DNA of 64,000 bases from Chryseobacterium arachidis. Its GTDB lineage: Bacteria > Bacteroidota > Bacteroidia > Flavobacteriales > Weeksellaceae. The DNA lies in contig NZ_FQUT01000001.1 of NCBI RefSeq assembly GCF_900129245.1, forward strand, positions 434,001 through 498,000. The letters are read 5' to 3'. A model generated the notes under the pieces. The model saw nothing but the letters and a program-made list of their open reading frames with translations. It was not told where the DNA came from and did no database searches. Below are positions 1-64,000 of the stretch, one piece after another; position 1 is the stretch's first letter; every line of letters begins with the position of its first letter. The position numbers and the translations under genes are program-made.

Positions 1-737
1 TGAAAATGATTGTAATATAAGGTGATAAATGTTGAAATACTTGCAAAACCAATTCCGCCTAAAGCAAGACAAACTCCGAAAGGAGCGACTTTGCCTAAAA
101 CCTTCCAAAAAGACTGGGCTTCCTGCACATTCGTATTGGTTTTATTTTCTTTGGTTTTCGCAAAAAGAAATCCTAAGATTCCTAAAATAATCGAAAGGGC
201 CCCGATTCCATATAAACTGAATTCATGTTCGATGGTAACCCCCAACGAGGCTCCGATGGCTAAAGCTCCATAACAGGCAACTCCGTTATAAGAAATGATT
301 TTTGCCGTATGTTTTTCTCCAACTGCCATAATGGCCCAGTTGATCGGACTTGCACCAATCATTCCTTCCGCACAGCCTGTCAATAAACGGGTAATCACCA
401 AAAATGTAAGACTGAGAAATGGTGAAAGTTTAAAATAATAAGCAATAATTAAAAATATTCCTGTTAATGAAAAACTCGCCATACTGAATAGAACAGCAGG
501 CTTTGGACCTTTTCCATCAATAATTTTCCCTGAATAGGCTCTCAGAAAAAAAGTGGAAACATATTGTAAGCTGATGACCAATCCGGCAACGACTAAACTA
601 AACCCTAAACTTTTATTAATAAAAATCGGAAGAACAGACAGAGACAATCCTATGATAAAATATCCTACAAACGTAAAGCATACATAAGAAATCAAGGATA
701 AGTTAACATTCTCCGACCGATTTACTAAACTATCCAT
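1..737 (-). CDS. MFS transporter, partial (C-terminus outside window)
   Basis: An open frame on the minus strand runs from an ATG at 737 to the window edge without a stop, giving about 245 visible residues that start MDSLVNRSENVNLSLISYV. The translation is almost entirely hydrophobic helices joined by short charged loops. After the second helix comes the loop segment FLRAYSGKIIDGKGPKP, which fits the loop 2-3 signature of the major facilitator superfamily. The stretch GEKHTAKIISYNGVACYGALAIG resembles the YhhS/YfcJ (arabinose-efflux-like) branch, but the substrate cannot be read from sequence. It would sit in the inner membrane as a proton-coupled carrier. It is divergent from the CPBP gene at 895. 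Only the N-terminal half is present, so family placement is moderate. Confidence 0.8.
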   Translation of the reverse strand, partial: MDSLVNRSENVNLSLISYVCFTFVGYFIIGLSLSVLPIFINKSLGFSLVVAGLVISLQYVSTFFLRAYSGKIIDGKGPKPAVLFSMASFSLTGIFLIIAYYFKLSPFLSLTFLVITRLLTGCAEGMIGASPINWAIMAVGEKHTAKIISYNGVACYGALAIGASLGVTIEHEFSLYGIGALSIILGILGFLFAKTKENKTNTNVQEAQSFWKVLGKVAPFGVCLALGGIGFASISTFITLYYNHF

Positions 738-860
738 GTGAAAAAATTAAAGTGCAAATGTACTTCATAAAATTAGCTTAATCGAATAATCTACCCCCCA
801 TAAAAAGGTAATATTTATCATTCAAAATTCCAATAATGACTTACTTTCTCTAAAATCAAT

Positions 861-868
861 TATCTTTG
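861..868 (+). promoter_or_regulatory. Bacteroidota -7 promoter element
   Basis: TATCTTTG fits the flavobacterial -7 consensus TAnnTTTG and lies 26 bases before the ATG of the CPBP protease gene. No clear -33 TTG was found at the usual spacing, so only the -7 half is supported. Confidence 0.5.
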
Positions 869-894
869 TTTTCATAAATTACAGAAAATAAAAC

Positions 895-1725
895 ATGGAA
901 AACAGCAGGTACCCACAATTTAAATTTACATGGATCGGAGGTGTCATTTTGGTAGCGGGATTATTTGCGGGAATGATGTCTATTTCCTTTTTTATGACAT
1001 TTTCTAAAATTTTTTTTGGGATTAATGTTGCCTTGAAAGATTGGTTCATCATGTTTTCCAATGCCGTAGTATTTTTGGCAGCCATTGCCTGTTTTGATTT
1101 TTTTGTGGTACGGAGGACAACAGGAAAAAAATTAAATTTCAACTTTTCCCCCACCAATTTTTACACTTATCTGTTAATTTTTCCTTTGATGCTCGGCATG
1201 ATGTTTATTGCCGAATTTTTCACTTCACAAATTCCCACGACGGGACCAGTTTTTGGTGATTTATACGAATATTTTGGTAATCTGATGGCACAGTTAACGG
1301 ATGATCCTGTTGTCATGATCATCACTGCGGTCATTATGGCTCCGATTTTTGAAGAAATTATCTTCCGTGGAATCATCCAGAAAGGATTGATAAATAACGG
1401 AGTGGAGCCTTGGAAAGCGATTGTTTTTGCTTCTGTGGTTTTTGGACTGGTGCACGGAAACCCCTGGCAGTTTGTGGGAGCGGTTTTATTAGGCTGTGTT
1501 TTAGGCTTAGTGTATTACAAAACAAAATCTCTACTGTTACCGATGTTGCTACATGCATTTAATAATTTGTGCTCCACCTTATTGGTTATTTATACCCAAA
1601 AAGAGAGTTTTGCCGAAGCTTTTCAACTTTCAGAGTGGATTATTTTGGCTATTGGTATTGTACTTTTTTCTTTATTCTATTATTTATTTGTTAAGAAAAA
1701 TAAAATGCATTACGCTGAAATTTGA
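895..1725 (+). CDS. CPBP family intramembrane glutamic endopeptidase
   Basis: This 276-residue protein has about eight hydrophobic segments and the CPBP (CAAX protease and bacteriocin-processing) motifs in order. These are EEIIFRG at residues 153-159 (paired glutamates and arginine), FGLVHG ending in His187, and HAFNN at 220-224. Members cut substrates within the membrane; in bacteria they serve bacteriocin immunity, protein maturation or unknown roles, and the substrate here is unknown. The ATG at 895 lies just behind a TATCTTTG promoter element. The stop is three bases before a possible ATG of the next small membrane protein, so the two are probably co-transcribed. Family assignment is firm; biological role is not. 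Confidence 0.88.
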   Translation: MENSRYPQFKFTWIGGVILVAGLFAGMMSISFFMTFSKIFFGINVALKDWFIMFSNAVVFLAAIACFDFFVVRRTTGKKLNFNFSPTNFYTYLLIFPLMLGMMFIAEFFTSQIPTTGPVFGDLYEYFGNLMAQLTDDPVVMIITAVIMAPIFEEIIFRGIIQKGLINNGVEPWKAIVFASVVFGLVHGNPWQFVGAVLLGCVLGLVYYKTKSLLLPMLLHAFNNLCSTLLVIYTQKESFAEAFQLSEWIILAIGIVLFSLFYYLFVKKNKMHYAEI

Positions 1726-1778
1726 GTGATGAGAAATAAGTTAAAAATAGTTTCAGAGGAGTATTTTTATTTTTATCG

Positions 1779-2246
1779 TTGCTGTTTTTCGGGCTCATAT
1801 TTACATCTTTGCGATTTAATATTATCGAACGGAAGATTCCCGGAGAATCCAAAATTAATTTAGATGGAGGTTCTTATACTTTGTATTTTATTGATGACCA
1901 ATACAAAAATACAGACTCCGATTCTATGAATTATTATTTTGAATTAAAAGACTCAGATAATAAAATTGTGAGAAGATTTCCTGATACATTAAACCGAAGG
2001 TTAATTTTCACAACAGAGTATTTTGAAATAAACGGTAAAAAATATTCACAATACGCCGACTTTAATTTGGATAAGTCAGATCAATATACTTTGAAGGCTT
2101 ATTCAAAAAACAATCAAGTAGAAGAAATAGCCATACGTAAAGATGAGCACGTAAGTTCGGGAATGTTCACGTTTTTATTGATATCGATAGCTTGTATTTT
2201 ACTTTCAATAATTACTTTTGCACTAAGTTTTTTATTAAATAAATGA
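1779..2246 (+). CDS. Small two-TM membrane protein, probably N-terminally frameshifted
   Basis: I do not recognise this protein. The intact frame gives 155 residues from a TTG at 1779: a hydrophobic N-terminal segment, an extracytoplasmic domain of about 100 residues with beta-like patterning, and a C-terminal TM helix from about residue 129. The frame is open further upstream to 1740 and would read FRGVFLFLSLLFFGL. An ATG at 1729 in another frame gives MRNKLKIV and runs into that segment if one T is added at 1751-1753. The likely original gene therefore starts at 1729 and has lost one base, or the base is missing from this assembly. Its stop overlaps the rdgB ATG as ATGA, so it is translationally coupled to rdgB. 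Confidence 0.6.
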   Translation: MLFFGLIFTSLRFNIIERKIPGESKINLDGGSYTLYFIDDQYKNTDSDSMNYYFELKDSDNKIVRRFPDTLNRRLIFTTEYFEINGKKYSQYADFNLDKSDQYTLKAYSKNNQVEEIAIRKDEHVSSGMFTFLLISIACILLSIITFALSFLLNK

Positions 2247-2830
2247 ATAAGGATATGGAATTACTGGTGGCAACCCACAACGTACATAAAAAAGAAGAAA
2301 TTCAGCAGATTTTAGGAAGCGAGTTTGTCGTAAAAAGTCTTACTGATTATGATATTCATGAAGAAATTGTGGAAGATGGCGATTCCTTCAATGCCAATGC
2401 TTTAATTAAAGCTAAATATTGCTTTGAAAAAACAGGAATTCCAAGTTTGGGAGACGACAGCGGTTTGGTGGTAGAATCTTTAGACGGAAGGCCGGGAATT
2501 TTTTCCGCACGTTATGCAGGCGACCACGATTTTGCTAAAAATATTGAAAAGGTATTAAGTGAAATGGAAGGCATTGAAAACAGAAAAGCCTATTTCATTA
2601 CAGTTTTATGTTATTATGATGAAAACGGCGGTAAGTATTTCGAAGGAAGGGTTCACGGAAATTTATTAACTGAAAATAAAGGTTTCAAAGGATTTGGCTA
2701 CGACCCGATTTTTGTCCCGGAAGGCTACGATATCACTTTTGCACAAATGGAGCCGGAAGATAAAAACAAAATCAGCCACAGAAAACAGGCTCTGGATTTA
2801 TTTATTGATTTCTTAAAAGTTAAAGAATAA
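2243..2830 (+). CDS. rdgB: XTP/dITP diphosphatase (RdgB/HAM1 family)
   Basis: The protein hydrolyses non-canonical purine nucleoside triphosphates (dITP, XTP) to monophosphates, keeping them out of DNA and RNA. The 195-residue length is normal for the family. Signatures are the N-terminal LLVATHN, then SLGDDSGLVV with the catalytic aspartates, GRPGIFSARYAG, FGYDPIF and the late SHRKQAL. The ATG at 2243 overlaps the preceding stop by four bases. A second in-frame ATG at 2255 (MELLVATHN) matches the usual N-terminus better and could be the true start. It is followed by an inverted repeat and then the RNase Z gene. Confidence 0.95.
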   Translation: MNKDMELLVATHNVHKKEEIQQILGSEFVVKSLTDYDIHEEIVEDGDSFNANALIKAKYCFEKTGIPSLGDDSGLVVESLDGRPGIFSARYAGDHDFAKNIEKVLSEMEGIENRKAYFITVLCYYDENGGKYFEGRVHGNLLTENKGFKGFGYDPIFVPEGYDITFAQMEPEDKNKISHRKQALDLFIDFLKVKE

Positions 2831-2835
2831 TTTTA

Positions 2836-2933
2836 AGGTTGAGGATAAGGTTTAGGCTAAGGCTGGAATTTAGATATTTGAAGTAACTTTTCTGTTTTAA
2901 TTTTAATCTTAGCCTAAACCTTTATCTTAACCT
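2836..2933. repeat. Imperfect inverted repeat of the AACCTTAA family
   Basis: Two 26-base arms, 2836-2861 (beginning AGGTTGAGGATAAGG) and 2908-2933 (ending TTTATCTTAACCT), are near-perfect reverse complements around a 46-base AT-rich centre. The hairpin fills the gap between rdgB and the RNase Z gene. Its wording recurs in the gaps at 24939-24997 and 55216-55233, so it is a dispersed repeat as well as a possible transcript-end structure. Confidence 0.7.
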
Positions 2934-2940
2934 AAATCCG

Positions 2941-2948
2941 TACATTTG
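2941..2948 (+). promoter_or_regulatory. Putative -7 element before RNase Z gene
   Basis: TACATTTG matches TAnnTTTG and lies 22 bases before the TTG start at 2970. No -33 element was identified in the repeat arm just upstream, so support is limited. Confidence 0.4.
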
Positions 2949-2969
2949 TCTTCATAATAAACTATTGAT

Positions 2970-3884
2970 TTGAGTACTTATTTAACAATATTAGGCTTTA
3001 ATTCAGCGATTCCAACAATTAATTCTTCTCCCACGGCACAGTTTCTGGAAATGGAAGAGCGGTCTTTTCTGATCGATTGTGGGGAAGGAACTCAGGTTCA
3101 GTTGAGGAAAGCAAAAGCGAAATTTTCAAAGATCAATCATATATTTATTTCTCATCTTCATGGGGATCATTGTTTCGGCTTGCCGGGGCTCATTGCGTCT
3201 TTCAGATTGTTGGGCAGAGAAACTCCGCTACACGTATATGGCCCGAAAGGGATCAAAAATATGCTGGAAACTATTTTTACGATTACGGAAACGCATCGTG
3301 GTTTTGAAGTTGTGTACCATGAACTGGATAAAGATTATTCGGAGAAAATCTATGAAGACAACAGGGTAGAAGTGTATACCATTCCCTTGGATCACAGAAT
3401 ATATTGCAATGGATATTTGTTTAAGGAAAAACCGAAAGACAGGCATCTTAATATGAAAGAAATTGCAAAATACAGTGAAATAGAAAGTTGTGATTATCAT
3501 AATATTAAAGCGGGAAAAGATTTTGTATTGAGTGATGGATATATTCTTAAAAATGAAGTCCTTACTTTGGAGCCTGCTCCGTCGGTTTCTTACGCATTCT
3601 GCAGCGATACGAGATATCTGGAAAGTGTAATTCCTATTATTAAAAATGTTACGGTTCTGTACCACGAATCAACTTTTTTGCATGATTTGAAAGAAATGGC
3701 AGATTATACCGGTCATTCTACAGCTTTGGAAGCGGCTACCATTGCCCAGAAAGCACATGTTGGAAAGCTTATCTTAGGTCATTTTTCGAACAGATATGGG
3801 GATCTTACCGTTTTTACCGATGAAGCAAGGAATATTTTCCCAAATACATTTTTACCTAAAGCGTTGGAGGCTGTGAAAATTTGA
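2970..3884 (+). CDS. rnz: Ribonuclease Z (tRNA 3' endonuclease)
   Basis: This 304-residue metallo-beta-lactamase-fold enzyme removes the 3' trailer from tRNA precursors in the cytoplasm. The zinc motif HLHGDH is at residues 62-67 within FISHLHGDHCFGLPG, and later ligands are visible in FCSDTRY and in GHFSNRYGD near the C-terminus. The segment between GLPG and the second ligand contains the exosite region expected of the short (RNase Z-S) form, and the length fits that form. The start is a TTG at 2970, with no nearby in-frame ATG before the conserved N-terminus. The stop overlaps a possible TTG start of the following gene. Confidence 0.94.
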   Translation: MSTYLTILGFNSAIPTINSSPTAQFLEMEERSFLIDCGEGTQVQLRKAKAKFSKINHIFISHLHGDHCFGLPGLIASFRLLGRETPLHVYGPKGIKNMLETIFTITETHRGFEVVYHELDKDYSEKIYEDNRVEVYTIPLDHRIYCNGYLFKEKPKDRHLNMKEIAKYSEIESCDYHNIKAGKDFVLSDGYILKNEVLTLEPAPSVSYAFCSDTRYLESVIPIIKNVTVLYHESTFLHDLKEMADYTGHSTALEAATIAQKAHVGKLILGHFSNRYGDLTVFTDEARNIFPNTFLPKALEAVKI

Positions 3885-3892
3885 AAAATATG

Positions 3893-4660
3893 ATGAAGTT
3901 TGAAGAGTTGAAAATCTTCTTAGATGAAAAGGCAGATCAGTATAATCATCCTGATTTTGTTGAGAATGATCCGATCCAGATTCCGCACCGTTTTTCTTTA
4001 AAACAGGATATTGAAATTGCCGGTTTTCTGGCGGCAACAATTTCTTGGGGAAATCGGAAGGCGATCATAAAATCTGCGGAAAAAATGCTCGATATCATGG
4101 GAAACTCACCGTATGATTTTGTGCTGAATTATTCTGAAAAAGATTTAAAAGAAATTCAGGATAAAAGCATTCACAGGACGTTTAACGGAGAAGATTTTAC
4201 CTATTTTATTAAACAGTTTAATAAAATTTATACAGAAAATGAAAGTCTGGAAAATTTATTTAAAGTAAATGATTCAGAAATTAATTTTTCTCATGCGATT
4301 GAAAGATTCAGAAGTAATTTTTTAGGAACTGAAAAGCACAGGACGCACAAACACGTAAGTTCACCTTATAAAAATTCTTCCACGAAAAGAATCATCATGT
4401 TTCTTCGCTGGATGGTTCGTAAGGACAAACGTGGCGTGGATTTTGGTATTTGGGAAAATATAGATCAGAAGCATCTTTCTATTCCGTTGGATGTGCACAC
4501 GGGAAATATTTCGAGAAAATTAGGATTGATTTCAAGAACTCAGAATGACTGGAAAACGGTGGAAGAGCTGGATCTTATCATTAGAAAATTTGATGAAAAA
4601 GATCCTGCAAAGTATGATTTCGCATTATTCGGATTAGGTGTAACAAAAGAATTAATATGA
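3893..4660 (+). CDS. TIGR02757 family (DUF2400) protein
   Basis: The protein (255 residues from the ATG at 3893) matches the TIGR02757/DUF2400 family as I recall it, with the N-terminal MKFEELKIFLDEKADQYN, the block ATISWGNRKAI, and the C-terminal FALFGLGVT. The family is widespread in Bacteroidota and has no established function; its helical layout has been compared with DNA-glycosylase-like folds, which I cannot verify here. The open frame extends to a TTG at 3881 overlapping the RNase Z stop, and ATGs lie at 3890 and 3893. I chose 3893 because conserved sequence begins there. The stop overlaps the next ATG by four bases, indicating translational coupling. Confidence 0.85.
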   Translation: MKFEELKIFLDEKADQYNHPDFVENDPIQIPHRFSLKQDIEIAGFLAATISWGNRKAIIKSAEKMLDIMGNSPYDFVLNYSEKDLKEIQDKSIHRTFNGEDFTYFIKQFNKIYTENESLENLFKVNDSEINFSHAIERFRSNFLGTEKHRTHKHVSSPYKNSSTKRIIMFLRWMVRKDKRGVDFGIWENIDQKHLSIPLDVHTGNISRKLGLISRTQNDWKTVEELDLIIRKFDEKDPAKYDFALFGLGVTKELI

Positions 4661-5205
4661 AAAAAAACGAAACGAAAGAAAAATATATCGAAAAATCTGA
4701 AGTTTTAGAAAAAATAGCCAACGGAATTACCAGTTGGATAGGTTCTATTCCGTCATTAGTTACCCATACTTTATTTTTTCTGGTATCGTTTTTATTGCCT
4801 TTACTAAAGGTTGTAGAGTTTGATAAAATGTTATTGATCCTGACAACGGTTTTGTCTTTGGAAGCCATCTATCTTTCCATTTTAATTCAGATGTCGGTCA
4901 ATAAAAGCCACGAAAAGATTGAGGATATTCAGGAAGATATTGAAGATATTCAGGAGGATATTGAAGAAATCAGCGAAGATATCGAAGAAATCAGCGAGGA
5001 TATTGAGGAGATTAATGAAGATATTGAGGATATTCAGGAAGATATTGAGGAAATTAATGAAGATGATGACGAAGAAGATCATAATGAACGGGCGAAAAAG
5101 ACGATTCTAAAAAGCAATGTGAATTCTAATAAAAATGAAATTAAAGCTTTAAAAGATAAAATTCTTGAACTTCAGAACAAAATTGACGAATTGAAAAAAG
5201 ATTAA
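4657..5205 (+). CDS. DUF1003-like two-TM membrane protein with long acidic heptad coiled coil
   Basis: This 182-residue protein has two membrane helices at about residues 30-50 and 55-75, the second being LLILTTVLSLEAIYLSILI, which resembles the DUF1003 family. From about residue 86 to 136 it changes to a strict seven-residue repeat of the form EDIQEDI, EEISEDI or EEINEDI. A very acidic DDDEED patch and a second mixed-charge coiled coil ending in DELKKD follow. The DNA under the acidic coil is a 21-bp tandem repeat. It overlaps the upstream gene by ATGA, so it belongs to that operon. A long rigid cytoplasmic rod or oligomerisation stalk is the simplest reading. Function is unknown. Confidence 0.75.
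   Translation: MKKNETKEKYIEKSEVLEKIANGITSWIGSIPSLVTHTLFFLVSFLLPLLKVVEFDKMLLILTTVLSLEAIYLSILIQMSVNKSHEKIEDIQEDIEDIQEDIEEISEDIEEISEDIEEINEDIEDIQEDIEEINEDDDEEDHNERAKKTILKSNVNSNKNEIKALKDKILELQNKIDELKKD
4918..5067 (+). repeat. In-gene 21-bp tandem repeat (about 7 units)
   Basis: The motif GAGGATATTCAGGAAGATATT recurs every 21 bases with synonymous and a few coding changes (CAG, AGC or AAT at the fifth codon). Each unit encodes one heptad of the coiled coil in the DUF1003-like protein. Repeat number could change by slippage without breaking the frame. Confidence 0.8.
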
Positions 5206-5378
5206 TCATATTACTATTTAAAAAATAGATTTCACTTCAAATTATATGATTATCTAAAAAGATATCAGCTTTCTACCTTTATTTAGATATATTATCTTTT
5301 ATTTTACGATTATCAGAATAAATTATATTTACAGCAAAATAAGCCCTGTTTTTGTTCAATTTTTAAATGAAAAATTAT

Positions 5379-5386
5379 TATTTTTG
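5379..5386 (+). promoter_or_regulatory. -7 promoter element of first choice-of-anchor-L gene
   Basis: TATTTTTG matches TAnnTTTG and lies 16 bases before the ATG at 5403. A TTTG at 5351-5354 is a possible -33 element, but its 24-base spacing is slightly long. TTTGTTC (5351-5357) and GAACAAA (5386-5392) also form an inverted pair around the promoter. Confidence 0.5.
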
Positions 5387-5402
5387 AACAAACAACAACA
5401 AA

Positions 5403-7811
5403 ATGTTAAAATATAGATTAAAAAACTACATTATTCTATTAATGGCCTTTTTTATTTCAACGGGTACTTTTGCCCAGAAAAAAAGAAGTTTATTAGGCCA
5501 TAAAAAAACGAAAATAGAAGCCTCTACTTCAAAGGCTGGAAAGTTTATAGATGTGAATGTGCCTCCTTATGCACCATCTAGTTTTACTGCTGAACAACTT
5601 GTAAAAAATGTTTTGATAAGCGGAGGCTCTGCTTGTATTGCTTCCAATGTTACAAACGTAACGGTTTCGCCTAATCATTCGGAGACTAACAACGATAGAT
5701 TCTGGGGATATTTTAATAAAGCGACCACCAATTTTCCTTTTACGGATGGGGTAGTGCTTACAACAGGATACGCCAGAGAAGCCGGAAATACAACAAAAGA
5801 TACTGACCCTAATTTTTATCGCAGTTTAGGAGGTCAGATAGCTTATATGCAAAGTGATGCGGATTTGGTTACTGCATCCGGAGCAACACAGCAATTACAC
5901 GATGCAGTTGCGCTAGAGTTTGATTTCGTTCCAAATTCTAATCAGATCAAATTCAATTATATATTTGCTTCCGAAGAGTATTATAGCACGTTCCCATGTT
6001 CTTATTCAGATGCATTCGCTTTGTTAATTAAGCCTGCGGCTGGAGGACCATATGTGAATGTGGCCATCCTTCCGGGAGGTGCGGGACCTGTGAGGGTTAC
6101 GAATATCCGTACCAATCAAGGCTTTGATGGTAATCCTTTTCCAAGTAATTGCCAGGCAGTAAATGATTCATTTTTCGCAGGATACAACAATGGTCCTGAT
6201 AAGCCTGAAGTGACCAATTACAATGGTAGAACAATTCCTCTAACTGCAATTGCAGATGTAACTCCCGGAGTTACGTACCACTTTAAGATGGTATTGGCTG
6301 ATGCAGGAGATCAAAGTTATGACTCTGCTGTTTTTCTTCAGGGAGGTTCTTTCGATATCGGGATGACTATTGTTGATGGTAACGGAAACCCTTTAACTAC
6401 GGTTAATATGTGTGACAACACTCCTCAGCTTCTGAAAGCACAGGTGGCTACGGTACCGAATATGACGTTTCAGTGGTATAAAGATGGAGTTGCTATTCCG
6501 GGTGCTACAAGTGCGACTTATACAGCAACACAGCCCGGAGTATATGTTGTGAAAACTTTTGTGGGAGGAACTGAATGTCAGACGGCAACGGTAACAATAC
6601 TTGGAGGAACAACACCTCCTGCACAGGATGCTACTTTAAAGCTTTGTACTACGCCTTCTGTTACAACATTTAATCTGAATGATGCAACACCTTTAATTAC
6701 AACTTCAACAACAGCGATTGTACGATATTATATCAATCAGGCGGATGCCATTGCTCAAAATAATAATTATATTAATCCAACTCTTTTAGGAAGCTATAAC
6801 GGAACCGACGGACAGGTTCTGCATGTTGTGGTTTCCGATGGTGGTTTCTGTAGTAAAAGAGTGACTTTAACATTGAGAAAAGAAGCGACTCCGGTAGCAC
6901 AGCTTACTGCTACAAAAGTGAAAATTTGTGCCGGAGAATCTACTACGTTAACGGCTGCCAATGGTGTTACTTATCAATGGGTTGGTATGACAGGAACCGG
7001 TGCTACAATGACGGTGTCGCCAACTCAGACCACAACCTATTCTGTTTATGCAATCGGGGCACAGGGATGTAAGTCTCTGCAGCCTGCACAGATTGTAATC
7101 GAGGTGGTTCCGGCTATTACTTCCCAGTTGTCTGGAGGATTAATCTGTGATGGGGACACGATTACTTTAGATGCAGGATCAGGGCCGAATTATAATTATA
7201 CATGGAGTACGGGAGATAACAGCCAGACGATTACTGTAGGCACTCCGGGTACTTATTCTGTAACAATCAATAACGGAGTTTGTACAAAAGTTTATACTAC
7301 GCAGGTTATTAAGGCGGTTATTCCGGAAATCATCAACGTGAATTACAGTGAAAACGGAACTATGGTTCTTACGGCAAGTAACCCAAGCAACGGAGCTTTG
7401 GAATATTCTATTGATAACGGATTAACGTGGCAAAATTCCAATGTCTTTACCAATGTTCCTAGAAACATCGTAGTTTCAATAAGAGTAAGAGTGAAGAAAA
7501 CAAGCTGTGTAGGATTCCTGGAGTATTTCACTTTTGTAATGCAGAACGTTATTACTCCGAACGGGGATAATGTGAATGATATGATCGACTTTAGAGGAAT
7601 TATGAAGTATAAAGACTTTAAAGCTTCAATCTTCGACCGTTACGGGAAAGAAGTATACAAAGCAAGTTCTTTACAGCCATATTGGGACGGATACTTCCAG
7701 GGTAAACGTCTGAATACAGCATCATACTGGTATCAGGTAAGCTTTGAAGATCCGGCAAGCAAAAAACCGGCACTGAAAACCGGATGGATATTGCTTAAGA
7801 ATTTTGAATAA
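5403..7811 (+). CDS. Choice-of-anchor-L secreted protein with type B T9SS sorting domain (copy 1)
   Basis: This 802-residue secreted protein starts with a signal peptide (IILLMAFFISTGTFAQ). The choice-of-anchor-L domain spans about 60-320 and includes AEQLVKNVLISGGSACI, WGYFNKATTNFPFTDG and FIFAS-type core strands. Ig/PKD-like segments at about 325-640 carry the repeated form ICAGESTTLTAANGVTYQW. The type B sorting domain (gliding-motility-associated C-terminal type) covers about 716-802, beginning VITPNGDNVNDMIDF and ending GWILLKNFE. It should cross the outer membrane by the type IX system and remain at the surface. It is the first of three tandem paralogs, with its own promoter and terminator. 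Ligand and role are unknown; adhesion or matrix function is inference. Confidence 0.9.
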   Translation: MLKYRLKNYIILLMAFFISTGTFAQKKRSLLGHKKTKIEASTSKAGKFIDVNVPPYAPSSFTAEQLVKNVLISGGSACIASNVTNVTVSPNHSETNNDRFWGYFNKATTNFPFTDGVVLTTGYAREAGNTTKDTDPNFYRSLGGQIAYMQSDADLVTASGATQQLHDAVALEFDFVPNSNQIKFNYIFASEEYYSTFPCSYSDAFALLIKPAAGGPYVNVAILPGGAGPVRVTNIRTNQGFDGNPFPSNCQAVNDSFFAGYNNGPDKPEVTNYNGRTIPLTAIADVTPGVTYHFKMVLADAGDQSYDSAVFLQGGSFDIGMTIVDGNGNPLTTVNMCDNTPQLLKAQVATVPNMTFQWYKDGVAIPGATSATYTATQPGVYVVKTFVGGTECQTATVTILGGTTPPAQDATLKLCTTPSVTTFNLNDATPLITTSTTAIVRYYINQADAIAQNNNYINPTLLGSYNGTDGQVLHVVVSDGGFCSKRVTLTLRKEATPVAQLTATKVKICAGESTTLTAANGVTYQWVGMTGTGATMTVSPTQTTTYSVYAIGAQGCKSLQPAQIVIEVVPAITSQLSGGLICDGDTITLDAGSGPNYNYTWSTGDNSQTITVGTPGTYSVTINNGVCTKVYTTQVIKAVIPEIINVNYSENGTMVLTASNPSNGALEYSIDNGLTWQNSNVFTNVPRNIVVSIRVRVKKTSCVGFLEYFTFVMQNVITPNGDNVNDMIDFRGIMKYKDFKASIFDRYGKEVYKASSLQPYWDGYFQGKRLNTASYWYQVSFEDPASKKPALKTGWILLKNFE

Positions 7812-7828
7812 TTTTTCGAAATTATATT

Positions 7829-7859
7829 AAAAAGACCGACAATTTGTTGGTCTTTTTTT
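7829..7859 (+). terminator. Rho-independent terminator
   Basis: AAAAAGACC pairs with GGTCTTTTT around a short loop and ends in a T run, 17 bases after the stop of the first paralog. Confidence 0.8.
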
Positions 7860-7933
7860 CGTTTAGGAGAAGTCATATTTATCAGTTCCTGATAACGAAG
7901 ATTGCGGGAGTGATAATGTAATTTGTATTGGAT

Positions 7934-7964
7934 TGAAATTCAATTAAAAAAAATAGTATTTTTG
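7934..7964 (+). promoter_or_regulatory. Promoter of second choice-of-anchor-L gene
   Basis: TTG at 7934-7936 is followed after 20 bases by TATTTTTG at 7957-7964, fitting the flavobacterial TTG-N19-21-TAnnTTTG layout. The ATG at 7981 is 16 bases further on, the same distance as in copy 1. Confidence 0.65.
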
Positions 7965-7980
7965 TTTAAAATAATATAAA

Positions 7981-10900
7981 ATGTTAAATAGGAGGACAAG
8001 AAGTTTATTTTTGGCTTTATTTTTTGTTTTTGTAAATTGTTTCGTCTTTGCCCAAACTCGTGACGGTAAGGGTGTTGTAAGTAAACAGACCCCCGAAAAC
8101 ATGAAAGCCGGAGCTTTTATCGATGTGAATGCGGCCGGATATCCGGAATCTAATTACAGTATAACGCAATTGGTAAAAGATGTATTGATAAGTGGAGGTT
8201 CCACTTGCTCGGCGGCGAATGTAAGCAACGTAGTAGTTTCTCCTAACTTACCCATTTCGGATCCAAACAGAAGCTGGGGATATTTTAATAAAGCAACTAC
8301 AAATTTTCCTTTTGCTAAGGGGATTGTGCTTACGACCGGATACGCGAGGAAAGCTGGGAATAACCTTCAGGGAACTTTAAGTGATCCTCTTCCTACTGCG
8401 GGAGATGCTGATTTGGCTGCAGCTTTATCAGTTCCGAATTCAGAATTACACGATGCCACTTATATTGAATTTGATTTTGTACCGGCTTCTACCAAGGTAA
8501 CATTCAGATATCTGTTTGCATCGAAAGAATATCAGTCTAATTTCCCATGTAATATAAGTGATGGTTTTGCATTACTATTAAAACCTGTAGGAGGTGCTTA
8601 CACCAATTTGGCAGTGCTTCCGGGAGGTGCAGGCCCGGTAAGTGTTACCAATATCCGTCCTGCAATATCAACTTCTACGGGAAGCTGTGCAGCTTCCAAT
8701 GCCTCTTATTTTGCGGGATATAATAATCCTCAGATAGAAACGAATTTTAATGGAAGAACAATTCCTTTAACGGCAACTGCAACTGTAGTTCCTGGGCAGA
8801 CGTATCATTTCAAAATGGTGTTGGCAGATTATCAGGATTCGAATTTTGATTCATCAGTTTTTCTGGAAGCAGGATCTTTTGATATCGGCGTTCAGTTGCT
8901 AAACCCTGCGGGGGTAGCACTTCCGCCTTCCATTAATGTGTGTGATAATGCACCTCAGGTGTTAACAGCTTCTGTTCAGGGTGGTGGGGCCACATATCAG
9001 TGGTTGCTAGGAACAACTCCGATACCCGGAGCTACCAATTCTTCTTACACGGCAACACAGCCGGGAGTTTATACGGTTCAGGTATTTTTACCTGGGAATA
9101 CATGTCCGGGAACAGCATCAATTACCATAGTGGGAGGAACGTCTCCAACTGTTCAAAATGCAACCCTCACTGCCTGTTATACTGCTGGAAATGCGATATT
9201 TGATTTAACTTCGGCACAAGCAACGATAAGTACCACACCGGGAGCAACTTTCGCTTATTATGTGAATTTGGCGGATGCCAACGCAGGAAATACAAGCACA
9301 ATTGCTGTTCCTACAGCATTTTCAAGTCCCGGGCAGACGGTGTATGTCTTGGTTAAGAACGGATTCTGTTCCAAGGTCGCAGAACTGCAATTGGTTAAGG
9401 CGCCACAAATGACGGCAACCATTGCACCACCAACTGTACTGACCTGTACGAATTCGCAAATTACTCTAAACGCTTCTGCTTCTGTTTTTCCTGCCGGATC
9501 TACCTTCAGCTGGACGACAACAGGCGGAAATATAGTGTCAGGCGGAAATACATTAAATCCTGTTGTGAATACAGCAGGGGTTTATACTTTAACAATTTCA
9601 AATACCTATCAGCCGGGTAATCTTACCTGTACAGCAACGGCAAATGTTACGGTAACGGGAGACAGTGCTCCTCCGGCAACAGGATTAACGGCATCAAAAA
9701 TATTAATTTGCTTAGGAGAATCAGTTACTTTAACGGCATCGGGAGGGGCTACCTATAATTGGGTAGGGTTACCGGGTACAGGCGCTACGCAAACAGTTTC
9801 ACCTACTACTGCAACGACTTATACCGTAACCGCAGTCGGTGCTAATGGTTGTGTTTCGCAGACTCCTGCAACCATCACAATTAACGTTTCTCAACCTATT
9901 ACTGTACAGAATGCTACATTATTTAAATGTTACCAGACTGGAGGAATCAATTTTGATTTAACGGAAGCTCAGCCACAGATTACTTCAGCATCAGGTGTTA
10001 CTTTCGCTTATTATCTGAATGTGGCAGATGCCAATGCAGGAAATACTAATACAATTCCGGTTCCTACTTCTTTTAACAGTGCAGGAGGGCAGACGATATA
10101 TGTTTTGGTGGTAAGTGGCGGATGTAGATATGTGGTTACACTGCAGTTATTGTCAACACCACAAACTACCTTAACGATTGCGCCTCCTTCGCAGATAACC
10201 TGTACAAATCCTCAGGCAACATTAGATGCATCAGCATCAGTAATTCCTACAGGTTCGACGATTGCGTGGACAACAACCGGAGGAAATATTGTTTCGGGAG
10301 CTAATACCTTAACACCTGTTGTAAATGCAGGTGGTGTTTACACTTTAACAGTTACTAATGTCAATCAACCGGGCAGCTTAAGCTGTACTTACACGGCAAA
10401 TGTTACGGTTGTTCAGAATACAACACCTCCAACGGTTACTTTAACGGCTTCTGTTCTTCAGATCTGTTCAGGAGAGTCAGTTACTCTAACGGCATCAGGA
10501 GGAGCTACCTATAATTGGGGTGGCGGACTTCCCGGAAATGGCAATACACAGGTTGTTTCACCTACTCAGAATACAGTATATACCGTAACTGCGGTAGGAG
10601 CAAATGGATGTGTTTCAACAAATACGGCAAGCATTACAATCATTGTAGCTCCGCCGGTGGCAGTTTTGTCTGCTTCTAAGTCTAAAATATGTGTAGGTGA
10701 GTCTGTAACCCTTACGGCAACGGGAGGAGTTACTTACGAATGGATAGGACTACCGGGTAACGGAAATACGCAGATCGTATCACCAACTGTTACTACAGAA
10801 TATTCTGTATTTGCATTAGGTGGCAACGGATGTAAAGTGCTGAATCCAACTAAGATTACCATTGAAGTGGTTCCTGCTATTGTATCTACACTAGAAGATG

Positions 10901-11574
10901 TATATGTCTGCGCAGGAGATTTCGGGATATTAGATGCCGGATCAGGACCAGGTTATACTTATTTGTGGAGTAACGGTGCTACGACGCAAACGATCTCTGT
11001 AAATACACCTGGAATATATTCTGTGACCATAAACAACGGAACCTGTACCAAAGTTTTCAGTGCCCAGCTTATTAATCCTACCCTGCCTCAGTTTACGGAT
11101 GTGAAGTATGAGAATCATGTGCTTACTATATCTGCAACCAATCCTTCCGGAGGAACTTTGGAGTTTTCAAACGACGGAGGATCAACATGGCAGCCTTCCA
11201 ATATTTTCTATAATATCTTAGATAATACCAATTATAATTTAATGGTAAGGGTAAAAGATGCTAAGTGCGGTACATCGATTTCTTATTTTACATTTGTTGT
11301 TATGAATGCAATTACCCCTAACTCTGATGGTAAGAATGATACTGTAGACTTTACAGGGATTAGTAAGTATAATAACTTTGCTGCTTCCATATTCGACAGA
11401 TACGGTCAGGAAGTATTTAAAGCAAGTAATGATGATACGGTGTGGTATGGATTCCTAAGAGGAAGTATTGCATTGCCAACGGCTACTTACTGGTATAGAG
11501 TACAGTGGGAAAATCCTGCAAGTAAGAAGTTAGAGCTTCGTTCAGGATGGATATTACTGAAAAATAGAAATTAA
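7981..11574 (+). CDS. Choice-of-anchor-L secreted protein with type B T9SS sorting domain (copy 2, expanded)
   Basis: The 1197-residue protein has the same plan as its neighbours: signal peptide ending FVFAQ, the conserved MKAGAFIDVNAAGY entry, choice-of-anchor-L domain to about residue 310, Ig-like domains, and a type B sorting tail from about residue 1110 (ITPNSDGKNDTVDF) to GWILLKNRN. It is about 400 residues longer because a module of about 251 residues (VQNATL strand block plus two Ig-like domains) is present twice, at nucleotides about 9151-9903 and 9904-10650, and a further ICxGESVTL Ig domain follows. The repeated domains are Thr-, Ala- and Gly-rich. It should be a surface-displayed T9SS substrate; the binding target is unknown. 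Confidence 0.9.
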   Translation: MLNRRTRSLFLALFFVFVNCFVFAQTRDGKGVVSKQTPENMKAGAFIDVNAAGYPESNYSITQLVKDVLISGGSTCSAANVSNVVVSPNLPISDPNRSWGYFNKATTNFPFAKGIVLTTGYARKAGNNLQGTLSDPLPTAGDADLAAALSVPNSELHDATYIEFDFVPASTKVTFRYLFASKEYQSNFPCNISDGFALLLKPVGGAYTNLAVLPGGAGPVSVTNIRPAISTSTGSCAASNASYFAGYNNPQIETNFNGRTIPLTATATVVPGQTYHFKMVLADYQDSNFDSSVFLEAGSFDIGVQLLNPAGVALPPSINVCDNAPQVLTASVQGGGATYQWLLGTTPIPGATNSSYTATQPGVYTVQVFLPGNTCPGTASITIVGGTSPTVQNATLTACYTAGNAIFDLTSAQATISTTPGATFAYYVNLADANAGNTSTIAVPTAFSSPGQTVYVLVKNGFCSKVAELQLVKAPQMTATIAPPTVLTCTNSQITLNASASVFPAGSTFSWTTTGGNIVSGGNTLNPVVNTAGVYTLTISNTYQPGNLTCTATANVTVTGDSAPPATGLTASKILICLGESVTLTASGGATYNWVGLPGTGATQTVSPTTATTYTVTAVGANGCVSQTPATITINVSQPITVQNATLFKCYQTGGINFDLTEAQPQITSASGVTFAYYLNVADANAGNTNTIPVPTSFNSAGGQTIYVLVVSGGCRYVVTLQLLSTPQTTLTIAPPSQITCTNPQATLDASASVIPTGSTIAWTTTGGNIVSGANTLTPVVNAGGVYTLTVTNVNQPGSLSCTYTANVTVVQNTTPPTVTLTASVLQICSGESVTLTASGGATYNWGGGLPGNGNTQVVSPTQNTVYTVTAVGANGCVSTNTASITIIVAPPVAVLSASKSKICVGESVTLTATGGVTYEWIGLPGNGNTQIVSPTVTTEYSVFALGGNGCKVLNPTKITIEVVPAIVSTLEDVYVCAGDFGILDAGSGPGYTYLWSNGATTQTISVNTPGIYSVTINNGTCTKVFSAQLINPTLPQFTDVKYENHVLTISATNPSGGTLEFSNDGGSTWQPSNIFYNILDNTNYNLMVRVKDAKCGTSISYFTFVVMNAITPNSDGKNDTVDFTGISKYNNFAASIFDRYGQEVFKASNDDTVWYGFLRGSIALPTATYWYRVQWENPASKKLELRSGWILLKNRN
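9151..10650 (+). repeat. Internal duplication of an approximately 753-bp module
   Basis: The protein segments starting VQNATLTACYTAGNAIFDL and VQNATLFKCYQTGGINFDL are 753 bases apart. Both run through AYY-NxADANAGNT, TTTGGNIVSG and SVTLTASGGATYNW, so the module is duplicated head to tail. Divergence is clear at both DNA and protein level, so the duplication is not recent. Confidence 0.75.
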
Positions 11575-11599
11575 ATAAATAATCTTTCTGTGAAATAAC

Positions 11600-11635
11600 A
11601 AAAAAGCTTCCTGTTTTATCTGGAAGCTTTTTTTT
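11600..11635 (+). terminator. Rho-independent terminator
   Basis: AAAAAAGCTTCC and GGAAGCTTTTTT form a stem with a 10-base loop and a long T run, 26 bases after the stop of copy 2. Confidence 0.85.
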
Positions 11636-11681
11636 GTCCTAAAAAAAATGAAATATATGTGAGATTTATTCAAAAAAAAAT

Positions 11682-11689
11682 TAAATTTG
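11682..11689 (+). promoter_or_regulatory. -7 promoter element of third choice-of-anchor-L gene
   Basis: TAAATTTG matches TAnnTTTG and lies 16 bases before the ATG at 11706, the same spacing as in the other two copies. No convincing -33 TTG was seen. Confidence 0.5.
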
Positions 11690-11705
11690 TTGAAACAAAA
11701 TTATT

Positions 11706-14078
11706 ATGAAGAGATATCTACTAACGTTTTCTTTATTCATAGCCTCCTCGTCGAGTCTCTTTTATTCTCAGACAATTACTCCAAGAAAACCCCAAAAAGA
11801 AAAAGCGTCAAGCTTGACAATGAAAGCCGGGGCTTTTATCGATGTAAATGCTGCAGGATATAATCCGTCGAACTATGATCCTTTACAATTGGTGAAAGAT
11901 GTTCTCATCTCATCTGGAACAAATTCCTGCGTGACACCAAACGTATCGAATGTCCAGGTGACTCCGGCGCTACCAGCTACGAGCCCAAACAGATCTTGGG
12001 GATATTTTCACAAAGGCACGACCAATTTCCCTTTTACAGATGGAATCGTTTTGATGACCGGGTATGTAAACAAAGCTGGAAACAACTATATAAGTACTAC
12101 TCTGGGAGATGCGCTTCAGACGGGAAGTGACCCGGATCTTGTGGCTGCTACCAACCCGTCAGTTAATATCAATGATGCGGTTATTTTGGAGTTCGACTTT
12201 GTACCGACATCCAGCCAGGTGAAATTTAATTATTTATTTGCTTCTGAAGAATATACGGGGACTTTCCCTTGTAGTTTTTCTGATGCATTTGCACTTCTTC
12301 TAAAACCAACTTCAGGAGGACCTTATGTAAATATGGCCATTGTGCCTGCACCTGGTACAGGACCTGTAAGTGTAACGAATATTCACCCACAAAACAGTTT
12401 CAGTGGTTTTGATATGGGATGTGGTGCGCCTAACGCAGCTTTTTTCGGAGGGTACAACACCGCAAATATTGAAACTAACTTTAACGGGAGAACAACACCT
12501 TTTACAGCAACAGCAACGGTTACTCCGGGTCAGTCTTATCACTTTAAGATGGTGTTAGGGGATGCATCGGATACAAGTTACGATTCTGCGGTTTTCCTGG
12601 AAGGTGGATCCTTTAACATTGGTGTAGAGCTTCAGGATCCGTCCGGAGCCGTTTTACCGGAAGAAATTAACGTTTGTGACAATGTTCCACAGGTGATTAC
12701 AGCTTCTGTAAGTGACCCTAACATGGCATATCAGTGGTTCTTTAACGGAAATCCAATTCCGGGGGCAACAACCCCTACTGTTACGGCAACACAACCTGGA
12801 AACTACGAAATTCAGGTAACTTTCCCTGGAAACCCTTGTCCTGGAAAAGCAAATATTAAAATTAATGGAGGGTTTACTCCGGCAGCAGTTGATGCTTCTT
12901 TACTGCTTTGTACAACTCCTGATGTTACCTGGTTTGATTTGACCAATGCCATGCCATCAATCAGTACAACACCAGGGGCAATATTCCATTTTTATGTAAA
13001 TCAGGCAGATGCTATAGCTCAGAATAATAATTATATTCAGGACATTTTACATTACAATGGAAACGACGGCCAGATCTTATATGTGGTAGTTTCCAACGGA
13101 GCGTTCTGTAGCAAGATGGTTAAACTTACTTTGTTAAAAGAAACAACTCCTACAGCTAATGTAGTGGCCTCAAAAATTAAAATATGTCCTGGAGATACTG
13201 TAGATTTTACAGCAACAGGAGGGACAACGTATCAGTGGGCGAATTTTTCAGGTACAGGCAATACACAAACTGCAACAGTATACAATACAACAACGTTTTC
13301 AGTGTATGCAATAGGGCCAAAAGGATGTAAATCTTTACAGCCTGCAAAAATTACCGTTGAAGTGGTTCCTGAACTCACTTCGCCATTAAGAGATGTTGAA
13401 ATGTGTCAGGGAGACAGGGTAACTCTGGACGCGGGCGCAGGACCCAACTACACTTATCTGTGGAGTACAGGTGCTATTACAAGAACAATTGACGTAGATC
13501 AATGGGGTATCTATACCGTAACGATTAAGAACGGATTCTGCGAAAGAACGTTTACAGCCAAAGTAATGGCGGCGGCGTCTCCGTTTGTTTCAAACTTAGA
13601 TTACAGCAATAATACTTTAACGATTACGGCGCAGGTTCCGATGATCAATAATATTCCTCAGACGGTTGAGTATTCTGTGGACGGTGGGATTTCTTGGCAG
13701 GATTCCAATGTATTTCCAGGTCTTCTGAATAACACGAAATACGATATTCAGGTAAGGACGGTAGGTACACATTGTGTGGGAGCATTAGAATTCTTCACAT
13801 TGAATATTGCAAACATTATCACTCCGAATCAGGATGGTGTAAACGATACATTGGATCTTACGGCGCTTGGAGGGTTTAATAACTTTACAGGTTCTATCTA
13901 TGATAGATACGGTTCTGAGATTTTCAGATTCACAAAACAAAGTCCGATCTGGGACGGAACTCTGGTAGGGAAGAGATTGCCAACAGCAACATATTGGTAC
14001 AAATTCAACTTCCAGTATCCAAAATCGAAAGCAAATATGAGCCAGTCTGGCTGGATCATGCTTAAGAACAGAGAATAA
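11706..14078 (+). CDS. Choice-of-anchor-L secreted protein with type B T9SS sorting domain (copy 3)
   Basis: This 790-residue paralog has a signal peptide (LLTFSLFIASSSSLFYSQ), then MKAGAFIDVNAAGYNPSNYD and a choice-of-anchor-L domain with WGYFHKGTTNFPFTDG and FNYLFASEEYTGTFPCSFSD. Ig-like domains follow, with ICPGDTVDFTATGGTTYQW as one example. A type B T9SS tail runs from about residue 705 (ITPNQDGVNDTLDL) to GWIMLKNRE. Its architecture and length are closest to copy 1. Each of the three genes has its own promoter-like element and terminator, so they look like separate transcription units made by tandem duplication. Surface location is well supported by the tail; function is not known. Confidence 0.9.
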   Translation: MKRYLLTFSLFIASSSSLFYSQTITPRKPQKEKASSLTMKAGAFIDVNAAGYNPSNYDPLQLVKDVLISSGTNSCVTPNVSNVQVTPALPATSPNRSWGYFHKGTTNFPFTDGIVLMTGYVNKAGNNYISTTLGDALQTGSDPDLVAATNPSVNINDAVILEFDFVPTSSQVKFNYLFASEEYTGTFPCSFSDAFALLLKPTSGGPYVNMAIVPAPGTGPVSVTNIHPQNSFSGFDMGCGAPNAAFFGGYNTANIETNFNGRTTPFTATATVTPGQSYHFKMVLGDASDTSYDSAVFLEGGSFNIGVELQDPSGAVLPEEINVCDNVPQVITASVSDPNMAYQWFFNGNPIPGATTPTVTATQPGNYEIQVTFPGNPCPGKANIKINGGFTPAAVDASLLLCTTPDVTWFDLTNAMPSISTTPGAIFHFYVNQADAIAQNNNYIQDILHYNGNDGQILYVVVSNGAFCSKMVKLTLLKETTPTANVVASKIKICPGDTVDFTATGGTTYQWANFSGTGNTQTATVYNTTTFSVYAIGPKGCKSLQPAKITVEVVPELTSPLRDVEMCQGDRVTLDAGAGPNYTYLWSTGAITRTIDVDQWGIYTVTIKNGFCERTFTAKVMAAASPFVSNLDYSNNTLTITAQVPMINNIPQTVEYSVDGGISWQDSNVFPGLLNNTKYDIQVRTVGTHCVGALEFFTLNIANIITPNQDGVNDTLDLTALGGFNNFTGSIYDRYGSEIFRFTKQSPIWDGTLVGKRLPTATYWYKFNFQYPKSKANMSQSGWIMLKNRE

Positions 14079-14102
14079 TAAGAATAAATAATACAAAAAA
14101 AT

Positions 14103-14131
14103 AAAGCCCTTCAAGAAATTGAGGGGCTTTT
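14103..14131. terminator. Bidirectional terminator hairpin
   Basis: AAAGCCCTTCAA pairs with TTGAGGGGCTTT around a GAAA loop (one wobble pair), with A-rich and T-rich flanks. It lies between the convergent copy 3 gene and rsmA and could serve both. Confidence 0.75.
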
Positions 14132-14183
14132 GGTTTTTATTGATTATTAAAATTAGATAGACTGTATTTACTTTTAAAATCTA

Positions 14184-14954
14184 TTATAAATTTTCTTTCC
14201 AAAGCTGAGTGAAAGAAATAAAATCCATTACGCTTAATTCTTCAGCTCTTTTATCCATAAATTCATGTGTCTTCAACGGTTCAGGAATATTTAAAACTTT
14301 CAGGGCGTTAGACAATTTCTTCCTTCTTTGATTGAAACCGGCTTTTACGATTTGTTTAAATAAAACCTCATTACCCGTTAAGCCTTCTTTAGGATTTCTG
14401 GTAATTCTGATGACTCCTGATTTTACTTTCGGTGGCGGATTAAATACATTTTCATGAACCGTGAACATATACGAAGTATCATAATAAGCCTGGATCAGAA
14501 CCGACAAAATCCCATAATCTTTTGTTCTCGGTACTGCGGCAGTTCTCTCTGCAACTTCTTTCTGGAACATTCCCACCATCTCAGGAATCAGCTCATAATG
14601 ATCGATGATCTGAAACAGAATCTGTGAAGAAATATTATAAGGAAAGTTTCCGATGATGGCAATTTGCTCTCCTTTTGTAAACTGGAAATCCTGTTTTAAA
14701 AAGTCACCGACAAAAGTCTCTTCAGTTACTTTAGAATAGTTGTTTTTTAGGTATTCAATAGATTCTTTATCAATTTCTGCCAAGTAGATATTCTGGTCTT
14801 TTTCCAGAAGGTATTTGGTGAGAACGCCCATTCCGGGACCCACTTCCATTACCTTATTGTAGCCCTCAAAACTAAGACCGTCTACGATTTTTTTTGCGAT
14901 GTTTTCATCTGTCAGAAAGTGCTGACCAAGATGCTTTTTTGCTTTTACACTCAA
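14184..14954 (-). CDS. rsmA: 16S rRNA (adenine1518/1519-N6)-dimethyltransferase
   Basis: The 256-residue enzyme (KsgA family) uses S-adenosylmethionine to dimethylate two adjacent adenines in the 3'-terminal hairpin of 16S rRNA late in small-subunit assembly. The N-terminal KKHLGQHFLTD is the family hallmark. The SAM motif I is VMEVGPGMGVLTKYLL, and the catalytic motif IV is IIGNFPYNISSQILF. The C-terminal helical domain includes FNQRRKKLSNAL. The start is a TTG (MSVKAKKHLG), with the conserved sequence only seven residues in. It is divergent from ftsX, with about 90 bases between them. Confidence 0.96.
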   Translation of the reverse strand: MSVKAKKHLGQHFLTDENIAKKIVDGLSFEGYNKVMEVGPGMGVLTKYLLEKDQNIYLAEIDKESIEYLKNNYSKVTEETFVGDFLKQDFQFTKGEQIAIIGNFPYNISSQILFQIIDHYELIPEMVGMFQKEVAERTAAVPRTKDYGILSVLIQAYYDTSYMFTVHENVFNPPPKVKSGVIRITRNPKEGLTGNEVLFKQIVKAGFNQRRKKLSNALKVLNIPEPLKTHEFMDKRAEELSVMDFISFTQLWKENL

Positions 14955-15046
14955 TGTTTTTTATGATTTTATTAACAGTGATTTTCTCTTTTTCGTTCCC
15001 AAATTTCGGAAGATTTTTTCTATTTTAGCCAAAAATTTTAATATTA

Positions 15047-15946
15047 ATGGCTAAATCTGTAGATGAGTTTAATAAGAAAAGGCTTAGGTCTAGCAATATT
15101 ACAGTAGTAATAAGTATCGCCTTAGTGTTATTTTTGTTAGGATTAATGGGACTTATTTTAATCAATGCCCAAAAATATTCCGACTATATCAAAGAGCAGC
15201 TTGTAGTAAATGCTTACTTTGATGAAAATTATGATGCTAAAGATTCTGTAAAAATTGCAAAAATGGAAGCTGAGGTTTTCAAAGAAATTCAGACGTTGGC
15301 TCCCGTAAAAAAAGCGACTTATATTACCAGAGAAATGGCATCTAAGGAAGCAAAGAAAAGTATGGGAATCGATGCCGATGCACTTTTCGAAGAAAACATT
15401 TTTCCTTCATCTATAGAAATTGCTTTAAAGCCTGAATATGTAGATCCCGCAAAGATCGACGGTGCTATCAAAGCCATTAAAGCTGTTCCTGGAGTTATTG
15501 ATGTAAAAAATGACAGCACCTTGATGGTGGAAGTTTACAACAATCTGAGCAGAATTCTTAAATGGATCTTAGGCTTTTCCATTTTATTTTTAATCTTAGC
15601 GGTTGTATTGATCAATAATTCAATCCGTCTGAAAATATTCTCCAAAAGATTTATCATTAAAACCATGCAGCTGGTAGGGGCAAAGAGAAGATTTATCCTG
15701 AAGCCGTTTATCATCGAAGCAGTAATTTTAGGAGCAATAGGCTCTGTAATCGGTCTGTTGGCTTTATTCGGAGTTTGGTATTACTTTACAAGCCAGATCG
15801 GTTCTGCATTTGTACAGGATAACAATCAATATTTCTGGCTGGTGCTTTTAGTGCTTGGAGTGGGGATCTTCATTACGGTTTTAAGCACAGTGATTGCAAC
15901 CTGGAGATTCTTAAGATCAAACGTTGACGACTTATATTACTCTTAA
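15047..15946 (+). CDS. ftsX: Cell division protein FtsX (ABC-type permease)
   Basis: The protein has 299 residues with the FtsX arrangement. A first TM helix is at about 18-40, then a periplasmic domain of about 130 residues, and three more helices at about 170-195, 222-248 and 262-287 around the FtsX/MacB-type core (KTMQLVGAKRRFILKPFIIEA). With the ATPase FtsE it couples cytoplasmic ATP hydrolysis to cell-wall hydrolase activation at the septum. No ftsE is in this window, as is usual for Bacteroidota where ftsE lies elsewhere. The DUF3098 gene follows after two bases and uppP after a hairpin, a gene order I recall as common in Flavobacteriia. Confidence 0.92.
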   Translation: MAKSVDEFNKKRLRSSNITVVISIALVLFLLGLMGLILINAQKYSDYIKEQLVVNAYFDENYDAKDSVKIAKMEAEVFKEIQTLAPVKKATYITREMASKEAKKSMGIDADALFEENIFPSSIEIALKPEYVDPAKIDGAIKAIKAVPGVIDVKNDSTLMVEVYNNLSRILKWILGFSILFLILAVVLINNSIRLKIFSKRFIIKTMQLVGAKRRFILKPFIIEAVILGAIGSVIGLLALFGVWYYFTSQIGSAFVQDNNQYFWLVLLVLGVGIFITVLSTVIATWRFLRSNVDDLYYS

Positions 15947-15948
15947 AA

Positions 15949-16248
15949 ATGAGCAAAAAAACAAATAAATTTTCCGCCGATAATTTCGGGAAAGAAACAA
16001 CCGAAGCTTCACAGGAAAACACTTTTTATTTCGGAAAAGAAAACTTTAAGTGGATGCTTATCGGCCTTGCATGTATTGTTGTAGGTTTCCTTCTGATGAT
16101 GGGGCCTGATGCCAATACTGTAGACGGTAAGTATGATCCGAATTCCTGGAACGAAGGGATTTTTTCCATCCGCAGAATCAGAATTGCACCGCTGCTTGTT
16201 GTAGCAGGTTTTGCCATCGAGGTATATGCGATTTTAAAAAGGAAATAG
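15949..16248 (+). CDS. DUF3098 family small membrane protein
   Basis: The 99-residue protein has a polar N-terminus of about 35 residues and two TM helices (WMLIGLACIVVGFLLMM and IAPLLVVAGFAIEVYAIL). The short loop between them contains GPDANTVDGKYDPNSWNEG. This matches the DUF3098 family, which is found next to ftsX in Bacteroidota. It starts two bases after the ftsX stop. A cell-envelope or division role is inferred only from the neighbours. Confidence 0.85.
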   Translation: MSKKTNKFSADNFGKETTEASQENTFYFGKENFKWMLIGLACIVVGFLLMMGPDANTVDGKYDPNSWNEGIFSIRRIRIAPLLVVAGFAIEVYAILKRK

Positions 16249-16266
16249 AAAATACATTTTATTCGA

Positions 16267-16324
16267 AGATTAAGAAATTCGGAAATTTGGGACCTACGGT
16301 TCGGATTTCTAAGTTTCTTAATCT
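16267..16324 (+). terminator. Hairpin between DUF3098 and uppP
   Basis: AGATTAAGAAA (16267-16277) and TTTCTTAATCT (16314-16324) are perfect 11-bp arms, with partly complementary sequence between them, and are followed by TTTAATTTT. It may be a partial terminator or an mRNA-stabilising structure inside the ftsX-uppP run. Confidence 0.55.
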
Positions 16325-16342
16325 TTTAATTTTAAATAAATT

Positions 16343-17161
16343 ATGGATTTAATCAAGGCAATTATTATTGCTATCATTGAGGGATTAACGGAATATCTTC
16401 CAATTTCTTCAACAGCTCATATGGGTTTTACAGCCAATTTAATGGGCTTGGAAGAAACAGAATTTTTAAAAATGTTTCAGGTCTCCATTCAGTTTGGGGC
16501 CATTCTTTCTGTGGTAGTTGCTTACTGGAAGAAATTCTTTGATTTGAAAAATCTTCAGTTTTACTTTAAACTGGCTTTTGCAGTGGTTCCGGCCTTGGTT
16601 TTGGGATATTTATTTGATGATAAAATCGAAGCCGTTTTAGGAAATCAGATCGCGATTTCATCGGTTTTGGTTCTTGGTGGTGTTGTTTTACTGTTTGCCG
16701 ACGAATGGTTTAAAAATCCTAAAATCGATGACGAAAAAGGGATTACCGTGAGAAATGCAATCACCATTGGTTTCTGGCAGTGTTTAGCCATGATGCCCGG
16801 AACGAGCAGGAGTGCTGCTTCCATTATCGGTGGAATGGCACAGGGATTAACAAGAAAAGCGGCAGCAGAGTTTTCATTCTTTTTGGCAGTTCCGACGATG
16901 TTGGCGGTGACAGTTTATTCCGTTTTTGTAAAAACATGGGGTAAGGAAACAGCTAATCCGCAAAAAGGATATGAAATGATCATGTCTTCACAGGATCATA
17001 TTACGATTTTTATTGTCGGAAATGTTGTGGCATTTATCGTGGCTTTAATTGCTATCAAAGCATTCATTGGTGTTTTAAATAAATATGGTTTCAAGCCATG
17101 GGGCTGGTACCGTATTTTCGTAGGAGTAGCTTTGTTGATTTATTTTTATTTCTTTAAATAA
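16343..17161 (+). CDS. uppP: Undecaprenyl-diphosphatase (BacA/UppP)
   Basis: The 272-residue integral membrane enzyme dephosphorylates undecaprenyl diphosphate, recycling the lipid carrier used for peptidoglycan and other wall polymers. Overexpression of this family gives bacitracin resistance. The two active-site blocks are present: EGLTEYLPISSTAHM near the N-terminus (Glu13, Glu17 and the Ser-Ser-Thr) and MMPGTSRSAASIIGGM in the middle. About eight hydrophobic helices follow the family pattern. It stands between DUF3098 and truB, separated from truB by a hypothetical gene that starts two bases after its stop. Confidence 0.95.
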   Translation: MDLIKAIIIAIIEGLTEYLPISSTAHMGFTANLMGLEETEFLKMFQVSIQFGAILSVVVAYWKKFFDLKNLQFYFKLAFAVVPALVLGYLFDDKIEAVLGNQIAISSVLVLGGVVLLFADEWFKNPKIDDEKGITVRNAITIGFWQCLAMMPGTSRSAASIIGGMAQGLTRKAAAEFSFFLAVPTMLAVTVYSVFVKTWGKETANPQKGYEMIMSSQDHITIFIVGNVVAFIVALIAIKAFIGVLNKYGFKPWGWYRIFVGVALLIYFYFFK

Positions 17162-17163
17162 AA

Positions 17164-17934
17164 GTGAAAAAATATTTTATCTTTTTTATTGTATTTTCTG
17201 AAATCCTCTTTTCCCAGAATTGGAAAGACAAAGTTTTTGATAATGTTATTCTGATAAAAGATGAAAATGTTTTTCAATCCGGGGAATTAATTTTAATTGA
17301 TATTCCATTGAAAATAAAGAGTGCAGAAAGTTTGATTTTTTACAACGCTTCTCATATTCCTAACAAATTATTTTTTGACGAAAAAGCTTTTTTGCCGCAG
17401 GTTAAAGAATTTATTTTAATTTCTCCTGATACAGAATATTATAAAAATGTAAGAGAATTTGCAAATAGAATAAAGGGCTATGCCGAACCAATAAAAACAG
17501 ATAAGTTTTATTTTGTTAAAAGAGATGCCGCAAAATGGGACAGTGTTTCATTAAATTCTGAAAATTATCCTATTATAAAATTTAAAAATCTTCAGACCGC
17601 AATTCCTGAAAAATCCATTGTATCCTACTATTCTGAATATTTTGGTTCTACATGTTGCCCAAGAGATAAAAAATGGAATTTCTTCACTGAAGATAACAAA
17701 AAGTCTTATTTATCTCTTTTGCAGGAACTAAAAAATGAAAATATTATTGTAAAAGAAGTTTACTCTTTTTTACACGGAAAAGAAGGTGAACATTCGTATT
17801 TTTATCCTCTTAAAGAACTATCTAACGAACAGAAACTGATTTTTATAAAGAAAAGATCTGAATTTTTAGTGAAAATTCAAAAGGTTACAGAATATTTTTT
17901 CCGGAAATTATTGATTATCCAAATCTTGAATTAA
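17164..17934 (+). CDS. Hypothetical secreted protein, likely frameshifted near the C-terminus
   Basis: I do not recognise this protein. The frame starts at a GTG two bases after uppP and gives 256 residues with a clear signal peptide (YFIFFIVFSEILFSQ). The mature part is charged and mixed alpha/beta, with a paired cysteine in YFGSTCCPRDKKWNFF. The last 12 residues after EYFF are odd (RKLLIIQILN). If one T is added to the six-T run at 17895-17900, the reading continues as PEIIDYPNLELTSLNQ and stops at 17951, which looks like real protein. The 3' end is therefore probably frameshifted. It interrupts the otherwise expected uppP-truB neighbourhood. Confidence 0.65.
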   Translation: MKKYFIFFIVFSEILFSQNWKDKVFDNVILIKDENVFQSGELILIDIPLKIKSAESLIFYNASHIPNKLFFDEKAFLPQVKEFILISPDTEYYKNVREFANRIKGYAEPIKTDKFYFVKRDAAKWDSVSLNSENYPIIKFKNLQTAIPEKSIVSYYSEYFGSTCCPRDKKWNFFTEDNKKSYLSLLQELKNENIIVKEVYSFLHGKEGEHSYFYPLKELSNEQKLIFIKKRSEFLVKIQKVTEYFFRKLLIIQILN

Positions 17935-17987
17935 CAAGTCTGAATCAATAAATAAAATTTAATTATTAAGGCTATTACTTATCATAC

Positions 17988-18689
17988 ATGACCGCAGAAG
18001 ATCTACAATCAGGACATATATTTTTATTAGACAAACCATTGGATTGGACTTCTTTTCAGGCTGTCAATAAAATGAAATACAAGCTCAAAAGAGAGTTTAA
18101 TTTACCAAAGAAATTCAAAATCGGTCACGCCGGAACATTGGATCCGCGTGCAACAGGACTTTTAATTGTCTGCTGTGGTAAATTCACCAAAAAAATCCCT
18201 GAAATTCAGGATGCTCCGAAAGAATACTGGACGGAAATAAAAATCGGGGTACAGACAGAATCTTACGACACAGAAAAGCCTGAAATTTTACACCAGGATA
18301 TTTCTCATATTACAGAAGAGCAGATTAAAAATGCTTTAGAAAAATTCGTTGGAGAAATCGATCAGACACCGCCTGTTTTTTCAGCCATAAAAATCGACGG
18401 GAAAAGAGCATACGATCTGGCAAGAGCAGGAGAGGAGGTTGAAATGAAGTCCAGAAAAACAACGATTCATTATATCAATGAGATGAAGATTGATCTTCCT
18501 TTGGTAAGTTTTACGGTGGGATGTTCAAAAGGAACTTATATTCGCAGTCTGGCTCACGATATTGGGCAGGAATTAGGTGTGGGTGCCTATTTAACTCAAT
18601 TGAGAAGAACAAAGATCGGAGAATACAAAATTGAAGATGCTACTTCAGATTTTTTGGAGAATGATTTTAGATTTGAAATTCAGCAATAA
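17988..18689 (+). CDS. truB: tRNA pseudouridine(55) synthase
   Basis: The 233-residue protein converts U55 of the tRNA T-loop to pseudouridine. The catalytic signature [18 protein letters not shown] places the nucleophile at Asp52. Later family blocks are [19 protein letters not shown] and [15 protein letters not shown]. It lacks a long C-terminal PUA extension, as expected for short Bacteroidota TruB. The ATG at 17988 is chosen because the conserved [11 protein letters not shown] lies within the first 25 residues. It is followed after 26 bases by rluF, so the two RNA-modification genes are probably co-transcribed. Confidence 0.95.
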
Positions 18690-18715
18690 AATTATACAGG
18701 TTACGGAGAAGATTA

Positions 18716-19438
18716 ATGGAAAAAACACGTATTAACAAGTATTTGTCAGAAGTTGGTTACTGCTCGAGAAGGGCAGCAGATAAGCTTTTGGAAGAAGGAA
18801 GAATAACGATTAACGGAAAAGTTCCGGAAATGGGAACGAAGGTTTCCGATGAAGATGTTATTGAGGTTGACGGAAAACCCATCCGTGAGCCGGAAGAAGA
18901 TCATGTGTACATCGCATTCAACAAGCCTGTAGGAATTGTTTGTACAACAGATACTAAACGTGAAAAAAATAATATTGTCGATTATATCAATCATCCTAAA
19001 AGAATTTTCCCGATCGGAAGGCTTGATAAACCGAGTGAAGGACTAATTCTTTTAACCAGCGACGGCGATATTGTCAACAAAATTTTAAGATCCAGAAACA
19101 ACCACGGAAAAGAATATATCGTAAGAGTAGATAAACCCATCAATCCAAGGTTTTTGGAAAAGATGCGAAACGGGGTTCCGATTTTAGATACCGTCACAAA
19201 AAAATGTGAGGTGGAAAAAATCGATGATATGAATTTCAGAATCGTGCTGACACAGGGATTGAACCGACAGATCCGTAGAATGTGTGAATATCTGGGGTAT
19301 GAGGTTAAAAAACTGAAACGTATCCGTGTTTTGAATATAAAACTAGATCTTCCCATCGGAAAATGGAGAGATTTAACCGCAGAAGAACTTTCGGATCTGA
19401 ATAAGCTTTTGGAGGGTTCCAGCAAAACTTTTGATTAA
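18716..19438 (+). CDS. rluF: 23S rRNA pseudouridine synthase, RluF-type
   Basis: This 240-residue protein has an N-terminal S4 RNA-binding domain ([18 protein letters not shown]) and an RsuA-family catalytic domain. The core [18 protein letters not shown] contains the catalytic Asp104. The stretches [27 protein letters not shown] and [21 protein letters not shown] match E. coli RluF better than RluB or RluE as I recall them. RluF modifies U2604 of 23S rRNA. The RsuA-like superfamily is certain, while the exact target nucleotide is inferred. It ends convergently with the helix-hairpin-helix gene. Confidence 0.88.
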
Positions 19439-19455
19439 TCAAATTAAAGAGTAAA

Positions 19456-19487
19456 ATTGAGATGCTATGGCAAGTCAGCATCTCAAT
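19456..19487. terminator. Bidirectional hairpin between convergent genes
   Basis: ATTGAGATGCT (19456-19466) and AGCATCTCAAT (19477-19487) are perfect 11-bp arms with a 10-base loop, midway between the rluF stop and the stop of the helix-hairpin-helix gene. No strong T run follows. Confidence 0.6.
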
Positions 19488-19514
19488 CTACAACTGAAAA
19501 ACATTATTATACTG

Positions 19515-20816
19515 CTATTTCAGGTACAGTTTCATTCTTGCCTCGTACTCGGGTTTTACTTTTAATAATTTCCAGATTTTTCTTTCATCTTTTTCGCTTA
19601 GCCTATAGAAAATAATTTTTTCTGCAGAATATTTAAAATAAGGATGATTTTTCAGCCATTCTTCCGGAGCTTCAGTTAATGTATATTTTGGAACATTGGA
19701 AGTATTAAGCTGGGCAATAGAAAGCAGTTTTTGCATTAATTCTACATCAATATTATAAGTGGTTAAGATCTGTTCTTTAGTTACAAATCCGCCCAATTTC
19801 TTTCTGAATCCTACCATGGAACCCGCCGCTCTTTCATCAAATCCAAATTCTATGAGCTGTTTAAAAGTAATTGTATTCAGATCTGTTTTTGAAAAATCTG
19901 TTTTTTCCTGTTGTTTAATTTCGGCTTTCTGATTTTGGCTACTGTTAATAGTTGCCGGATTCAGTTTGATAAATGGCTTCATTTCCTCAAATTTTTCCGC
20001 AGAAATCATATAACATTTCTGAATATCTTCAAGGTTTTTAAAGCTTCCTTTTAAATTCCGGTCACGGTAATTTATGATATTTTGCGCCTGTTTTTCTGAA
20101 AAGCCAAAAGATTTCCAGTCCTCAAGCCCAAAAGTATTGGGATCGAAAGTGTGATATTGAATTTTAGTTTTTTCAGATTTAAAATTCTTAGCATAGCTGT
20201 TGAAGTTCGCAGGTGTTTTGTCAGGCAAAATTAAATAAGGCGCTAGTTTCTGATAGTTTTCTTCACTGATCATAAAGCATTCCCTGAATTTTTCCTTGCT
20301 TACAAAACTTCCGCCCAGAAATTTTTTATAGTTTAAAATAGCTTCGGCCTGTCCTTTACTGAATCCCATTTCCATCCAATCATTAACAGTATAATGATCC
20401 GGATTAAATCTTCCGGAAACGGTAATTGATCTTTTTTTGAAATCCTTATATCGGGAAGGTTTTGCCTCTTTATTGCTCTCAGGAAGCAAAATATAAGGCG
20501 CTAGTTCACTGAATTTTTCTTTAGAAACAGCAAAACACTTTTTGAATTGTTCTTTGGAAATAAACTGCCCGCCGACCACCTTTTTATAGTTAAGGATCGT
20601 TGCAATCTCTTTCTCCGTGAAACCTAAGCTTTGCCATTGTTTCTGGTCGAGTTCGTTCGGATCAAATTCTGTAAGATGTAAAGGGATTGAATGAGGTGTT
20701 AAAAATTTTACATCAGAAAAATCTTCTTTTTCCTTGCTGGTGTACTGCTGAAAGGTAAAAAGAATAATGAGAAGCATTCCCAGGAATGCCATTTTTTGGT
20801 AGTAATTGTTTTTCAT
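19515..20816 (-). CDS. Membrane-anchored protein with repeated helix-hairpin-helix units
   Basis: From the ATG at 20816 the protein has 433 residues: a single N-terminal hydrophobic segment (MAFLGMLLIILFTFQQY), then four units of about 75-85 residues. Each holds a F/DPN-type entry, a W/L-GF core, a ComEA-like helix-hairpin-helix such as EIATILNYKKVVGGQF, and a second half ending in LAPYILLP-like text. A shorter, degenerate fifth unit ends the protein. ComEA-type units bind DNA, but here the repeats would lie outside the cytoplasmic membrane unless the anchor orientation is reversed. An upstream in-frame ATG exists at 20852, but hydrophobic-anchor position favours 20816 or 20819. A DNA-uptake or envelope scaffold role is inference. 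Confidence 0.82.
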   Translation of the reverse strand: MKNNYYQKMAFLGMLLIILFTFQQYTSKEKEDFSDVKFLTPHSIPLHLTEFDPNELDQKQWQSLGFTEKEIATILNYKKVVGGQFISKEQFKKCFAVSKEKFSELAPYILLPESNKEAKPSRYKDFKKRSITVSGRFNPDHYTVNDWMEMGFSKGQAEAILNYKKFLGGSFVSKEKFRECFMISEENYQKLAPYLILPDKTPANFNSYAKNFKSEKTKIQYHTFDPNTFGLEDWKSFGFSEKQAQNIINYRDRNLKGSFKNLEDIQKCYMISAEKFEEMKPFIKLNPATINSSQNQKAEIKQQEKTDFSKTDLNTITFKQLIEFGFDERAAGSMVGFRKKLGGFVTKEQILTTYNIDVELMQKLLSIAQLNTSNVPKYTLTEAPEEWLKNHPYFKYSAEKIIFYRLSEKDERKIWKLLKVKPEYEARMKLYLK

Positions 20817-20946
20817 CATTGTAAACTTAATAATTTTATTAAGTATTAGCAATAAGTGTGTTACGATTGTGTTATTTTATGATATAAAAACAGATATATT
20901 GATTAAAGAAATCAACAAGAGCATCAATTATGGCGAATTATTTCAA

Positions 20947-21291
20947 CTATTCCGAATCTTTTTCCGCTAAAGAATCTTTCAGTTTCAGCAGTTCAGCCTT
21001 CACAAATTCCAGTCTGTCGATTAAAGTAATGGTTTCTGAGATCTTGCTGTTGGTAGTCAGTGCAATTTTGGCTCCGTCTAAGGTGTATCCTTTTTCTTTT
21101 ACCAAATGATAGATAATCTGAAGATTTTTAATGTCTTCCGGAGTGAAATATCGGTTGCCCTTTTTGTTCTTTTTAGGCTTGATGATAGGGAATTCTTGTT
21201 CCCAATAGCGTATTAATGAAGTGTTTACATCAAATGCTTTGGCCACTTCTCCTATAGAATAATACAGCTTATCGGGTAAATTTATCTTCAT
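20947..21291 (-). CDS. MerR family transcriptional regulator
   Basis: The protein has 114 residues from the ATG at 21291. The winged helix is at about 7-75: YSIGEVAKAFDVNTSLIRYWEQEFP, then KKGNRYFTPEDIKNLQIIYHLVKEKGYTL. A short C-terminal coiled coil (LIDRLEFVKAELLKLKDSL) serves dimerisation. There are no cysteines, so metal sensing of the MerR type is unlikely; RacA-like or unknown-ligand members look like this. The frame is open upstream to 21339, but a strong promoter lies inside that extension at 21310-21339. That makes the ATG at 21291 the true start, with a leader of roughly 10-15 bases. Confidence 0.85.
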   Translation of the reverse strand: MKINLPDKLYYSIGEVAKAFDVNTSLIRYWEQEFPIIKPKKNKKGNRYFTPEDIKNLQIIYHLVKEKGYTLDGAKIALTTNSKISETITLIDRLEFVKAELLKLKDSLAEKDSE

Positions 21292-21309
21292 GTTAAGAAT
21301 CCTAATCCT

Positions 21310-21339
21310 CAAAGATAAATATTTTTTAAATTTCATCAA
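21310..21339 (-). promoter_or_regulatory. Promoter of MerR gene
   Basis: On the minus strand TTG (21339-21337) is followed after 19 bases by TATCTTTG (21317-21310), a very good match to the flavobacterial promoter. It decides the start codon of the MerR gene. Confidence 0.75.
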
Positions 21340-21452
21340 AAATACAGCGCGTAAAAAGTTGATTTTTACTCGATAAATTGGGAAAAATATAAGTTGTATA
21401 CAGTGAAATATTCTGGTTGTTTTATTATTTTTGATTTAAAATAAAAAATCCG

Positions 21453-22334
21453 ATGGATTCTATTTCCGTACTTAACATTGATCTTTTTCAGAAGGGTAAA
21501 AATACCTCGGATTTTTATTTCAGTACAGTTCAGAATCATTTGATTGTCGGGCATCGGCATCTTGAAAAAGCCCACCGTCACGACTTTTATGCCACGATTC
21601 TTTTCACAAAAGGAAGCGGTATTCATGAGATCGATTTTCAGAAGTACGACGTATCGCCCGGAAGCTTATTTTTCATGTCTCCCGGACAAATTCACAGTTG
21701 GGAACTTTCGGATGATATCGAAGGATATCTTTTCTTTTGCCTGCAGGATTTTTATGAAATGCATTATGTGAACCAGAAACTGAGAAATTTCCCTTTTTTC
21801 GGGTCGGTCAACTTTCCAAGAAAATTACAGTTAAATGAAGCTGAATTAAAGAAAAATGTTCATTTAATGTTAGAATTACAGGAAGAGTATCAGGCTCAAA
21901 ATAGTATGAGAAACGGTTTGATGCTTTCCTTGATGTCACAGATTTTTATTCATTCGACAAGGCAGTTTTCCAGAGATTTTGATAATCTGGCTTCTTCGAC
22001 GAGCCTTTCTTATTTTAAACATTATCAGGAATTTGAAAATTTGGTAGAAGAACATTTTACGAAAGAAAAGTCTATTGCCTTTTATGCGGATTTAATGAAT
22101 ATTTCCTCAAAACATTTAAACCGTATTACCCAAACTGTCGTTCATAAAACCGCAACCGATGTAATCACAGAAAGGGTGATTTTGGAAGCCAAAAGAATGT
22201 TAATGTACCTGGATGAAAGTCTGGTAGAGATTGCCTTCCGATTGGGGTATGAAGAGTATTCCTATTTTGTGAGAGTCTTCCGGAAAACTTCCGGCACGAC
22301 TCCCACGCAATTTATCAAATTATATAAATCTTAA
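21453..22334 (+). CDS. AraC family transcriptional regulator
   Basis: The 293-residue protein has an N-terminal cupin sensing domain of about residues 20-110, with HRHLEKAHRHDFYATILFTKG and the MSPGQIHSWEL block. A C-terminal AraC/XylS double helix-turn-helix covers about 195-290, with IAFYADLMNISSKHLNRITQ as the first and VEIAFRLGYEEYSYFVRVFRKTSGTTPTQF as the second, both well conserved. The His-rich cupin suggests a small ligand, which is not identifiable. The gene ends one base from the convergent ccoG stop and has no obvious co-directional target gene beside it. Upstream is the divergent MerR gene. Confidence 0.9.
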   Translation: MDSISVLNIDLFQKGKNTSDFYFSTVQNHLIVGHRHLEKAHRHDFYATILFTKGSGIHEIDFQKYDVSPGSLFFMSPGQIHSWELSDDIEGYLFFCLQDFYEMHYVNQKLRNFPFFGSVNFPRKLQLNEAELKKNVHLMLELQEEYQAQNSMRNGLMLSLMSQIFIHSTRQFSRDFDNLASSTSLSYFKHYQEFENLVEEHFTKEKSIAFYADLMNISSKHLNRITQTVVHKTATDVITERVILEAKRMLMYLDESLVEIAFRLGYEEYSYFVRVFRKTSGTTPTQFIKLYKS

Positions 22335-22335
22335 T

Positions 22336-23778
22336 TTAGAAAGCCAATTGAAATGGACCTTCAAAGATAGTTTCAAAAGAGTCTACCAGAGTTCCTTGGT
22401 CGTCGAAAACTCCGATGGTTATATTTTGTTTTGAAAATTTAATTTCTTTTTCAGGAAAAGTAATGTTGATGTTTCCCTTCAGAATCTGATCTCCTTTAAG
22501 AATGATTTTGTCTGAGCCGAAGAAATTTATTTCTGCATTTTGAGGGTTGATAACTTTTATGGTTAATTTTTTCTGTTGATTTGATTTGTTTAAAAGAGTG
22601 TAAATAAAAGTATTTGTTATTTTCCCGTTTTTGATGAAAAATGTTGATCCGGCAGGCTTAATAAATTTTGCTTCCATAGAGCCTCTATCGTACATTAAAA
22701 ATCCAAGAAAGCCGATCAGTAAAGCTAAAAAGAGAGTAGTAACCTTCATTCTTGAAGTGAATCTGAATTTCTCCTGATTTTCAATTTCCGCTTCGGTGGC
22801 GTATCGGATTAAGCCTTTTGGAAGGCCTACTTTTTCCATGACTTCATCACAGGCATCAATACAGGCTGTACAGTTCACGCACTCCAATTGCTGGCCGTTT
22901 CTGATGTCAATTCCTGTCGGGCAAACGACCACACATTGGTGACAGTCGATACAATCGCCTTTACCAGCTGCTTTTCGGTCTTCGTTATTTCGCCATTTGG
23001 AACGGTTTTCCCCTCTTTTAAAATCATAATAAACATTGATGGTCTGTTTGTCAATTAAAACACCCTGAAGTCTTCCATACGGGCACACGAGCGTACAGAC
23101 CTGCTCACGAAGCCAGGCGAAAGTAAAGTAGAACATGATGGCAAAACCGATCATCCCTAAGAATTTCAGAGAATGATCAACCGGACCTTCTGTAATTATT
23201 TTAAAAACTTCTTCATACCCAACAATATACATGAACATGAAATTCATTATAATGACTGAAATTAATACAAAAACTAACCATTTTGTTAATCTTTTTATGA
23301 TTTTTTCTGAATTCCATTCCTGACGGTCGAGTTTCATTTGTTTGTTCCGGTCACCTTCAATTAAATATTCAATTTTCCGGAAAACACTTTCCATAAATAT
23401 GGTTTGCGGACAAAGCCAGCCACAGAAAATCCTTCCGAAAACTACGGTAAAAAGCATCACAAAAATAACGGATGTAACAGCTCCCAAAGCTAAAATGAAA
23501 AAATCCTGCAAATAAAATGGCTGCCCGAAAATGAAAAATTTCCTGTCGATAACATTAAACAGTAAAAGAGGATTGTTATTGATTTTTATGAAAGGCAAAC
23601 CGAAAAATAACGCCAGTAAAAGATAACTTACGTAATTTCTGTAATTGGTGTATCTTCCCTTTGGTTTTCGGGGGTAGACCCATTTCCTTTTTCCGGTTTC
23701 ATCCATCGTTCCCACAGAATTTCTGAAGTCTTCATAATCGATTTCCGGAGCCTGAAAATTGCTGGATTGTGTGCTCAT
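22336..23778 (-). CDS. ccoG: Cytochrome c oxidase accessory protein CcoG (FixG/RdxA)
   Basis: The 480-residue protein is a polytopic membrane ferredoxin. It has about five TM helices, a CGWLCPQTIFMES block, a CTLVCPYGRLQGV block, and two 4Fe-4S clusters in CIDCHQCVVVCPTGIDIRNG and CVNCTACIDACDEVM. A C-terminal Ig-like FixG domain covers about 370-480. CcoG is linked to copper delivery for cbb3-type oxidase assembly (Cu(II) reduction has been reported). The gene normally accompanies ccoNOP; none of those genes is in this window. Its stop is separated by one base from the AraC gene stop, so no terminator fits between them. Confidence 0.94.
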   Translation of the reverse strand: MSTQSSNFQAPEIDYEDFRNSVGTMDETGKRKWVYPRKPKGRYTNYRNYVSYLLLALFFGLPFIKINNNPLLLFNVIDRKFFIFGQPFYLQDFFILALGAVTSVIFVMLFTVVFGRIFCGWLCPQTIFMESVFRKIEYLIEGDRNKQMKLDRQEWNSEKIIKRLTKWLVFVLISVIIMNFMFMYIVGYEEVFKIITEGPVDHSLKFLGMIGFAIMFYFTFAWLREQVCTLVCPYGRLQGVLIDKQTINVYYDFKRGENRSKWRNNEDRKAAGKGDCIDCHQCVVVCPTGIDIRNGQQLECVNCTACIDACDEVMEKVGLPKGLIRYATEAEIENQEKFRFTSRMKVTTLFLALLIGFLGFLMYDRGSMEAKFIKPAGSTFFIKNGKITNTFIYTLLNKSNQQKKLTIKVINPQNAEINFFGSDKIILKGDQILKGNINITFPEKEIKFSKQNITIGVFDDQGTLVDSFETIFEGPFQLAF

Positions 23779-24040
23779 CGTCTTAGAGTTTTGATTGAAA
23801 ATAATATGAGAAATAATCTTAATTTGAATAAATTCTCATTTTTAAATTTTAGAGTTGAAAATGATTTGTGATTTTTACTCACGCAAAGCTCTGAAATAAT
23901 GAACTTCATTACTAATATGATCTACTTCTTAAATAGTACAATTCAGACATTTTTTAAATTAAATCATTACATCAAAATGAGAAAATAGTTTTTTGAATCT
24001 TCTCCGGCAAGTCGTAAATTGTGCACTTAAATAATGGAGT

Positions 24041-24934
24041 ATGAAAAATATCTGGAAAGCAAGCTATATTGGTTTGGTTTTAGTATTACTGAACTGTAAA
24101 TCAGTAAATAGTAACAATATGTTTTATGATGAAATAAAACCGGAAAAAATTTCGGATCAGTTCAGTTTTACGGAAGGTCCGTCTTCGGATAAGGAGGGAA
24201 ACGTTTATTTTACCGATCAGCCCAACGATAAAATTTATATTTGGGATTGGAAAACGAATAAAATCACTGAGTTTTTGAACAAGACAGGCAGAGCGAATGG
24301 GACGCATTTTGATAAAGACGATAATCTAATTACCTGCTCAGATGATAACGGAGAAATCTGGAAAATCTCAAAAGATAAGAAAGTTCAGGTTTTGCTAAAA
24401 GATTTCGAAGGAAAGAGATTAAACGGTCCCAATGATGTCTGGAACGATCAATTTGGAGGAATGTATTTCACGGATCCACTGTATGAGAGAGATTACTGGG
24501 TTAATTTTAAACAGGAAATCCCTAATAAAAGCTTGTATTACAGAAATAAAGAAGGACAAGTTTCTAAATTAGAAACTTTCACTCAGCCAAACGGAATTGT
24601 AGGAAGTGAAAAATTTAAAAAATTATATGTTTCAGATATTGATGCCGGAAAAACTTACGTTTACGACATTCTTGGCGAAGGAAAATTGTCTGAAAAGAAG
24701 CTTTTCTGTGAAATGGGTTCAGACGGGATGACATTGGATAAACACGGAAATCTGTATTTAACAGGAAAAGGAGTTCATGTTTTTAATCGTGACGGAAAGA
24801 AAATTTATCATATCCCGATTGATGAAGAATGGACATCCAATGTAACTTTCGGGGGCGAAAATAATGATGTTTTATTCATTACCGCTTCAAAATCGGTGTA
24901 TACTTTACCGACAAAAGTGAAAGGTGTGAAATAA
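24041..24934 (+). CDS. SMP-30/gluconolactonase-like lipoprotein
   Basis: The protein has 297 residues with an N-terminal signal ending VLVLLNCKS, a possible lipoprotein cleavage site at Cys19. The remainder is a six-bladed beta-propeller of the SMP-30/gluconolactonase/LRE-like family, with FTEGPSSDKEGNVYFTDQPNDKIY, RLNGPNDVWNDQFGGMYFTDP and PNGIVGSEKFKKLYVSD. The glutamate and asparagines in those blocks are the family's metal ligands. Members hydrolyse sugar lactones or other esters; the substrate is not predictable. It stands alone and ends convergently with the helicase gene across a strong hairpin. Confidence 0.87.
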   Translation: MKNIWKASYIGLVLVLLNCKSVNSNNMFYDEIKPEKISDQFSFTEGPSSDKEGNVYFTDQPNDKIYIWDWKTNKITEFLNKTGRANGTHFDKDDNLITCSDDNGEIWKISKDKKVQVLLKDFEGKRLNGPNDVWNDQFGGMYFTDPLYERDYWVNFKQEIPNKSLYYRNKEGQVSKLETFTQPNGIVGSEKFKKLYVSDIDAGKTYVYDILGEGKLSEKKLFCEMGSDGMTLDKHGNLYLTGKGVHVFNRDGKKIYHIPIDEEWTSNVTFGGENNDVLFITASKSVYTLPTKVKGVK

Positions 24935-24938
24935 TTTG

Positions 24939-24997
24939 AGGTTGAGATTAAGGCTAAGATAAAAAGACAACATTTATCTAAACCTTAATCTCAACCT
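24939..24997. repeat. Inverted repeat of the AACCTTAA family, likely bidirectional terminator
   Basis: Arms 24939-24963 (starting AGGTTGAGATTAAGG) and 24973-24997 (ending CTTAATCTCAACCT) are 25 bases with two mismatches and a 9-base loop. It fills the gap between the convergent SMP-30 and helicase genes. Its sequence closely resembles the arms at 2836-2933. Confidence 0.75.
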
Positions 24998-25002
24998 TAA
25001 CC

Positions 25003-26310
25003 TTAATAAGCTATTTCCATTTTCACCTTCTTGCCTTTCAATTTTTCATTAGCCAATTTTTTCAGGACAGAATTCACTTTATTCCTTGAAACAGCAACAT
25101 ACGAAGTGGTGTCTTTTACTTCAATCAAACCAAGTTCTTCTTTCTGAAGTTCTCCTTTTTTAAGCAAATATCCCACTATATCCACTTTATTCACCTTATC
25201 TTTTTTTCCGGCACTGATGTAAATAGTCTGGAAAGGCGTTTTCTCCGGAACTTTATTGAATCCCACAACACTCTCTTCCGGCGTATTGTTTTTAATGAAA
25301 GGGAAATTTTCTTCCTCAGTCATAATTAAATAGGCAAAACCTTTGGCATTCATTCTTGCGGTACGGCCGTTTCTGTGGATGAAGGCATCTTCTTTCGGAG
25401 GTAACTGATAATGTACGATCGATTCAACTTCCGGAACATCCAAACCTCTGGCCGCCAAATCGGTTGTAATTAAAATTCTCGCAGAATCATTTCTGAATTT
25501 CAGTAAAGCACGTTCTCTTTCGTCCTGTTCCATCCCCCCATGGAAGGTTTCTCTGTCGATTCCTTTTTGGCGAAGAAGTTCGGAGATTCTGTCTACCGCT
25601 TCTCTGTGGTTGCAGAAAATCAGTGTTCTTTTGTTTCCGATTTTACAGATTAAATTAAATAAAGTATCCAGTTTTTCCTCAGAAATCGTCATTACTTTTT
25701 TTAACTGAATATCAGGTTTTGCCTCATTTAATTTTAAAAAGTTGATGATTTTTTCATTTTGTAATCCTGTAAACTTTGGAATTTCATCCATTGCCGTTGC
25801 GGAAGTTAAAATTCTTTGAGAAAGCCCTTTTAATGAGTTGGAGATAAATTCCATATCATCATGAAAACCTAATTCTAAAGCTTTGTCAAATTCATCCAAA
25901 ACCAAGGTCTGAATCGTTTTAGGATCAAAATTATTGTTTCTTAAATGATAAACAACTCTTCCGGGAGTTCCGATCAAGACTGCCGGAGCTTCAATTAAAT
26001 TATTAACCTCAATCTTTTTATCGTGACCTCCATAGCAAACAGAAACCTTAAAATCTGTTCCCATTGATTTGAAAACCTGCTCAATTTGTAATGCCAATTC
26101 TCTTGCGGGAACCAAAATCAACGTCTGAATTCCTGAAACATTTTTCTTTAAATTTCTAAGAACCGGAAATAAAAAAGCCAGCGTTTTCCCCGAACCGGTG
26201 GGAGAGAGCAGAATAACGTCCTGTTGATTTTCTGTCGCTTTATAGGTCGATTGCTGCATCTGATTCATCTCCTGAATCTGCAGTTTTTGGTAGATTGATT
26301 GTAGTTCCAT
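25003..26310 (-). CDS. DEAD-box-type ATP-dependent RNA helicase, DbpA-like
   Basis: The 435-residue protein contains all helicase motifs: Walker A SPTGSGKT (36-43), PARELALQ, GTPGR, SAT, FHGGMEQDERE, DLAARGLDVPEV and HRNGRTAR. The motif II reads DEFD (139-142) instead of the canonical DEAD. The C-terminal 75 residues (TIYISAGKKDKVNKVDIVGYL and onward) fit the DbpA RNA-binding domain, which in E. coli targets helicase activity to hairpin 92 of 23S rRNA. It lacks the long N-terminal extension of other families. A role in large-subunit assembly is inferred from the DbpA domain. Confidence 0.9.
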   Translation of the reverse strand: MELQSIYQKLQIQEMNQMQQSTYKATENQQDVILLSPTGSGKTLAFLFPVLRNLKKNVSGIQTLILVPARELALQIEQVFKSMGTDFKVSVCYGGHDKKIEVNNLIEAPAVLIGTPGRVVYHLRNNNFDPKTIQTLVLDEFDKALELGFHDDMEFISNSLKGLSQRILTSATAMDEIPKFTGLQNEKIINFLKLNEAKPDIQLKKVMTISEEKLDTLFNLICKIGNKRTLIFCNHREAVDRISELLRQKGIDRETFHGGMEQDERERALLKFRNDSARILITTDLAARGLDVPEVESIVHYQLPPKEDAFIHRNGRTARMNAKGFAYLIMTEEENFPFIKNNTPEESVVGFNKVPEKTPFQTIYISAGKKDKVNKVDIVGYLLKKGELQKEELGLIEVKDTTSYVAVSRNKVNSVLKKLANEKLKGKKVKMEIAY

Positions 26311-26478
26311 GGTGCAAAGGTAAGGAAATAGTAATGGGTGTTGGATGATTATTGATGGTTGGAGGTAGAATGTTTTGTTTGTTATTACGAATGAATGAAG
26401 AATCTCAATTCATTATCCTATTTATCTTTAATTTATTTGGATTATGGATTCCCGTAATTATTTTTTGTTTCTCAATTC

Positions 26479-26486
26479 TATTTTTG
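26479..26486 (+). promoter_or_regulatory. -7 promoter element upstream of mod
   Basis: TATTTTTG matches TAnnTTTG, about 98 bases before the mod ATG. No -33 TTG was seen at normal spacing. If used, transcription would include the hairpin at 26509-26568. Confidence 0.4.
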
Positions 26487-26508
26487 ATACATAAAAATTT
26501 TTAACCGG

Positions 26509-26568
26509 AAAAAGAAAGAATTCGAAAAAATATCAACATTTAAAAGTTTTTGTTGATTCTTTCTTTTT
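26509..26568 (+). promoter_or_regulatory. Leader hairpin with T-rich arm before mod
   Basis: AAAAAGAAAGAA (26509-26520) can pair with TTCTTTCTTTTT (26557-26568), and TCAAC (26533-26537) with GTTGA (26552-26556). The left side has a 12-base bulge. The downstream arm continues as a T run and ends 13 bases before the ATG, so it resembles an attenuator. Confidence 0.45.
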
Positions 26569-26583
26569 TTAAAAACGAATACC

Positions 26584-28578
26584 ATGAAACTATACCAAAC
26601 CCTCGAAAATCAAATTAAAAAAGAACCTAATTATGTTTCCGATAACGGAGAAGTTAAAAAATGGGTTGTCCTGAACAAAGCGCAAAATTTAGATGAAGAA
26701 TTAATTTCTTTGTTATTGGATGATTCCGATCTAAAAGAAAAATTTTTCGTGAAAGTAAAAGATGTTTTGGTCTTTAAGCAAAGTCTTTTTATCCAGTTTT
26801 TGGAGCAGAAGAATTATCTCAATGACAGTTATACCCAATTTAAAAACAAAGTAGGATTAACAATTGATGATAAATATTTGAAACAGCGTAATGAAGTTGC
26901 ATTGGTTTGGCCATTTAAAGACTGTGTTCTGGAAGGCGGACAAAGTAGGGAAGAAGATAAAAGAGAAGAGATTTTCTTTAACGAAACCCTCGCACAGGAT
27001 GAAATTACCGAATTGTTTGATCCCAAAGTTCTAACTAATGCTAAACAATTTGATGAAGATGGTGAAAAAGATTTTGATCAATTCAATCGAAATGAAAACG
27101 GAACCATTACCGATAATCTTATCATTAAAGGAAATAATCTTTTGGCATTACATTCTTTGAAAAAAGAGTTTGCAGGGAAGGTGAAGTTGATTTATATAGA
27201 TCCGCCTTATAATACTGGTAATGACGGTTTTAAATATAATGATAGATTTAATCATTCTACTTGGTTGACTTTTGTTAAGAACAGGCTGGAAATTGCTAAA
27301 AGTTTACTAAGGGAGGATGGGGTTATTCTTGTACAATGTGATCATCATGAAATGGGATATTTGAACGTTCTTTTAGATGAAGTTTTTGGAAATGTAAATA
27401 AAATACAACAAATAGCTGTAAAAGTAGCTTCTGCATCAGGATTTAAAGCAGTTAATCCGGGACCAATTGATGTACTTGAGAATATTCTTTTTTACTCAAA
27501 AAATAAAAAAGCTGTAAAGTTTAAAAAAAATTATGTTGTCACAGGTTATCATAAAAATTATAACCAATACTTAGATAATACCGATTCAGAGGTTGAAAAT
27601 TGGAAGTTAATTCCACTTAAAGAAAAAGTTATTAAGGAAAATGGCTATGAAAATGAAAAGGAGTTAAAAAGTAAATTGGGGAAGAATTATTTATTATCCT
27701 TACAGCAGATGATAGAGGATTATGCATATAAGAATGCTAATAATATTGTAAGTTTAAGAGATTTACATAAACCTACGCAACAGATAAAAAGTTTACAAGA
27801 TAAATCCAAAAATGATAGAAATCAGATATTTGTTTATGATAAACAAGATGGTGACAAAACTTATATTATAAATGGAGGAGCGCTAGCTTTTTATTCTTCA
27901 AAAATTAAGGAAATTGATGGAGAAAAGAAAGTTACAGAGTTATTAACTAATTTTTGGAACCATATTTCTTGGGCAGGTATTGCAAACGAAGGTGGAGTTA
28001 AATTAAAAAATGGCAAAAAACCTGAAAAACTTCTCAAACAGATATTGGAGCTTAACACAGAAGAAAATGATATTGTTTTAGATTATCATCTTGGAAGTGG
28101 AACAACAGCAGCAGTAGCACATAAAATGAACAGGCAATACATTGGAATTGAACAATTAAACTATGGTGAAAATGATAGCGTTGTTCGATTACAAAATGTA
28201 ACTCAAGGTGATAAAACAGGCATTTCGAAATCCGTCAACTGGCAAGGCGGCGGCTCATTCATCTACCTTGAACTCAAAAAATACAACCAAACTTTCATTG
28301 AAAAAATAGAAGCGGCAGAAGATTCAACAATACTTCTTCAAATTTGGGAAGAAATGAAAGACAAATCCTTCCTTAATTATAATGTTGATATTCAGAAACA
28401 GGAGAAGCATCTGGAGGATTTTAAATTGTTAAGGTTAAAAGATCAGAAACAACATCTTTGTGAATTACTGGATAAAAACCAGCTATACGTCAATCTCTCT
28501 TCTTTGAATGATGAAAACTTCAAATGTACTGAAGAAGAGCACAAAGTTACCAAAGCATTTTATCAACTTAAAAACTAA
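26584..28578 (+). CDS. mod: Type III restriction-modification system methyltransferase (Mod)
   Basis: The 664-residue DNA methyltransferase provides both methylation and sequence recognition for the type III complex. It is a beta-class N6-adenine enzyme. Motif IV DPPYNTGNDGFKYND is at about residue 206, and the SAM-binding block VLDYHLGSGTTAAVAHKMNRQYIGIE at about 499-524. The stretch between them (about 275-480), rich in Asn, Lys and Tyr, should contain the target-recognition domain. It is more AT-rich than the flanks, a usual sign of recognition-domain exchange. The res gene follows after five bases. The recognition sequence cannot be read from the protein. Confidence 0.93.
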   Translation: MKLYQTLENQIKKEPNYVSDNGEVKKWVVLNKAQNLDEELISLLLDDSDLKEKFFVKVKDVLVFKQSLFIQFLEQKNYLNDSYTQFKNKVGLTIDDKYLKQRNEVALVWPFKDCVLEGGQSREEDKREEIFFNETLAQDEITELFDPKVLTNAKQFDEDGEKDFDQFNRNENGTITDNLIIKGNNLLALHSLKKEFAGKVKLIYIDPPYNTGNDGFKYNDRFNHSTWLTFVKNRLEIAKSLLREDGVILVQCDHHEMGYLNVLLDEVFGNVNKIQQIAVKVASASGFKAVNPGPIDVLENILFYSKNKKAVKFKKNYVVTGYHKNYNQYLDNTDSEVENWKLIPLKEKVIKENGYENEKELKSKLGKNYLLSLQQMIEDYAYKNANNIVSLRDLHKPTQQIKSLQDKSKNDRNQIFVYDKQDGDKTYIINGGALAFYSSKIKEIDGEKKVTELLTNFWNHISWAGIANEGGVKLKNGKKPEKLLKQILELNTEENDIVLDYHLGSGTTAAVAHKMNRQYIGIEQLNYGENDSVVRLQNVTQGDKTGISKSVNWQGGGSFIYLELKKYNQTFIEKIEAAEDSTILLQIWEEMKDKSFLNYNVDIQKQEKHLEDFKLLRLKDQKQHLCELLDKNQLYVNLSSLNDENFKCTEEEHKVTKAFYQLKN

Positions 28579-28583
28579 AACAG

Positions 28584-31160
28584 ATGGAATTTTTACATGA
28601 AATATTTAATAATCCATTTGCGAAGAAGGCTTTGTCTCAGGTTGTTTTGCCTAATGGAATGACGGATAATCTGAAATTTGGGATTCGTTCTTATCAACAA
28701 GAGGCGTTTAAACGTTTTTTATATACTGAACAGGAAAACTTCGACGGAAAACCTAACAAACCGCTCCATCTTCTTTATAATATGGCGACGGGAAGCGGGA
28801 AAACGCTTGTGATGGGCGGTTTAATGCTTCATCTTTATGAGAAAGGATACCGTAATTTTTTATTTTTTGTGAACAGCAATAATATCATTCAGAAAACGAA
28901 GGATAATTTTCTTAATTCGCAGACATCCAAATATTTGTTCAATGATAAAATTGTAATCAACGGAAAAGAGGTTTTTCTTAAACAGATTGAAAATTTTGAT
29001 GAATCCGATCATGAGAATATCAATATTAAATTTACCACGATTCAACAGCTTCATACAGATTTAAATAATACAAGGGAAAATAGTGTTACTTACGAAGATT
29101 TTAAAGATAAAAAACTGGTGCTGATTGCCGACGAAGCCCATCATTTAAGCAGCGGAACAAAAAGCGGGAACCTGTTTGGAAGCTGGGAGGAAACCGTTTT
29201 GGAAATTCTTCATCAGAATTACGAAAATATCCTACTGGAATTTACGGCAACTTTGGATTACGAAAGCCGTGAAATCGTCAATAAATATAAAAATAAGGTG
29301 ATCTATAAGTATGACCTAGCGGAATTCAGAAAGGATAAATTTTCCAAAGAAATCAATCTCGTCCGTTCGATGTATGATGAGAAAGAAAGGATTATTCAGG
29401 CATTGATCCTCAATTTGTATCGTCAGGAACTGGCAGCAATTCATCATATTAACTTGAAGCCGGTTATTCTATTTAAAGCTAAAAAGACGATCAAAGAGTC
29501 GGAAGAGAATAAAGCAAATTTTCATCAATTGATTGAAGATTTTTCTGAAGCAATGGTCGAAAAAATTAAAAAAACATCTACGGTTGCAGTTGTTCAGAAA
29601 GCTTTTCAGTTTTTCGAATCCAGATATATTTCTGAAAACGATATTGTAAAAAGAATTCAGGCCAATTTTAAAGAAGAGAATTGTTTGAGTGCAAATAATG
29701 ATGCAGAAGCCGAGAAAAACCAGATTTTACTGAATACTTTGGAAGATGAAAACAACCCGATTCGCGCCATATTTGCGGTTCAGAAACTGAATGAAGGCTG
29801 GGATGTTCTGAACTTATTTGATATTGTAAGACTGTATGAAGATCGCGACGGAAAAGATGGAAAGCCGGGAAAAACTACACTTTCGGAAGCTCAGCTAATC
29901 GGTCGTGGCGCGAGATATTATCCTTTTGCATTGGAGCATAGTGATGATAAGTTTGTCCGAAAATACGATGACGATATTTTAAATGATCTGAAAATTCTGG
30001 AAGAACTTTATTATCATACCAAAGAAGACAGCCGCTATATTTCCGAGCTGAAAAAAGCATTGGTAGAATCCGGAATTTATGAAGATGAGGCCAATCTTGA
30101 AACCAAGCAGTTAAAATTAAAACAAACATTCAAAGCGTCGGAATTGTATAAAAAAGGAGTTGTTTTTTCAAATAAAAAAGTGCCGAAGAGTTTTGATAAT
30201 ATTAAGTCTTTTAAAGATCTGGGAGTTACTAAAACCAATTTTCGTTACCAACTTTCTTCAGGTAATGGAAAAGCATCCAGTGTATTTTCTGAAACAGAGA
30301 AAAATGCTTCCTTTGATGAGAATCTGAAGTCACAAGATGTTAAAGTTAAAAATATTCAGAAGCATATTGTAAGATATGCCTTGAGCCGAAATCCGTTTTA
30401 TTATTTTAATAATTTATCTCATTATTTCCCGAATCTTTCATCACATTTAGAGTTTATTGAAAGTGAAAAATATTTAGGCAAATTAGAAATAACATTTCAG
30501 GGAAACGAAAGCCGTCTTCAGGAAATTTCAAACTTTGATATTCTTCAGGCGTTAAATGGACTTTTACAAAATATAAAAGCGGATATCAAAAATAATTCGA
30601 CCGAATTTGAAGGGTCAGAATATTATCCGCAGCCCATTCATCAAGTTTTCAAAGATAAAGAAATCAGGGTAGATAAAAATAGTGAAAGAGCAAAAAGCCA
30701 ATCGGAGACGAGTGATGAGTTTAAAGTTAATTTAGATAAAGAAGAATGGTTTTCTTTCAATGATAATTTCGGCACGATTGAAGAAAAGGCTTTTGTTGCT
30801 TTATTTGCGAGACGATTTAAAGGTTTTAGTCATAAGTTTGAAAATATTCATGTCATACGTAACGAAAGGGAAGTTAAAATTTTTGACCAATATGGCCGTG
30901 CCTTTGAACCTGACTTTTTACTGTTTTGTAGCGAAAGAGCCAATAAGCATTTGACTTTTCAAGTGTTTATAGAACCTAAAGGAAAGCATTTAATTGGCTA
31001 CGACAAATGGAAGGAAGATTTTTTGAAAATAATAGGAGATGAAAAAAAATCGATCAAAATTTATACAGATACATACAAAATTACAGCCGTACCATTTTAT
31101 AATTATGGAAATGAAAATGAGTTTAGCAGAGCTTTAGATGAAACTTTCATAGACGGATAA
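28584..31160 (+). CDS. res: Type III restriction-modification system endonuclease subunit (Res)
   Basis: This 858-residue subunit hydrolyses ATP to communicate between two inversely oriented unmethylated sites and then cuts DNA; it needs Mod for recognition. The superfamily 2 helicase domain has Walker A YNMATGSGKTLVMGGL (about 66-80) and DEAH in VLIADEAHHLSSG (about 183). Later helicase motifs include NEGWDVLNLFDIVRLYE and the QLIGRGARYYPF block. The C-terminal PD-(D/E)XK nuclease motif is in EPDFLLF followed by FIEPKGKH (about 775-803). Both catalytic centres look intact, so the system should be active. It starts five bases after mod and ends the operon. Confidence 0.93.
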   Translation: MEFLHEIFNNPFAKKALSQVVLPNGMTDNLKFGIRSYQQEAFKRFLYTEQENFDGKPNKPLHLLYNMATGSGKTLVMGGLMLHLYEKGYRNFLFFVNSNNIIQKTKDNFLNSQTSKYLFNDKIVINGKEVFLKQIENFDESDHENINIKFTTIQQLHTDLNNTRENSVTYEDFKDKKLVLIADEAHHLSSGTKSGNLFGSWEETVLEILHQNYENILLEFTATLDYESREIVNKYKNKVIYKYDLAEFRKDKFSKEINLVRSMYDEKERIIQALILNLYRQELAAIHHINLKPVILFKAKKTIKESEENKANFHQLIEDFSEAMVEKIKKTSTVAVVQKAFQFFESRYISENDIVKRIQANFKEENCLSANNDAEAEKNQILLNTLEDENNPIRAIFAVQKLNEGWDVLNLFDIVRLYEDRDGKDGKPGKTTLSEAQLIGRGARYYPFALEHSDDKFVRKYDDDILNDLKILEELYYHTKEDSRYISELKKALVESGIYEDEANLETKQLKLKQTFKASELYKKGVVFSNKKVPKSFDNIKSFKDLGVTKTNFRYQLSSGNGKASSVFSETEKNASFDENLKSQDVKVKNIQKHIVRYALSRNPFYYFNNLSHYFPNLSSHLEFIESEKYLGKLEITFQGNESRLQEISNFDILQALNGLLQNIKADIKNNSTEFEGSEYYPQPIHQVFKDKEIRVDKNSERAKSQSETSDEFKVNLDKEEWFSFNDNFGTIEEKAFVALFARRFKGFSHKFENIHVIRNEREVKIFDQYGRAFEPDFLLFCSERANKHLTFQVFIEPKGKHLIGYDKWKEDFLKIIGDEKKSIKIYTDTYKITAVPFYNYGNENEFSRALDETFIDG

Positions 31161-31217
31161 TATTTTTAATTATTAATAATCAGTAATTTATAGTTAGTTT
31201 GAGTACTTTTAGGATTA

Positions 31218-31248
31218 TTGTTTATCTCAAATAAAATTCATATCTTTG
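31218..31248 (+). promoter_or_regulatory. rpsA promoter
   Basis: TTG (31218-31220), a 20-base spacer and TATCTTTG (31241-31248) make a full flavobacterial promoter. The predicted start of transcription near 31254 leaves a leader of about 115 bases before rpsA. Confidence 0.75.
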
Positions 31249-31369
31249 CACCCACTTTTGTGGCGAGAAGGTTTGATGAGTAAATTACTTATAATTAATT
31301 ACTTCCGTATTTTTCAATTCACATTTATTCAAACCGTTGGAAAAGAAGGAATACAAATTTTATTAGAAA

Positions 31370-33166
31370 ATGTCAAAAGAGACAAATTCAGCAGAGGTTT
31401 TATTAAACCAAAACGTAGCACCAGAACAATTTGATTGGGATTCTTTCGAATCAGGTCTTGATGCAGATGCGAGAAAAGAAAAAAGCGATTTAGAAGAAAT
31501 CTACAACGGATCTTTGAACAACCTAAGCGATAACGACGTTTTAGTTGGTAAAGTTGTTAGATTAACTGACAAAGAAGCTATCGTAGACATCAACTTCAAA
31601 TCTGAAGGTGTTATTTCTCTTAACGAATTCCGTTACAACCAAGGCCTTAGTGTAGGTGACGAGGTTGAAGTAATGGTAGACAGAAGAGAAGACAAAACAG
31701 GTCAGTTACAATTATCTCACAGAAAAGCTAGAACGCTTAAAGCTTGGGATAAAGTAAATGAGCTACACGAAACTGGAGAAATCGTTAACGGTTTTGTGAA
31801 GTCTAGAACTAAAGGAGGTATGATCGTTGACGTACACGGAATCGAAGCATTCTTACCAGGTTCTCAAATTGACGTTAAGCCAATTAAAGATTATGATCAG
31901 TTCGTAGGTAAAACTATGGAGTTCAAAGTTGTGAAAATCAACCCTGAGTTCAAAAACGTAGTAGTATCTCACAAAGCATTGATCGAAGCAGATATCGAAG
32001 GTCAGAAAAAAGAAATCATCGCTCAGTTAGAAAAAGGACAAGTTCTTGAAGGTACTGTTAAGAATATTACTTCTTACGGTGTATTCATCGACCTTGGAGG
32101 TGTTGATGGATTGATCCACATTACAGACCTTTCTTGGTCTAGAGTGAACCACCCATCTGAAATCCTTGAGGACGGACAGACTGTAAAAGTTGTTATCCTT
32201 GACTTTGACGATGAGAAAACAAGAATCCAATTGGGTATGAAGCAATTAGAAGCTCATCCTTGGGATGCTCTTTCTGCTGACTTGAAAGTAGGTGACAAAG
32301 TAAAAGGAAAAGTAGTAGTTCTTGCTGACTATGGTGCATTCGTAGAAATCGCTCCAGGTGTAGAAGGATTGATCCACGTTTCTGAAATGTCTTGGTCTAC
32401 TCACTTGAGATCTGCAGGTGACTTTGTAAAAGTAGGTGATGAGGTTGAAGCTGAAGTACTTACTTTAGACAGAGAAGACAGAAAAATTTCTTTGGGTATC
32501 AAGCAATTAAGCAAAGATCCATGGGAAAATATCGAAGCTAAGTATCCGGTAGGATCTAAGCATGTAGGAACTGTAAGAAACTTCACAAACTTTGGTGTAT
32601 TCGTAGAGTTAGAAGAAGGTATCGACGGATTAATCTACATCTCTGATCTTTCTTGGACTAAGAAAATCAAGCACCCATCTGAGTTCTGTGCAGTTGGTGA
32701 CAAATTAGATGTTGTTGTTCTTGAACTAGACATCCAAGCTAGAAGATTATCTCTAGGTCACAAACAATTGACTGACAATCCTTGGGATGCATTCGAAACT
32801 AAATATGCTGAAGGAACTGTACATACAGGAACTGCTGTAGAAGTTCACGATAAAGGAGCTTCTGTACAATTCGAAGATGCTGAAGTTGAAGCATTCTGCC
32901 CATCAAGATTATTAGAGAAAGAAGACGGATCTAAAATCAAGAAAGGTGAAACTGCTGAATTCAAAGTAATTGAATTCAATAAAGAATTCAAGAGAGTAGT
33001 TGTTTCTCACACAGGGATCTTCAGAGACGAAGAGAAGAAAAATGCAAGAGAAGCTTCTAACAACAGATCTAACAATGTGTCTACTTCTTCAAACGAAGAA
33101 AGATCTACTTTAGGAGATATCGATGCATTAGCAGAATTGAAAAGAAAGATGGAAGAAGGTAAATAA
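31370..33166 (+). CDS. rpsA: 30S ribosomal protein S1
   Basis: The 598-residue protein has six S1 RNA-binding repeats, starting near DVLVGKVVRLTDKEAIVDI, GEIVNGFVKSRTKGGMIVDV, GQVLEGTVKNITSYGVFIDL, GDKVKGKVVVLADYGAFVEI, GSKHVGTVRNFTNFGVFVEL and GTVHTGTAVEVHDKGASVQF. It binds mRNA at the 30S platform and allows initiation on leaders lacking strong Shine-Dalgarno sites, which is relevant in Bacteroidota where such sites are rare. It ends in a Ser/Asn-rich, then charged tail. Codon use is of the highly expressed type. It has its own strong promoter, leader and terminator. Confidence 0.97.
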   Translation: MSKETNSAEVLLNQNVAPEQFDWDSFESGLDADARKEKSDLEEIYNGSLNNLSDNDVLVGKVVRLTDKEAIVDINFKSEGVISLNEFRYNQGLSVGDEVEVMVDRREDKTGQLQLSHRKARTLKAWDKVNELHETGEIVNGFVKSRTKGGMIVDVHGIEAFLPGSQIDVKPIKDYDQFVGKTMEFKVVKINPEFKNVVVSHKALIEADIEGQKKEIIAQLEKGQVLEGTVKNITSYGVFIDLGGVDGLIHITDLSWSRVNHPSEILEDGQTVKVVILDFDDEKTRIQLGMKQLEAHPWDALSADLKVGDKVKGKVVVLADYGAFVEIAPGVEGLIHVSEMSWSTHLRSAGDFVKVGDEVEAEVLTLDREDRKISLGIKQLSKDPWENIEAKYPVGSKHVGTVRNFTNFGVFVELEEGIDGLIYISDLSWTKKIKHPSEFCAVGDKLDVVVLELDIQARRLSLGHKQLTDNPWDAFETKYAEGTVHTGTAVEVHDKGASVQFEDAEVEAFCPSRLLEKEDGSKIKKGETAEFKVIEFNKEFKRVVVSHTGIFRDEEKKNAREASNNRSNNVSTSSNEERSTLGDIDALAELKRKMEEGK

Positions 33167-33190
33167 TCCTGAATTCACTTTATAATATTG

Positions 33191-33216
33191 AGCCACTCGT
33201 CTTGAGTGGCTTTTTT
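33191..33216 (+). terminator. Rho-independent terminator of rpsA
   Basis: AGCCACTC and GAGTGGCT form an 8-bp stem with a 5-base loop followed by six T residues, 24 bases after the rpsA stop. Confidence 0.88.
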
Positions 33217-33377
33217 GTTTAATCTAATGCACTTAAACAAAAAATCACTAAATAAAATATTCTTTAAATCTGGTAAATTATTCTAGGTTCAATAAAGTAG
33301 AATTATCTTTAAATTATTTTAAATAAATCATTGTTTTATTGTTAATTATTTGTAGATTAGCGGCTTTAATAATGTAT

Positions 33378-35972
33378 ATGAAAAAAGTAGCTTTACCCCT
33401 TCTATTTGCAGTATCTGCAATTTTTCCTTCATTGTTGTTTGGACAAGATAACGAGAAGTTAATTAAAGATTATATTTCTCAAAATAAAATTAGAGAGTAT
33501 AAAAAATCTGACTTAACTAATTTTATCATAGATAATATTGATCCTTCAAAATCTTTGAATGGTGATGTTGTTAAGTTTCAGCAGACCTATAATGGACTTC
33601 CTGTTTATAATTCTGAAGGAACTGTTTTGGTGAGAGACAATAAAGTAATTTATTATGTTGATACTTTTCTGAAAGATTATACTTCTTCAGTTTCTAGTCA
33701 GGCAACTGTAAGTAAGTCGGCTGCACTAAACAAAATTGCAGATAATTTACAAAAATCTAACATAAGTTCTTATCCAATTCTTAATTTTACTGATGCAGAT
33801 AGAGGGAATACTCCTGTAGCAAAACAGAGACTTGTATATTTTAATGATGCTGGCGCTTTGAAGTTAGCTTACCAGTTTTCTTTGCCTGAACCTGGATCTC
33901 CGAGTTATTGGGATATTTTAGTAGATGCTACTAATGGAGAGATTATTAGTAAATTAGATTTAAATTTATCTTGTAACTTCCACGAAGGTGCATATTCTCA
34001 CGATTATTCACATTATCATAATGATTTTATCGGTCCTGTGAATGAAAGTAATAAATCTTTTGCGTTTTTAGCACCTGATAATGCATCATATAATGTTTTT
34101 CCATTACCTATAGAAGCTCCGACTTTTGGATCAAGATCAATAGTAAGTAATCCTTGGATTCTTGCTGCTTCGCCGGAAGGATGGCATTATGATGGGACAA
34201 ATCGTTATACGATAACAAGAGGAAATAATGTATTCGCTTATGAAGACACCTCAGGCTTAAATGTTCCCGGATTTTCCCCAGATGGCGGTACGGCAAGAAA
34301 CTTTGATTATCCTTTTAATATTAATAGTGATTCCTTTACTAATCAAAATGCTTCTATAACAAATTTATTTTATGTAAATAATAAAATACATGATATCTTC
34401 TATACGTTTGGTTTTACTCCAGCAGCAAGAAATTTCCAGAATACTAACTTTGGACTTGGTGGTTCCGGAAATGATTATGTATTAGCAGAGGCTCAAGATG
34501 GAGGAGGGGTGAATAATGCAAATTTTTCTTCACCTGCTGATGGAACAAGAGGAAGAATGCAAATGTATCTTTGGTCTACAGTAAATAGACAATTCTTTTA
34601 TAATGCTCCGAGTACAGCAATTCCTAGGCAGCCTATAAATGGAACGGCAGTGTTTGGAAATCCACTTGATGCGACTGGTGTTACAGGAAATGTTCAGTTA
34701 TCATCAGTCTTGGATGGTTGTACAGCATTACCAGTAAATTCACTCGCAGGTAAAATAGGATTAGTGGAAAGAGGGAGTTGTGATTTTGTAGTTAAGGTAA
34801 AAAATTTACAGAATGCAGGTGCAATTGCGTCTATTATTTACAATAATACTGCAAATGGAAATACTATTGGAAATATGGCTGGAACAGATGCTACTGTTAC
34901 AATCCCATCAGTTTTGATTGGTATTACAGAAGGTGAATATATTAAGAGTCAGCTTTCTACAAATACAACAGTAAATGTTACTCTTAAAAACGATCCGGCA
35001 GCATCGGTTACTCCAGATGGAAGTTTTGATAATGGAATTGTTATTCATGAATATGGCCATGGTATTTCAAATCGATTAACAGGTACGGGATCAGGATGTT
35101 TAAACTCTTCTGCTGATTGGGAGCAAATGGGAGAGGGCTGGTCAGATTTCTTTGCGATGATGTTAACTAATAGACCTGGGGATAATTCATCTGTAGCAAG
35201 AGGGATGGCAACTTATGCAGCTGGGCAAGGAATTTCTGGATCAGGAATTAGACCTGCTAAATATTCACCTGATTTTGCTATTAATGATTATACTTATGTT
35301 GATACCAATGGAATGCAATATACAAATACAGCAGGGCAATTAGTACCGGATGTTCATTCAATAGGTTTTGTCTGGGCAACGATGCTTTGGGATCTTCATT
35401 GGCAATATGTGGCGAAATATGGATATTCTTCTGATGTTACAGCAAATACGACTAATGGAAGTTCGAAAGTTTTACAGTTAGTAACTGATGCGCTGAAACT
35501 TCAAGCATGTAATCCTACCTTTATTGATGGAAGAAATGCGATTTTGCAAGCAGAATTAGCTACAACCCAAGGGGCTGACAGATGTATGATCTGGAGAACT
35601 TTTGCGAAAAGAGGTTTAGGGGTTGCGGCTTCTGCTGGATCGAAGACTAATATTAATGATCAGATTCAGGATTTCACTGTACCAGCAGACTGTTTATTAG
35701 CAACAGACGAAGTAAAAACTGTTAAAAATAACATTTCCATCTATCCAAATCCTGCTAAAAATGAGTTCTTCATTAATTTCCCAACTAATACTTTAGGAAA
35801 GGTAAGTGTTGAAATTTATGATATGTCTGGAAAATTGGTATCTTCTGAAGATAAAATTTCTCCGGATGCTAAGAAATCAATTTCTACTAATAAGTTAATT
35901 AACGGAACTTATATGGTAAAAGTGAAAGGTATTGGTATCGATGCAGTATCTAAAGTTATTGTTAATAAATAA
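33378..35972 (+). CDS. M36 (fungalysin) family metallopeptidase with PA domain and type A T9SS tail
   Basis: The protein (864 residues from the ATG at 33378) is an exported zinc protease. A signal peptide ends FPSLLFGQ, and a FTP-like propeptide covers about 25-210. The catalytic domain has the zinc motif HEYGH at about 556-560, within GIVIHEYGHGISNRL, and the third ligand in GEGWSDFFAMM. A protease-associated domain is inserted at about 420-530 (GLVERGSCDFVVKVKNLQNAGA). The type A T9SS sorting domain at about 784-864 starts ISIYPNPAKNEFFINF. The frame is open to a TTG at 33339, but the signal peptide begins properly at MKKVALPLLF. It stands alone between rpsA and a GC-rich terminator. Confidence 0.92.
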   Translation: MKKVALPLLFAVSAIFPSLLFGQDNEKLIKDYISQNKIREYKKSDLTNFIIDNIDPSKSLNGDVVKFQQTYNGLPVYNSEGTVLVRDNKVIYYVDTFLKDYTSSVSSQATVSKSAALNKIADNLQKSNISSYPILNFTDADRGNTPVAKQRLVYFNDAGALKLAYQFSLPEPGSPSYWDILVDATNGEIISKLDLNLSCNFHEGAYSHDYSHYHNDFIGPVNESNKSFAFLAPDNASYNVFPLPIEAPTFGSRSIVSNPWILAASPEGWHYDGTNRYTITRGNNVFAYEDTSGLNVPGFSPDGGTARNFDYPFNINSDSFTNQNASITNLFYVNNKIHDIFYTFGFTPAARNFQNTNFGLGGSGNDYVLAEAQDGGGVNNANFSSPADGTRGRMQMYLWSTVNRQFFYNAPSTAIPRQPINGTAVFGNPLDATGVTGNVQLSSVLDGCTALPVNSLAGKIGLVERGSCDFVVKVKNLQNAGAIASIIYNNTANGNTIGNMAGTDATVTIPSVLIGITEGEYIKSQLSTNTTVNVTLKNDPAASVTPDGSFDNGIVIHEYGHGISNRLTGTGSGCLNSSADWEQMGEGWSDFFAMMLTNRPGDNSSVARGMATYAAGQGISGSGIRPAKYSPDFAINDYTYVDTNGMQYTNTAGQLVPDVHSIGFVWATMLWDLHWQYVAKYGYSSDVTANTTNGSSKVLQLVTDALKLQACNPTFIDGRNAILQAELATTQGADRCMIWRTFAKRGLGVAASAGSKTNINDQIQDFTVPADCLLATDEVKTVKNNISIYPNPAKNEFFINFPTNTLGKVSVEIYDMSGKLVSSEDKISPDAKKSISTNKLINGTYMVKVKGIGIDAVSKVIVNK

Positions 35973-35993
35973 TTTACTTTAAAATATTTTTTT

Positions 35994-36024
35994 GAATCGA
36001 CGCGAGCGAAGCTCGCGCCGATTC
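35994..36024 (+). terminator. GC-rich hairpin terminator
   Basis: GAATCGACGCGAGC pairs with GCTCGCGCCGATTC (one A-C mismatch) around GAA and is followed by TTTTTA, 21 bases after the M36 protease stop. It is unusually GC-rich for this genome. Confidence 0.8.
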
Positions 36025-36099
36025 TTTTTATCTATCAGTTCAACCTTTTCAATTATCTCGATTTATAAATAGTAACTTTACAGGCTGTAAAATTTAAAT

Positions 36100-37077
36100 A
36101 TGGAGAAGAAAAATATACTGAAAGGAGTTTTATTTGTAGGAATTGGGGCAAGTATATACGGAATGTTGGCAACATTTGTAAAATTAGCTTACAATGAGGG
36201 ATACACTACATCAGAAGTCACAACTTCTCAGTTTTTGCTGGGATTAGTTGGTTTACTTATTCTTAATTTCGTTCATACAATAACTTCCAAAAAAAAATTA
36301 CCATCACCGAGTTTTAAAGAAGTAAGAACACTGATGTTAGCAGGAACCTCTTTGGGATGTACCAGTTTGTTTTATTATATTTCAGTACAGTATATTAATG
36401 TTTCAATTGCGATTGTTTTACTCATGCAGTCGGTTTGGTTTAGTGTTGTGATAGAAAGTTTTCTAACAAAAAAATTACCCAATGCAAGAAAAATTATTTC
36501 CGTTTGTATTGTTTTGATCGGAACGGTTTTAGCAACAAATCTGGTAAATGAAAATTTGGAAATTGGCTGGAAAGGTATTTTTTGGGGACTAATGGCAGCG
36601 GCATCTTATACATTAACAATGTTTACATCCAATACATTGGCGACCCATTTGCCGGTTTTCAGGAAAAGTATTATTATGCTTTTTGGCGGTTCAATTGTAG
36701 TTTTTATATTTTTATTTTTTGCTCAGATCGGACCATCATATTTTGATGGTTTAAAGTCATTTTATTTAAATTTTACAGAAAATACACAACATATTCACTC
36801 ATTTAATTATTCAATTTTATGGAAATATGGTTTGATTTTATCGTTGTTTGGAACTATCATTCCTCCGATCTTGTTTAATATAGGTTTTCCTAATGCAGGA
36901 TTAGGTTTAGGCAGTATTGTATCTTCGCTGGAGCTTCCTGTATCTGTTACTATGGCTTTTGTTTTATTGGGAGAAAAAGTAATTTTCATTCAATGGGTGG
37001 GAATCGCCATGATTCTTTTTGCAATAGTTCTGATGAATTTGCCCAAAAAAGAAAATCAGTTAGCTGAATTATCTTAA
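36100..37077 (+). CDS. EamA/DMT family transporter
   Basis: The 325-residue protein has ten hydrophobic helices arranged as two EamA repeats. The first ends near IVLIGTVLATNLV and the second near MILFAIVLMNLPKK. Typical drug/metabolite-transporter features are TSLGCTSLFYYISVQYINVSIAIVL and the C-terminal SLELPVSVTMAFVLLGEKVIFIQWVGIAMI. It would sit in the inner membrane; the substrate is unknown. It is followed by a terminator and has no partner gene. Confidence 0.88.
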   Translation: MEKKNILKGVLFVGIGASIYGMLATFVKLAYNEGYTTSEVTTSQFLLGLVGLLILNFVHTITSKKKLPSPSFKEVRTLMLAGTSLGCTSLFYYISVQYINVSIAIVLLMQSVWFSVVIESFLTKKLPNARKIISVCIVLIGTVLATNLVNENLEIGWKGIFWGLMAAASYTLTMFTSNTLATHLPVFRKSIIMLFGGSIVVFIFLFFAQIGPSYFDGLKSFYLNFTENTQHIHSFNYSILWKYGLILSLFGTIIPPILFNIGFPNAGLGLGSIVSSLELPVSVTMAFVLLGEKVIFIQWVGIAMILFAIVLMNLPKKENQLAELS

Positions 37078-37099
37078 ATAAATCATAATTAATATCTAT

Positions 37100-37127
37100 A
37101 AACCGTTTCTTTTGAAGCGGTTTTTTT
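37100..37127 (+). terminator. Rho-independent terminator
   Basis: AAACCGTTTC and GAAGCGGTTT pair (one wobble) around TTTT and end in a T run, 22 bases after the EamA gene. Confidence 0.85.
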
Positions 37128-37153
37128 AATTTTAATCATCTAAAATAAATTAA

Positions 37154-38149
37154 ATGAAATATTTTAAGAATGCTGTTGCAATTTTAATGCTATCGATTGC
37201 ATCCAACTTCATGTTTTCTCAAGTGAAACCTTTGGATGGGGAACTTACCAATTATCAATATCCTTACGAAGTTCATTTTCTGAATTTTAAATCTCAAAAT
37301 AACGATCTGAAAATGGCTTATATGGATGTTCAGCCCAAAAAGGCAAACGGGAAAGCAATCATGTTGCTTCATGGAAAAAATTTTAATGGGGCGTATTGGG
37401 AGAAAACGGCAAAAGATCTTTCCGACAAGGGCTTTCGAGTGATTATTCCGGATCAGATTGGGTTTGGAAAGTCTTCAAAACCTCAAAGCTATCAGTTTTC
37501 ATTTTCTCAGTTGGCGAATAATACAAAAGCGATTTTAGATGATCTTAAAATTGATAAATTAATAGTTTTAGGGCATTCAATGGGAGGAATGGTTGCAACA
37601 AGATTTACCTTACTTTATCCGGAAAAAGTTGAGAAATTAATTTTAGAAAATCCAATCGGGCTTGAAGATTATAAAACTTTTGCATCCTATCAAACCATTG
37701 ATCAGGCGTATCAGTCTGAATTAAAAAACACTGCAGAATCTTACAAAAATTATCAGCTTAAATTTTATTACGACAACAAATGGAAATCAGAATATCAACC
37801 GTGGTTGGATTTAATAGCAGGCTGGACTTTGCATCAAGACTATCCAAAAGTAGCTTGGGATGCGGCTTTAACATCTGATATGATTTATAACCAACCGGTT
37901 TGTTATGAGTTTAAAAATATCAAAACTCCGACTTTGCTGATTATTGGAACGAGAGACAGAACGGCAATAGGTAAGGATAGAGCTCCAAAAGAGCTGCAGC
38001 CGAAAATGGGACAGTATCAGGAATTAGGAAAGAAAACGCAGCAACAAATTGCAGGCTCGAAATTAGTAGAACTTGAAAATGTCGGACATCTTCCACACAT
38101 CGAAGTGTATGATAAATTTTGGAATGCGTTGTATGAGTTTATTAAATGA
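37154..38149 (+). CDS. Exported alpha/beta hydrolase
   Basis: The 331-residue protein begins with a signal peptide (NAVAILMLSIASNFMFSQ), followed by an alpha/beta-hydrolase fold. The oxyanion-hole block is MLLHGKNFNGAYW, the nucleophile elbow is VLGHSMGGMVATRF, the acid is probably in LIIGTRDRTA, and the catalytic histidine is in VGHLPHIEVYDKF. A helical cap lies between the elbow and the acid. It would act in the periplasm or outside. Homologs are esterases, lactonases or epoxide hydrolases; the exact substrate is not readable. It lies between a terminator and the rplS terminator region. Confidence 0.9.
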   Translation: MKYFKNAVAILMLSIASNFMFSQVKPLDGELTNYQYPYEVHFLNFKSQNNDLKMAYMDVQPKKANGKAIMLLHGKNFNGAYWEKTAKDLSDKGFRVIIPDQIGFGKSSKPQSYQFSFSQLANNTKAILDDLKIDKLIVLGHSMGGMVATRFTLLYPEKVEKLILENPIGLEDYKTFASYQTIDQAYQSELKNTAESYKNYQLKFYYDNKWKSEYQPWLDLIAGWTLHQDYPKVAWDAALTSDMIYNQPVCYEFKNIKTPTLLIIGTRDRTAIGKDRAPKELQPKMGQYQELGKKTQQQIAGSKLVELENVGHLPHIEVYDKFWNALYEFIK

Positions 38150-38153
38150 GAAA

Positions 38154-38232
38154 GTGAATTTTAAAAATGAATGGTCAATTGTCAATTTCTAAACATTCAT
38201 AATTGACTGTTCATTGACGAAGTAAAATTCAC
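38154..38232. repeat. Imperfect inverted repeat (GTGAATTTTA / GTCAATT family)
   Basis: GTGAATTTTA at 38154-38163 with TCAATTGTCAATT is mirrored by AATTGAC, CATTGAC and TAAAATTCAC ending at 38232. The pairing is interrupted. It occupies the gap between the hydrolase gene and the rplS terminator. Confidence 0.5.
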
Positions 38233-38258
38233 CATTCACACTTATACATCGTCCAAAT

Positions 38259-38293
38259 AAAAAGAGACCGCTAAAAATTAGCAGTCTCTTTTC
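38259..38293 (-). terminator. Terminator of rplS (possibly bidirectional)
   Basis: AAAAGAGACCGCTAA and TTAGCAGTCTCTTTT pair around AAA with one mismatch, flanked by A and T runs, 20 bases beyond the rplS stop. Confidence 0.82.
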
Positions 38294-38312
38294 GTATGTA
38301 TTGTTGTCTGAA

Positions 38313-38669
38313 TTATTTCTTCTTGTAAGCAGCGTCTTTAATTCTCGCTTTTTTACCTCTAAGGTCTCTGAAGTAGTAGATTCTAGATCTTCTAACTCTA
38401 CCTCTTCTGTCAACTTCAATCTTTTGAAGAGCTGGCATGTTGATTGGGAAAACTCTCTCTACACCTACATCACCAGACATTTTTCTGATGGTGAAAGTTT
38501 TTGTAGATCCTGTACCTCTCAATTGGATAACAGTACCTTTGAAGAACTGAGTTCTTGTTTTTTGACCTTCTTTAATCTCGTAATACACAGTGATTGTATC
38601 ACCAGCTTTGAATTCAGGGAATTCTTTTTTTGTAATGTACTTGTCTTGTACGTACTTTAATAAATCCAT
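38313..38669 (-). CDS. rplS: 50S ribosomal protein L19
   Basis: The 118-residue protein matches L19 throughout: FKAGDTITVYYEIKEGQKTRTQ, FKGTVIQLRGTGSTKTFTIRK, GVERVFPINMPALQKIEV and RRGRVRRSRIYYFRDLRGKKAR. L19 lies at the 30S-50S interface and helps form an intersubunit bridge. It is encoded alone on the minus strand here, without rpsP, rimM or trmD next to it, as is common in Bacteroidota. A full promoter and leader of about 65 bases lie upstream, and a terminator follows. Confidence 0.97.
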   Translation of the reverse strand: MDLLKYVQDKYITKKEFPEFKAGDTITVYYEIKEGQKTRTQFFKGTVIQLRGTGSTKTFTIRKMSGDVGVERVFPINMPALQKIEVDRRGRVRRSRIYYFRDLRGKKARIKDAAYKKK

Positions 38670-38737
38670 TATTAATAAATAAAATGTTTAGGCTAAGCAA
38701 CTTACACGGACTTCGTCAGAGGTTGAATAACAGGTTG

Positions 38738-38769
38738 CAAATATAGGAAATAGTTTTCAAATATTCCAA
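38738..38769 (-). promoter_or_regulatory. rplS promoter
   Basis: Read on the minus strand, TTG (38769-38767), 21 bases and TATATTTG (38745-38738) match the flavobacterial promoter. The leader that follows contains TTAGCCTAAAC text shared with the 2836-2933 repeat. Confidence 0.7.
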
Positions 38770-38954
38770 ACAAATAATGTATTAAATATAATATTTTTTA
38801 TACTCTCTTTCTCCCTGAAAATTAACACTTTCGTGAAGTTCCCATCAGATACAGTTTACATGGGAATTCTACTTTTGCCCGATGATAAAAAAACAGTTTA
38901 TCAATCTTTTATTAAGCACAATAAATATACACGCTACTTAAAAACTGAACAACA

Positions 38955-41696
38955 ATGAAGTATTACTTATTCTTTTTTTGCTTTGCCGTCCAGATGGCAT
39001 TGGGACAGACTCTGGTTCCCTATCTGCAAAATCCGACACCAAATTCGATGATTGTGAATTGGAAAACATCATCGAATAACGAAACAACGGTTATGTATGG
39101 TACAAGCCCAACGAACTTAAATGTGACATTTACCGGAACTACGAACATTTTTTCAGATACCGGATACAATAATAATTACTATTACCACACGGCAAAAATT
39201 GCCAATTTGCAGCCTAATACTAAATACTATTATAAAGTAAAAACAGGAACCAGCGAGTCTGCAGTTTACAATTTCAGAACGCTTCCTTTACCGGGACAAC
39301 CTGTTACAGCGGACGGGAAAATCCGTTTTCTGATCATGGGGGATAACCAGATCAAAGCTGAACCGAGATATGATAGCTTAACATTAAATGCCTATAAAAA
39401 ATTAAAGGAAAAATTCGGGGCAACTTCCGATCCTTCTGATAATATTGCGTTGACGTTTATGGTGGGAGATCAGGTAGACGTGGGAACATTGGACCATTAT
39501 GAAAATGTTCATTTTAAAAAGAATGTTAAATTATCACCTTATCTTCCGATTCAGACTACCGTTGGAAACCACGAGACTTACGGATCATTGGGAATGAATT
39601 CTTATTATGCTCACTTCTATATTGACGAAATTAAATATAAAAATATCTCTTCCGGAAATGAGAATTATTACGCTCAACAGGCCGGAAACGTTTTGTTTAT
39701 AAGTTTAAGTTCTGAACATACAGGTTCGGCACAGCAAATGTGGCTTCAGCAGATTTTAAATGAAGCCAACAATGATCCTACTGTTGACTGGATTATTTCA
39801 TTAAGCCACAGGCCTTATCAGGCGGAGCAATACGTGGGAGATATTTCGACTTGGGTAAGAAATACTGCGGTTCCTATGTTAACTGCTTCTAATAAATATT
39901 TAATGCACGTTGGAGCGCACCACCATTTATATCACAGAGGTCAACTTAAAAATACTCCTAATTATCAGATTATTTCCGGCGGAACGGCTTGGGATCAGTA
40001 TTGGGGAATGTCCACTGAGCAAGACTTTGATGATGTTCAGAAAACATTAACGGACTGGACATATCAAATCGTTGAAGTTGACGTAGACACAGGGAAAGTG
40101 GATATCGAATCGTATTCAATTGGGGGAGTTTATCACAGAAAATATAATGAACTAATTGATACTTTTCACCGTTATAAAAATCAGCCTAAACCGGCTAAGC
40201 CTTCTATCACAAATACTTTCACAGCTCCTATTACATTACCTTTAACACTAAACGGAAGCGCATTTTCAACGACAACTAATGAATTATTAAATACAACTCA
40301 GTTCCTAATCAGTAAAGCTGCAGATTTTTCTGTGATTGAAAAAGAGTTTTACCGTGACTTTGAAAACTGGTTTGGAAAAGACGGAAACGGAACTCCTGAT
40401 TATACTAAAAACTTAAATGCAGGCGTTGATATTACAAAAGCTACCATTGCTTCCAACTCAATTACCAACGGAATTTATTACGTAAAAGTTCGTTACAGAG
40501 ACAGAAATATGGAATGGAGCGACTGGAGTGATGTGAAACAATTTGAAGTAACAGGAAGTGTAGTTTCAAACCCCACATTTACTTTAAATAAAACAGAATA
40601 CACACAAAATGAAGCGATCACAGCGACATTTACAGACGGTCCTGGAAATAATCAGGATTGGGTAGGAATTTACAAAAAAGGTCAAAATCCATCTGCTGTA
40701 ACGTCTCAGGCTTACGTTTATACCAACGGACAAACTGCAGGAACAGCAAACTTCCCGAACGGAATTGCTAATAAAGGTCAATATTTTGCCGGATTTTTTG
40801 CAAACAATGGATACACAGATATTGCTCCCAGAAAAAGTTTCTATGTAGGACCAAAAGTGGTTTTAAGTACAACATCTGATGTTTATCCTGTTGGCGGAAC
40901 CGTTACAGTAAACTTCACCAACGGACCGAATTTAACAAAAGACTGGATCGGAATTTACAAAATGGGACACACTCCGGGAAATGTAAATTCTACTCAGTGG
41001 AGCTATGTAACAACACCTGCCGGAACGCTTAATTTCACAGGTCTTGCCAAAGGATATTATTATGCTCAGTATTTCCTTGAAGATGGGTATACAACAGTGG
41101 GTGAAAAGGTTTTCTTCAAAGTGGGGGACATTGTAACCGAACTTTGGACAAACAAAGCGGTCTATACCTTAGGCGAAAATATTTCTGCTTCTTGGACAGA
41201 TTCTCCGGGAATCATCAAAGACTGGTTGGGAATTTATCCTCAGAGCATCAACACTCCGGATGATAACTTTGTTTCTTACACATATTTCGATGGAATTACT
41301 CAAGGTACAAAAACCATTAATGGAACTGCTTTACCAACCACCCCCGGGAATTATTATATGGTAATGTTTACCAATGATTCTTATACTGAGGTTTCGAACA
41401 GAGTACAGTTTCAGGTTCAGGGATCGACGTTAGCGGCAGAAGAAGTAAAAAATTCTACAGAAAAGAATGTTGTTCTCTATCCGAATCCGTCAAAACCGGG
41501 ACAGCCGACCTTCATTAAAAGTGATTATCCGATCGAGAAAATAGAATTGCTTTCTGCCAACGGAGACTTACTCTATAAATCGGATAATGTTCATAATCAA
41601 AGATTTTCTTTAGTCAATGAAAACCTGCCGAAAGGAGTATATTTCGTAAAAGTTCATACCAGAAAACTATTTACTTTAAAATTGATTATTCAATAA
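38955..41696 (+). CDS. Secreted purple-acid-phosphatase-like metallophosphatase with type A T9SS tail
   Basis: The 913-residue protein has a signal peptide ending MALGQ and an N-terminal fibronectin-III-like domain (about 20-110) of the purple acid phosphatase type. A calcineurin-like metallophosphatase domain follows, with IMGDNQ (about 126), MVGDQVD (171), VGNHE (202), LSHRPY (283) and GAHHH (319). After a second Fn3-like region come three repeats of about 90 residues, each with a DWxGIY motif (DWVGIYKKG, DWIGIYKMG, DWLGIYPQS). A type A T9SS sorting domain begins at about 836 (VVLYPNPSKPG). It probably releases phosphate from organic phosphoesters outside the cell. It has its own terminator. 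Confidence 0.9.
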   Translation: MKYYLFFFCFAVQMALGQTLVPYLQNPTPNSMIVNWKTSSNNETTVMYGTSPTNLNVTFTGTTNIFSDTGYNNNYYYHTAKIANLQPNTKYYYKVKTGTSESAVYNFRTLPLPGQPVTADGKIRFLIMGDNQIKAEPRYDSLTLNAYKKLKEKFGATSDPSDNIALTFMVGDQVDVGTLDHYENVHFKKNVKLSPYLPIQTTVGNHETYGSLGMNSYYAHFYIDEIKYKNISSGNENYYAQQAGNVLFISLSSEHTGSAQQMWLQQILNEANNDPTVDWIISLSHRPYQAEQYVGDISTWVRNTAVPMLTASNKYLMHVGAHHHLYHRGQLKNTPNYQIISGGTAWDQYWGMSTEQDFDDVQKTLTDWTYQIVEVDVDTGKVDIESYSIGGVYHRKYNELIDTFHRYKNQPKPAKPSITNTFTAPITLPLTLNGSAFSTTTNELLNTTQFLISKAADFSVIEKEFYRDFENWFGKDGNGTPDYTKNLNAGVDITKATIASNSITNGIYYVKVRYRDRNMEWSDWSDVKQFEVTGSVVSNPTFTLNKTEYTQNEAITATFTDGPGNNQDWVGIYKKGQNPSAVTSQAYVYTNGQTAGTANFPNGIANKGQYFAGFFANNGYTDIAPRKSFYVGPKVVLSTTSDVYPVGGTVTVNFTNGPNLTKDWIGIYKMGHTPGNVNSTQWSYVTTPAGTLNFTGLAKGYYYAQYFLEDGYTTVGEKVFFKVGDIVTELWTNKAVYTLGENISASWTDSPGIIKDWLGIYPQSINTPDDNFVSYTYFDGITQGTKTINGTALPTTPGNYYMVMFTNDSYTEVSNRVQFQVQGSTLAAEEVKNSTEKNVVLYPNPSKPGQPTFIKSDYPIEKIELLSANGDLLYKSDNVHNQRFSLVNENLPKGVYFVKVHTRKLFTLKLIIQ

Positions 41697-41714
41697 TTTT
41701 CGATATCATTTTTC

Positions 41715-41746
41715 AAAAAAAACGGGCTTTGTAGTCCGTTTTTTTT
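41715..41746 (+). terminator. Rho-independent terminator
   Basis: An A run plus CGGGCT pairs with AGTCCG plus a T run around TTGT, 19 bases after the metallophosphatase stop. The palindromic repeat element begins at the next base. Confidence 0.8.
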
Positions 41747-41845
41747 GGAGCTGTTTCCCGCTCTCCGCACTCGCTATTTTTTAGTTTCGGCGCGGCAGCG
41801 GAGCTGCCGCGCCGAAACTAAAAAATGAGCTCAGACAAAGCTGCG
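41747..41845. repeat. REP-like palindromic element A
   Basis: The element starts GGAGCTGTTTCCCGCT (41747-41762). Its core is a perfect 24-bp inverted repeat, arms 41776-41799 and 41803-41826 around GGA, with a GC-rich centre (GGCGCGGCAGC) and an AT-rich outer part. It ends GCTGCGATCGGGGCTAG by 41845. The same ends with a different core occur at 61099-61193. No gene is inside it. Confidence 0.85.
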
Positions 41846-41888
41846 ATCGGGGCTAGTGATTTGCCAATTCTGAAATTGATAGATGTAA

Positions 41889-42266
41889 TTACTCATCAGT
41901 AGATTTCAATGCCCAGGCAATCAGTGGGGCCTGCATAAAAAGTCTGGCAAACCTTTGATTATCCGTATTCAGCCCAAAAGAATCCCTTCTGTTTTTATAT
42001 TGGGCAATATTTCCGGGAAGCACGGCTGCAAAAAATCCGGCTACGATCTTTCCCATTGTTTTCCTATATTTTTTAGGAGTGGCAATTACCGCTGCTCCTA
42101 ATGCAATTTCTGCAATTCCGGAATAGACGACGGTATCATCTTTTTTCAGAGGAACCCATTCGGGAACCTGAGCTTGGAATTCTTTTCTTGCAAAAGTGAG
42201 GTGGCCAATTCCGGCAGTGATCAGAAATGTACCCAACGCAATTCTTGAAATGTTTTTCGTTTCCAT
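41889..42266 (-). CDS. DoxX-like small membrane protein
   Basis: The protein has 125 residues from the ATG at 42266 (METKNISRIALGTFLITAG). It has about four hydrophobic segments, with IAEIALGAAVIATPKKYRK and GKIVAGFFAAVLPGNIAQY giving a pattern seen in DoxX-like membrane proteins. The frame is open upstream to 42302, but conserved sequence begins at METKN. Such proteins are associated with redox or membrane stress in some bacteria; here nothing further can be said. It stands alone, divergent from scoA. Confidence 0.75.
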   Translation of the reverse strand: METKNISRIALGTFLITAGIGHLTFARKEFQAQVPEWVPLKKDDTVVYSGIAEIALGAAVIATPKKYRKTMGKIVAGFFAAVLPGNIAQYKNRRDSFGLNTDNQRFARLFMQAPLIAWALKSTDE

Positions 42267-42399
42267 ATTGTAATATTTTATGATGGTGATGTCTGGAGTC
42301 AACCAAAATTCAGACCAGATGAAAATTCAAATAGTTACAAAATACAATAGATATGAGAAAAAGTATTAAATTTAAGCCAACAGAAAAATCTAATATTTC

Positions 42400-43101
42400 A
42401 TGATAGATAAAAGAGTAAAAAATGCAAAGGAAGCCATCGAAGGAATTCAGGATGGGATGACGTTGATGTTGGGCGGATTCGGACTTTGCGGAATTCCTGA
42501 AAATTCAATTAATGCATTGGTAGAGAGTGATGTAAAAGATCTTACCTGTATTTCGAACAATGCGGGAGTAGATGATTTCGGTTTGGGATTATTGCTTCAC
42601 AAGAGACAAATCAAGAAGATGATTTCGTCTTATGTAGGAGAAAATGCCGAGTTTGAAAGACAGATGCTTTCGGGGGAATTGGAAGTTGAGCTTACTCCAC
42701 AGGGAACTTTAGCAGAAAAATGCAGAGCTGCACAGGCAGGAATTCCGGCCTTTTATACCCCTGCAGGTTTCGGAACTGAGGTTGCAGAAGGAAAAGAACT
42801 AAAAGATTTCAAAGGAAAACCTCATATTTTGGAGCACGCTTACGAAGCAGATTATTCAATTGTAAAAGCCTGGAAAGGAGATCACGCCGGAAACCTTATT
42901 TTTAAAGGTTCGGCAAGAAACTTCAATCATCCGATGGCTGGGGCAGGAAAAATTACGATTGCAGAGGTAGAGGAGTTGGTTGAACCGGGAGAATTAGATC
43001 CCAACCAGATTCACATTCCGGGAATTATGATCCAGAGAATTTTCCAGGGAGAAAAATTTGAAAAAAGAATTGAACAGAGAACGGTTAGAAAAAAAGATTA
43101 A
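42400..43101 (+). CDS. scoA: 3-oxoacid CoA-transferase subunit A (SCOT alpha)
   Basis: The 233-residue protein is the A subunit of succinyl-CoA:3-ketoacid CoA-transferase. That enzyme moves CoA from succinyl-CoA to acetoacetate for ketone-body or fatty-acid use. Motifs are [12 protein letters not shown] near the N-terminus, [52 protein letters not shown] and [16 protein letters not shown]. It needs the B subunit, encoded at 45918-46571. Between them are two genes on the opposite strand, so scoA and scoB are not one transcript, unlike the usual adjacent pair. A hairpin with strong arms follows the stop. Confidence 0.94.
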
Positions 43102-43128
43102 TTTTTTCATCAGTTTCTTAAAAAATAA

Positions 43129-43154
43129 TACCCCGAAAATCAACTTTCGGGGTA
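43129..43154 (+). terminator. Hairpin after scoA
   Basis: TACCCCGAAA and TTTCGGGGTA are perfect 10-bp arms around ATCAAC, followed by an AT-rich stretch with a T run, 27 bases after scoA. Confidence 0.8.
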
Positions 43155-43186
43155 ATTTTATTTTTATCAGTTATTTAGATTTAATT

Positions 43187-43247
43187 TGTCATTCAGAACA
43201 CATACTGAAGGTCTGCGAAGGTAGTTCAGTAGCTTAGTGAAGAATCT
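43187..43247. repeat. Degenerate GTCATTCAGAA...GTGAAGAATCT intergenic repeat
   Basis: The gap after scoA holds TGTCATTCAGAAC at its left end and GTGAAGAATCT at its right end, with an ACTGAA/TTCAGT hairpin (43204-43209, 43225-43230) between. It resembles intergenic repeats I recall from Bacteroidota. No coding function is visible. Confidence 0.45.
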
Positions 43248-43297
43248 TTATCCTCAATCATTAAACATCTAGCATCCATCACCCATCCTCAAACTTC

Positions 43298-43978
43298 CTA
43301 CAATCGATATCCAATCCTCAATCCAAAACAAAAATTAAACACATTTCCCGAACTTTCTTCTAAATCCAATCGTTTAAAAAGCGGAACTGTATCACTTCCA
43401 AGGATTTGATCGTTTGTTTTATTGTATTCAATATCAATATTATTTATTTTTCTGTCCATCATTCCCAATCCGATGTAAGGTTCCAAAATGATTTTCTTTG
43501 ATACTGAAATCTGATTTCCAAACATGATATTAAAACCTTTTGCCTTTCTTTCCGTTCCGAAATAATCTGTATACTGCTTTGAATCATCATCTTTCGGAGA
43601 ATAATCTAAGGAATTGGTACTTTCATTTTCACGATAAAAAAGCTGCAATCCGACATAGAATTCACTTCGCTTCGACTCAATTCTTGAATTCATAAATTTG
43701 AATAAATAAACCCTTCCTTCAAGATTTGTTTTAAAACCTTTTGATTTTAATATGATATGATCTGGTTGATTAAAATCATACAGTTGATACCCAAATTCAG
43801 TATTCACACTGAAATAAGGGTTGATTTTTCTTTCAGCGGAAATTTGCAAGGTCGGATAAGATACGACGTCTACCAACTGCGTCGCATTCAGTTTCAAGAT
43901 CCAATTGCTTTCCTTTGATTCTTGGGCAAAAATGAGAAATGAAAATGGTAAAATGAGAATGGTTAAAAGTTTTTTCAT
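43298..43978 (-). CDS. Outer membrane beta-barrel-like protein
   Basis: From the ATG at 43978 the protein has 226 residues: a signal peptide (LLTILILPFSFLIFAQ) and then alternating amphipathic strands ending in an aromatic-rich terminus (NFCFGLRIGYRL). Examples of strands are YFSVNTEFGYQLYDF, EFYVGLQLFYRE and ILEPYIGLGMMDRK. This is the pattern of small outer-membrane barrels. The frame extends upstream to 44071, overlapping the ABC gene, but the signal peptide begins at MKKLLTIL, 16 bases after the ABC stop. It is probably co-transcribed with the ABC exporter. Function is unknown. Confidence 0.75.
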   Translation of the reverse strand: MKKLLTILILPFSFLIFAQESKESNWILKLNATQLVDVVSYPTLQISAERKINPYFSVNTEFGYQLYDFNQPDHIILKSKGFKTNLEGRVYLFKFMNSRIESKRSEFYVGLQLFYRENESTNSLDYSPKDDDSKQYTDYFGTERKAKGFNIMFGNQISVSKKIILEPYIGLGMMDRKINNIDIEYNKTNDQILGSDTVPLFKRLDLEESSGNVFNFCFGLRIGYRL

Positions 43979-43994
43979 TGAAATTAGTTTTATA

Positions 43995-45797
43995 TTAAGC
44001 CTGCGTTTCCGCAGTTTTCCTTTCTCCGATCTGCTGTCTCCACATGGCGTAATATAAACCTTTTTCTTCAATTAACTGTAAATGCGAACCCGTTTCCACG
44101 ATCTGTCCACGCTCCAGAACATAAATTGTGTCTGCATGCATAATTGTGCTTAAACGATGGGCGATAAGAACGGTAATCTGCTCTCTTTCTTTTGAAATTT
44201 CTTTAATAGTGGTCGTAATTTCTTCTTCAGTAATACTGTCTAAAGCAGATGTGGCTTCATCAAAAATCAGCAAATGTGGTTTTCTTAATAAAGCTCTGGC
44301 AATGGCAATTCTTTGTTTTTCACCACCGCTCAATTTCAGTCCGCCTTCACCGATTACGGTTTCAATTCCGTTTTCTGCACGTTCTAAAAGGGCAGTGCAG
44401 CTTGATTTCTTTAAAGCCAATTGAAGATCTTCCTCAGTTGCCGACGGATTGACAAATAAAAGATTTTCTCTGATGGTTCCTGCAAAAAGCTGAGTATCCT
44501 GTGTTACAAAACCAATCTGATTTCTCAATTCATCAAAATCAAATTCCTTTCCGTCAACATGATTATAAAAGATAGAGCCCTCCTGAGGTCTGTATAAACC
44601 AACCAGCAATTTTACCAAAGTACTTTTCCCTGATCCGCTCGGTCCGACAAAAGCAATCGTTTCCCCATTTTTTACATCAAATGAAATCGAATTGATGGCT
44701 TTATAATGTGCACTTTGATGCTGAAAAGAAACACTTTGGAATTTCAAATCTTCAATCGCGCCAATTTTCTTTGGAGTTAAAGGTTTCGGTTCCACTTCTT
44801 TTTTCATCACCCGGTCGAAATTATTCAACGAAGCCTGTGCTTCACGATAAGAAATGATAATATTTCCAATTTCCTGCATCGGTCCAAAAATGAAGAATCC
44901 GTAGAACATCAATGATAAATATTGTCCCGGCGTTACGATATTTTTAAAGATTAATAATAATAAGGTAAAAGTGATGGTTTGCTGTAAAAAATTAACCAAA
45001 GTTCCCTGTACAAAGCTTAAAGAACGGATACTTTTTACTTTTCTTAATTCTAAATTTAAGATTTTATACGTATTGTTATTCAAACGCTCAACTTCCTGAT
45101 TGGTTAATCCTAAACTTTTTACAATCTCAATATTTCTAAGACTTTCCGTTGTGCTTCCGGCTAAATTTGTTGTTTCTGTAACGATATTTTTTTGGATAGT
45201 CTTAATTCTCTTGCTTAATAAATTGGTTACAACAGCAATCAGAACAATTCCCACCACATAAACCGGCATAATCGTCCAGTGCAAACGAATTGCGTACACA
45301 GAAACGAAAATGATACTTACCAAAATTCCGAAAAATACATTGATGAAATTATTGATAAACTTCACGGAATCTTCACGAACTTTTGTTAAAATGGAAAGTG
45401 TTTCTCCACTACGCTGATCTTCAAATTCCTGAAAAGGCAGTCTCATTGAATGTTTTAAACCATCCGTAAAGATCTTCGCCCCAAATTTCTGAATAATTAC
45501 ATTCACGACATAATCCTGAAAAGCTTTTGCAATGCGACTTATCATCGCAGTACCCACCAACAGTCCCAAAAAGTAGAAAACACCATGATAGAGATCGGTT
45601 CCGTAGAGATATTCGTTCATATTCCTCGGAAGATTTCTTTCTTTGTCGAAAAAATTAGGATGCGTAACCAGCTTATCTAAGATATTTCCGGTAATTGCCG
45701 GAGCAAACAGTGAAAATACCTGATTGATGGAGGCTAATAAAAGAGAAGCTAAAATGAGCCATTTATATGGTTTTAAATAATTTAATAAAATTTTCAT
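43995..45797 (-). CDS. ABC exporter (MsbA-like, fused TM and ATPase domains)
   Basis: The 600-residue half-transporter has six TM helices in the first 330 residues and an ATPase domain. Walker A FVGPSGSGKSTLVKLL is at about 382, the signature LSGGEKQRIAIARALL at about 484, Walker B in LLIFDEATSALD, and the H-loop in IAHRLSTI. It should homodimerise and export lipid or another hydrophobic substrate using ATP. The closest general type is MsbA/multidrug exporter; lipid A flipping cannot be claimed from this alone. A possible promoter element lies at 45817-45824. It and the downstream barrel gene separate scoA from scoB. Confidence 0.92.
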   Translation of the reverse strand: MKILLNYLKPYKWLILASLLLASINQVFSLFAPAITGNILDKLVTHPNFFDKERNLPRNMNEYLYGTDLYHGVFYFLGLLVGTAMISRIAKAFQDYVVNVIIQKFGAKIFTDGLKHSMRLPFQEFEDQRSGETLSILTKVREDSVKFINNFINVFFGILVSIIFVSVYAIRLHWTIMPVYVVGIVLIAVVTNLLSKRIKTIQKNIVTETTNLAGSTTESLRNIEIVKSLGLTNQEVERLNNNTYKILNLELRKVKSIRSLSFVQGTLVNFLQQTITFTLLLLIFKNIVTPGQYLSLMFYGFFIFGPMQEIGNIIISYREAQASLNNFDRVMKKEVEPKPLTPKKIGAIEDLKFQSVSFQHQSAHYKAINSISFDVKNGETIAFVGPSGSGKSTLVKLLVGLYRPQEGSIFYNHVDGKEFDFDELRNQIGFVTQDTQLFAGTIRENLLFVNPSATEEDLQLALKKSSCTALLERAENGIETVIGEGGLKLSGGEKQRIAIARALLRKPHLLIFDEATSALDSITEEEITTTIKEISKEREQITVLIAHRLSTIMHADTIYVLERGQIVETGSHLQLIEEKGLYYAMWRQQIGERKTAETQA

Positions 45798-45816
45798 TAG
45801 TAAAATTAAAAGCCCA

Positions 45817-45824
45817 CAAATTTA
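45817..45824 (-). promoter_or_regulatory. -7 promoter element of ABC exporter gene
   Basis: On the minus strand this reads TAAATTTG, matching TAnnTTTG, 20 bases before the ATG at 45797. No -33 TTG was found at normal spacing. Confidence 0.45.
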
Positions 45825-45917
45825 CAACAAATTGAGATTCAAAATTTATTACAGTATAGAAAGAAACTATTTCGTAATTCTGAAAAAATGGCTAATTTGG
45901 CGGGATAAGATTAAGCT

Positions 45918-46571
45918 ATGCTAACGAAAGAACAAATTGCACAAAGAATTTCCAGAGAAGTAAAAGACGGGTATTATGTAAATTTAGGAATCGGAATTCC
46001 GACATTGGTGGCTAACTACGTTCCGGACAATCTTTCCGTGGAATTTCAGAGTGAAAACGGAGTGTTGGGAATGGGGCCTTTTCCTTTCGAGGGAGAAGAA
46101 GATGCAGATATCATCAACGCCGGAAAACAGACGATTACAATCTTGGATGGAGGTTCATTCTTCGATTCGGCCTTCAGTTTCGGGATGATCAGAGCTCAGA
46201 AAGTGGACTTAACGATTCTTGGGGCTATGGAAGTTTCAGAAAACGGAGACATTGCCAACTGGAAAATCCCGGGAAAAATGGTAAAAGGAATGGGAGGTGC
46301 AATGGATTTGGTAGCTTCTGCAGAAAATATTATCGTTGCTATGATGCATGTAAATAAAGCCGGAGAAAGCAAGATTCTTAAAAAATGTACTTTACCTTTG
46401 ACAGGTGTTAATTGTGTGAAAAGAGTGGTAACTGAATTGGCGGTTTTAGATGTTACGCCTGCCGGATTTAAGCTTGTTGAAAGAGCGCCGGGAGTTTCGG
46501 TTGAACATATTATCCGATCTACAGAAGCCGATTTAATCATTGAAGGAGAAATTCCTGAAATGCAGTTTTGA
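45918..46571 (+). CDS. scoB: 3-oxoacid CoA-transferase subunit B (SCOT beta)
   Basis: The 217-residue B subunit carries the catalytic glutamate that forms the CoA thioester. It is Glu46 in VEFQSENGVLGMGPFP. Other family blocks are VNLGIGIPTLVANYVP, DGGSFFDSAFSFGMIRAQKVD and MVKGMGGAMDLVASA. It pairs with scoA at 42400-43101, about 2.8 kb upstream on the same strand. A terminator follows, shared with the convergent SusD gene. Confidence 0.94.
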   Translation: MLTKEQIAQRISREVKDGYYVNLGIGIPTLVANYVPDNLSVEFQSENGVLGMGPFPFEGEEDADIINAGKQTITILDGGSFFDSAFSFGMIRAQKVDLTILGAMEVSENGDIANWKIPGKMVKGMGGAMDLVASAENIIVAMMHVNKAGESKILKKCTLPLTGVNCVKRVVTELAVLDVTPAGFKLVERAPGVSVEHIIRSTEADLIIEGEIPEMQF

Positions 46572-46580
46572 TAAAATACA

Positions 46581-46614
46581 AAATCCGTCTTGCATATTAA
46601 GACGGATTTTTTTT
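46581..46614. terminator. Terminator between scoB and susD
   Basis: AAATCCGTCTT and AAGACGGATTT form an 11-bp stem with a 7-base loop and a T run. It lies between the convergent scoB and SusD stops. Confidence 0.85.
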
Positions 46615-46632
46615 GCAATATTTACTGCTTGT

Positions 46633-48279
46633 TTAATAAGCCGGATTCTGTGGAAAGTTTTTATTTTGATTTAAATCCAGTACTGTTTGTGGAATGGGTC
46701 TTAAAATTTTCTGAGCACCATTATTTCCATTAAAATTAGATGCACTGGTGATTTTATAATTGTGTTGTACGGCTCTTGCTACCAGGGTTCCCGTACGTTT
46801 TAAATCAAACCAGCGGTTGTATTCTCCCAGCATTTCTCTGCCACGTTCATCTAAAATATAATCGATATTAAATTCAGCCGGTGTTGCATTCGGAACTCCC
46901 GCTCTTGCTCTCACCACGTTTAACCTTGCCAATCCTGTTGCTGAATTCCCTGATTTTAGATAAGCTTCGGCTGCAATAAGATACGTATCTGCCAATCTGG
47001 AAATAATAATATCTCTTGTACTTACCGGGCCCGTGCTTGATGGAGTAGAGGTGGCCGGATCATCAAATTTTTTCACAGGTATTGTTTGGTAATCCAGATT
47101 TTTAACCAAAGTGTAAGCAGCATCATAGGTTCCTTTATCATGGTAAATAAACCCGTTAGCCAATTTTGCAGCATTAGCGGTCAGCCATGTCGTTTTGTCG
47201 GAAGCGGTATACCACATAGGTTCATAGAAATGTTTAATTTTAAGATTAGTATGATCTGCTACTCTGAAGAAATCATAATATTTTTCATATACAACATTCA
47301 TAAAGGTGGCATCCCATCTTAAATCTCCCTGTTTGAATAAATTTAATGCATAAGCTGTCGGGCAGAGGTTATAACTTCTGAGCGGTGCGCTCCCATTGGT
47401 TTCTGCACCTCCTAAATACGAACTGTAATAGTAAAACTGTTTATTTCCTAATGTAGTAGGAGAATTTGATGTTGAATTAAAATTATATTGTACCGAGAAA
47501 ATAGTTTCCGCATTAAGATCATTACCGGGGTAAAAAAGTTGAGATGGAGGTATTGTTAAACCCTGACCGGCAATCGCGGCGTCCGCATAAGCTGCTGCTG
47601 TCTCAAAATCCGTAGGAGCACCGAAACTTTCATATCCTCTTGTTAGGTATACTTTTGCCAACAGGTCGTTTACTGCTTTTTTATTTACTTTTCCGGTTGT
47701 AGAATAGGTTGTTGTTCCTACGGCTGCTAATGAAGCTTCCAATTCTTTAATAATGTAGGTATAAACTTCCTGAGCAGAATTTCTGTCGAATTGTAAGACC
47801 GGTGCAGTGAAATTCTCTTCTACAATAGGCACTCCGCCATAGGTTTGAACCAAAAGAAAGTAAGCATTAGCCCTCAGAAATCTTGCCTCCCCAACTAAAA
47901 CGGGAATATTAGCATTTTGCTCCGTAATAGCAGAATAATACACCGTTTTATTAACAGACTGGATGAGCTGATAACATGACATATACAATTGATCGACTCC
48001 TTCAGATGCAGGAATTAGTTGAGTATACTGACTTAAACCAGCCGGTTCCGGGCTTCGTCCTTCCGCATACATATCTGTACCCGCTACGAAAAGCCATGGA
48101 TCTCCGCCGTAAATACCCTTTAGTCCGGCATAATTGGTATTTACGAGTAGCTGAAAACCGATTGCCGTTTTATATGCTTCGTCCGCAGGGACGTTCGATA
48201 AACTTTCTTCTTCTATAAAATCACCGCACGAATTAAAAAGCGAAGTGGCAAATAGTAATGTTAATATTATTTTTTTCAT
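46633..48279 (-). CDS. RagB/SusD family nutrient-uptake lipoprotein
   Basis: The 548-residue protein is the lid/substrate-binding lipoprotein of a SusCD outer-membrane importer. The signal peptide ends SLFNSCGDF, giving an acylated cysteine at about 19. The SusD pattern includes GDPWLFVAGTDMYAEGRSPE, GEARFLRANAYFLLVQTYGGVPIV, and late RLADTYLIAAEAYLKSG, LNVVRARAGVP and DERGREMLGEYNRWFDLKRTGTL. It follows the SusC gene by 10 bases. The ligand is probably a glycan given the enzymes at 52877-59996, but that link is by proximity only, since those genes are on the other strand. Confidence 0.93.
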   Translation of the reverse strand: MKKIILTLLFATSLFNSCGDFIEEESLSNVPADEAYKTAIGFQLLVNTNYAGLKGIYGGDPWLFVAGTDMYAEGRSPEPAGLSQYTQLIPASEGVDQLYMSCYQLIQSVNKTVYYSAITEQNANIPVLVGEARFLRANAYFLLVQTYGGVPIVEENFTAPVLQFDRNSAQEVYTYIIKELEASLAAVGTTTYSTTGKVNKKAVNDLLAKVYLTRGYESFGAPTDFETAAAYADAAIAGQGLTIPPSQLFYPGNDLNAETIFSVQYNFNSTSNSPTTLGNKQFYYYSSYLGGAETNGSAPLRSYNLCPTAYALNLFKQGDLRWDATFMNVVYEKYYDFFRVADHTNLKIKHFYEPMWYTASDKTTWLTANAAKLANGFIYHDKGTYDAAYTLVKNLDYQTIPVKKFDDPATSTPSSTGPVSTRDIIISRLADTYLIAAEAYLKSGNSATGLARLNVVRARAGVPNATPAEFNIDYILDERGREMLGEYNRWFDLKRTGTLVARAVQHNYKITSASNFNGNNGAQKILRPIPQTVLDLNQNKNFPQNPAY

Positions 48280-48289
48280 GATTGTTTAA

Positions 48290-51200
48290 TTAAAATTTAG
48301 CACTTAATCCCAGTTGTGTAGTTATCGCAGCAGGTCTGTTAATTCCCATATTAGCAGCTGCCCATTCCGGATCGTATCCGTCAAATTTAGTAAACACAAA
48401 AGGATCAAGAACGTTTACGTAAACTCTTAAATTGCTCATTTTTATTCTTTTAAGGAATTCATTGTCAAAGGTGTATCCTAAAGATATGTTTTTTACTTTG
48501 GTAAATGATACCTCTCTGTAATAGCCAAATCCTGTTGACCAAAATGCGCCTGCACCTGTAGCAACCGGCCCTGGTCTTGGGTTGGTAGTATTGGCATTTG
48601 AAGCTAATCCTGCACTGTTGGTTGGCACAAAATATTCCATCGCCATTTTCTGACGGCCTCTGTCTGAAACGTCGGCAAAATTTTGGTGGAAAGTACTTAA
48701 AACAGTCTGTCCCTGGCTCGTAATAATTGAAAAATTAAAATCAAATTTCCCAATGGTAAACCTCGAATAAAAACTTCCCTGCCATTTCGGAACTGAACTT
48801 CCAATCGTTGTTCGGTCGTTGGCATCAAATTTCCTGTCTCCATTGATGTCTTTTGGCCTTGCCTGTCCGGGTGCCATTCCATAAAATGCTGCCTGAGTCG
48901 CTTCGCTTTCCTGCCAGACTCCATCATAAACGTAATTGAAATTAGGATTTAAGCTAGATCCCAAAATAAGATTATTTCCTTTATCACTTACCTTGTCCTG
49001 ATTGTAAATAGATTCGAGCTTGTTTACATTTTTAGTAAAAGTGAAAGTTGTTTCCCAGGTAATGAGACTGTTTTTTATATTTTTTGTAGTTAATAAAACT
49101 TCGACTCCCTTATTGCTTACAGAGCCTACATTAGAGTAGGTATGTTTTATACCCATTTCTGCGGGTAATTGCTGTCTGTAGATCAGATTTTCTGAAAGTC
49201 GGTCATATACATCCACACTACCTGTGATTCTGTTTCTGAGAAGCCCAAAGTCCAATCCGAAGTTAAGTTCACGTGTTTTTTCCCAGGTAAGAAAGCGGTT
49301 GGCAAAAACTGAAGACTGTAATCCCGGAACCAGATCATTTCCATTGGCATAAAACGTTTGCTGATCCAATAATGCCAGTGATTGATACGGAGCTACATTA
49401 TCATTTCCTGTGTAGCCAATACTTGCTCTCAGCTTTAAATCTGAAATCGATTTCACATTTTCAAGAAAAGATTCTTTATTGATTTTCCATCCCAATGCTA
49501 AAGAAGGAAAAGCTGTCCATTTATTCCCTTCAGATAACACCGACGAACCGTCCCATCTGGTAGATGCCGTTAATAAATACTTGTCCTTAAATCCATAGTT
49601 TAACCTAACAGCATAAGAGTTTAGAGTTCTTTTCATATAAGGGGGAGCCTGTAGCTGATAACTGCTTTGAAGACCGAATCCTAAATTGTAAAATTCTGAA
49701 TTAAAAGGTTGACCGTTTGAATATCCGTAAGATGATTCATCTTCATTGGAATAAAAGCTCTGAAGCAATAATAAACTTACATCATGTACATCTTTAAACG
49801 TATGTTTTAGGTCAATTTGATTATCCCATGTATAATTAAAATTCTCCGTTTTGCTTACAGAAGCTGAGTTGAGTTTATTAAGAGCAATGCCTACATTAGT
49901 TTCTGCTGTATTTGATATTCCCAGATTGGTATTTGAGAATCCTGCAGAGAATGTAGTTTTTAACGACAACCATTTTTTCGGCTGATATTGGAAAAATAAA
50001 TTTCCTAAAGTCTGCCAGATTCTTTCATTTTGCCTCGAATTGGCAATTTCTAATAACGGATTTATTGTACTGGTTTTATTAATTGCCCATGAACCGTCCG
50101 GATAAGTAAGTTTTCCGGGCAGTAAGAACAGTTGTCCGGGAATATCATTTCCATTGGCATCCACAGCATAAGGTGAAATAAGCGGACTGAAACTAAATGC
50201 CGAGCGCATTGCAGTATCGCTACCATACTCTGTGATAGTTCTCGCCACAGTAATATTGGCTCCTGTTGTAAATTTAGAATTGATTTTATGATTAATCCCT
50301 AATTTAAAAGTATACTTATCGTTAGAATCATTAGCAATAATACCTTCATTTCCCTGAATACCGAAGGAGAGATTATATCCCAATCCGCCATCCGACCTTC
50401 CTGAAATATTAACGTAATGATTCTGCATCGCACCGGGTTGCAGCACAGCATCGTACCAATCAAAATTATATCCGTTGTTTGCCCTCTGAACGAGAAGAGG
50501 ACTTTGGTTTCCTGCAAGCGTTGCCAATTGCGCGGGTGTCTGCGTTGTTGGGGTAGCACTTAAATAAGCTGCCTGATGAAACCTCCACCATTCTGCTCCC
50601 GTCATCATTTTGGGCAAACGGGCTGCCGTTCTTACACCATAGGAAGTTTCCACAGAAACATTAATCCCTGATTTTACGGTTGCTCCGCTTTTAGTCGTCA
50701 CAATAACAACTCCGCTGGCTCCTCGGGAACCGTAAATTGCAGCTGAAGAGGCATCTTTCAAAACGTCCATTCTGGCAATATCCTGAGGATTTAGGAAGTC
50801 GATATTATCGGTGGGCACACCATCTACTACAAACAATGGATTTCCCGATGAAATAAGAGAATTGCTTCCACGGATACTCATTTTAAAACCATCACCTACT
50901 CTTCCCGAATTTGATGTGATATTCACTCCGGCCATGCTTCCCTGAATAGCTTCGAGTGGACTTGTCGTATTTCTTTCTACAATTTTATCAGCACTTAAAG
51001 TATTAACTGAGCCCGTAAGATCCGACTTTTTAACACTTCCATAACCCACCAGTACAACCTGCTCGATGGTTTTCGCTTTTTCTTCTCTTAAAGGAATTGC
51101 AATAAAGGAACGGTTATTGACAGGGATGATCTGAGACTGAAAGCCATCATTTTCTACAGAAAGAGAAGATTGATCTTTCAGAAGCTTAATTAAGAAGTTT

Positions 51201-51403
51201 CCTTCAGCATCGGTTGTAACAGAGTTTTCTGTACCTTCTTCCTTCACGGTTACATTAGGAACAGGAACCTGTTTGTCGTTTGTGATCTTTCCGTTTACCT
51301 CTTTACCCTGCTGCGCAAAAACTATTGCAGAAGAAAACAGAAACAAAACAGCAAGCTTTTTACGAACCCGAAATCCGGATTCTGCTATTTTTTCAAATGA
51401 CAT
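48290..51403 (-). CDS. SusC/RagA family TonB-dependent outer membrane transporter
   Basis: From the ATG at 51403 the protein has 1037 residues. A signal peptide ends SAIVFAQ, followed by a carboxypeptidase-like domain (VNGKITNDKQVPVPNVTV), a TonB-box and plug region (VVLVGYGSVKKSDLTGSV to MSIRGSNSLISSGNPLFVVDGVP), and a barrel of over 800 residues ending LGLSAKF. With SusD it takes up oligosaccharides or peptides using TonB energy. The frame extends to a TTG at 51445, but the signal sequence favours 51403. A LacI-like palindrome lies about 100 bases upstream. SusD follows after 10 bases. Confidence 0.94.
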   Translation of the reverse strand: MSFEKIAESGFRVRKKLAVLFLFSSAIVFAQQGKEVNGKITNDKQVPVPNVTVKEEGTENSVTTDAEGNFLIKLLKDQSSLSVENDGFQSQIIPVNNRSFIAIPLREEKAKTIEQVVLVGYGSVKKSDLTGSVNTLSADKIVERNTTSPLEAIQGSMAGVNITSNSGRVGDGFKMSIRGSNSLISSGNPLFVVDGVPTDNIDFLNPQDIARMDVLKDASSAAIYGSRGASGVVIVTTKSGATVKSGINVSVETSYGVRTAARLPKMMTGAEWWRFHQAAYLSATPTTQTPAQLATLAGNQSPLLVQRANNGYNFDWYDAVLQPGAMQNHYVNISGRSDGGLGYNLSFGIQGNEGIIANDSNDKYTFKLGINHKINSKFTTGANITVARTITEYGSDTAMRSAFSFSPLISPYAVDANGNDIPGQLFLLPGKLTYPDGSWAINKTSTINPLLEIANSRQNERIWQTLGNLFFQYQPKKWLSLKTTFSAGFSNTNLGISNTAETNVGIALNKLNSASVSKTENFNYTWDNQIDLKHTFKDVHDVSLLLLQSFYSNEDESSYGYSNGQPFNSEFYNLGFGLQSSYQLQAPPYMKRTLNSYAVRLNYGFKDKYLLTASTRWDGSSVLSEGNKWTAFPSLALGWKINKESFLENVKSISDLKLRASIGYTGNDNVAPYQSLALLDQQTFYANGNDLVPGLQSSVFANRFLTWEKTRELNFGLDFGLLRNRITGSVDVYDRLSENLIYRQQLPAEMGIKHTYSNVGSVSNKGVEVLLTTKNIKNSLITWETTFTFTKNVNKLESIYNQDKVSDKGNNLILGSSLNPNFNYVYDGVWQESEATQAAFYGMAPGQARPKDINGDRKFDANDRTTIGSSVPKWQGSFYSRFTIGKFDFNFSIITSQGQTVLSTFHQNFADVSDRGRQKMAMEYFVPTNSAGLASNANTTNPRPGPVATGAGAFWSTGFGYYREVSFTKVKNISLGYTFDNEFLKRIKMSNLRVYVNVLDPFVFTKFDGYDPEWAAANMGINRPAAITTQLGLSAKF

Positions 51404-51503
51404 AATTTTAGTTTTTTTTTGAGTTAAATTTTTGCTCTTCAACAAAAAGTATGAGCTTAGCTACTTCTCATAGAATTTGGTGAAAAATTAATTAAAACTT
51501 TAA

Positions 51504-51519
51504 TGTAATCGATTGCGCA
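51504..51519. promoter_or_regulatory. LacI-family-like operator upstream of susC
   Basis: TGTAATCGATTGCGCA is centred on a CG step with half sites GTAATC and GATTGC, close to the TGnAAnCGnTTnCA form bound by LacI-type regulators. It is about 100 bases before the SusC ATG. No LacI gene is in the window, so this is a candidate only. Confidence 0.35.
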
Positions 51520-51873
51520 TTTCGATAAATATTTTCCGGTTTTCTATATTAAACTTTTTTTAATAAAATTTTCATTTTTTTTTAACAGAATGTTAATTTT
51601 AAAAATTAAATAATTGATATTTAGAGGATTAAATTTATTAATGCAGATGTTTTCAATATGATTTTTGTCATGTTTTATCTGTTTTAGAACTGGATTATTT
51701 CCCCAAAATCTTCAATGAAACCAATTTTTTCCTCTTGCAGTGAAAAAAAATAAATGGAAATTAATTTATTGAACCATGAAAATAATTCTTTTAAAATGTC
51801 AACTTAAAAAGGGAAGATTATTGTAAAATGAGACTAGATTTTTTAGTTCAAAATCCGTTAGATTTAAAGCAAA

Positions 51874-51903
51874 AATCCATCTCACAAAATGATAAGATGG
51901 ATT
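51874..51903 (-). terminator. Terminator of DUF4197 gene
   Basis: AATCCATCT (51874-51882) and AGATGGATT (51895-51903) are perfect 9-bp arms. On the minus strand the hairpin is followed by a short T run, 54 bases after the DUF4197 stop. Confidence 0.7.
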
Positions 51904-51956
51904 GTATTATTTGAAAATATTTGAATTAACCTTTGCTTAATTGTAAAGCTTTAAAA

Positions 51957-52772
51957 TTATTTGCCGTCCTGTGCTCCAAAAACCTTCTGCAAAATACTCG
52001 TCGTTCTCATAGCAGGCGTATTTCTGATCCCGCTTTCTTTATCAGCAACCATTTTAAAAACTCCGTTGATGGCCTCAGTCGTTACATATTCATTCAAATC
52101 AGTAGTTACTGCCTGCCCCGTCAGTGTATTGTATTTAGAAATCAGATTCGTCCAGACTTTATCAGCGCCCACTTTTCCTAAAGATGCTTTTACTTTTGGC
52201 TGGAAAGCAGTAAATAATTGAGTCTGTGTTTTTGTCTGTAAATAATTTGTTGCTGCATTGTCACTGCCCAACAAAATATTTTTAGCGTCTGTGATGGTCA
52301 TGGAAGTAATTGCCTTTGTGAAAATAGGAGCGGCTTCTGTTACAGCATCTTCCGCAGCTCTGTTTAATAGTTTCACTCCCTGATCTGCCAAACTTCCCAT
52401 CCCTAAAGAACGAAGAGTTGTGTCGATTTTTCTTAATTTTTCCGGCATTAAGATTTTTACAGCCTCATTTTTCAAAAAACCATCGGTTACCCCAAGCTTT
52501 TTCACTCCTTCTGTTACGCCAAGGCTTAATGCCTCTTTTAATCCTGATGAAATTTGTGTTGAGGTTAAACTTCCCAAATTAATAGGAGAACTTGTAGTCG
52601 TGTTCGATGTCGGATTTGTCGTTGTAGAGCCTGTTTGAGTTGAGGTTTTTACCGGTGCATTTAAGTCAACTCCGGTTTTGTCTTTTACGGTAGATTTGAT
52701 AATATCTAAAATCTGTGCCTGTGTGGAAACTGAAAACAGAAGTGCGCTTACCAATAGAATTGTTTTTCTCAT
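51957..52772 (-). CDS. DUF4197 family exported protein
   Basis: The 271-residue protein has a signal peptide ending SVSTQAQ, a Thr/Ser/Asn-rich linker (about 43-65), and a helical DUF4197 domain with ALSLGVTEGVKKLGVTDGFLKN, VKILMPEKLRKIDTTLRSLGMG and ITDAKNILLGSDNAATNYLQ. The family is common in Bacteroidota and Proteobacteria and has no established function. It would be periplasmic or surface-located. It stands alone and is divergent from the GH20 gene, so a link to glycan breakdown is not supported beyond proximity. Confidence 0.88.
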   Translation of the reverse strand: MRKTILLVSALLFSVSTQAQILDIIKSTVKDKTGVDLNAPVKTSTQTGSTTTNPTSNTTTSSPINLGSLTSTQISSGLKEALSLGVTEGVKKLGVTDGFLKNEAVKILMPEKLRKIDTTLRSLGMGSLADQGVKLLNRAAEDAVTEAAPIFTKAITSMTITDAKNILLGSDNAATNYLQTKTQTQLFTAFQPKVKASLGKVGADKVWTNLISKYNTLTGQAVTTDLNEYVTTEAINGVFKMVADKESGIRNTPAMRTTSILQKVFGAQDGK

Positions 52773-52876
52773 CGTTTATTTTTTGCAAAATTAGATGTTT
52801 TCTTGGGGAATAAGTTAAATCGTTTCAGAAAATTTTCAGAAAATAAGTATATTCGCCTAAATCTTAAACTCATACA

Positions 52877-55135
52877 ATGCAGCGTTTTTTACTGATAATT
52901 TCTGTATTATTTTCAAGTCTGTTTTTCACTCAAACAAGATTAAATTTAATTCCTTATCCGCAAAAAGTTGAATTTCAGAAAGGAGAATTTATCATTCCGG
53001 AAAGTTTTAAGTTGGATCAAAATCTGCCAAAGAAAGAAACGGAATATTTTAAAAAGCGTACTCAACAATTATTAAAATTTCAAACTGCTAAAGGAGCGGG
53101 TGTACATTTAAGTAGTGGGAAGTTTTGTTCAAAATGTATTAGTGATCTTCAGAAACCTGAAAAGTATCGTCTTACTGTTTCTCCAGAAGGAATTAAAATT
53201 CAGTCGGCTTCTGAAAATGGATATTTTCTTGCACTTCAAACATTAATTCAGTTATTCGAGGAATACAAAGATTCAGGGAAAATTCCTGCAATGGAAATCG
53301 AGGATGAACCCAAATTCGTTTGGCGTGGAATGCATCTTGATGTTTGTCGTCATTTCTTCACGGTTGAAGAAGTAAAACAGTATATCGATTATCTTGCAAT
53401 GTATAAACTCAATACTTTTCACTGGCATTTAACAGACGATCAGGGTTGGAGAATTGAAATTAAAAAATATCCGAAACTTACCCAAATAGGCTCAAAACGT
53501 AAAGAATCAATGATCGGAGCGTATGTTGATAATACATTTGATGGAAAACCTTACGGACCTTATTTTTATACTCAGGATCAGATTAAAGAGGTTGTAAAAT
53601 ATGCGGCAGAGAGACACATTACGGTTGTTCCCGAAATCGAAATGCCGGGTCATGCTTTGGCGGCTTTATCAGCTTATCCGGAACTGGCTTGCACAAAAGG
53701 TCCTTTTGAACCGGCAACAAAATGGGGTGTTTTCGACGATGTTTTTTGCCCGAAAGATGAAACTTTTAAGTTCTTAGAAAATGTTTTGGATGAAGTGATG
53801 GCCCTTTTCCCTTCACAATACATTCACATTGGCGGAGATGAATGTCCAAAAACAAGATGGAAGGAATGTGCTCATTGTCAGGAATTGATCAAGAAAAATA
53901 ATCTGAAGGATGAGCACGGCTTGCAAAGCTATTTTATCCAAAGAATTGAAAAATATGTGAATTCAAAAGGAAGAAAAATCATTGGTTGGGACGAGATTTT
54001 AGAAGGCGGATTAGCTCCAAACGCAGCGGTAATGAGCTGGACTGGAATTAAAGGCGGAATTGAAGCGGCAAAATCAGGACATTTCGCTATAATGACTCCG
54101 GGTTCTTATTGTTATTTTGATCATTATCAGGGAGATCCTGCAACGGAACCGAATGCTTTCGGAGGTTTTACTCCATTGGATAAAGTGTATTCTTACAATC
54201 CGGTTCCGAGTGAATTGAATGCAGAACAGGCGAAATATATCAAAGGTGTTCAGGCGAATTTATGGACAGAATATATCCTTGATTTTAGACAGGTTCAATA
54301 TATGATTTTCCCAAGATTGCTGGCTCTTTCCGAAGTAGGTTGGGGAACGGCAGATCCTGAAAATTATAAAGAATTTGAAGGAAGAGTGATTAATGAATTC
54401 AAAAATTTGGATAAAATGGGCGTTAATTATGCTAAAAGTATTTACAATATTTCAGGAAAAGTTGTCGCGGCGAACAATGGCGTTTCTTATGAACTTTCTA
54501 CATCGCAAAATCCAGACGGAATCCGTTATACATTGGATGGAACGGAACCGAATGTAAATTCTCAAACGTATCAAAAAGCCATTCCTGTTTTAAAATCTTT
54601 AACGATAAAATCTGCTTATTTTGAAAACGGACAATTAAAAAGTGCGGTTTCTTCGCAAACTTTTACCGTTTCAAAAACAACAGGGAAAAAAATTATGTTG
54701 GAACAACTGCCGAGCGAAAATTACTCTTTTGGTGGTGCATTTACTTTAATTGACGGAATTATCGGAAATCAAAGACAGTTGGGAAAAACATGGCTTGGTT
54801 TTAATGGAAAAGATGTTGTAGCAACGATTGATTTCGGACAAAAAACTCAGTTTTCTGAAGTGTATTTTAACACGTTGGATAATAAAGGAAGCTGGATTCA
54901 TTTTGCAAAATCGGCTCAGATCTTTATTTCTGATGACGGAACAAATTTTAAATTGATTAAAGAAATCGGAAAGGATGAAATTCTTTCTGCAAAAGGAAAA
55001 ATTAAATTAAATGTAGGAAATCAAAATTCAAAATACCTTAAAATTAAAATAGAAAACGCAGGAATTATTCCGGCAGGAAATCCCGGTGCAGATTCAAAAG
55101 CATGGCTTTTTGTCGATGAAATCGGAGCACTGTAA
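52877..55135 (+). CDS. GH20 beta-N-acetylhexosaminidase, exported
   Basis: The 752-residue enzyme removes terminal beta-linked GlcNAc or GalNAc from glycans by substrate-assisted catalysis. A signal peptide ends LFFTQ, and the GH20b-type N-terminal domain runs to about 150. The catalytic barrel has HWHLTDDQGWRIEIKKYP, VPEIEMPGHALAAL and the catalytic pair in HIGGDECPKTRW (GGDE at 319-322). Then follow an Ig-like chitobiase C-terminal domain (GIRYTLDGTEPNVNS) and a C-terminal galactose-binding/F5-F8-type domain (about 615-752). It is first in a run of same-strand glycan genes. An imperfect promoter element TATATTCG lies at 52848-52855. Confidence 0.93.
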   Translation: MQRFLLIISVLFSSLFFTQTRLNLIPYPQKVEFQKGEFIIPESFKLDQNLPKKETEYFKKRTQQLLKFQTAKGAGVHLSSGKFCSKCISDLQKPEKYRLTVSPEGIKIQSASENGYFLALQTLIQLFEEYKDSGKIPAMEIEDEPKFVWRGMHLDVCRHFFTVEEVKQYIDYLAMYKLNTFHWHLTDDQGWRIEIKKYPKLTQIGSKRKESMIGAYVDNTFDGKPYGPYFYTQDQIKEVVKYAAERHITVVPEIEMPGHALAALSAYPELACTKGPFEPATKWGVFDDVFCPKDETFKFLENVLDEVMALFPSQYIHIGGDECPKTRWKECAHCQELIKKNNLKDEHGLQSYFIQRIEKYVNSKGRKIIGWDEILEGGLAPNAAVMSWTGIKGGIEAAKSGHFAIMTPGSYCYFDHYQGDPATEPNAFGGFTPLDKVYSYNPVPSELNAEQAKYIKGVQANLWTEYILDFRQVQYMIFPRLLALSEVGWGTADPENYKEFEGRVINEFKNLDKMGVNYAKSIYNISGKVVAANNGVSYELSTSQNPDGIRYTLDGTEPNVNSQTYQKAIPVLKSLTIKSAYFENGQLKSAVSSQTFTVSKTTGKKIMLEQLPSENYSFGGAFTLIDGIIGNQRQLGKTWLGFNGKDVVATIDFGQKTQFSEVYFNTLDNKGSWIHFAKSAQIFISDDGTNFKLIKEIGKDEILSAKGKIKLNVGNQNSKYLKIKIENAGIIPAGNPGADSKAWLFVDEIGAL

Positions 55136-55145
55136 AGTTCAAGGT

Positions 55146-55177
55146 TCTATGTTTAAAGTTCAAAGTTTAAACATAGA
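55146..55177 (+). repeat. Perfect hairpin between GH20 and glycosylasparaginase genes
   Basis: TCTATGTTTAAA (55146-55157) and TTTAAACATAGA (55166-55177) are perfect 12-bp arms with an 8-base loop, followed by GCTTTT. The inner 19 bases recur inverted at 56250-56268, after the glycosylasparaginase gene. Confidence 0.75.
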
Positions 55178-55215
55178 GCTTTTACATATTTATCTTTAGA
55201 CCATGAACTAACTTT

Positions 55216-55233
55216 CAATCAACCTTAACCTCA
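55216..55233 (+). repeat. AACCTTAA-family repeat remnant
   Basis: AACCTTAACCTCAACCTA just before the glycosylasparaginase ATG repeats the wording of arms at 2836-2933 and 24939-24997, here without a partner arm. Confidence 0.5.
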
Positions 55234-55243
55234 ACCTAAATAA

Positions 55244-56239
55244 ATGAACTCACGTAGAAAATTTCTAAAAAATACAGCATTGGCATCTTCCGCATTATTA
55301 TTGAATCCGTTGGATTTAATTGCAAAAGATTTGCCTGAAAACAATATAAAAACAGTCAACAAACCCATCGTTCTTTCCACATGGAATTTCGGTTTAAAAG
55401 CCAACGAAGAAGCTTGGACCATTCTTGGAAAAGGTGGCCGTGCTTTAGATGCCGTTGAAAAAGGCGTTCGTTTGGTTGAAAATGATCCAACGGAAAGAAG
55501 CGTCGGCTACGGCGGTCGTCCCGACAGAGATGGGAGAGTGACGTTGGATGCTTGTATTATGGATGAAAACTACAACATCGGTTCGGTTGCAGCTTTAGAA
55601 AATATTAAAAACCCGATTTCCGTAGCAAGAGCGGTGATGGAAAAAACGCCACATGTTATGTTGGTGGGTGACGGAGCTTTGCAGTTTGCCGTTTCTCAAG
55701 GTTTCAAAAAAGAAAATATTCTTACTCCCGAATCCGAAAAAGAATGGAAAGAATGGTTGAAAGACAGTAAATATCAACCAATTGTCAACATCGAAAATCA
55801 CGATACGATCGGGATGATTGCTTTAGATGCCAACGGAAATCTTTCTGGAGCATGTACAACAAGCGGAATGGCTTTCAAAATGCATGGAAGAGTAGGAGAT
55901 TCGCCGATTATCGGAGCGGGCTTATTTGTTGATAATGAGGTGGGTGCAGCAACTGCGACAGGCCATGGCGAAGAAGTAATCAGAACCGTTGGAACTCATT
56001 TGGTCGTTGAATTGATGAGACAAGGCAGAAATCCGCAACAGGCTTGTAAAGAAGCGGTTGAGAGAATTGTGAAAATTACAAAAGCAAGGAAGAAGAATTT
56101 AAAAGATATTCAGGTTGGTTTTATTGCGATCAATAAAAAAGGTGAATATGGCTCTTACTGTATTCAGGACGGATTTAATTTTGCGGTGTATGATCAGAAA
56201 GGAAACCGTTTGGAGAAACCTGAATTTGCTTTGAAATAA
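55244..56239 (+). CDS. N4-(beta-N-acetylglucosaminyl)-L-asparaginase (glycosylasparaginase)
   Basis: The 331-residue Ntn-hydrolase cleaves the GlcNAc-asparagine bond left when N-glycoproteins are degraded. It is made as a precursor that self-cleaves before Thr188, in ENHDTIGM, to expose the catalytic threonine. Other conserved parts are STWNFGLKANEEAW, GYGGRPDRDGRVTLDACIMD, LSGACTTSGMAFKMHGRVGD and GAATATGHGEEVIRT. It matches the E. meningoseptica enzyme closely as I recall it. The N-terminus MNSRRKFLKNTALASSALLL looks like a twin-arginine signal, so export after folding is likely. It lies between GH20 and cutC in one same-strand run. Confidence 0.94.
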   Translation: MNSRRKFLKNTALASSALLLNPLDLIAKDLPENNIKTVNKPIVLSTWNFGLKANEEAWTILGKGGRALDAVEKGVRLVENDPTERSVGYGGRPDRDGRVTLDACIMDENYNIGSVAALENIKNPISVARAVMEKTPHVMLVGDGALQFAVSQGFKKENILTPESEKEWKEWLKDSKYQPIVNIENHDTIGMIALDANGNLSGACTTSGMAFKMHGRVGDSPIIGAGLFVDNEVGAATATGHGEEVIRTVGTHLVVELMRQGRNPQQACKEAVERIVKITKARKKNLKDIQVGFIAINKKGEYGSYCIQDGFNFAVYDQKGNRLEKPEFALK

Positions 56240-56249
56240 ACCTTGAATC

Positions 56250-56268
56250 TTAAACTTTGAACTTTAAA
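56250..56268. repeat. Inverted copy of the 55152-55170 repeat
   Basis: TTAAACTTTGAACTTTAAA is the exact 19-base reverse complement of 55152-55170. The two copies flank the glycosylasparaginase gene. Confidence 0.7.
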
Positions 56269-56276
56269 TAAATAGA

Positions 56277-56939
56277 ATGTCAAAAGTAGAAATAGCATGT
56301 TTTAATCCCGAATCGGCAATTATTGCATTTGAAAACGGAGCAAACAGAATAGAATTGTGTGACGGGTTAAGCGAAGGCGGAACAACTCCCGGTTTTGAAA
56401 CAGCAAAACTAGTAAGAGAAAAAATCAATATTCCGATTTTTGTAATGATTCGTCCTCGTGGCGGAGATTTTACTTATTCTGATGCTGAATTTGCGCAAAT
56501 GAAATCTGAATTGGTTAAATTAAAATCATTAAATGTCGATGGTTTTGTTTTCGGAATTTTAGATGAAAATGATAATGTTAATATTGAACAAAATAAAGAA
56601 TTGGTTGAATTGGCAAAACCTTATCCATGTACATTCCATCGGGCTTTCGACAGAGCAAAAGACTTAGAGAATTCTTTAGAAAAAGTGATTGATTGTGGTT
56701 TTAAAACAATTCTTACGTCTGGTCAAAAACCAAACGTTTCAGAAGGTAAAGAAAACCTGAAAAAACTAGTAGAATTATCCAACGGAAGAATCGAAATTCT
56801 TGTCGGTGGCGGACTTCGTTCTACCAATATTGAAGAGCTTCGAGAGTTTACAAAAGCCGGATATTTTCATTCTTCGGCGATTACGGATGACGGTGCTTTT
56901 GCAAATGCGGATGAAGTGGTTGCTTTGAAGAATAGATAA
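56277..56939 (+). CDS. cutC: CutC family protein
   Basis: The 220-residue TIM-barrel protein matches CutC, with VEIACFNPESAIIAFENGANRIELC, FVMIRPRGGDFTYSD, GFVFGILDENDNVN, CTFHRAFDRAKD and TILTSGQKPNVSEG. CutC was first tied to copper tolerance in E. coli, though that link has been disputed, and its reaction is not settled. Here it sits in a glycan-degradation run, between glycosylasparaginase and a GxxExxY/beta-mannosidase pair, and has no copper genes nearby. The context suggests a sugar-related or unknown role, which is inference. Confidence 0.9.
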   Translation: MSKVEIACFNPESAIIAFENGANRIELCDGLSEGGTTPGFETAKLVREKINIPIFVMIRPRGGDFTYSDAEFAQMKSELVKLKSLNVDGFVFGILDENDNVNIEQNKELVELAKPYPCTFHRAFDRAKDLENSLEKVIDCGFKTILTSGQKPNVSEGKENLKKLVELSNGRIEILVGGGLRSTNIEELREFTKAGYFHSSAITDDGAFANADEVVALKNR

Positions 56940-56981
56940 ATTTTAATTTTTTAAACGCAAAGTTTTAATATACAAATTACT

Positions 56982-57087
56982 TATTTTAAGGAGCAAAGAA
57001 TTGCGACAAAGTCGCTGATGAAGCTGTGCGGTTAAAACAGTAGCTTCATAAAATCAATTCATTGATTAATCTTTGCTCCTTAAAATA
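56982..57087. repeat. Large inverted repeat in leader of GxxExxY gene
   Basis: Arms 56982-56999 and 57070-57087 are perfect 18-bp reverse complements (TATTTTAAGGAGCAAAGA form) around a 70-base centre that itself has complementary parts (TGAAGCT, AGCTTCA). Outside the arms, AAACGCAAAG at about 56953 and CTCTGCGTT at about 57106 form a weaker second pair. It ends 48 bases before the GxxExxY ATG. Confidence 0.8.
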
Positions 57088-57135
57088 TTATATAAAGAAA
57101 TAAATCTCTGCGTTAAAAATATAAACACAATACAA

Positions 57136-57513
57136 ATGACAGAAAATGAATTATCCTATAAAATTATAGGGGCGGCTTTAGAAGTTCATCGAAACTTAGG
57201 AGTTGGTTTATTAGAAAATGCCTACGAAATAGCTTTAGCTTATGAATTAAAAGAATTGGGTTTAAACGTGAAACAACAAATTTCATTACCTCTTAAATAC
57301 AAAGAAGAAGTTATTGAAAATGCTTATAAATTAGATTTAATTATAGAAAATAAAGTAATTGTTGAAATAAAATCTACACTAGAAATTCATCCGATTTTCC
57401 ATTCTCAATTATTAACTTATTTAAAATTAACGAATATAAAACTGGGACTTCTTATAAATTTTAATACACCACTTATTAAAGACGGAATTCATCGAATTGT
57501 AAATAAATTATAA
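57136..57513 (+). CDS. GxxExxY protein (PD-(D/E)XK nuclease-like)
   Basis: The 125-residue protein has the family motif GLLENAY at residues 24-30 (Gly24, Glu27, Tyr30). It also has a PD-(D/E)XK-like core, with Asp67 in YKLDLIIENK and Glu77-x-Lys79 in VIVEIKST, and ends in a conserved GLLINFNTPLIKDGIHRIV. The fold suggests a nuclease, but no activity is established for the family to my knowledge. The frame is open to 57073, but the family sequence starts at MTENELSY (ATG 57136). Its stop overlaps the beta-mannosidase ATG by one base. It looks like an insertion into the glycan operon together with the upstream inverted repeat. Confidence 0.88.
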   Translation: MTENELSYKIIGAALEVHRNLGVGLLENAYEIALAYELKELGLNVKQQISLPLKYKEEVIENAYKLDLIIENKVIVEIKSTLEIHPIFHSQLLTYLKLTNIKLGLLINFNTPLIKDGIHRIVNKL

Positions 57514-59996
57514 TGAACAAAACTTTACTTTTTGCTTTTCTTCTCATTCAAAATCTGATTTTTGCTCAGTTTTCCGAGCGAAATTTATCCTTGGAAAAAT
57601 GGCAATTCAAAAATGCTAAAGATCAAAAATGGCTGACCGCCACGGTCCCGGGAACGGTTCATTTAGATTTGATCAATAACAAAATTATTCCAGATCCTTA
57701 CAAAGATGAAAATGAGAAAAAAGTTCAGTGGATTGAGAATGAAGATTGGGATTATCAGACTTCATTTACTATTTCTACGAAGGAATTAGGAAATCAAAAT
57801 ATTGAATTGGTTTTTAATGGATTGGATACGTTTTCTGAAATTTATTTAAATGGAAAACTGTTGCAATCTACAGATAATATGTTCAGAAAATGGACAATTC
57901 CTGTAAAACAAAATTTAAAAATCGGTGAAAACAGTTTACAGGTTAAATTCAAATCTTCGGTAAATGTTGGAAAAGAACTGGCAAAAAAAGTTTCTTTTAC
58001 CACGCCTGAATCTCCGAGAAGTTATGTAAGAAAAGCGCAGTATCAGTTTGGGTGGGACTGGGGACCAAGGTTGGAGACGGCAGGAATCTGGAAAGGGGTA
58101 CAATTAAATTTCTGGAATCATGCAAAACTTGAAAATGTAAAAATCGAACAGAAAGCTTTAACCAGACAAAAAGCAGATTTAAATATTCATGCTGAGATTT
58201 TTGCTGAAAAAGAGGGAAAGTATAGCGTTTCAATCAATAATAAATCTCAAAATATTGCTTTAAAATCGGGAATAAATATAATTTCAATTCCTTATGAAAT
58301 TCAAAATCCCAAATTATGGCAACCCAACGGTTGGGGAGATCCGAATTTATATCAGTTAAAAATTTCATTACAAAAAGATTCAAAAATTATTGCTGAAGAA
58401 TCTGAACGAATCGGACTAAGAACAGTTGAATTAATTCAGGAAAAAGACGAAAAAGGAAAATCTTTTTATTTTAAAGTGAATGGAAATCCAATGTATGCAA
58501 AAGGGACAAACTGGATTCCATCGGATAGTTTTACGCCAAGAATTAGCAAAGAAAAATACCAAAAACTGATCAAAGACTGTAAAGAAGCCAACATGAATAT
58601 GATTCGTGTATGGGGAGGCGGAATTTACGAAGATGATGAATTTTATAAGGCCTGCGATGAAAACGGAATTTTAGTTTGGCAGGATTTTATGTTTGCAGGA
58701 AGCTTTTATCCTTCGGACGAGAATTTCCAAAAAAATGTTGAAATGGAAGTCAAAGATCAGATAGAAAGACTGCAGAACCATCCGTCATTAGCTTTGTGGT
58801 GTGGAAATAATGAAGTTGACGAGGCGATTGTCAATTGGGGTTATCAAAAGCAATTCAAATATTCAAAAGAAGATTCTTTACAGGTTTGGAAAGATTATAA
58901 GAAAATTTTTCACGAAGTAATCCCAAATGCTATAAAAAAATACGCAACAAGCGATAAATCCATTTATTGGCCAAGTTCACCATCCATCGGATGGGGACAC
59001 AAAGAAAGTCTAACCGAAGGAGATTCTCATTATTGGGGCGTTTGGTGGGGCGAACAGCCGTTTGAAATTTTCAATGAAAAAGTTCCGAGGTTTGCTTCGG
59101 AGTATGGTTTTCAGGGAATGCCGACGCTAGAAACTACAAAGTCGATGTTTTCAGGAGAACCGGATTTAAGTTTGCAGAACGGAACGATCAAAGCTCACGA
59201 AAAACATTCCAGAGGTTGGGAGATTATCGATAATTATATGAAACGTGATTACAATATTCCGACAGATTTTGTAAAATATAACTATGTTTCTCAATTGCTT
59301 CAGGCTCGTGGAATGCAGATCGCCATCGAAGCGCATCGTCGTGCGAAACCTTACAATATGGGAACTTTGTATTGGCAGTTAAATGATTGCTGGCCGGTGG
59401 TGTCATGGTCTTCAATTGATTATTTGGGAAACTGGAAAGCACTGCATTATCAGGTGAGAAGAAGTTTCAAAAATCAGGTGATTTTAACGGAAGACGAAGG
59501 TGATTTTTTAAATTTTTATGCCGTTAATGATGAATTGAAAAAATTTGAAGAGGTAAAGCTGGAAACTCAGGTTATACAATTTGACGGAAAAGTTATCAAT
59601 GATGTAACAACAGTTCTTGGCGGGAAAACGCTGGATGATATTTTAAAATTTAATCATGTAGAGATTAAAAATTTAATTAAACATTCTAATAAAAATGAAG
59701 TCTTTTTAAAATTAACTTTGAAAGACGGAAACAAAAAAGTTATTGCTCAAAACAATTATTTTTTTTCAAAACCAAAAGACCTAAAACTAACAAAACCAAC
59801 AATTAAAATCAAGAAAATTTCAGCAACAGAAATTGAAGTTTCAACAGATGTTTTGGCGAAAGATGTTTATCTGATCGGAGATACGCATTTCGGTGATAAT
59901 TTCTTCGATTTGTTACCAAAAACTTCTAAAAAAATCAAAGTTTCAAAACCTTTGGAAAGTGTTGAGGTGATGAGTTTATACGATACAATGAATTAA
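57513..59996 (+). CDS. GH2 beta-mannosidase, exported
   Basis: The 827-residue enzyme hydrolyses beta-1,4-linked mannose, including the Man-GlcNAc bond of N-glycan cores. A signal peptide ends NLIFAQ. A jelly-roll sugar-binding domain holds TATVPGTVHLDLI and YVRKAQYQFGWDWGPRL. An Ig-like domain is followed by the TIM barrel, with WGGGIYEDDEFYKACDENG, the acid/base glutamate in CGNNEVDEA (about 433) and the nucleophile in FASEYGFQG (about 530). Beta-sandwich domains lie C-terminal. Its ATG overlaps the GxxExxY stop, so translation is coupled. A terminator follows. Confidence 0.94.
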   Translation: MNKTLLFAFLLIQNLIFAQFSERNLSLEKWQFKNAKDQKWLTATVPGTVHLDLINNKIIPDPYKDENEKKVQWIENEDWDYQTSFTISTKELGNQNIELVFNGLDTFSEIYLNGKLLQSTDNMFRKWTIPVKQNLKIGENSLQVKFKSSVNVGKELAKKVSFTTPESPRSYVRKAQYQFGWDWGPRLETAGIWKGVQLNFWNHAKLENVKIEQKALTRQKADLNIHAEIFAEKEGKYSVSINNKSQNIALKSGINIISIPYEIQNPKLWQPNGWGDPNLYQLKISLQKDSKIIAEESERIGLRTVELIQEKDEKGKSFYFKVNGNPMYAKGTNWIPSDSFTPRISKEKYQKLIKDCKEANMNMIRVWGGGIYEDDEFYKACDENGILVWQDFMFAGSFYPSDENFQKNVEMEVKDQIERLQNHPSLALWCGNNEVDEAIVNWGYQKQFKYSKEDSLQVWKDYKKIFHEVIPNAIKKYATSDKSIYWPSSPSIGWGHKESLTEGDSHYWGVWWGEQPFEIFNEKVPRFASEYGFQGMPTLETTKSMFSGEPDLSLQNGTIKAHEKHSRGWEIIDNYMKRDYNIPTDFVKYNYVSQLLQARGMQIAIEAHRRAKPYNMGTLYWQLNDCWPVVSWSSIDYLGNWKALHYQVRRSFKNQVILTEDEGDFLNFYAVNDELKKFEEVKLETQVIQFDGKVINDVTTVLGGKTLDDILKFNHVEIKNLIKHSNKNEVFLKLTLKDGNKKVIAQNNYFFSKPKDLKLTKPTIKIKKISATEIEVSTDVLAKDVYLIGDTHFGDNFFDLLPKTSKKIKVSKPLESVEVMSLYDTMN

Positions 59997-60003
59997 AATA
60001 TCT

Positions 60004-60041
60004 AAAGCTTCAGAGTACTCAAAAGCCTTGAAGCTTTTTTT
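60004..60041 (+). terminator. Rho-independent terminator after beta-mannosidase
   Basis: AAAGCTTC (60004-60011) and GAAGCTTT (60030-60037) pair with an 18-base loop and are followed by a T run. Confidence 0.75.
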
Positions 60042-60072
60042 ATAAATGGGGAGGAATTTCAAAAATCAACCG

Positions 60073-60080
60073 TAAATTTG
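60073..60080 (+). promoter_or_regulatory. -7 promoter element of AEC transporter gene
   Basis: TAAATTTG matches TAnnTTTG and lies 19 bases before the ATG at 60100. A -33 element is not clear. Confidence 0.45.
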
Positions 60081-60099
60081 TTTTTTATCTAAAAAATCT

Positions 60100-61008
60100 A
60101 TGGTAAATTTTGTTCTGATTGCAGTGTGTATTATCGCAGGAATGCTTTTCAAAGCGACAAAATCGATCCATCCCGATGCGCACAAAGGCATCAATACCTG
60201 GATTCTTTACCTTGCGCTTCCGGCAGTATCATTCAAATATCTGCCCAAAGTTCATTGGACGACAGAAATGCTTTTCCCGATTATTGCTACTTTTCTGACC
60301 TCGGTTTTCTGTTTCTTTTTCATGATGTTTTACAGCAAAAGGAAAGGATATTCAAGGCGGTCGAGAAGTACTTTGGAATTGGTGAGTGGCTACAGCAATA
60401 CCTCATTCATTGGGTTTCCGCTGGTTTCTGCATTTTATGGCGAAAGTCTTTTAAGCATTGCCATTATTTGTGATCAGACTATGTTTTTTTCACTTTCCAC
60501 ATTGGGAATTATTGCTGCTTTAAAAGGCGGAAGCAAATCCGGGAAAATAAGCGCTGCATTTATATTAAAAAGATTAATCACCTTTCCTCCATTGGTTGGA
60601 TGTATTGCTGCTTTGGTATTATCGCAATTCATCGATTTTACTTTAGCAGAACCATTTTTCGATAAACTGGCAGCAACGGTAAGTCCATTAGCATTATTTT
60701 CGGTCGGATTACAATTGAAATTCAACGGTTGGAAAAAACTCATTCCACAAATGTCGGCTTCCATGTTTTACAAACTGATTCTGGCTCCGGCAATCACTTT
60801 AGGATTAGCTTTTTTACTAGGAATAAAAGGAAACATTGCCAAGATCACCACTTTTGAATCTGCGATGCCTGCCGTTCTTACTTCAAGCATTATCGCAGAA
60901 CAATTTAGATTAAACACAAAGCTTACCAACTTAACGATCGGTTTCAGCATCATTGTTGGACTTTTTACCTCCGCAATCTGGTATTATATCATCGAATATT
61001 TTTTCTAA
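60100..61008 (+). CDS. AEC (auxin efflux carrier) family transporter
   Basis: The 302-residue protein has ten hydrophobic helices with the AEC pattern: HKGINTWILYLALPAVSFKYL, then VSGYSNTSFIGFPLVSAFYG in the fourth helix, and ESAMPAVLTSSIIAEQF in the second half. Bacterial members export or import dicarboxylates and related anions; the substrate here is unknown. It is a single gene after the glycan operon terminator, followed by a 527-base non-coding region. Confidence 0.88.
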   Translation: MVNFVLIAVCIIAGMLFKATKSIHPDAHKGINTWILYLALPAVSFKYLPKVHWTTEMLFPIIATFLTSVFCFFFMMFYSKRKGYSRRSRSTLELVSGYSNTSFIGFPLVSAFYGESLLSIAIICDQTMFFSLSTLGIIAALKGGSKSGKISAAFILKRLITFPPLVGCIAALVLSQFIDFTLAEPFFDKLAATVSPLALFSVGLQLKFNGWKKLIPQMSASMFYKLILAPAITLGLAFLLGIKGNIAKITTFESAMPAVLTSSIIAEQFRLNTKLTNLTIGFSIIVGLFTSAIWYYIIEYFF

Positions 61009-61098
61009 ATACAAACTCTTTGGATTGTCATTTCGACGGAGAAATCTATTATTTTCAGACATTTAAACTTCCATTATCGAAAGTTCTTTCTTTTTCCA

Positions 61099-61193
61099 GG
61101 AGCTGTTTCCGGCTTTTCACTATATCTTTTGGGTTACGGGCTCCGCTTTGCTCCGCCCGCAACCCAAAAGGATGCCGCTGCAATCCGGGCTAG
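61099..61193. repeat. REP-like palindromic element B
   Basis: It starts GGAGCTGTTTCCGGCT (61099-61114) and ends GCTGCAATCCGGGCTAG (61177-61193), 15 of 16 and 15 of 17 bases identical to element A at 41747. Its core arms, CTTTTGGGTTACGGGC (61126-61141) and GCCCGCAACCCAAAAG (61155-61170), have one mismatch, enclose a 13-base loop and are unrelated to the core of element A. Confidence 0.85.
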
Positions 61194-61218
61194 GGTGGAG
61201 GTCATTCTTTTCAGGATC

Positions 61219-61252
61219 TGTCGTTGCGAGGAATGAAGCGACGAAACAATCT
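61219..61252 (+). repeat. GTCATTGCGAGG-type repeat, copy 1
   Basis: This 34-base copy reads TGTCGTTGCGAGGAATGAAG and then GCGACGAAACAATCT-like text. It matches the reverse complement of 61342-61375 at 30 of 34 positions. Confidence 0.75.
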
Positions 61253-61341
61253 CATAAGATAGTTAATATAATTTTAAAACTTTTTTTCATCGCTTAGATT
61301 CTTCCAAAATGACAAAGTTTATGTTTAATAAGGAATTAAAA

Positions 61342-61375
61342 AGATTGCTTCGTCGCTTCGCTCCTCGCAATGACA
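61342..61375 (-). repeat. GTCATTGCGAGG-type repeat, copy 2 (inverted)
   Basis: On the minus strand this reads TGTCATTGCGAGGAGCGAAG then CGACGAAGCAATCT. With copy 1 it forms a large inverted pair with an 89-base centre. I recall near-identical sequence from intergenic repeats of unrelated bacteria; not checked here. Confidence 0.75.
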
Positions 61376-61535
61376 TAAAAAGCTTCGTGTCTTTTGCTGA
61401 GTGAAACGCCTTTGCGAACAAAAAATATTCTCAGTAAGATAAAAAACTTTGCGCTCTTCGTATTTCAAAAACACACCGTCAAAAAAATTGCAGTTCACAA
61501 AAGAAAAAATTAATTTTACACTTTAAATATTTCTC

Positions 61536-63983
61536 TTGCAATACGCTCAAATTGTTTTACCGTTAAATTTAAAAGGTTCTTTCACGTACAAAGTTCCTGA
61601 AGAACTGTCATCTGAAATTCAGATAGGAATGCGGGTTTTGGTTCCGTTTGGAGGTAAGAAAATTTATACAGGAATTGTTTTTGAACTTCACGATAACGAG
61701 CCGATTGAGTTTGTTGCAAAAGAAGTCATCAGTATTTTGGATGACAAACCGATTGTTCCGTTGGAGCAGATCAAATTCTGGAACTGGCTTGCCGATTATT
61801 ATCTGTGCGGTTTGGGAGAAATTTACCGTTTTGCATTTCCGTCTTCTTTAAAACTGGAAAGTGAAACCTATTTAAAATTAAAACCGAATGTTAAGGTTGA
61901 ATTCGAGAATCTTGACGTCAATGAAATGTATCTCATTCAGGCATTGGAAGTTCGACAGTTGATTAACTTAACGGATATTGAAGCATTTATTCCCAAGAAG
62001 GATATCATCAAGACCATCAATTCATTGATTGATTTGCAATACATTGAGATCGATGAAAAAATTGCTGAAAAGTACAAGGCAAAAGAAGTTGCTTATGTAA
62101 AAATCAATGATGAGGTTTTACAAAGACAAAATCTTACGGAAATCCTGTTATCATTAAAAAGAGCGCAAAAACAGAAAGATCTTTTCCTTCATATTTTAGA
62201 AAAACAGACCGAAAATCAGGATTTGCATATCAAAAAATCAGAACTTTTTGAAGACGGCTATTTTGGAAGTTCACATTTTAAGGCTTTGGCTGATAAAGGT
62301 TTGGTTGAAGAATATTACATGCAGAAAGACCGAATTGAAAGCTATGAAGGTGAAATCGAAGAAATCGAAGAACTTTCCGAAGCTCAGAAAGAAGCGAAAG
62401 CAGAAATAGATGAGGCCTTTGCAGAAGGGAAAAATGTTCTTCTTCATGGCGTAACTTCATCCGGAAAAACGCATATTTATTTAGAGAAAATCGAAGAATG
62501 TATTAACGAAGGGAAAAATGTTTTGTTTTTACTTCCGGAAATTTCTTTAACCAAACAAATTACTCAAAGATTAGAAAAAAAATACGGCCGACAGCTTGGC
62601 TTTTATCATCAGAAACTGACCGATTTTGAAAGGGTGGAAGTCTGGAGAAGAATCCGACAAAATGATATTAAAATCCTTATTGGGACGAGAAATGCATTGT
62701 TTTTGCCTTTCCAGAATTTGGGATTGGTTGTTGTGGATGAAGAGCATGATTCTGCTTACAAACCGAGGGAAGCTTCACCTTATTTTAATGCAAAAGATGC
62801 CGCACTGGTTTTCGCGCATTTTTATGGAGCAAAAGTGATTTTAGGTTCTGCAACACCTTCAGTGGAAAGCTATTACAATGCCCGAAAGGATAAAATGAAA
62901 TATATTTTTCTGGAAGAACGTTTCGGAAATGTCAATCTCCCTGAGTATGAATTGATTAATTTTAAAGAAGCACAGGATTCCAAAAAAGTTTCGGGGAATT
63001 TTTCTCTGCATTTAATTGATGAAATCAAGAAAGTTTTGGATGAAAAAAATCAGGCCATTGTGCTTCACAACCGTCGTGGTTATGCGAATGTTGTGGAATG
63101 CGAAACTTGTGGTTATGTGAATTACTGTTCCAACTGCGACGTGGTAATGACCTATCACAAGGCTGCGAATGAAATGAAATGCCATTATTGTGGTCAGAGA
63201 GCTTCAAAACCAAAGACTTGTCCGAAATGTTATTCTGAAAACCTGAACGAAAGGGGAGTGGGAGTAGAACAAATTCATGAAGAAGTTGTCAAATTATTTC
63301 CTGAGAATGAGGTTGATAGAATGGATGTTGATTCCATGCGGAAGAAATTTGCCTACGAAAAATTGTACGAAAAGATTGAAGATCGTGAAACCGATATTGT
63401 TGTCGGTACTCAAATGATTTCCAAAGGATTGGATTTTGATCATATTGAATTGGTAGCGATTCCGAAAGCGGATTCTATGTTATACGTCCAGGATTTCCGA
63501 GCGGAAGAAAGAGCATATCAATTAATTACGCAGGTTTCTGGAAGAGCGGGAAGAGTCTCTGGAAAAGGGAAAATTTTAATTCAGACATTCAATCCGGATC
63601 ATTCTGTTTTTCAGTTGATTAAAATGAATAATCCGGCGAAGGTTTATAAATATATTTTAACGGAAAGGCAAAAATTCCATTATCCGCCGTTTACCAAATT
63701 AATTATGATTGAATTGAAACACCGAAGAGAGGACAAGGTGAACCGCGCTTCTCAGTTTCTAGGTTCGATTTTAAGAAAATATCTTCCTGAAGATTGTGTT
63801 CTGGGCCCGGAAAAGGCTCAGATTGCGAGATTGAATAATCTTTATCAGTTTCAGATTATGCTAAAACTTCCGAGAGGAAAAAAATACGAGGAATATAAAA
63901 AGCTGATTTTGATAAGTCTAAAAGAATTCGACGAAATTACTGCTTACCAAAGCATCAAAAAAGACATTTTTGTAGATTTTTAA
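61536..63983 (+). CDS. priA: Primosomal replication restart helicase PriA
   Basis: The 815-residue protein reloads the replisome at stalled forks. The N-terminal 3'-DNA-binding domain starts YAQIVLPLNLKGSFTYKVPEE. Walker A is GVTSSGKTHIYLEK (about 307-320), and motif II is VVVDEEHDSAYKP. The zinc region has eight cysteines in the pattern CETCGYVNYCSNCD and later CHYCGQR and CPKCYSEN. Late helicase blocks are VGTQMISKGLDFDHIELV and SGRAGRVSGKG. A C-terminal domain ends IKKDIFVDF. The start is a TTG at 61536 with no better upstream codon. It is followed by the window end. Confidence 0.95.
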   Translation: MQYAQIVLPLNLKGSFTYKVPEELSSEIQIGMRVLVPFGGKKIYTGIVFELHDNEPIEFVAKEVISILDDKPIVPLEQIKFWNWLADYYLCGLGEIYRFAFPSSLKLESETYLKLKPNVKVEFENLDVNEMYLIQALEVRQLINLTDIEAFIPKKDIIKTINSLIDLQYIEIDEKIAEKYKAKEVAYVKINDEVLQRQNLTEILLSLKRAQKQKDLFLHILEKQTENQDLHIKKSELFEDGYFGSSHFKALADKGLVEEYYMQKDRIESYEGEIEEIEELSEAQKEAKAEIDEAFAEGKNVLLHGVTSSGKTHIYLEKIEECINEGKNVLFLLPEISLTKQITQRLEKKYGRQLGFYHQKLTDFERVEVWRRIRQNDIKILIGTRNALFLPFQNLGLVVVDEEHDSAYKPREASPYFNAKDAALVFAHFYGAKVILGSATPSVESYYNARKDKMKYIFLEERFGNVNLPEYELINFKEAQDSKKVSGNFSLHLIDEIKKVLDEKNQAIVLHNRRGYANVVECETCGYVNYCSNCDVVMTYHKAANEMKCHYCGQRASKPKTCPKCYSENLNERGVGVEQIHEEVVKLFPENEVDRMDVDSMRKKFAYEKLYEKIEDRETDIVVGTQMISKGLDFDHIELVAIPKADSMLYVQDFRAEERAYQLITQVSGRAGRVSGKGKILIQTFNPDHSVFQLIKMNNPAKVYKYILTERQKFHYPPFTKLIMIELKHRREDKVNRASQFLGSILRKYLPEDCVLGPEKAQIARLNNLYQFQIMLKLPRGKKYEEYKKLILISLKEFDEITAYQSIKKDIFVDF

Positions 63984-64000
63984 CAATTTTTAACAAACTT

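Follow-up and report, generated by a model that had tools for sequence, protein, structure and literature searches.

The window, meaning the whole 64,000-nucleotide stretch of Chryseobacterium arachidis DNA analysed here, carries two copies of a dispersed Chryseobacterium repeat that is represented in Rfam as the candidate RNA Flavo-1 (RF01705). Element A is flanked by two convergent genes, of which one is phosphatase-like with a secretion tail and the other has 137 codons and no Pfam match. Element B has a membrane transport gene and priA as its neighbours. For both elements the best reading strand is the minus strand (Table 1).

Table 1. Positions of the two repeat copies, their parts and an adjoining hairpin in the window
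Feature	Position	Strand	Basis or score
Element A (Flavo-1-type repeat; inner module of type A)	41747..41856	-	RF01705 33 bits, gathering 42
Element A foot, 5' half (CTAGCCCCGATCGCAGC, minus strand)	41840..41856	-	end motif, foot pairing
Element A foot, 3' half (GCGGAGAGCGGGAAACAGCTCC, minus strand)	41747..41768	-	foot pairing
Element A perfect hairpin core, 24-bp arms (41776-41799 / 41803-41826), 3-nt loop	41776..41826	.	arms 100% complementary
Terminator-like hairpin, separate, just before element A (base 41747 common), between convergent genes	41714..41747	+	
Element B (Flavo-1 repeat; inner module of type B)	61099..61193	-	64.2 bits; cmscan span 61102-61195
Element B hairpin core, 16-bp arms, one G.T wobble on minus strand	61126..61170	.	

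An earlier note on this DNA placed element A at 41747-41845. The start stands, but the end must be moved to 41856, where the right-end motif closes, and the two ends occupy 41747-41762 and 41840-41856. The perfect arm pair described there is real: all 24 of 24 positions are complementary (100%). The arms of element B are 94% complementary, and their single G.T wobble is seen again in most type B copies that have long arms. RNA-fold z-scores are -5.6 (plus strand) and -5.8 (minus strand) for element A, and -1.5 and -3.3, respectively, for element B. Relatives, both those that carry element A and those that do not, likewise have a hairpin in the gap occupied here by the terminator-like hairpin, often with another sequence.

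With the RF01705 covariance model, element B scores above the gathering score over its full length. Element A falls below this threshold, so it is a Flavo-1 relative by its ends and not a member by score. The earlier note had regarded the ends as conserved between the two elements, and they do recur well beyond this pair. A genome-wide search for the end motif GGAGCTGTTTCCNGCT with up to two mismatches gives 62 matches, compared with none for the reversed control. Within the window, the right-end motif has two exact matches and one with three mismatches (0.04 expected). The left 12-mer alone is not significant there, with seven matches at up to two mismatches against 3.3 expected and with seven of 100 shuffles reaching the same number. 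The source genome contains at least 57 Flavo-1 matches at E up to 1, of which 42 are above the cut-off; this count comes from scoring 150 of 1387 candidates, and element A is not among the 57. Matches occur in 40 of 59 genomes, and the copies per genome range from 0 to 52 across 36 genus members. Among the matches listed for the type A pattern, all 116 retrieved stretches are from Chryseobacterium. No match to this pattern was found in viral contigs, or to element B in the plasmids searched.

Flavo-1 is an extragenic, high-copy palindrome, as REP elements are. A MITE would have terminal inverted repeats and a target duplication; in Flavo-1, neither end is the inverted repeat of the other. Of 52 copies in the source genome, three in open reading frames of 81-99 codons and five at edges were set aside. 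The others fall between tandem (29), divergent (8) and convergent (7) genes, compared with 21, 8 and 8 in a background sample. Between tandem genes, 20 copies point against the gene direction and nine with it (p 0.06), which indicates a lean without a fixed orientation. There is also no significant replication polarity in four closed genomes, where 86 copies lie with the fork and 63 against it (p=0.07; 149 of 150 listed rows, drawn from 183 matches, the dropped row being the second strand of one place). Copies are often retained at the same site across species, and among 31 candidate rows for empty sites none has clean junctions.

The bases beyond both ends recur among copies, and the true element may therefore be longer than the span given here. 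Many copies of the source genome share GAC at -11 to -9 and CCC at -3 to -1 in the 45 bases 5' of the foot, some have ATATTTTC near -36, and TAAAAAA is frequent after the 3' end.

At least four types of inner module (A to D) are enclosed by a foot that is common to all of them. When read on the minus strand, the majority of copies have CTAGCC near their start and AGCTCC near their end. The sequences inside these ends depend on the type: in type A, GAGCTCA precedes and TAGCGAGTG follows a long hairpin; in type B, the hairpin stands between CATCC and GATATAG; and the corresponding motifs are AATCC and GATTG in type C, and ACCCCACAGC and GCGAGGAGTATGAG in type D. Elements A and B differ in their cores because they belong to two of these types. 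The description of their cores as unrelated is thus correct for this pair. It does not extend to the family, in which many copies share each core type, and since A and B represent two sub-types with many copies each, the pair alone does not demonstrate any exchange.

The foot covaries across module types. Its base pairing was examined in 168 distinct end pairs. They come from the 216 entries in which both ends could be read, out of a set of 263 where some copies are listed twice and two are fragments. Positions 5p6 and 3p9 pair in 164 of the 168 (shuffle maximum 114), and each of the four Watson-Crick types is common (CG 106, TA 20, AT 17, GC 13). Pairs 5p10-3p5 and 5p14-3p1 are formed in 165 and 163, against shuffle maxima of 109 and 126. 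Three of the seven foot pairs vary little or rise barely above shuffles. When the module types are read together, the foot thus retains both the conserved bases and the base pairs of RF01705. Over all seven pairs there are 25 G.U and five A.C combinations, counted in related copies that are not independent. Because of this excess, one particular strand seems to fold, either as RNA or as single-stranded DNA. Such a strand preference is present in the foot and absent from the type A hairpin.

Modules that differ within constant ends are found at the locus of element B. The element lies there between the same two genes in 14 of the 30 species in which both flanks are readable. It carries a type B module in G000, G024, G026, G063, G074 and G081, and a type C module in G035 and G011. 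In a further clade of six species, whose flanking genes are 83-87% identical, G062 and G019 have type B, and G013, G072 and G033 have type D. By eye, the element of G014 resembles a shortened type D. The two type B elements and those of G013 and G072 share an exactly identical 16-base 5' end (TAGCCCGGATAGGAAC) and an exactly identical 16-base 3' end (GTGGATAGCCGGATTA). Among the 263 other entries, these sequences occur zero times and once, respectively, and never together. The ends in G033 and G014 differ by a few bases. An alignment by eye of the outer flanks of G013 and G062 extends as far as the element. A single change would be sufficient if G062 and G019 were sisters; two are needed on the gene tree that was found (node supports 0.66-0.94). 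At this locus, therefore, species carry different modules between identical ends, which supports the proposal that the core is replaced as a unit within constant ends. No donor copy was identified for any of the module swaps.

Module differences also occur among close species. Comparison of G018, G082 and G001 (108 of 121 matches retrieved) yielded 56 orthologous pairs, 47 of them with both flanks, in 33 loci; the grouping into loci and several type calls were made by eye. The type differs, A versus B, at three of the 33. At one of them (G082:C33 and G001:C70), there is identity in the right flank starting at the element edge, whereas the last ~50 bases of the left flank do not align; the differences in the ends amount to three bases and one compensated pair. 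At the second, the ends and near flanks differ too, and the third has one matching flank only, so that re-insertion is possible at both. No module exchange has to be postulated at the locus of element A. All four relatives that have the element there (G026, G111, G120 and G155) keep type A. The type D elements of G013, G014, G019, G021 and G033, which had been considered as exchange products, sit elsewhere, on the 5' side of the gene downstream of this locus.

In five species (L182, L183, L185, L190 and L321), a type D element with a long, non-palindromic core stands 5' of the ortholog of 41889-42302, across this gene from the locus of element A. Several relatives without Flavo-1 at the locus of element A (L107, L111, L169 and L185) have another repeat there, whose hairpins are of the GAGTCCCGAAGGGACGAC type. 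Short hairpins resembling these border the IS200-like genes (flanks of L001-L003).

The evolution of the type A hairpin was followed in 101 elements from 28 genomes, 17 of them from G000, after a filter for at least 70% pairing whose failures were not counted. The arms are perfectly complementary in 83 of the 101, with a median length of 25 bp. Of 2428 pairs, 2409 (99.2%) are Watson-Crick, eight are G.U, six are A.C and five are other combinations. Loops come in both orientations (TTT 23 and AAA 18; TTC 14 and GAA 14; TCC 3 and GGA 2), with other loops in nine perfect hairpins. Since these orientations are balanced at 40:34 (p 0.56), the hairpin lies either way about equally.

Changes in type A arms between sister species are mostly mirrored. 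In G026 and G111, whose flanks are 95% identical, the element is the same except for one base near the edge and a flipped loop. Within the element, L297 and L282 differ only by one mirrored substitution, and L196 and L292 only by a mirrored change of several bases that also alters the length. Of 12 ortholog pairs compared, the exceptions are L308 and L281, which have short arms and unmirrored changes near the tip, and L306, which carries a mismatch. The earlier suggestion that the core co-evolves as a unit is thus supported by mirrored arms and by loops that flip between sister species.

In 56 orthologous pairs, the similarity of the basal arm (0.693) hardly exceeds that of unrelated copies (0.642), whereas that of the two ends does (0.817 and 0.893, compared with 0.744 and 0.860). 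The tip, defined as the 12 bases beside the loop, was compared within and between genomes. Different loci of one genome have more similar tips (0.703 versus 0.632, z 3.4, 0 of 1000 label shuffles), and this excess is absent from the basal arm (z 0.6) and from the ends (z -1.1 and -0.7). A test controlled by orthologs is weak, giving a mean of +0.053 for the tip with 35 of 56 values positive, alongside +0.032 for the 5' end (33 of 56), +0.009 for the basal arm (32) and +0.004 for the 3' end (31). The sequence GCGCGGCAGC stands beside the loop in at least seven of the 17 G000 copies, and CGGCGGCGGC in at least nine of 14 copies from C. soldanellicola. With modest confidence, these data are taken to mean that tip sequences spread between loci.

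Type B hairpins also undergo mirrored changes, amid which G.U pairs outnumber A.C pairs by 27 to 1 in the 42 of 47 cores analysed. Most of these are one recurrent wobble. Their long loops face one way when judged by eye. Mechanical copying of one arm from the other should erase a recurrent G.T wobble, and selection on pairing would therefore also act in type B.

Taken together, these patterns are probably best explained by a dispersed repeat in which a selected foot carries a hairpin module that is turned over by template switching and by exchange between copies. The foot is formed by the two ends, which pair in short helices that surround conserved unpaired bases, and it would be maintained by selection. 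Such selection makes it probable that something recognises one folded strand of the foot, as RNA or as single-stranded DNA. The inner module would be free to turn over as long as it remains a hairpin. Mirrored changes and flipped loops may arise when replication switches templates, so that one arm is copied from the other. This process is described, as arm homogenisation with inversion of the spacer or loop, for yeast coding genes and for RNA genes in PMC8604942 and PMC8794818, and the changes in type A hairpins fit template switching between inverted arms. When the whole module changes, the source might instead be a copy at another locus, reached by conversion or template switching, with the constant ends serving as homology.

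The existing annotation implies another explanation, namely that Flavo-1 is a structured non-coding RNA. Its stems would then evolve through ordinary compensatory substitutions, with selection acting on the RNA. Covariation and strand bias in the foot, the wobble in type B and the RF01705 match of element B all favour this possibility. Against it stand the near-parity of G.U and A.C pairs in the almost entirely Watson-Crick type A core, the mirrored length changes and the flipped loops. Furthermore, copies between tandem genes lean against the direction of transcription and have no fixed orientation. A survey of Flavobacterium psychrophilum, PMC9723704, reports matches 'indistinctly' in sense or antisense, many of them outside transcribed regions, which argues against a uniform transcript. 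An RNA explanation for the whole element is accordingly rather unlikely, although it retains some weight. For the family as such, this survey and the strand-neutral type A core make a role as DNA at least as likely as a role as RNA.

Enzymatic mobility offers other routes to the same pattern. The earlier note named a REP/RAYT-type system or a site-specific hairpin cassette. In a REP-type system, a Y1/RAYT transposase recognises the ends and moves the element. Copies are indeed extragenic, palindromic and highly variable in number within the genus, one RAYT-like gene and three of the IS200-like kind are present in G000, and the numbers of Flavo-1 copies and Y1 genes correlate across all 59 genomes (Spearman 0.62, p 2e-7). 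This correlation presumably reflects small genomes that lack both. Among the 36 genus members it is 0.23 (p 0.17), and four genomes have 13-37 copies without a Y1 match (for example, G019 with 37 and G024 with 28). The search that had been proposed, for a Y1/RAYT gene flanked by the same ends, gave none: Flavo-1 ends are absent within 1.5 kb of all four Y1 genes of G000, which are flanked by other hairpins. None of 426 other loci carries a relative of these genes in a tblastn screen with the four G000 proteins as queries, by which distant Y1 genes could be missed. With Y1 genes that lack these ends, and a copy number that is not significantly correlated with Y1 number in the genus, such a system is highly improbable. 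A dedicated recombinase that swaps hairpin modules between copies by way of their constant ends would account for the exchange at the locus of element B, where both ends are retained. But a search covering Y1 genes revealed no enzyme, and type differences are uncommon (see the 33 loci above), a rate compatible with ordinary conversion, which leaves this explanation improbable as well. Finally, element A is situated between convergent genes and adjoins a terminator-like hairpin, as might be expected of an intrinsic terminator. The T-run is on the wrong side for this function, being 5' of the stem with an A-run 3' of it on both strands, and eight of 44 copies in the source genome lie between divergent genes, much as in the background (8 of 37). 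A terminator function for the core is therefore rejected.

A more speculative extension of the selected foot and replaceable hairpin is that a dedicated cellular activity exchanges and re-copies modules within the foot, making Flavo-1 a genome-wide set of interchangeable single-stranded hairpin cassettes. Although distinctly unlikely, this arrangement would mean that the tip tends to be common to a species as if it were matched to a species-specific partner.

The family itself is already known; its behaviour, a selected foot with a replaceable hairpin, is new. Flavo-1 was listed as a candidate RNA by Weinberg 2010 (PMC2864571). The present elements have the same ends, helix order and phylum, but Rfam models one inner module, below whose threshold type A scores, and the flipping of perfect hairpins and the exchange of modules appear here and not in the one table row that this paper devotes to Flavo-1. 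Like the GTAG/CGTC superfamilies of REPs, as characterised in PMC3733652, the elements are short extragenic palindromes with many copies and with stems or loops that vary from species to species. Unlike these REPs, they are longer (about 66-126 bp), have no GTAG/CGTC tag (the minus-strand 5' end is mostly CTAG) and have no RAYT gene found beside their copies. The repeats of TnpA_REP subclass 2.6, according to PMC6006769, are also hairpins repeated through genomes of Bacteroidetes. The G000 gene L004 has motifs (NHLH, WQ and YIHQNP) that fit this subclass, but the hairpins beside it are not Flavo-1. Template-switched inverted repeats, in the work on yeast coding genes and RNA genes cited above, share arm homogenisation and loop inversion, and differ in that the repeats described here form a bacterial family whose foot is conserved. 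In the open PMC literature, no function for Flavo-1 was found, nor any account of it as a repeat whose cores can be exchanged.

Viewed as a selected foot with a free hairpin, Flavo-1 provides a natural record of perfect hairpins that keep their pairing while their sequences change. At one and the same site, sister species differ by substitutions and length changes that are mirrored in both arms, and by the direction of the loop. The question of how compensatory substitutions arise becomes testable in bacteria with such material, and covariation in stems of this kind need not imply selection on an RNA.

Several further arrangements of copies were observed. On one G000 contig (C13, L072-L074), five Flavo-1 variants occupy five places between 6690 and 52363, on one strand and within 46 kb. 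They carry changed ends (GCGTCAGGGATTG, CGTTAGCGATAG or GCGTGAGCGATTG), one of them has weak matches to three Paraclostridium plasmids, and the cluster is perhaps a mobile region. At G082:C43:27829-28082 (L388), two elements of different type have their 5' ends facing each other, 58 bases apart, and the stretch retrieved from the sister species G018 (L344) contains only one of the two. The G024 assembly breaks within the hairpin of element A's ortholog (the end of C12 and the start of C6; L311 and L312), and the G000 contigs C14, C17, C22, C24 and C29 start less than 1 kb from a copy (near base 240-910). Perfect hairpins may thus break assemblies and be undercounted. In the window, an inverted pair of the type TTGCGAGG...GCGACGAA lies just past element B (61220-61255 / 61341-61375), and similar sequences are also found near some other Flavo-1 copies. 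The window also contains an Rfam match (35.8 bits) to the L19-Flavobacteria ribosomal protein leader at 38698-38725 on the minus strand.
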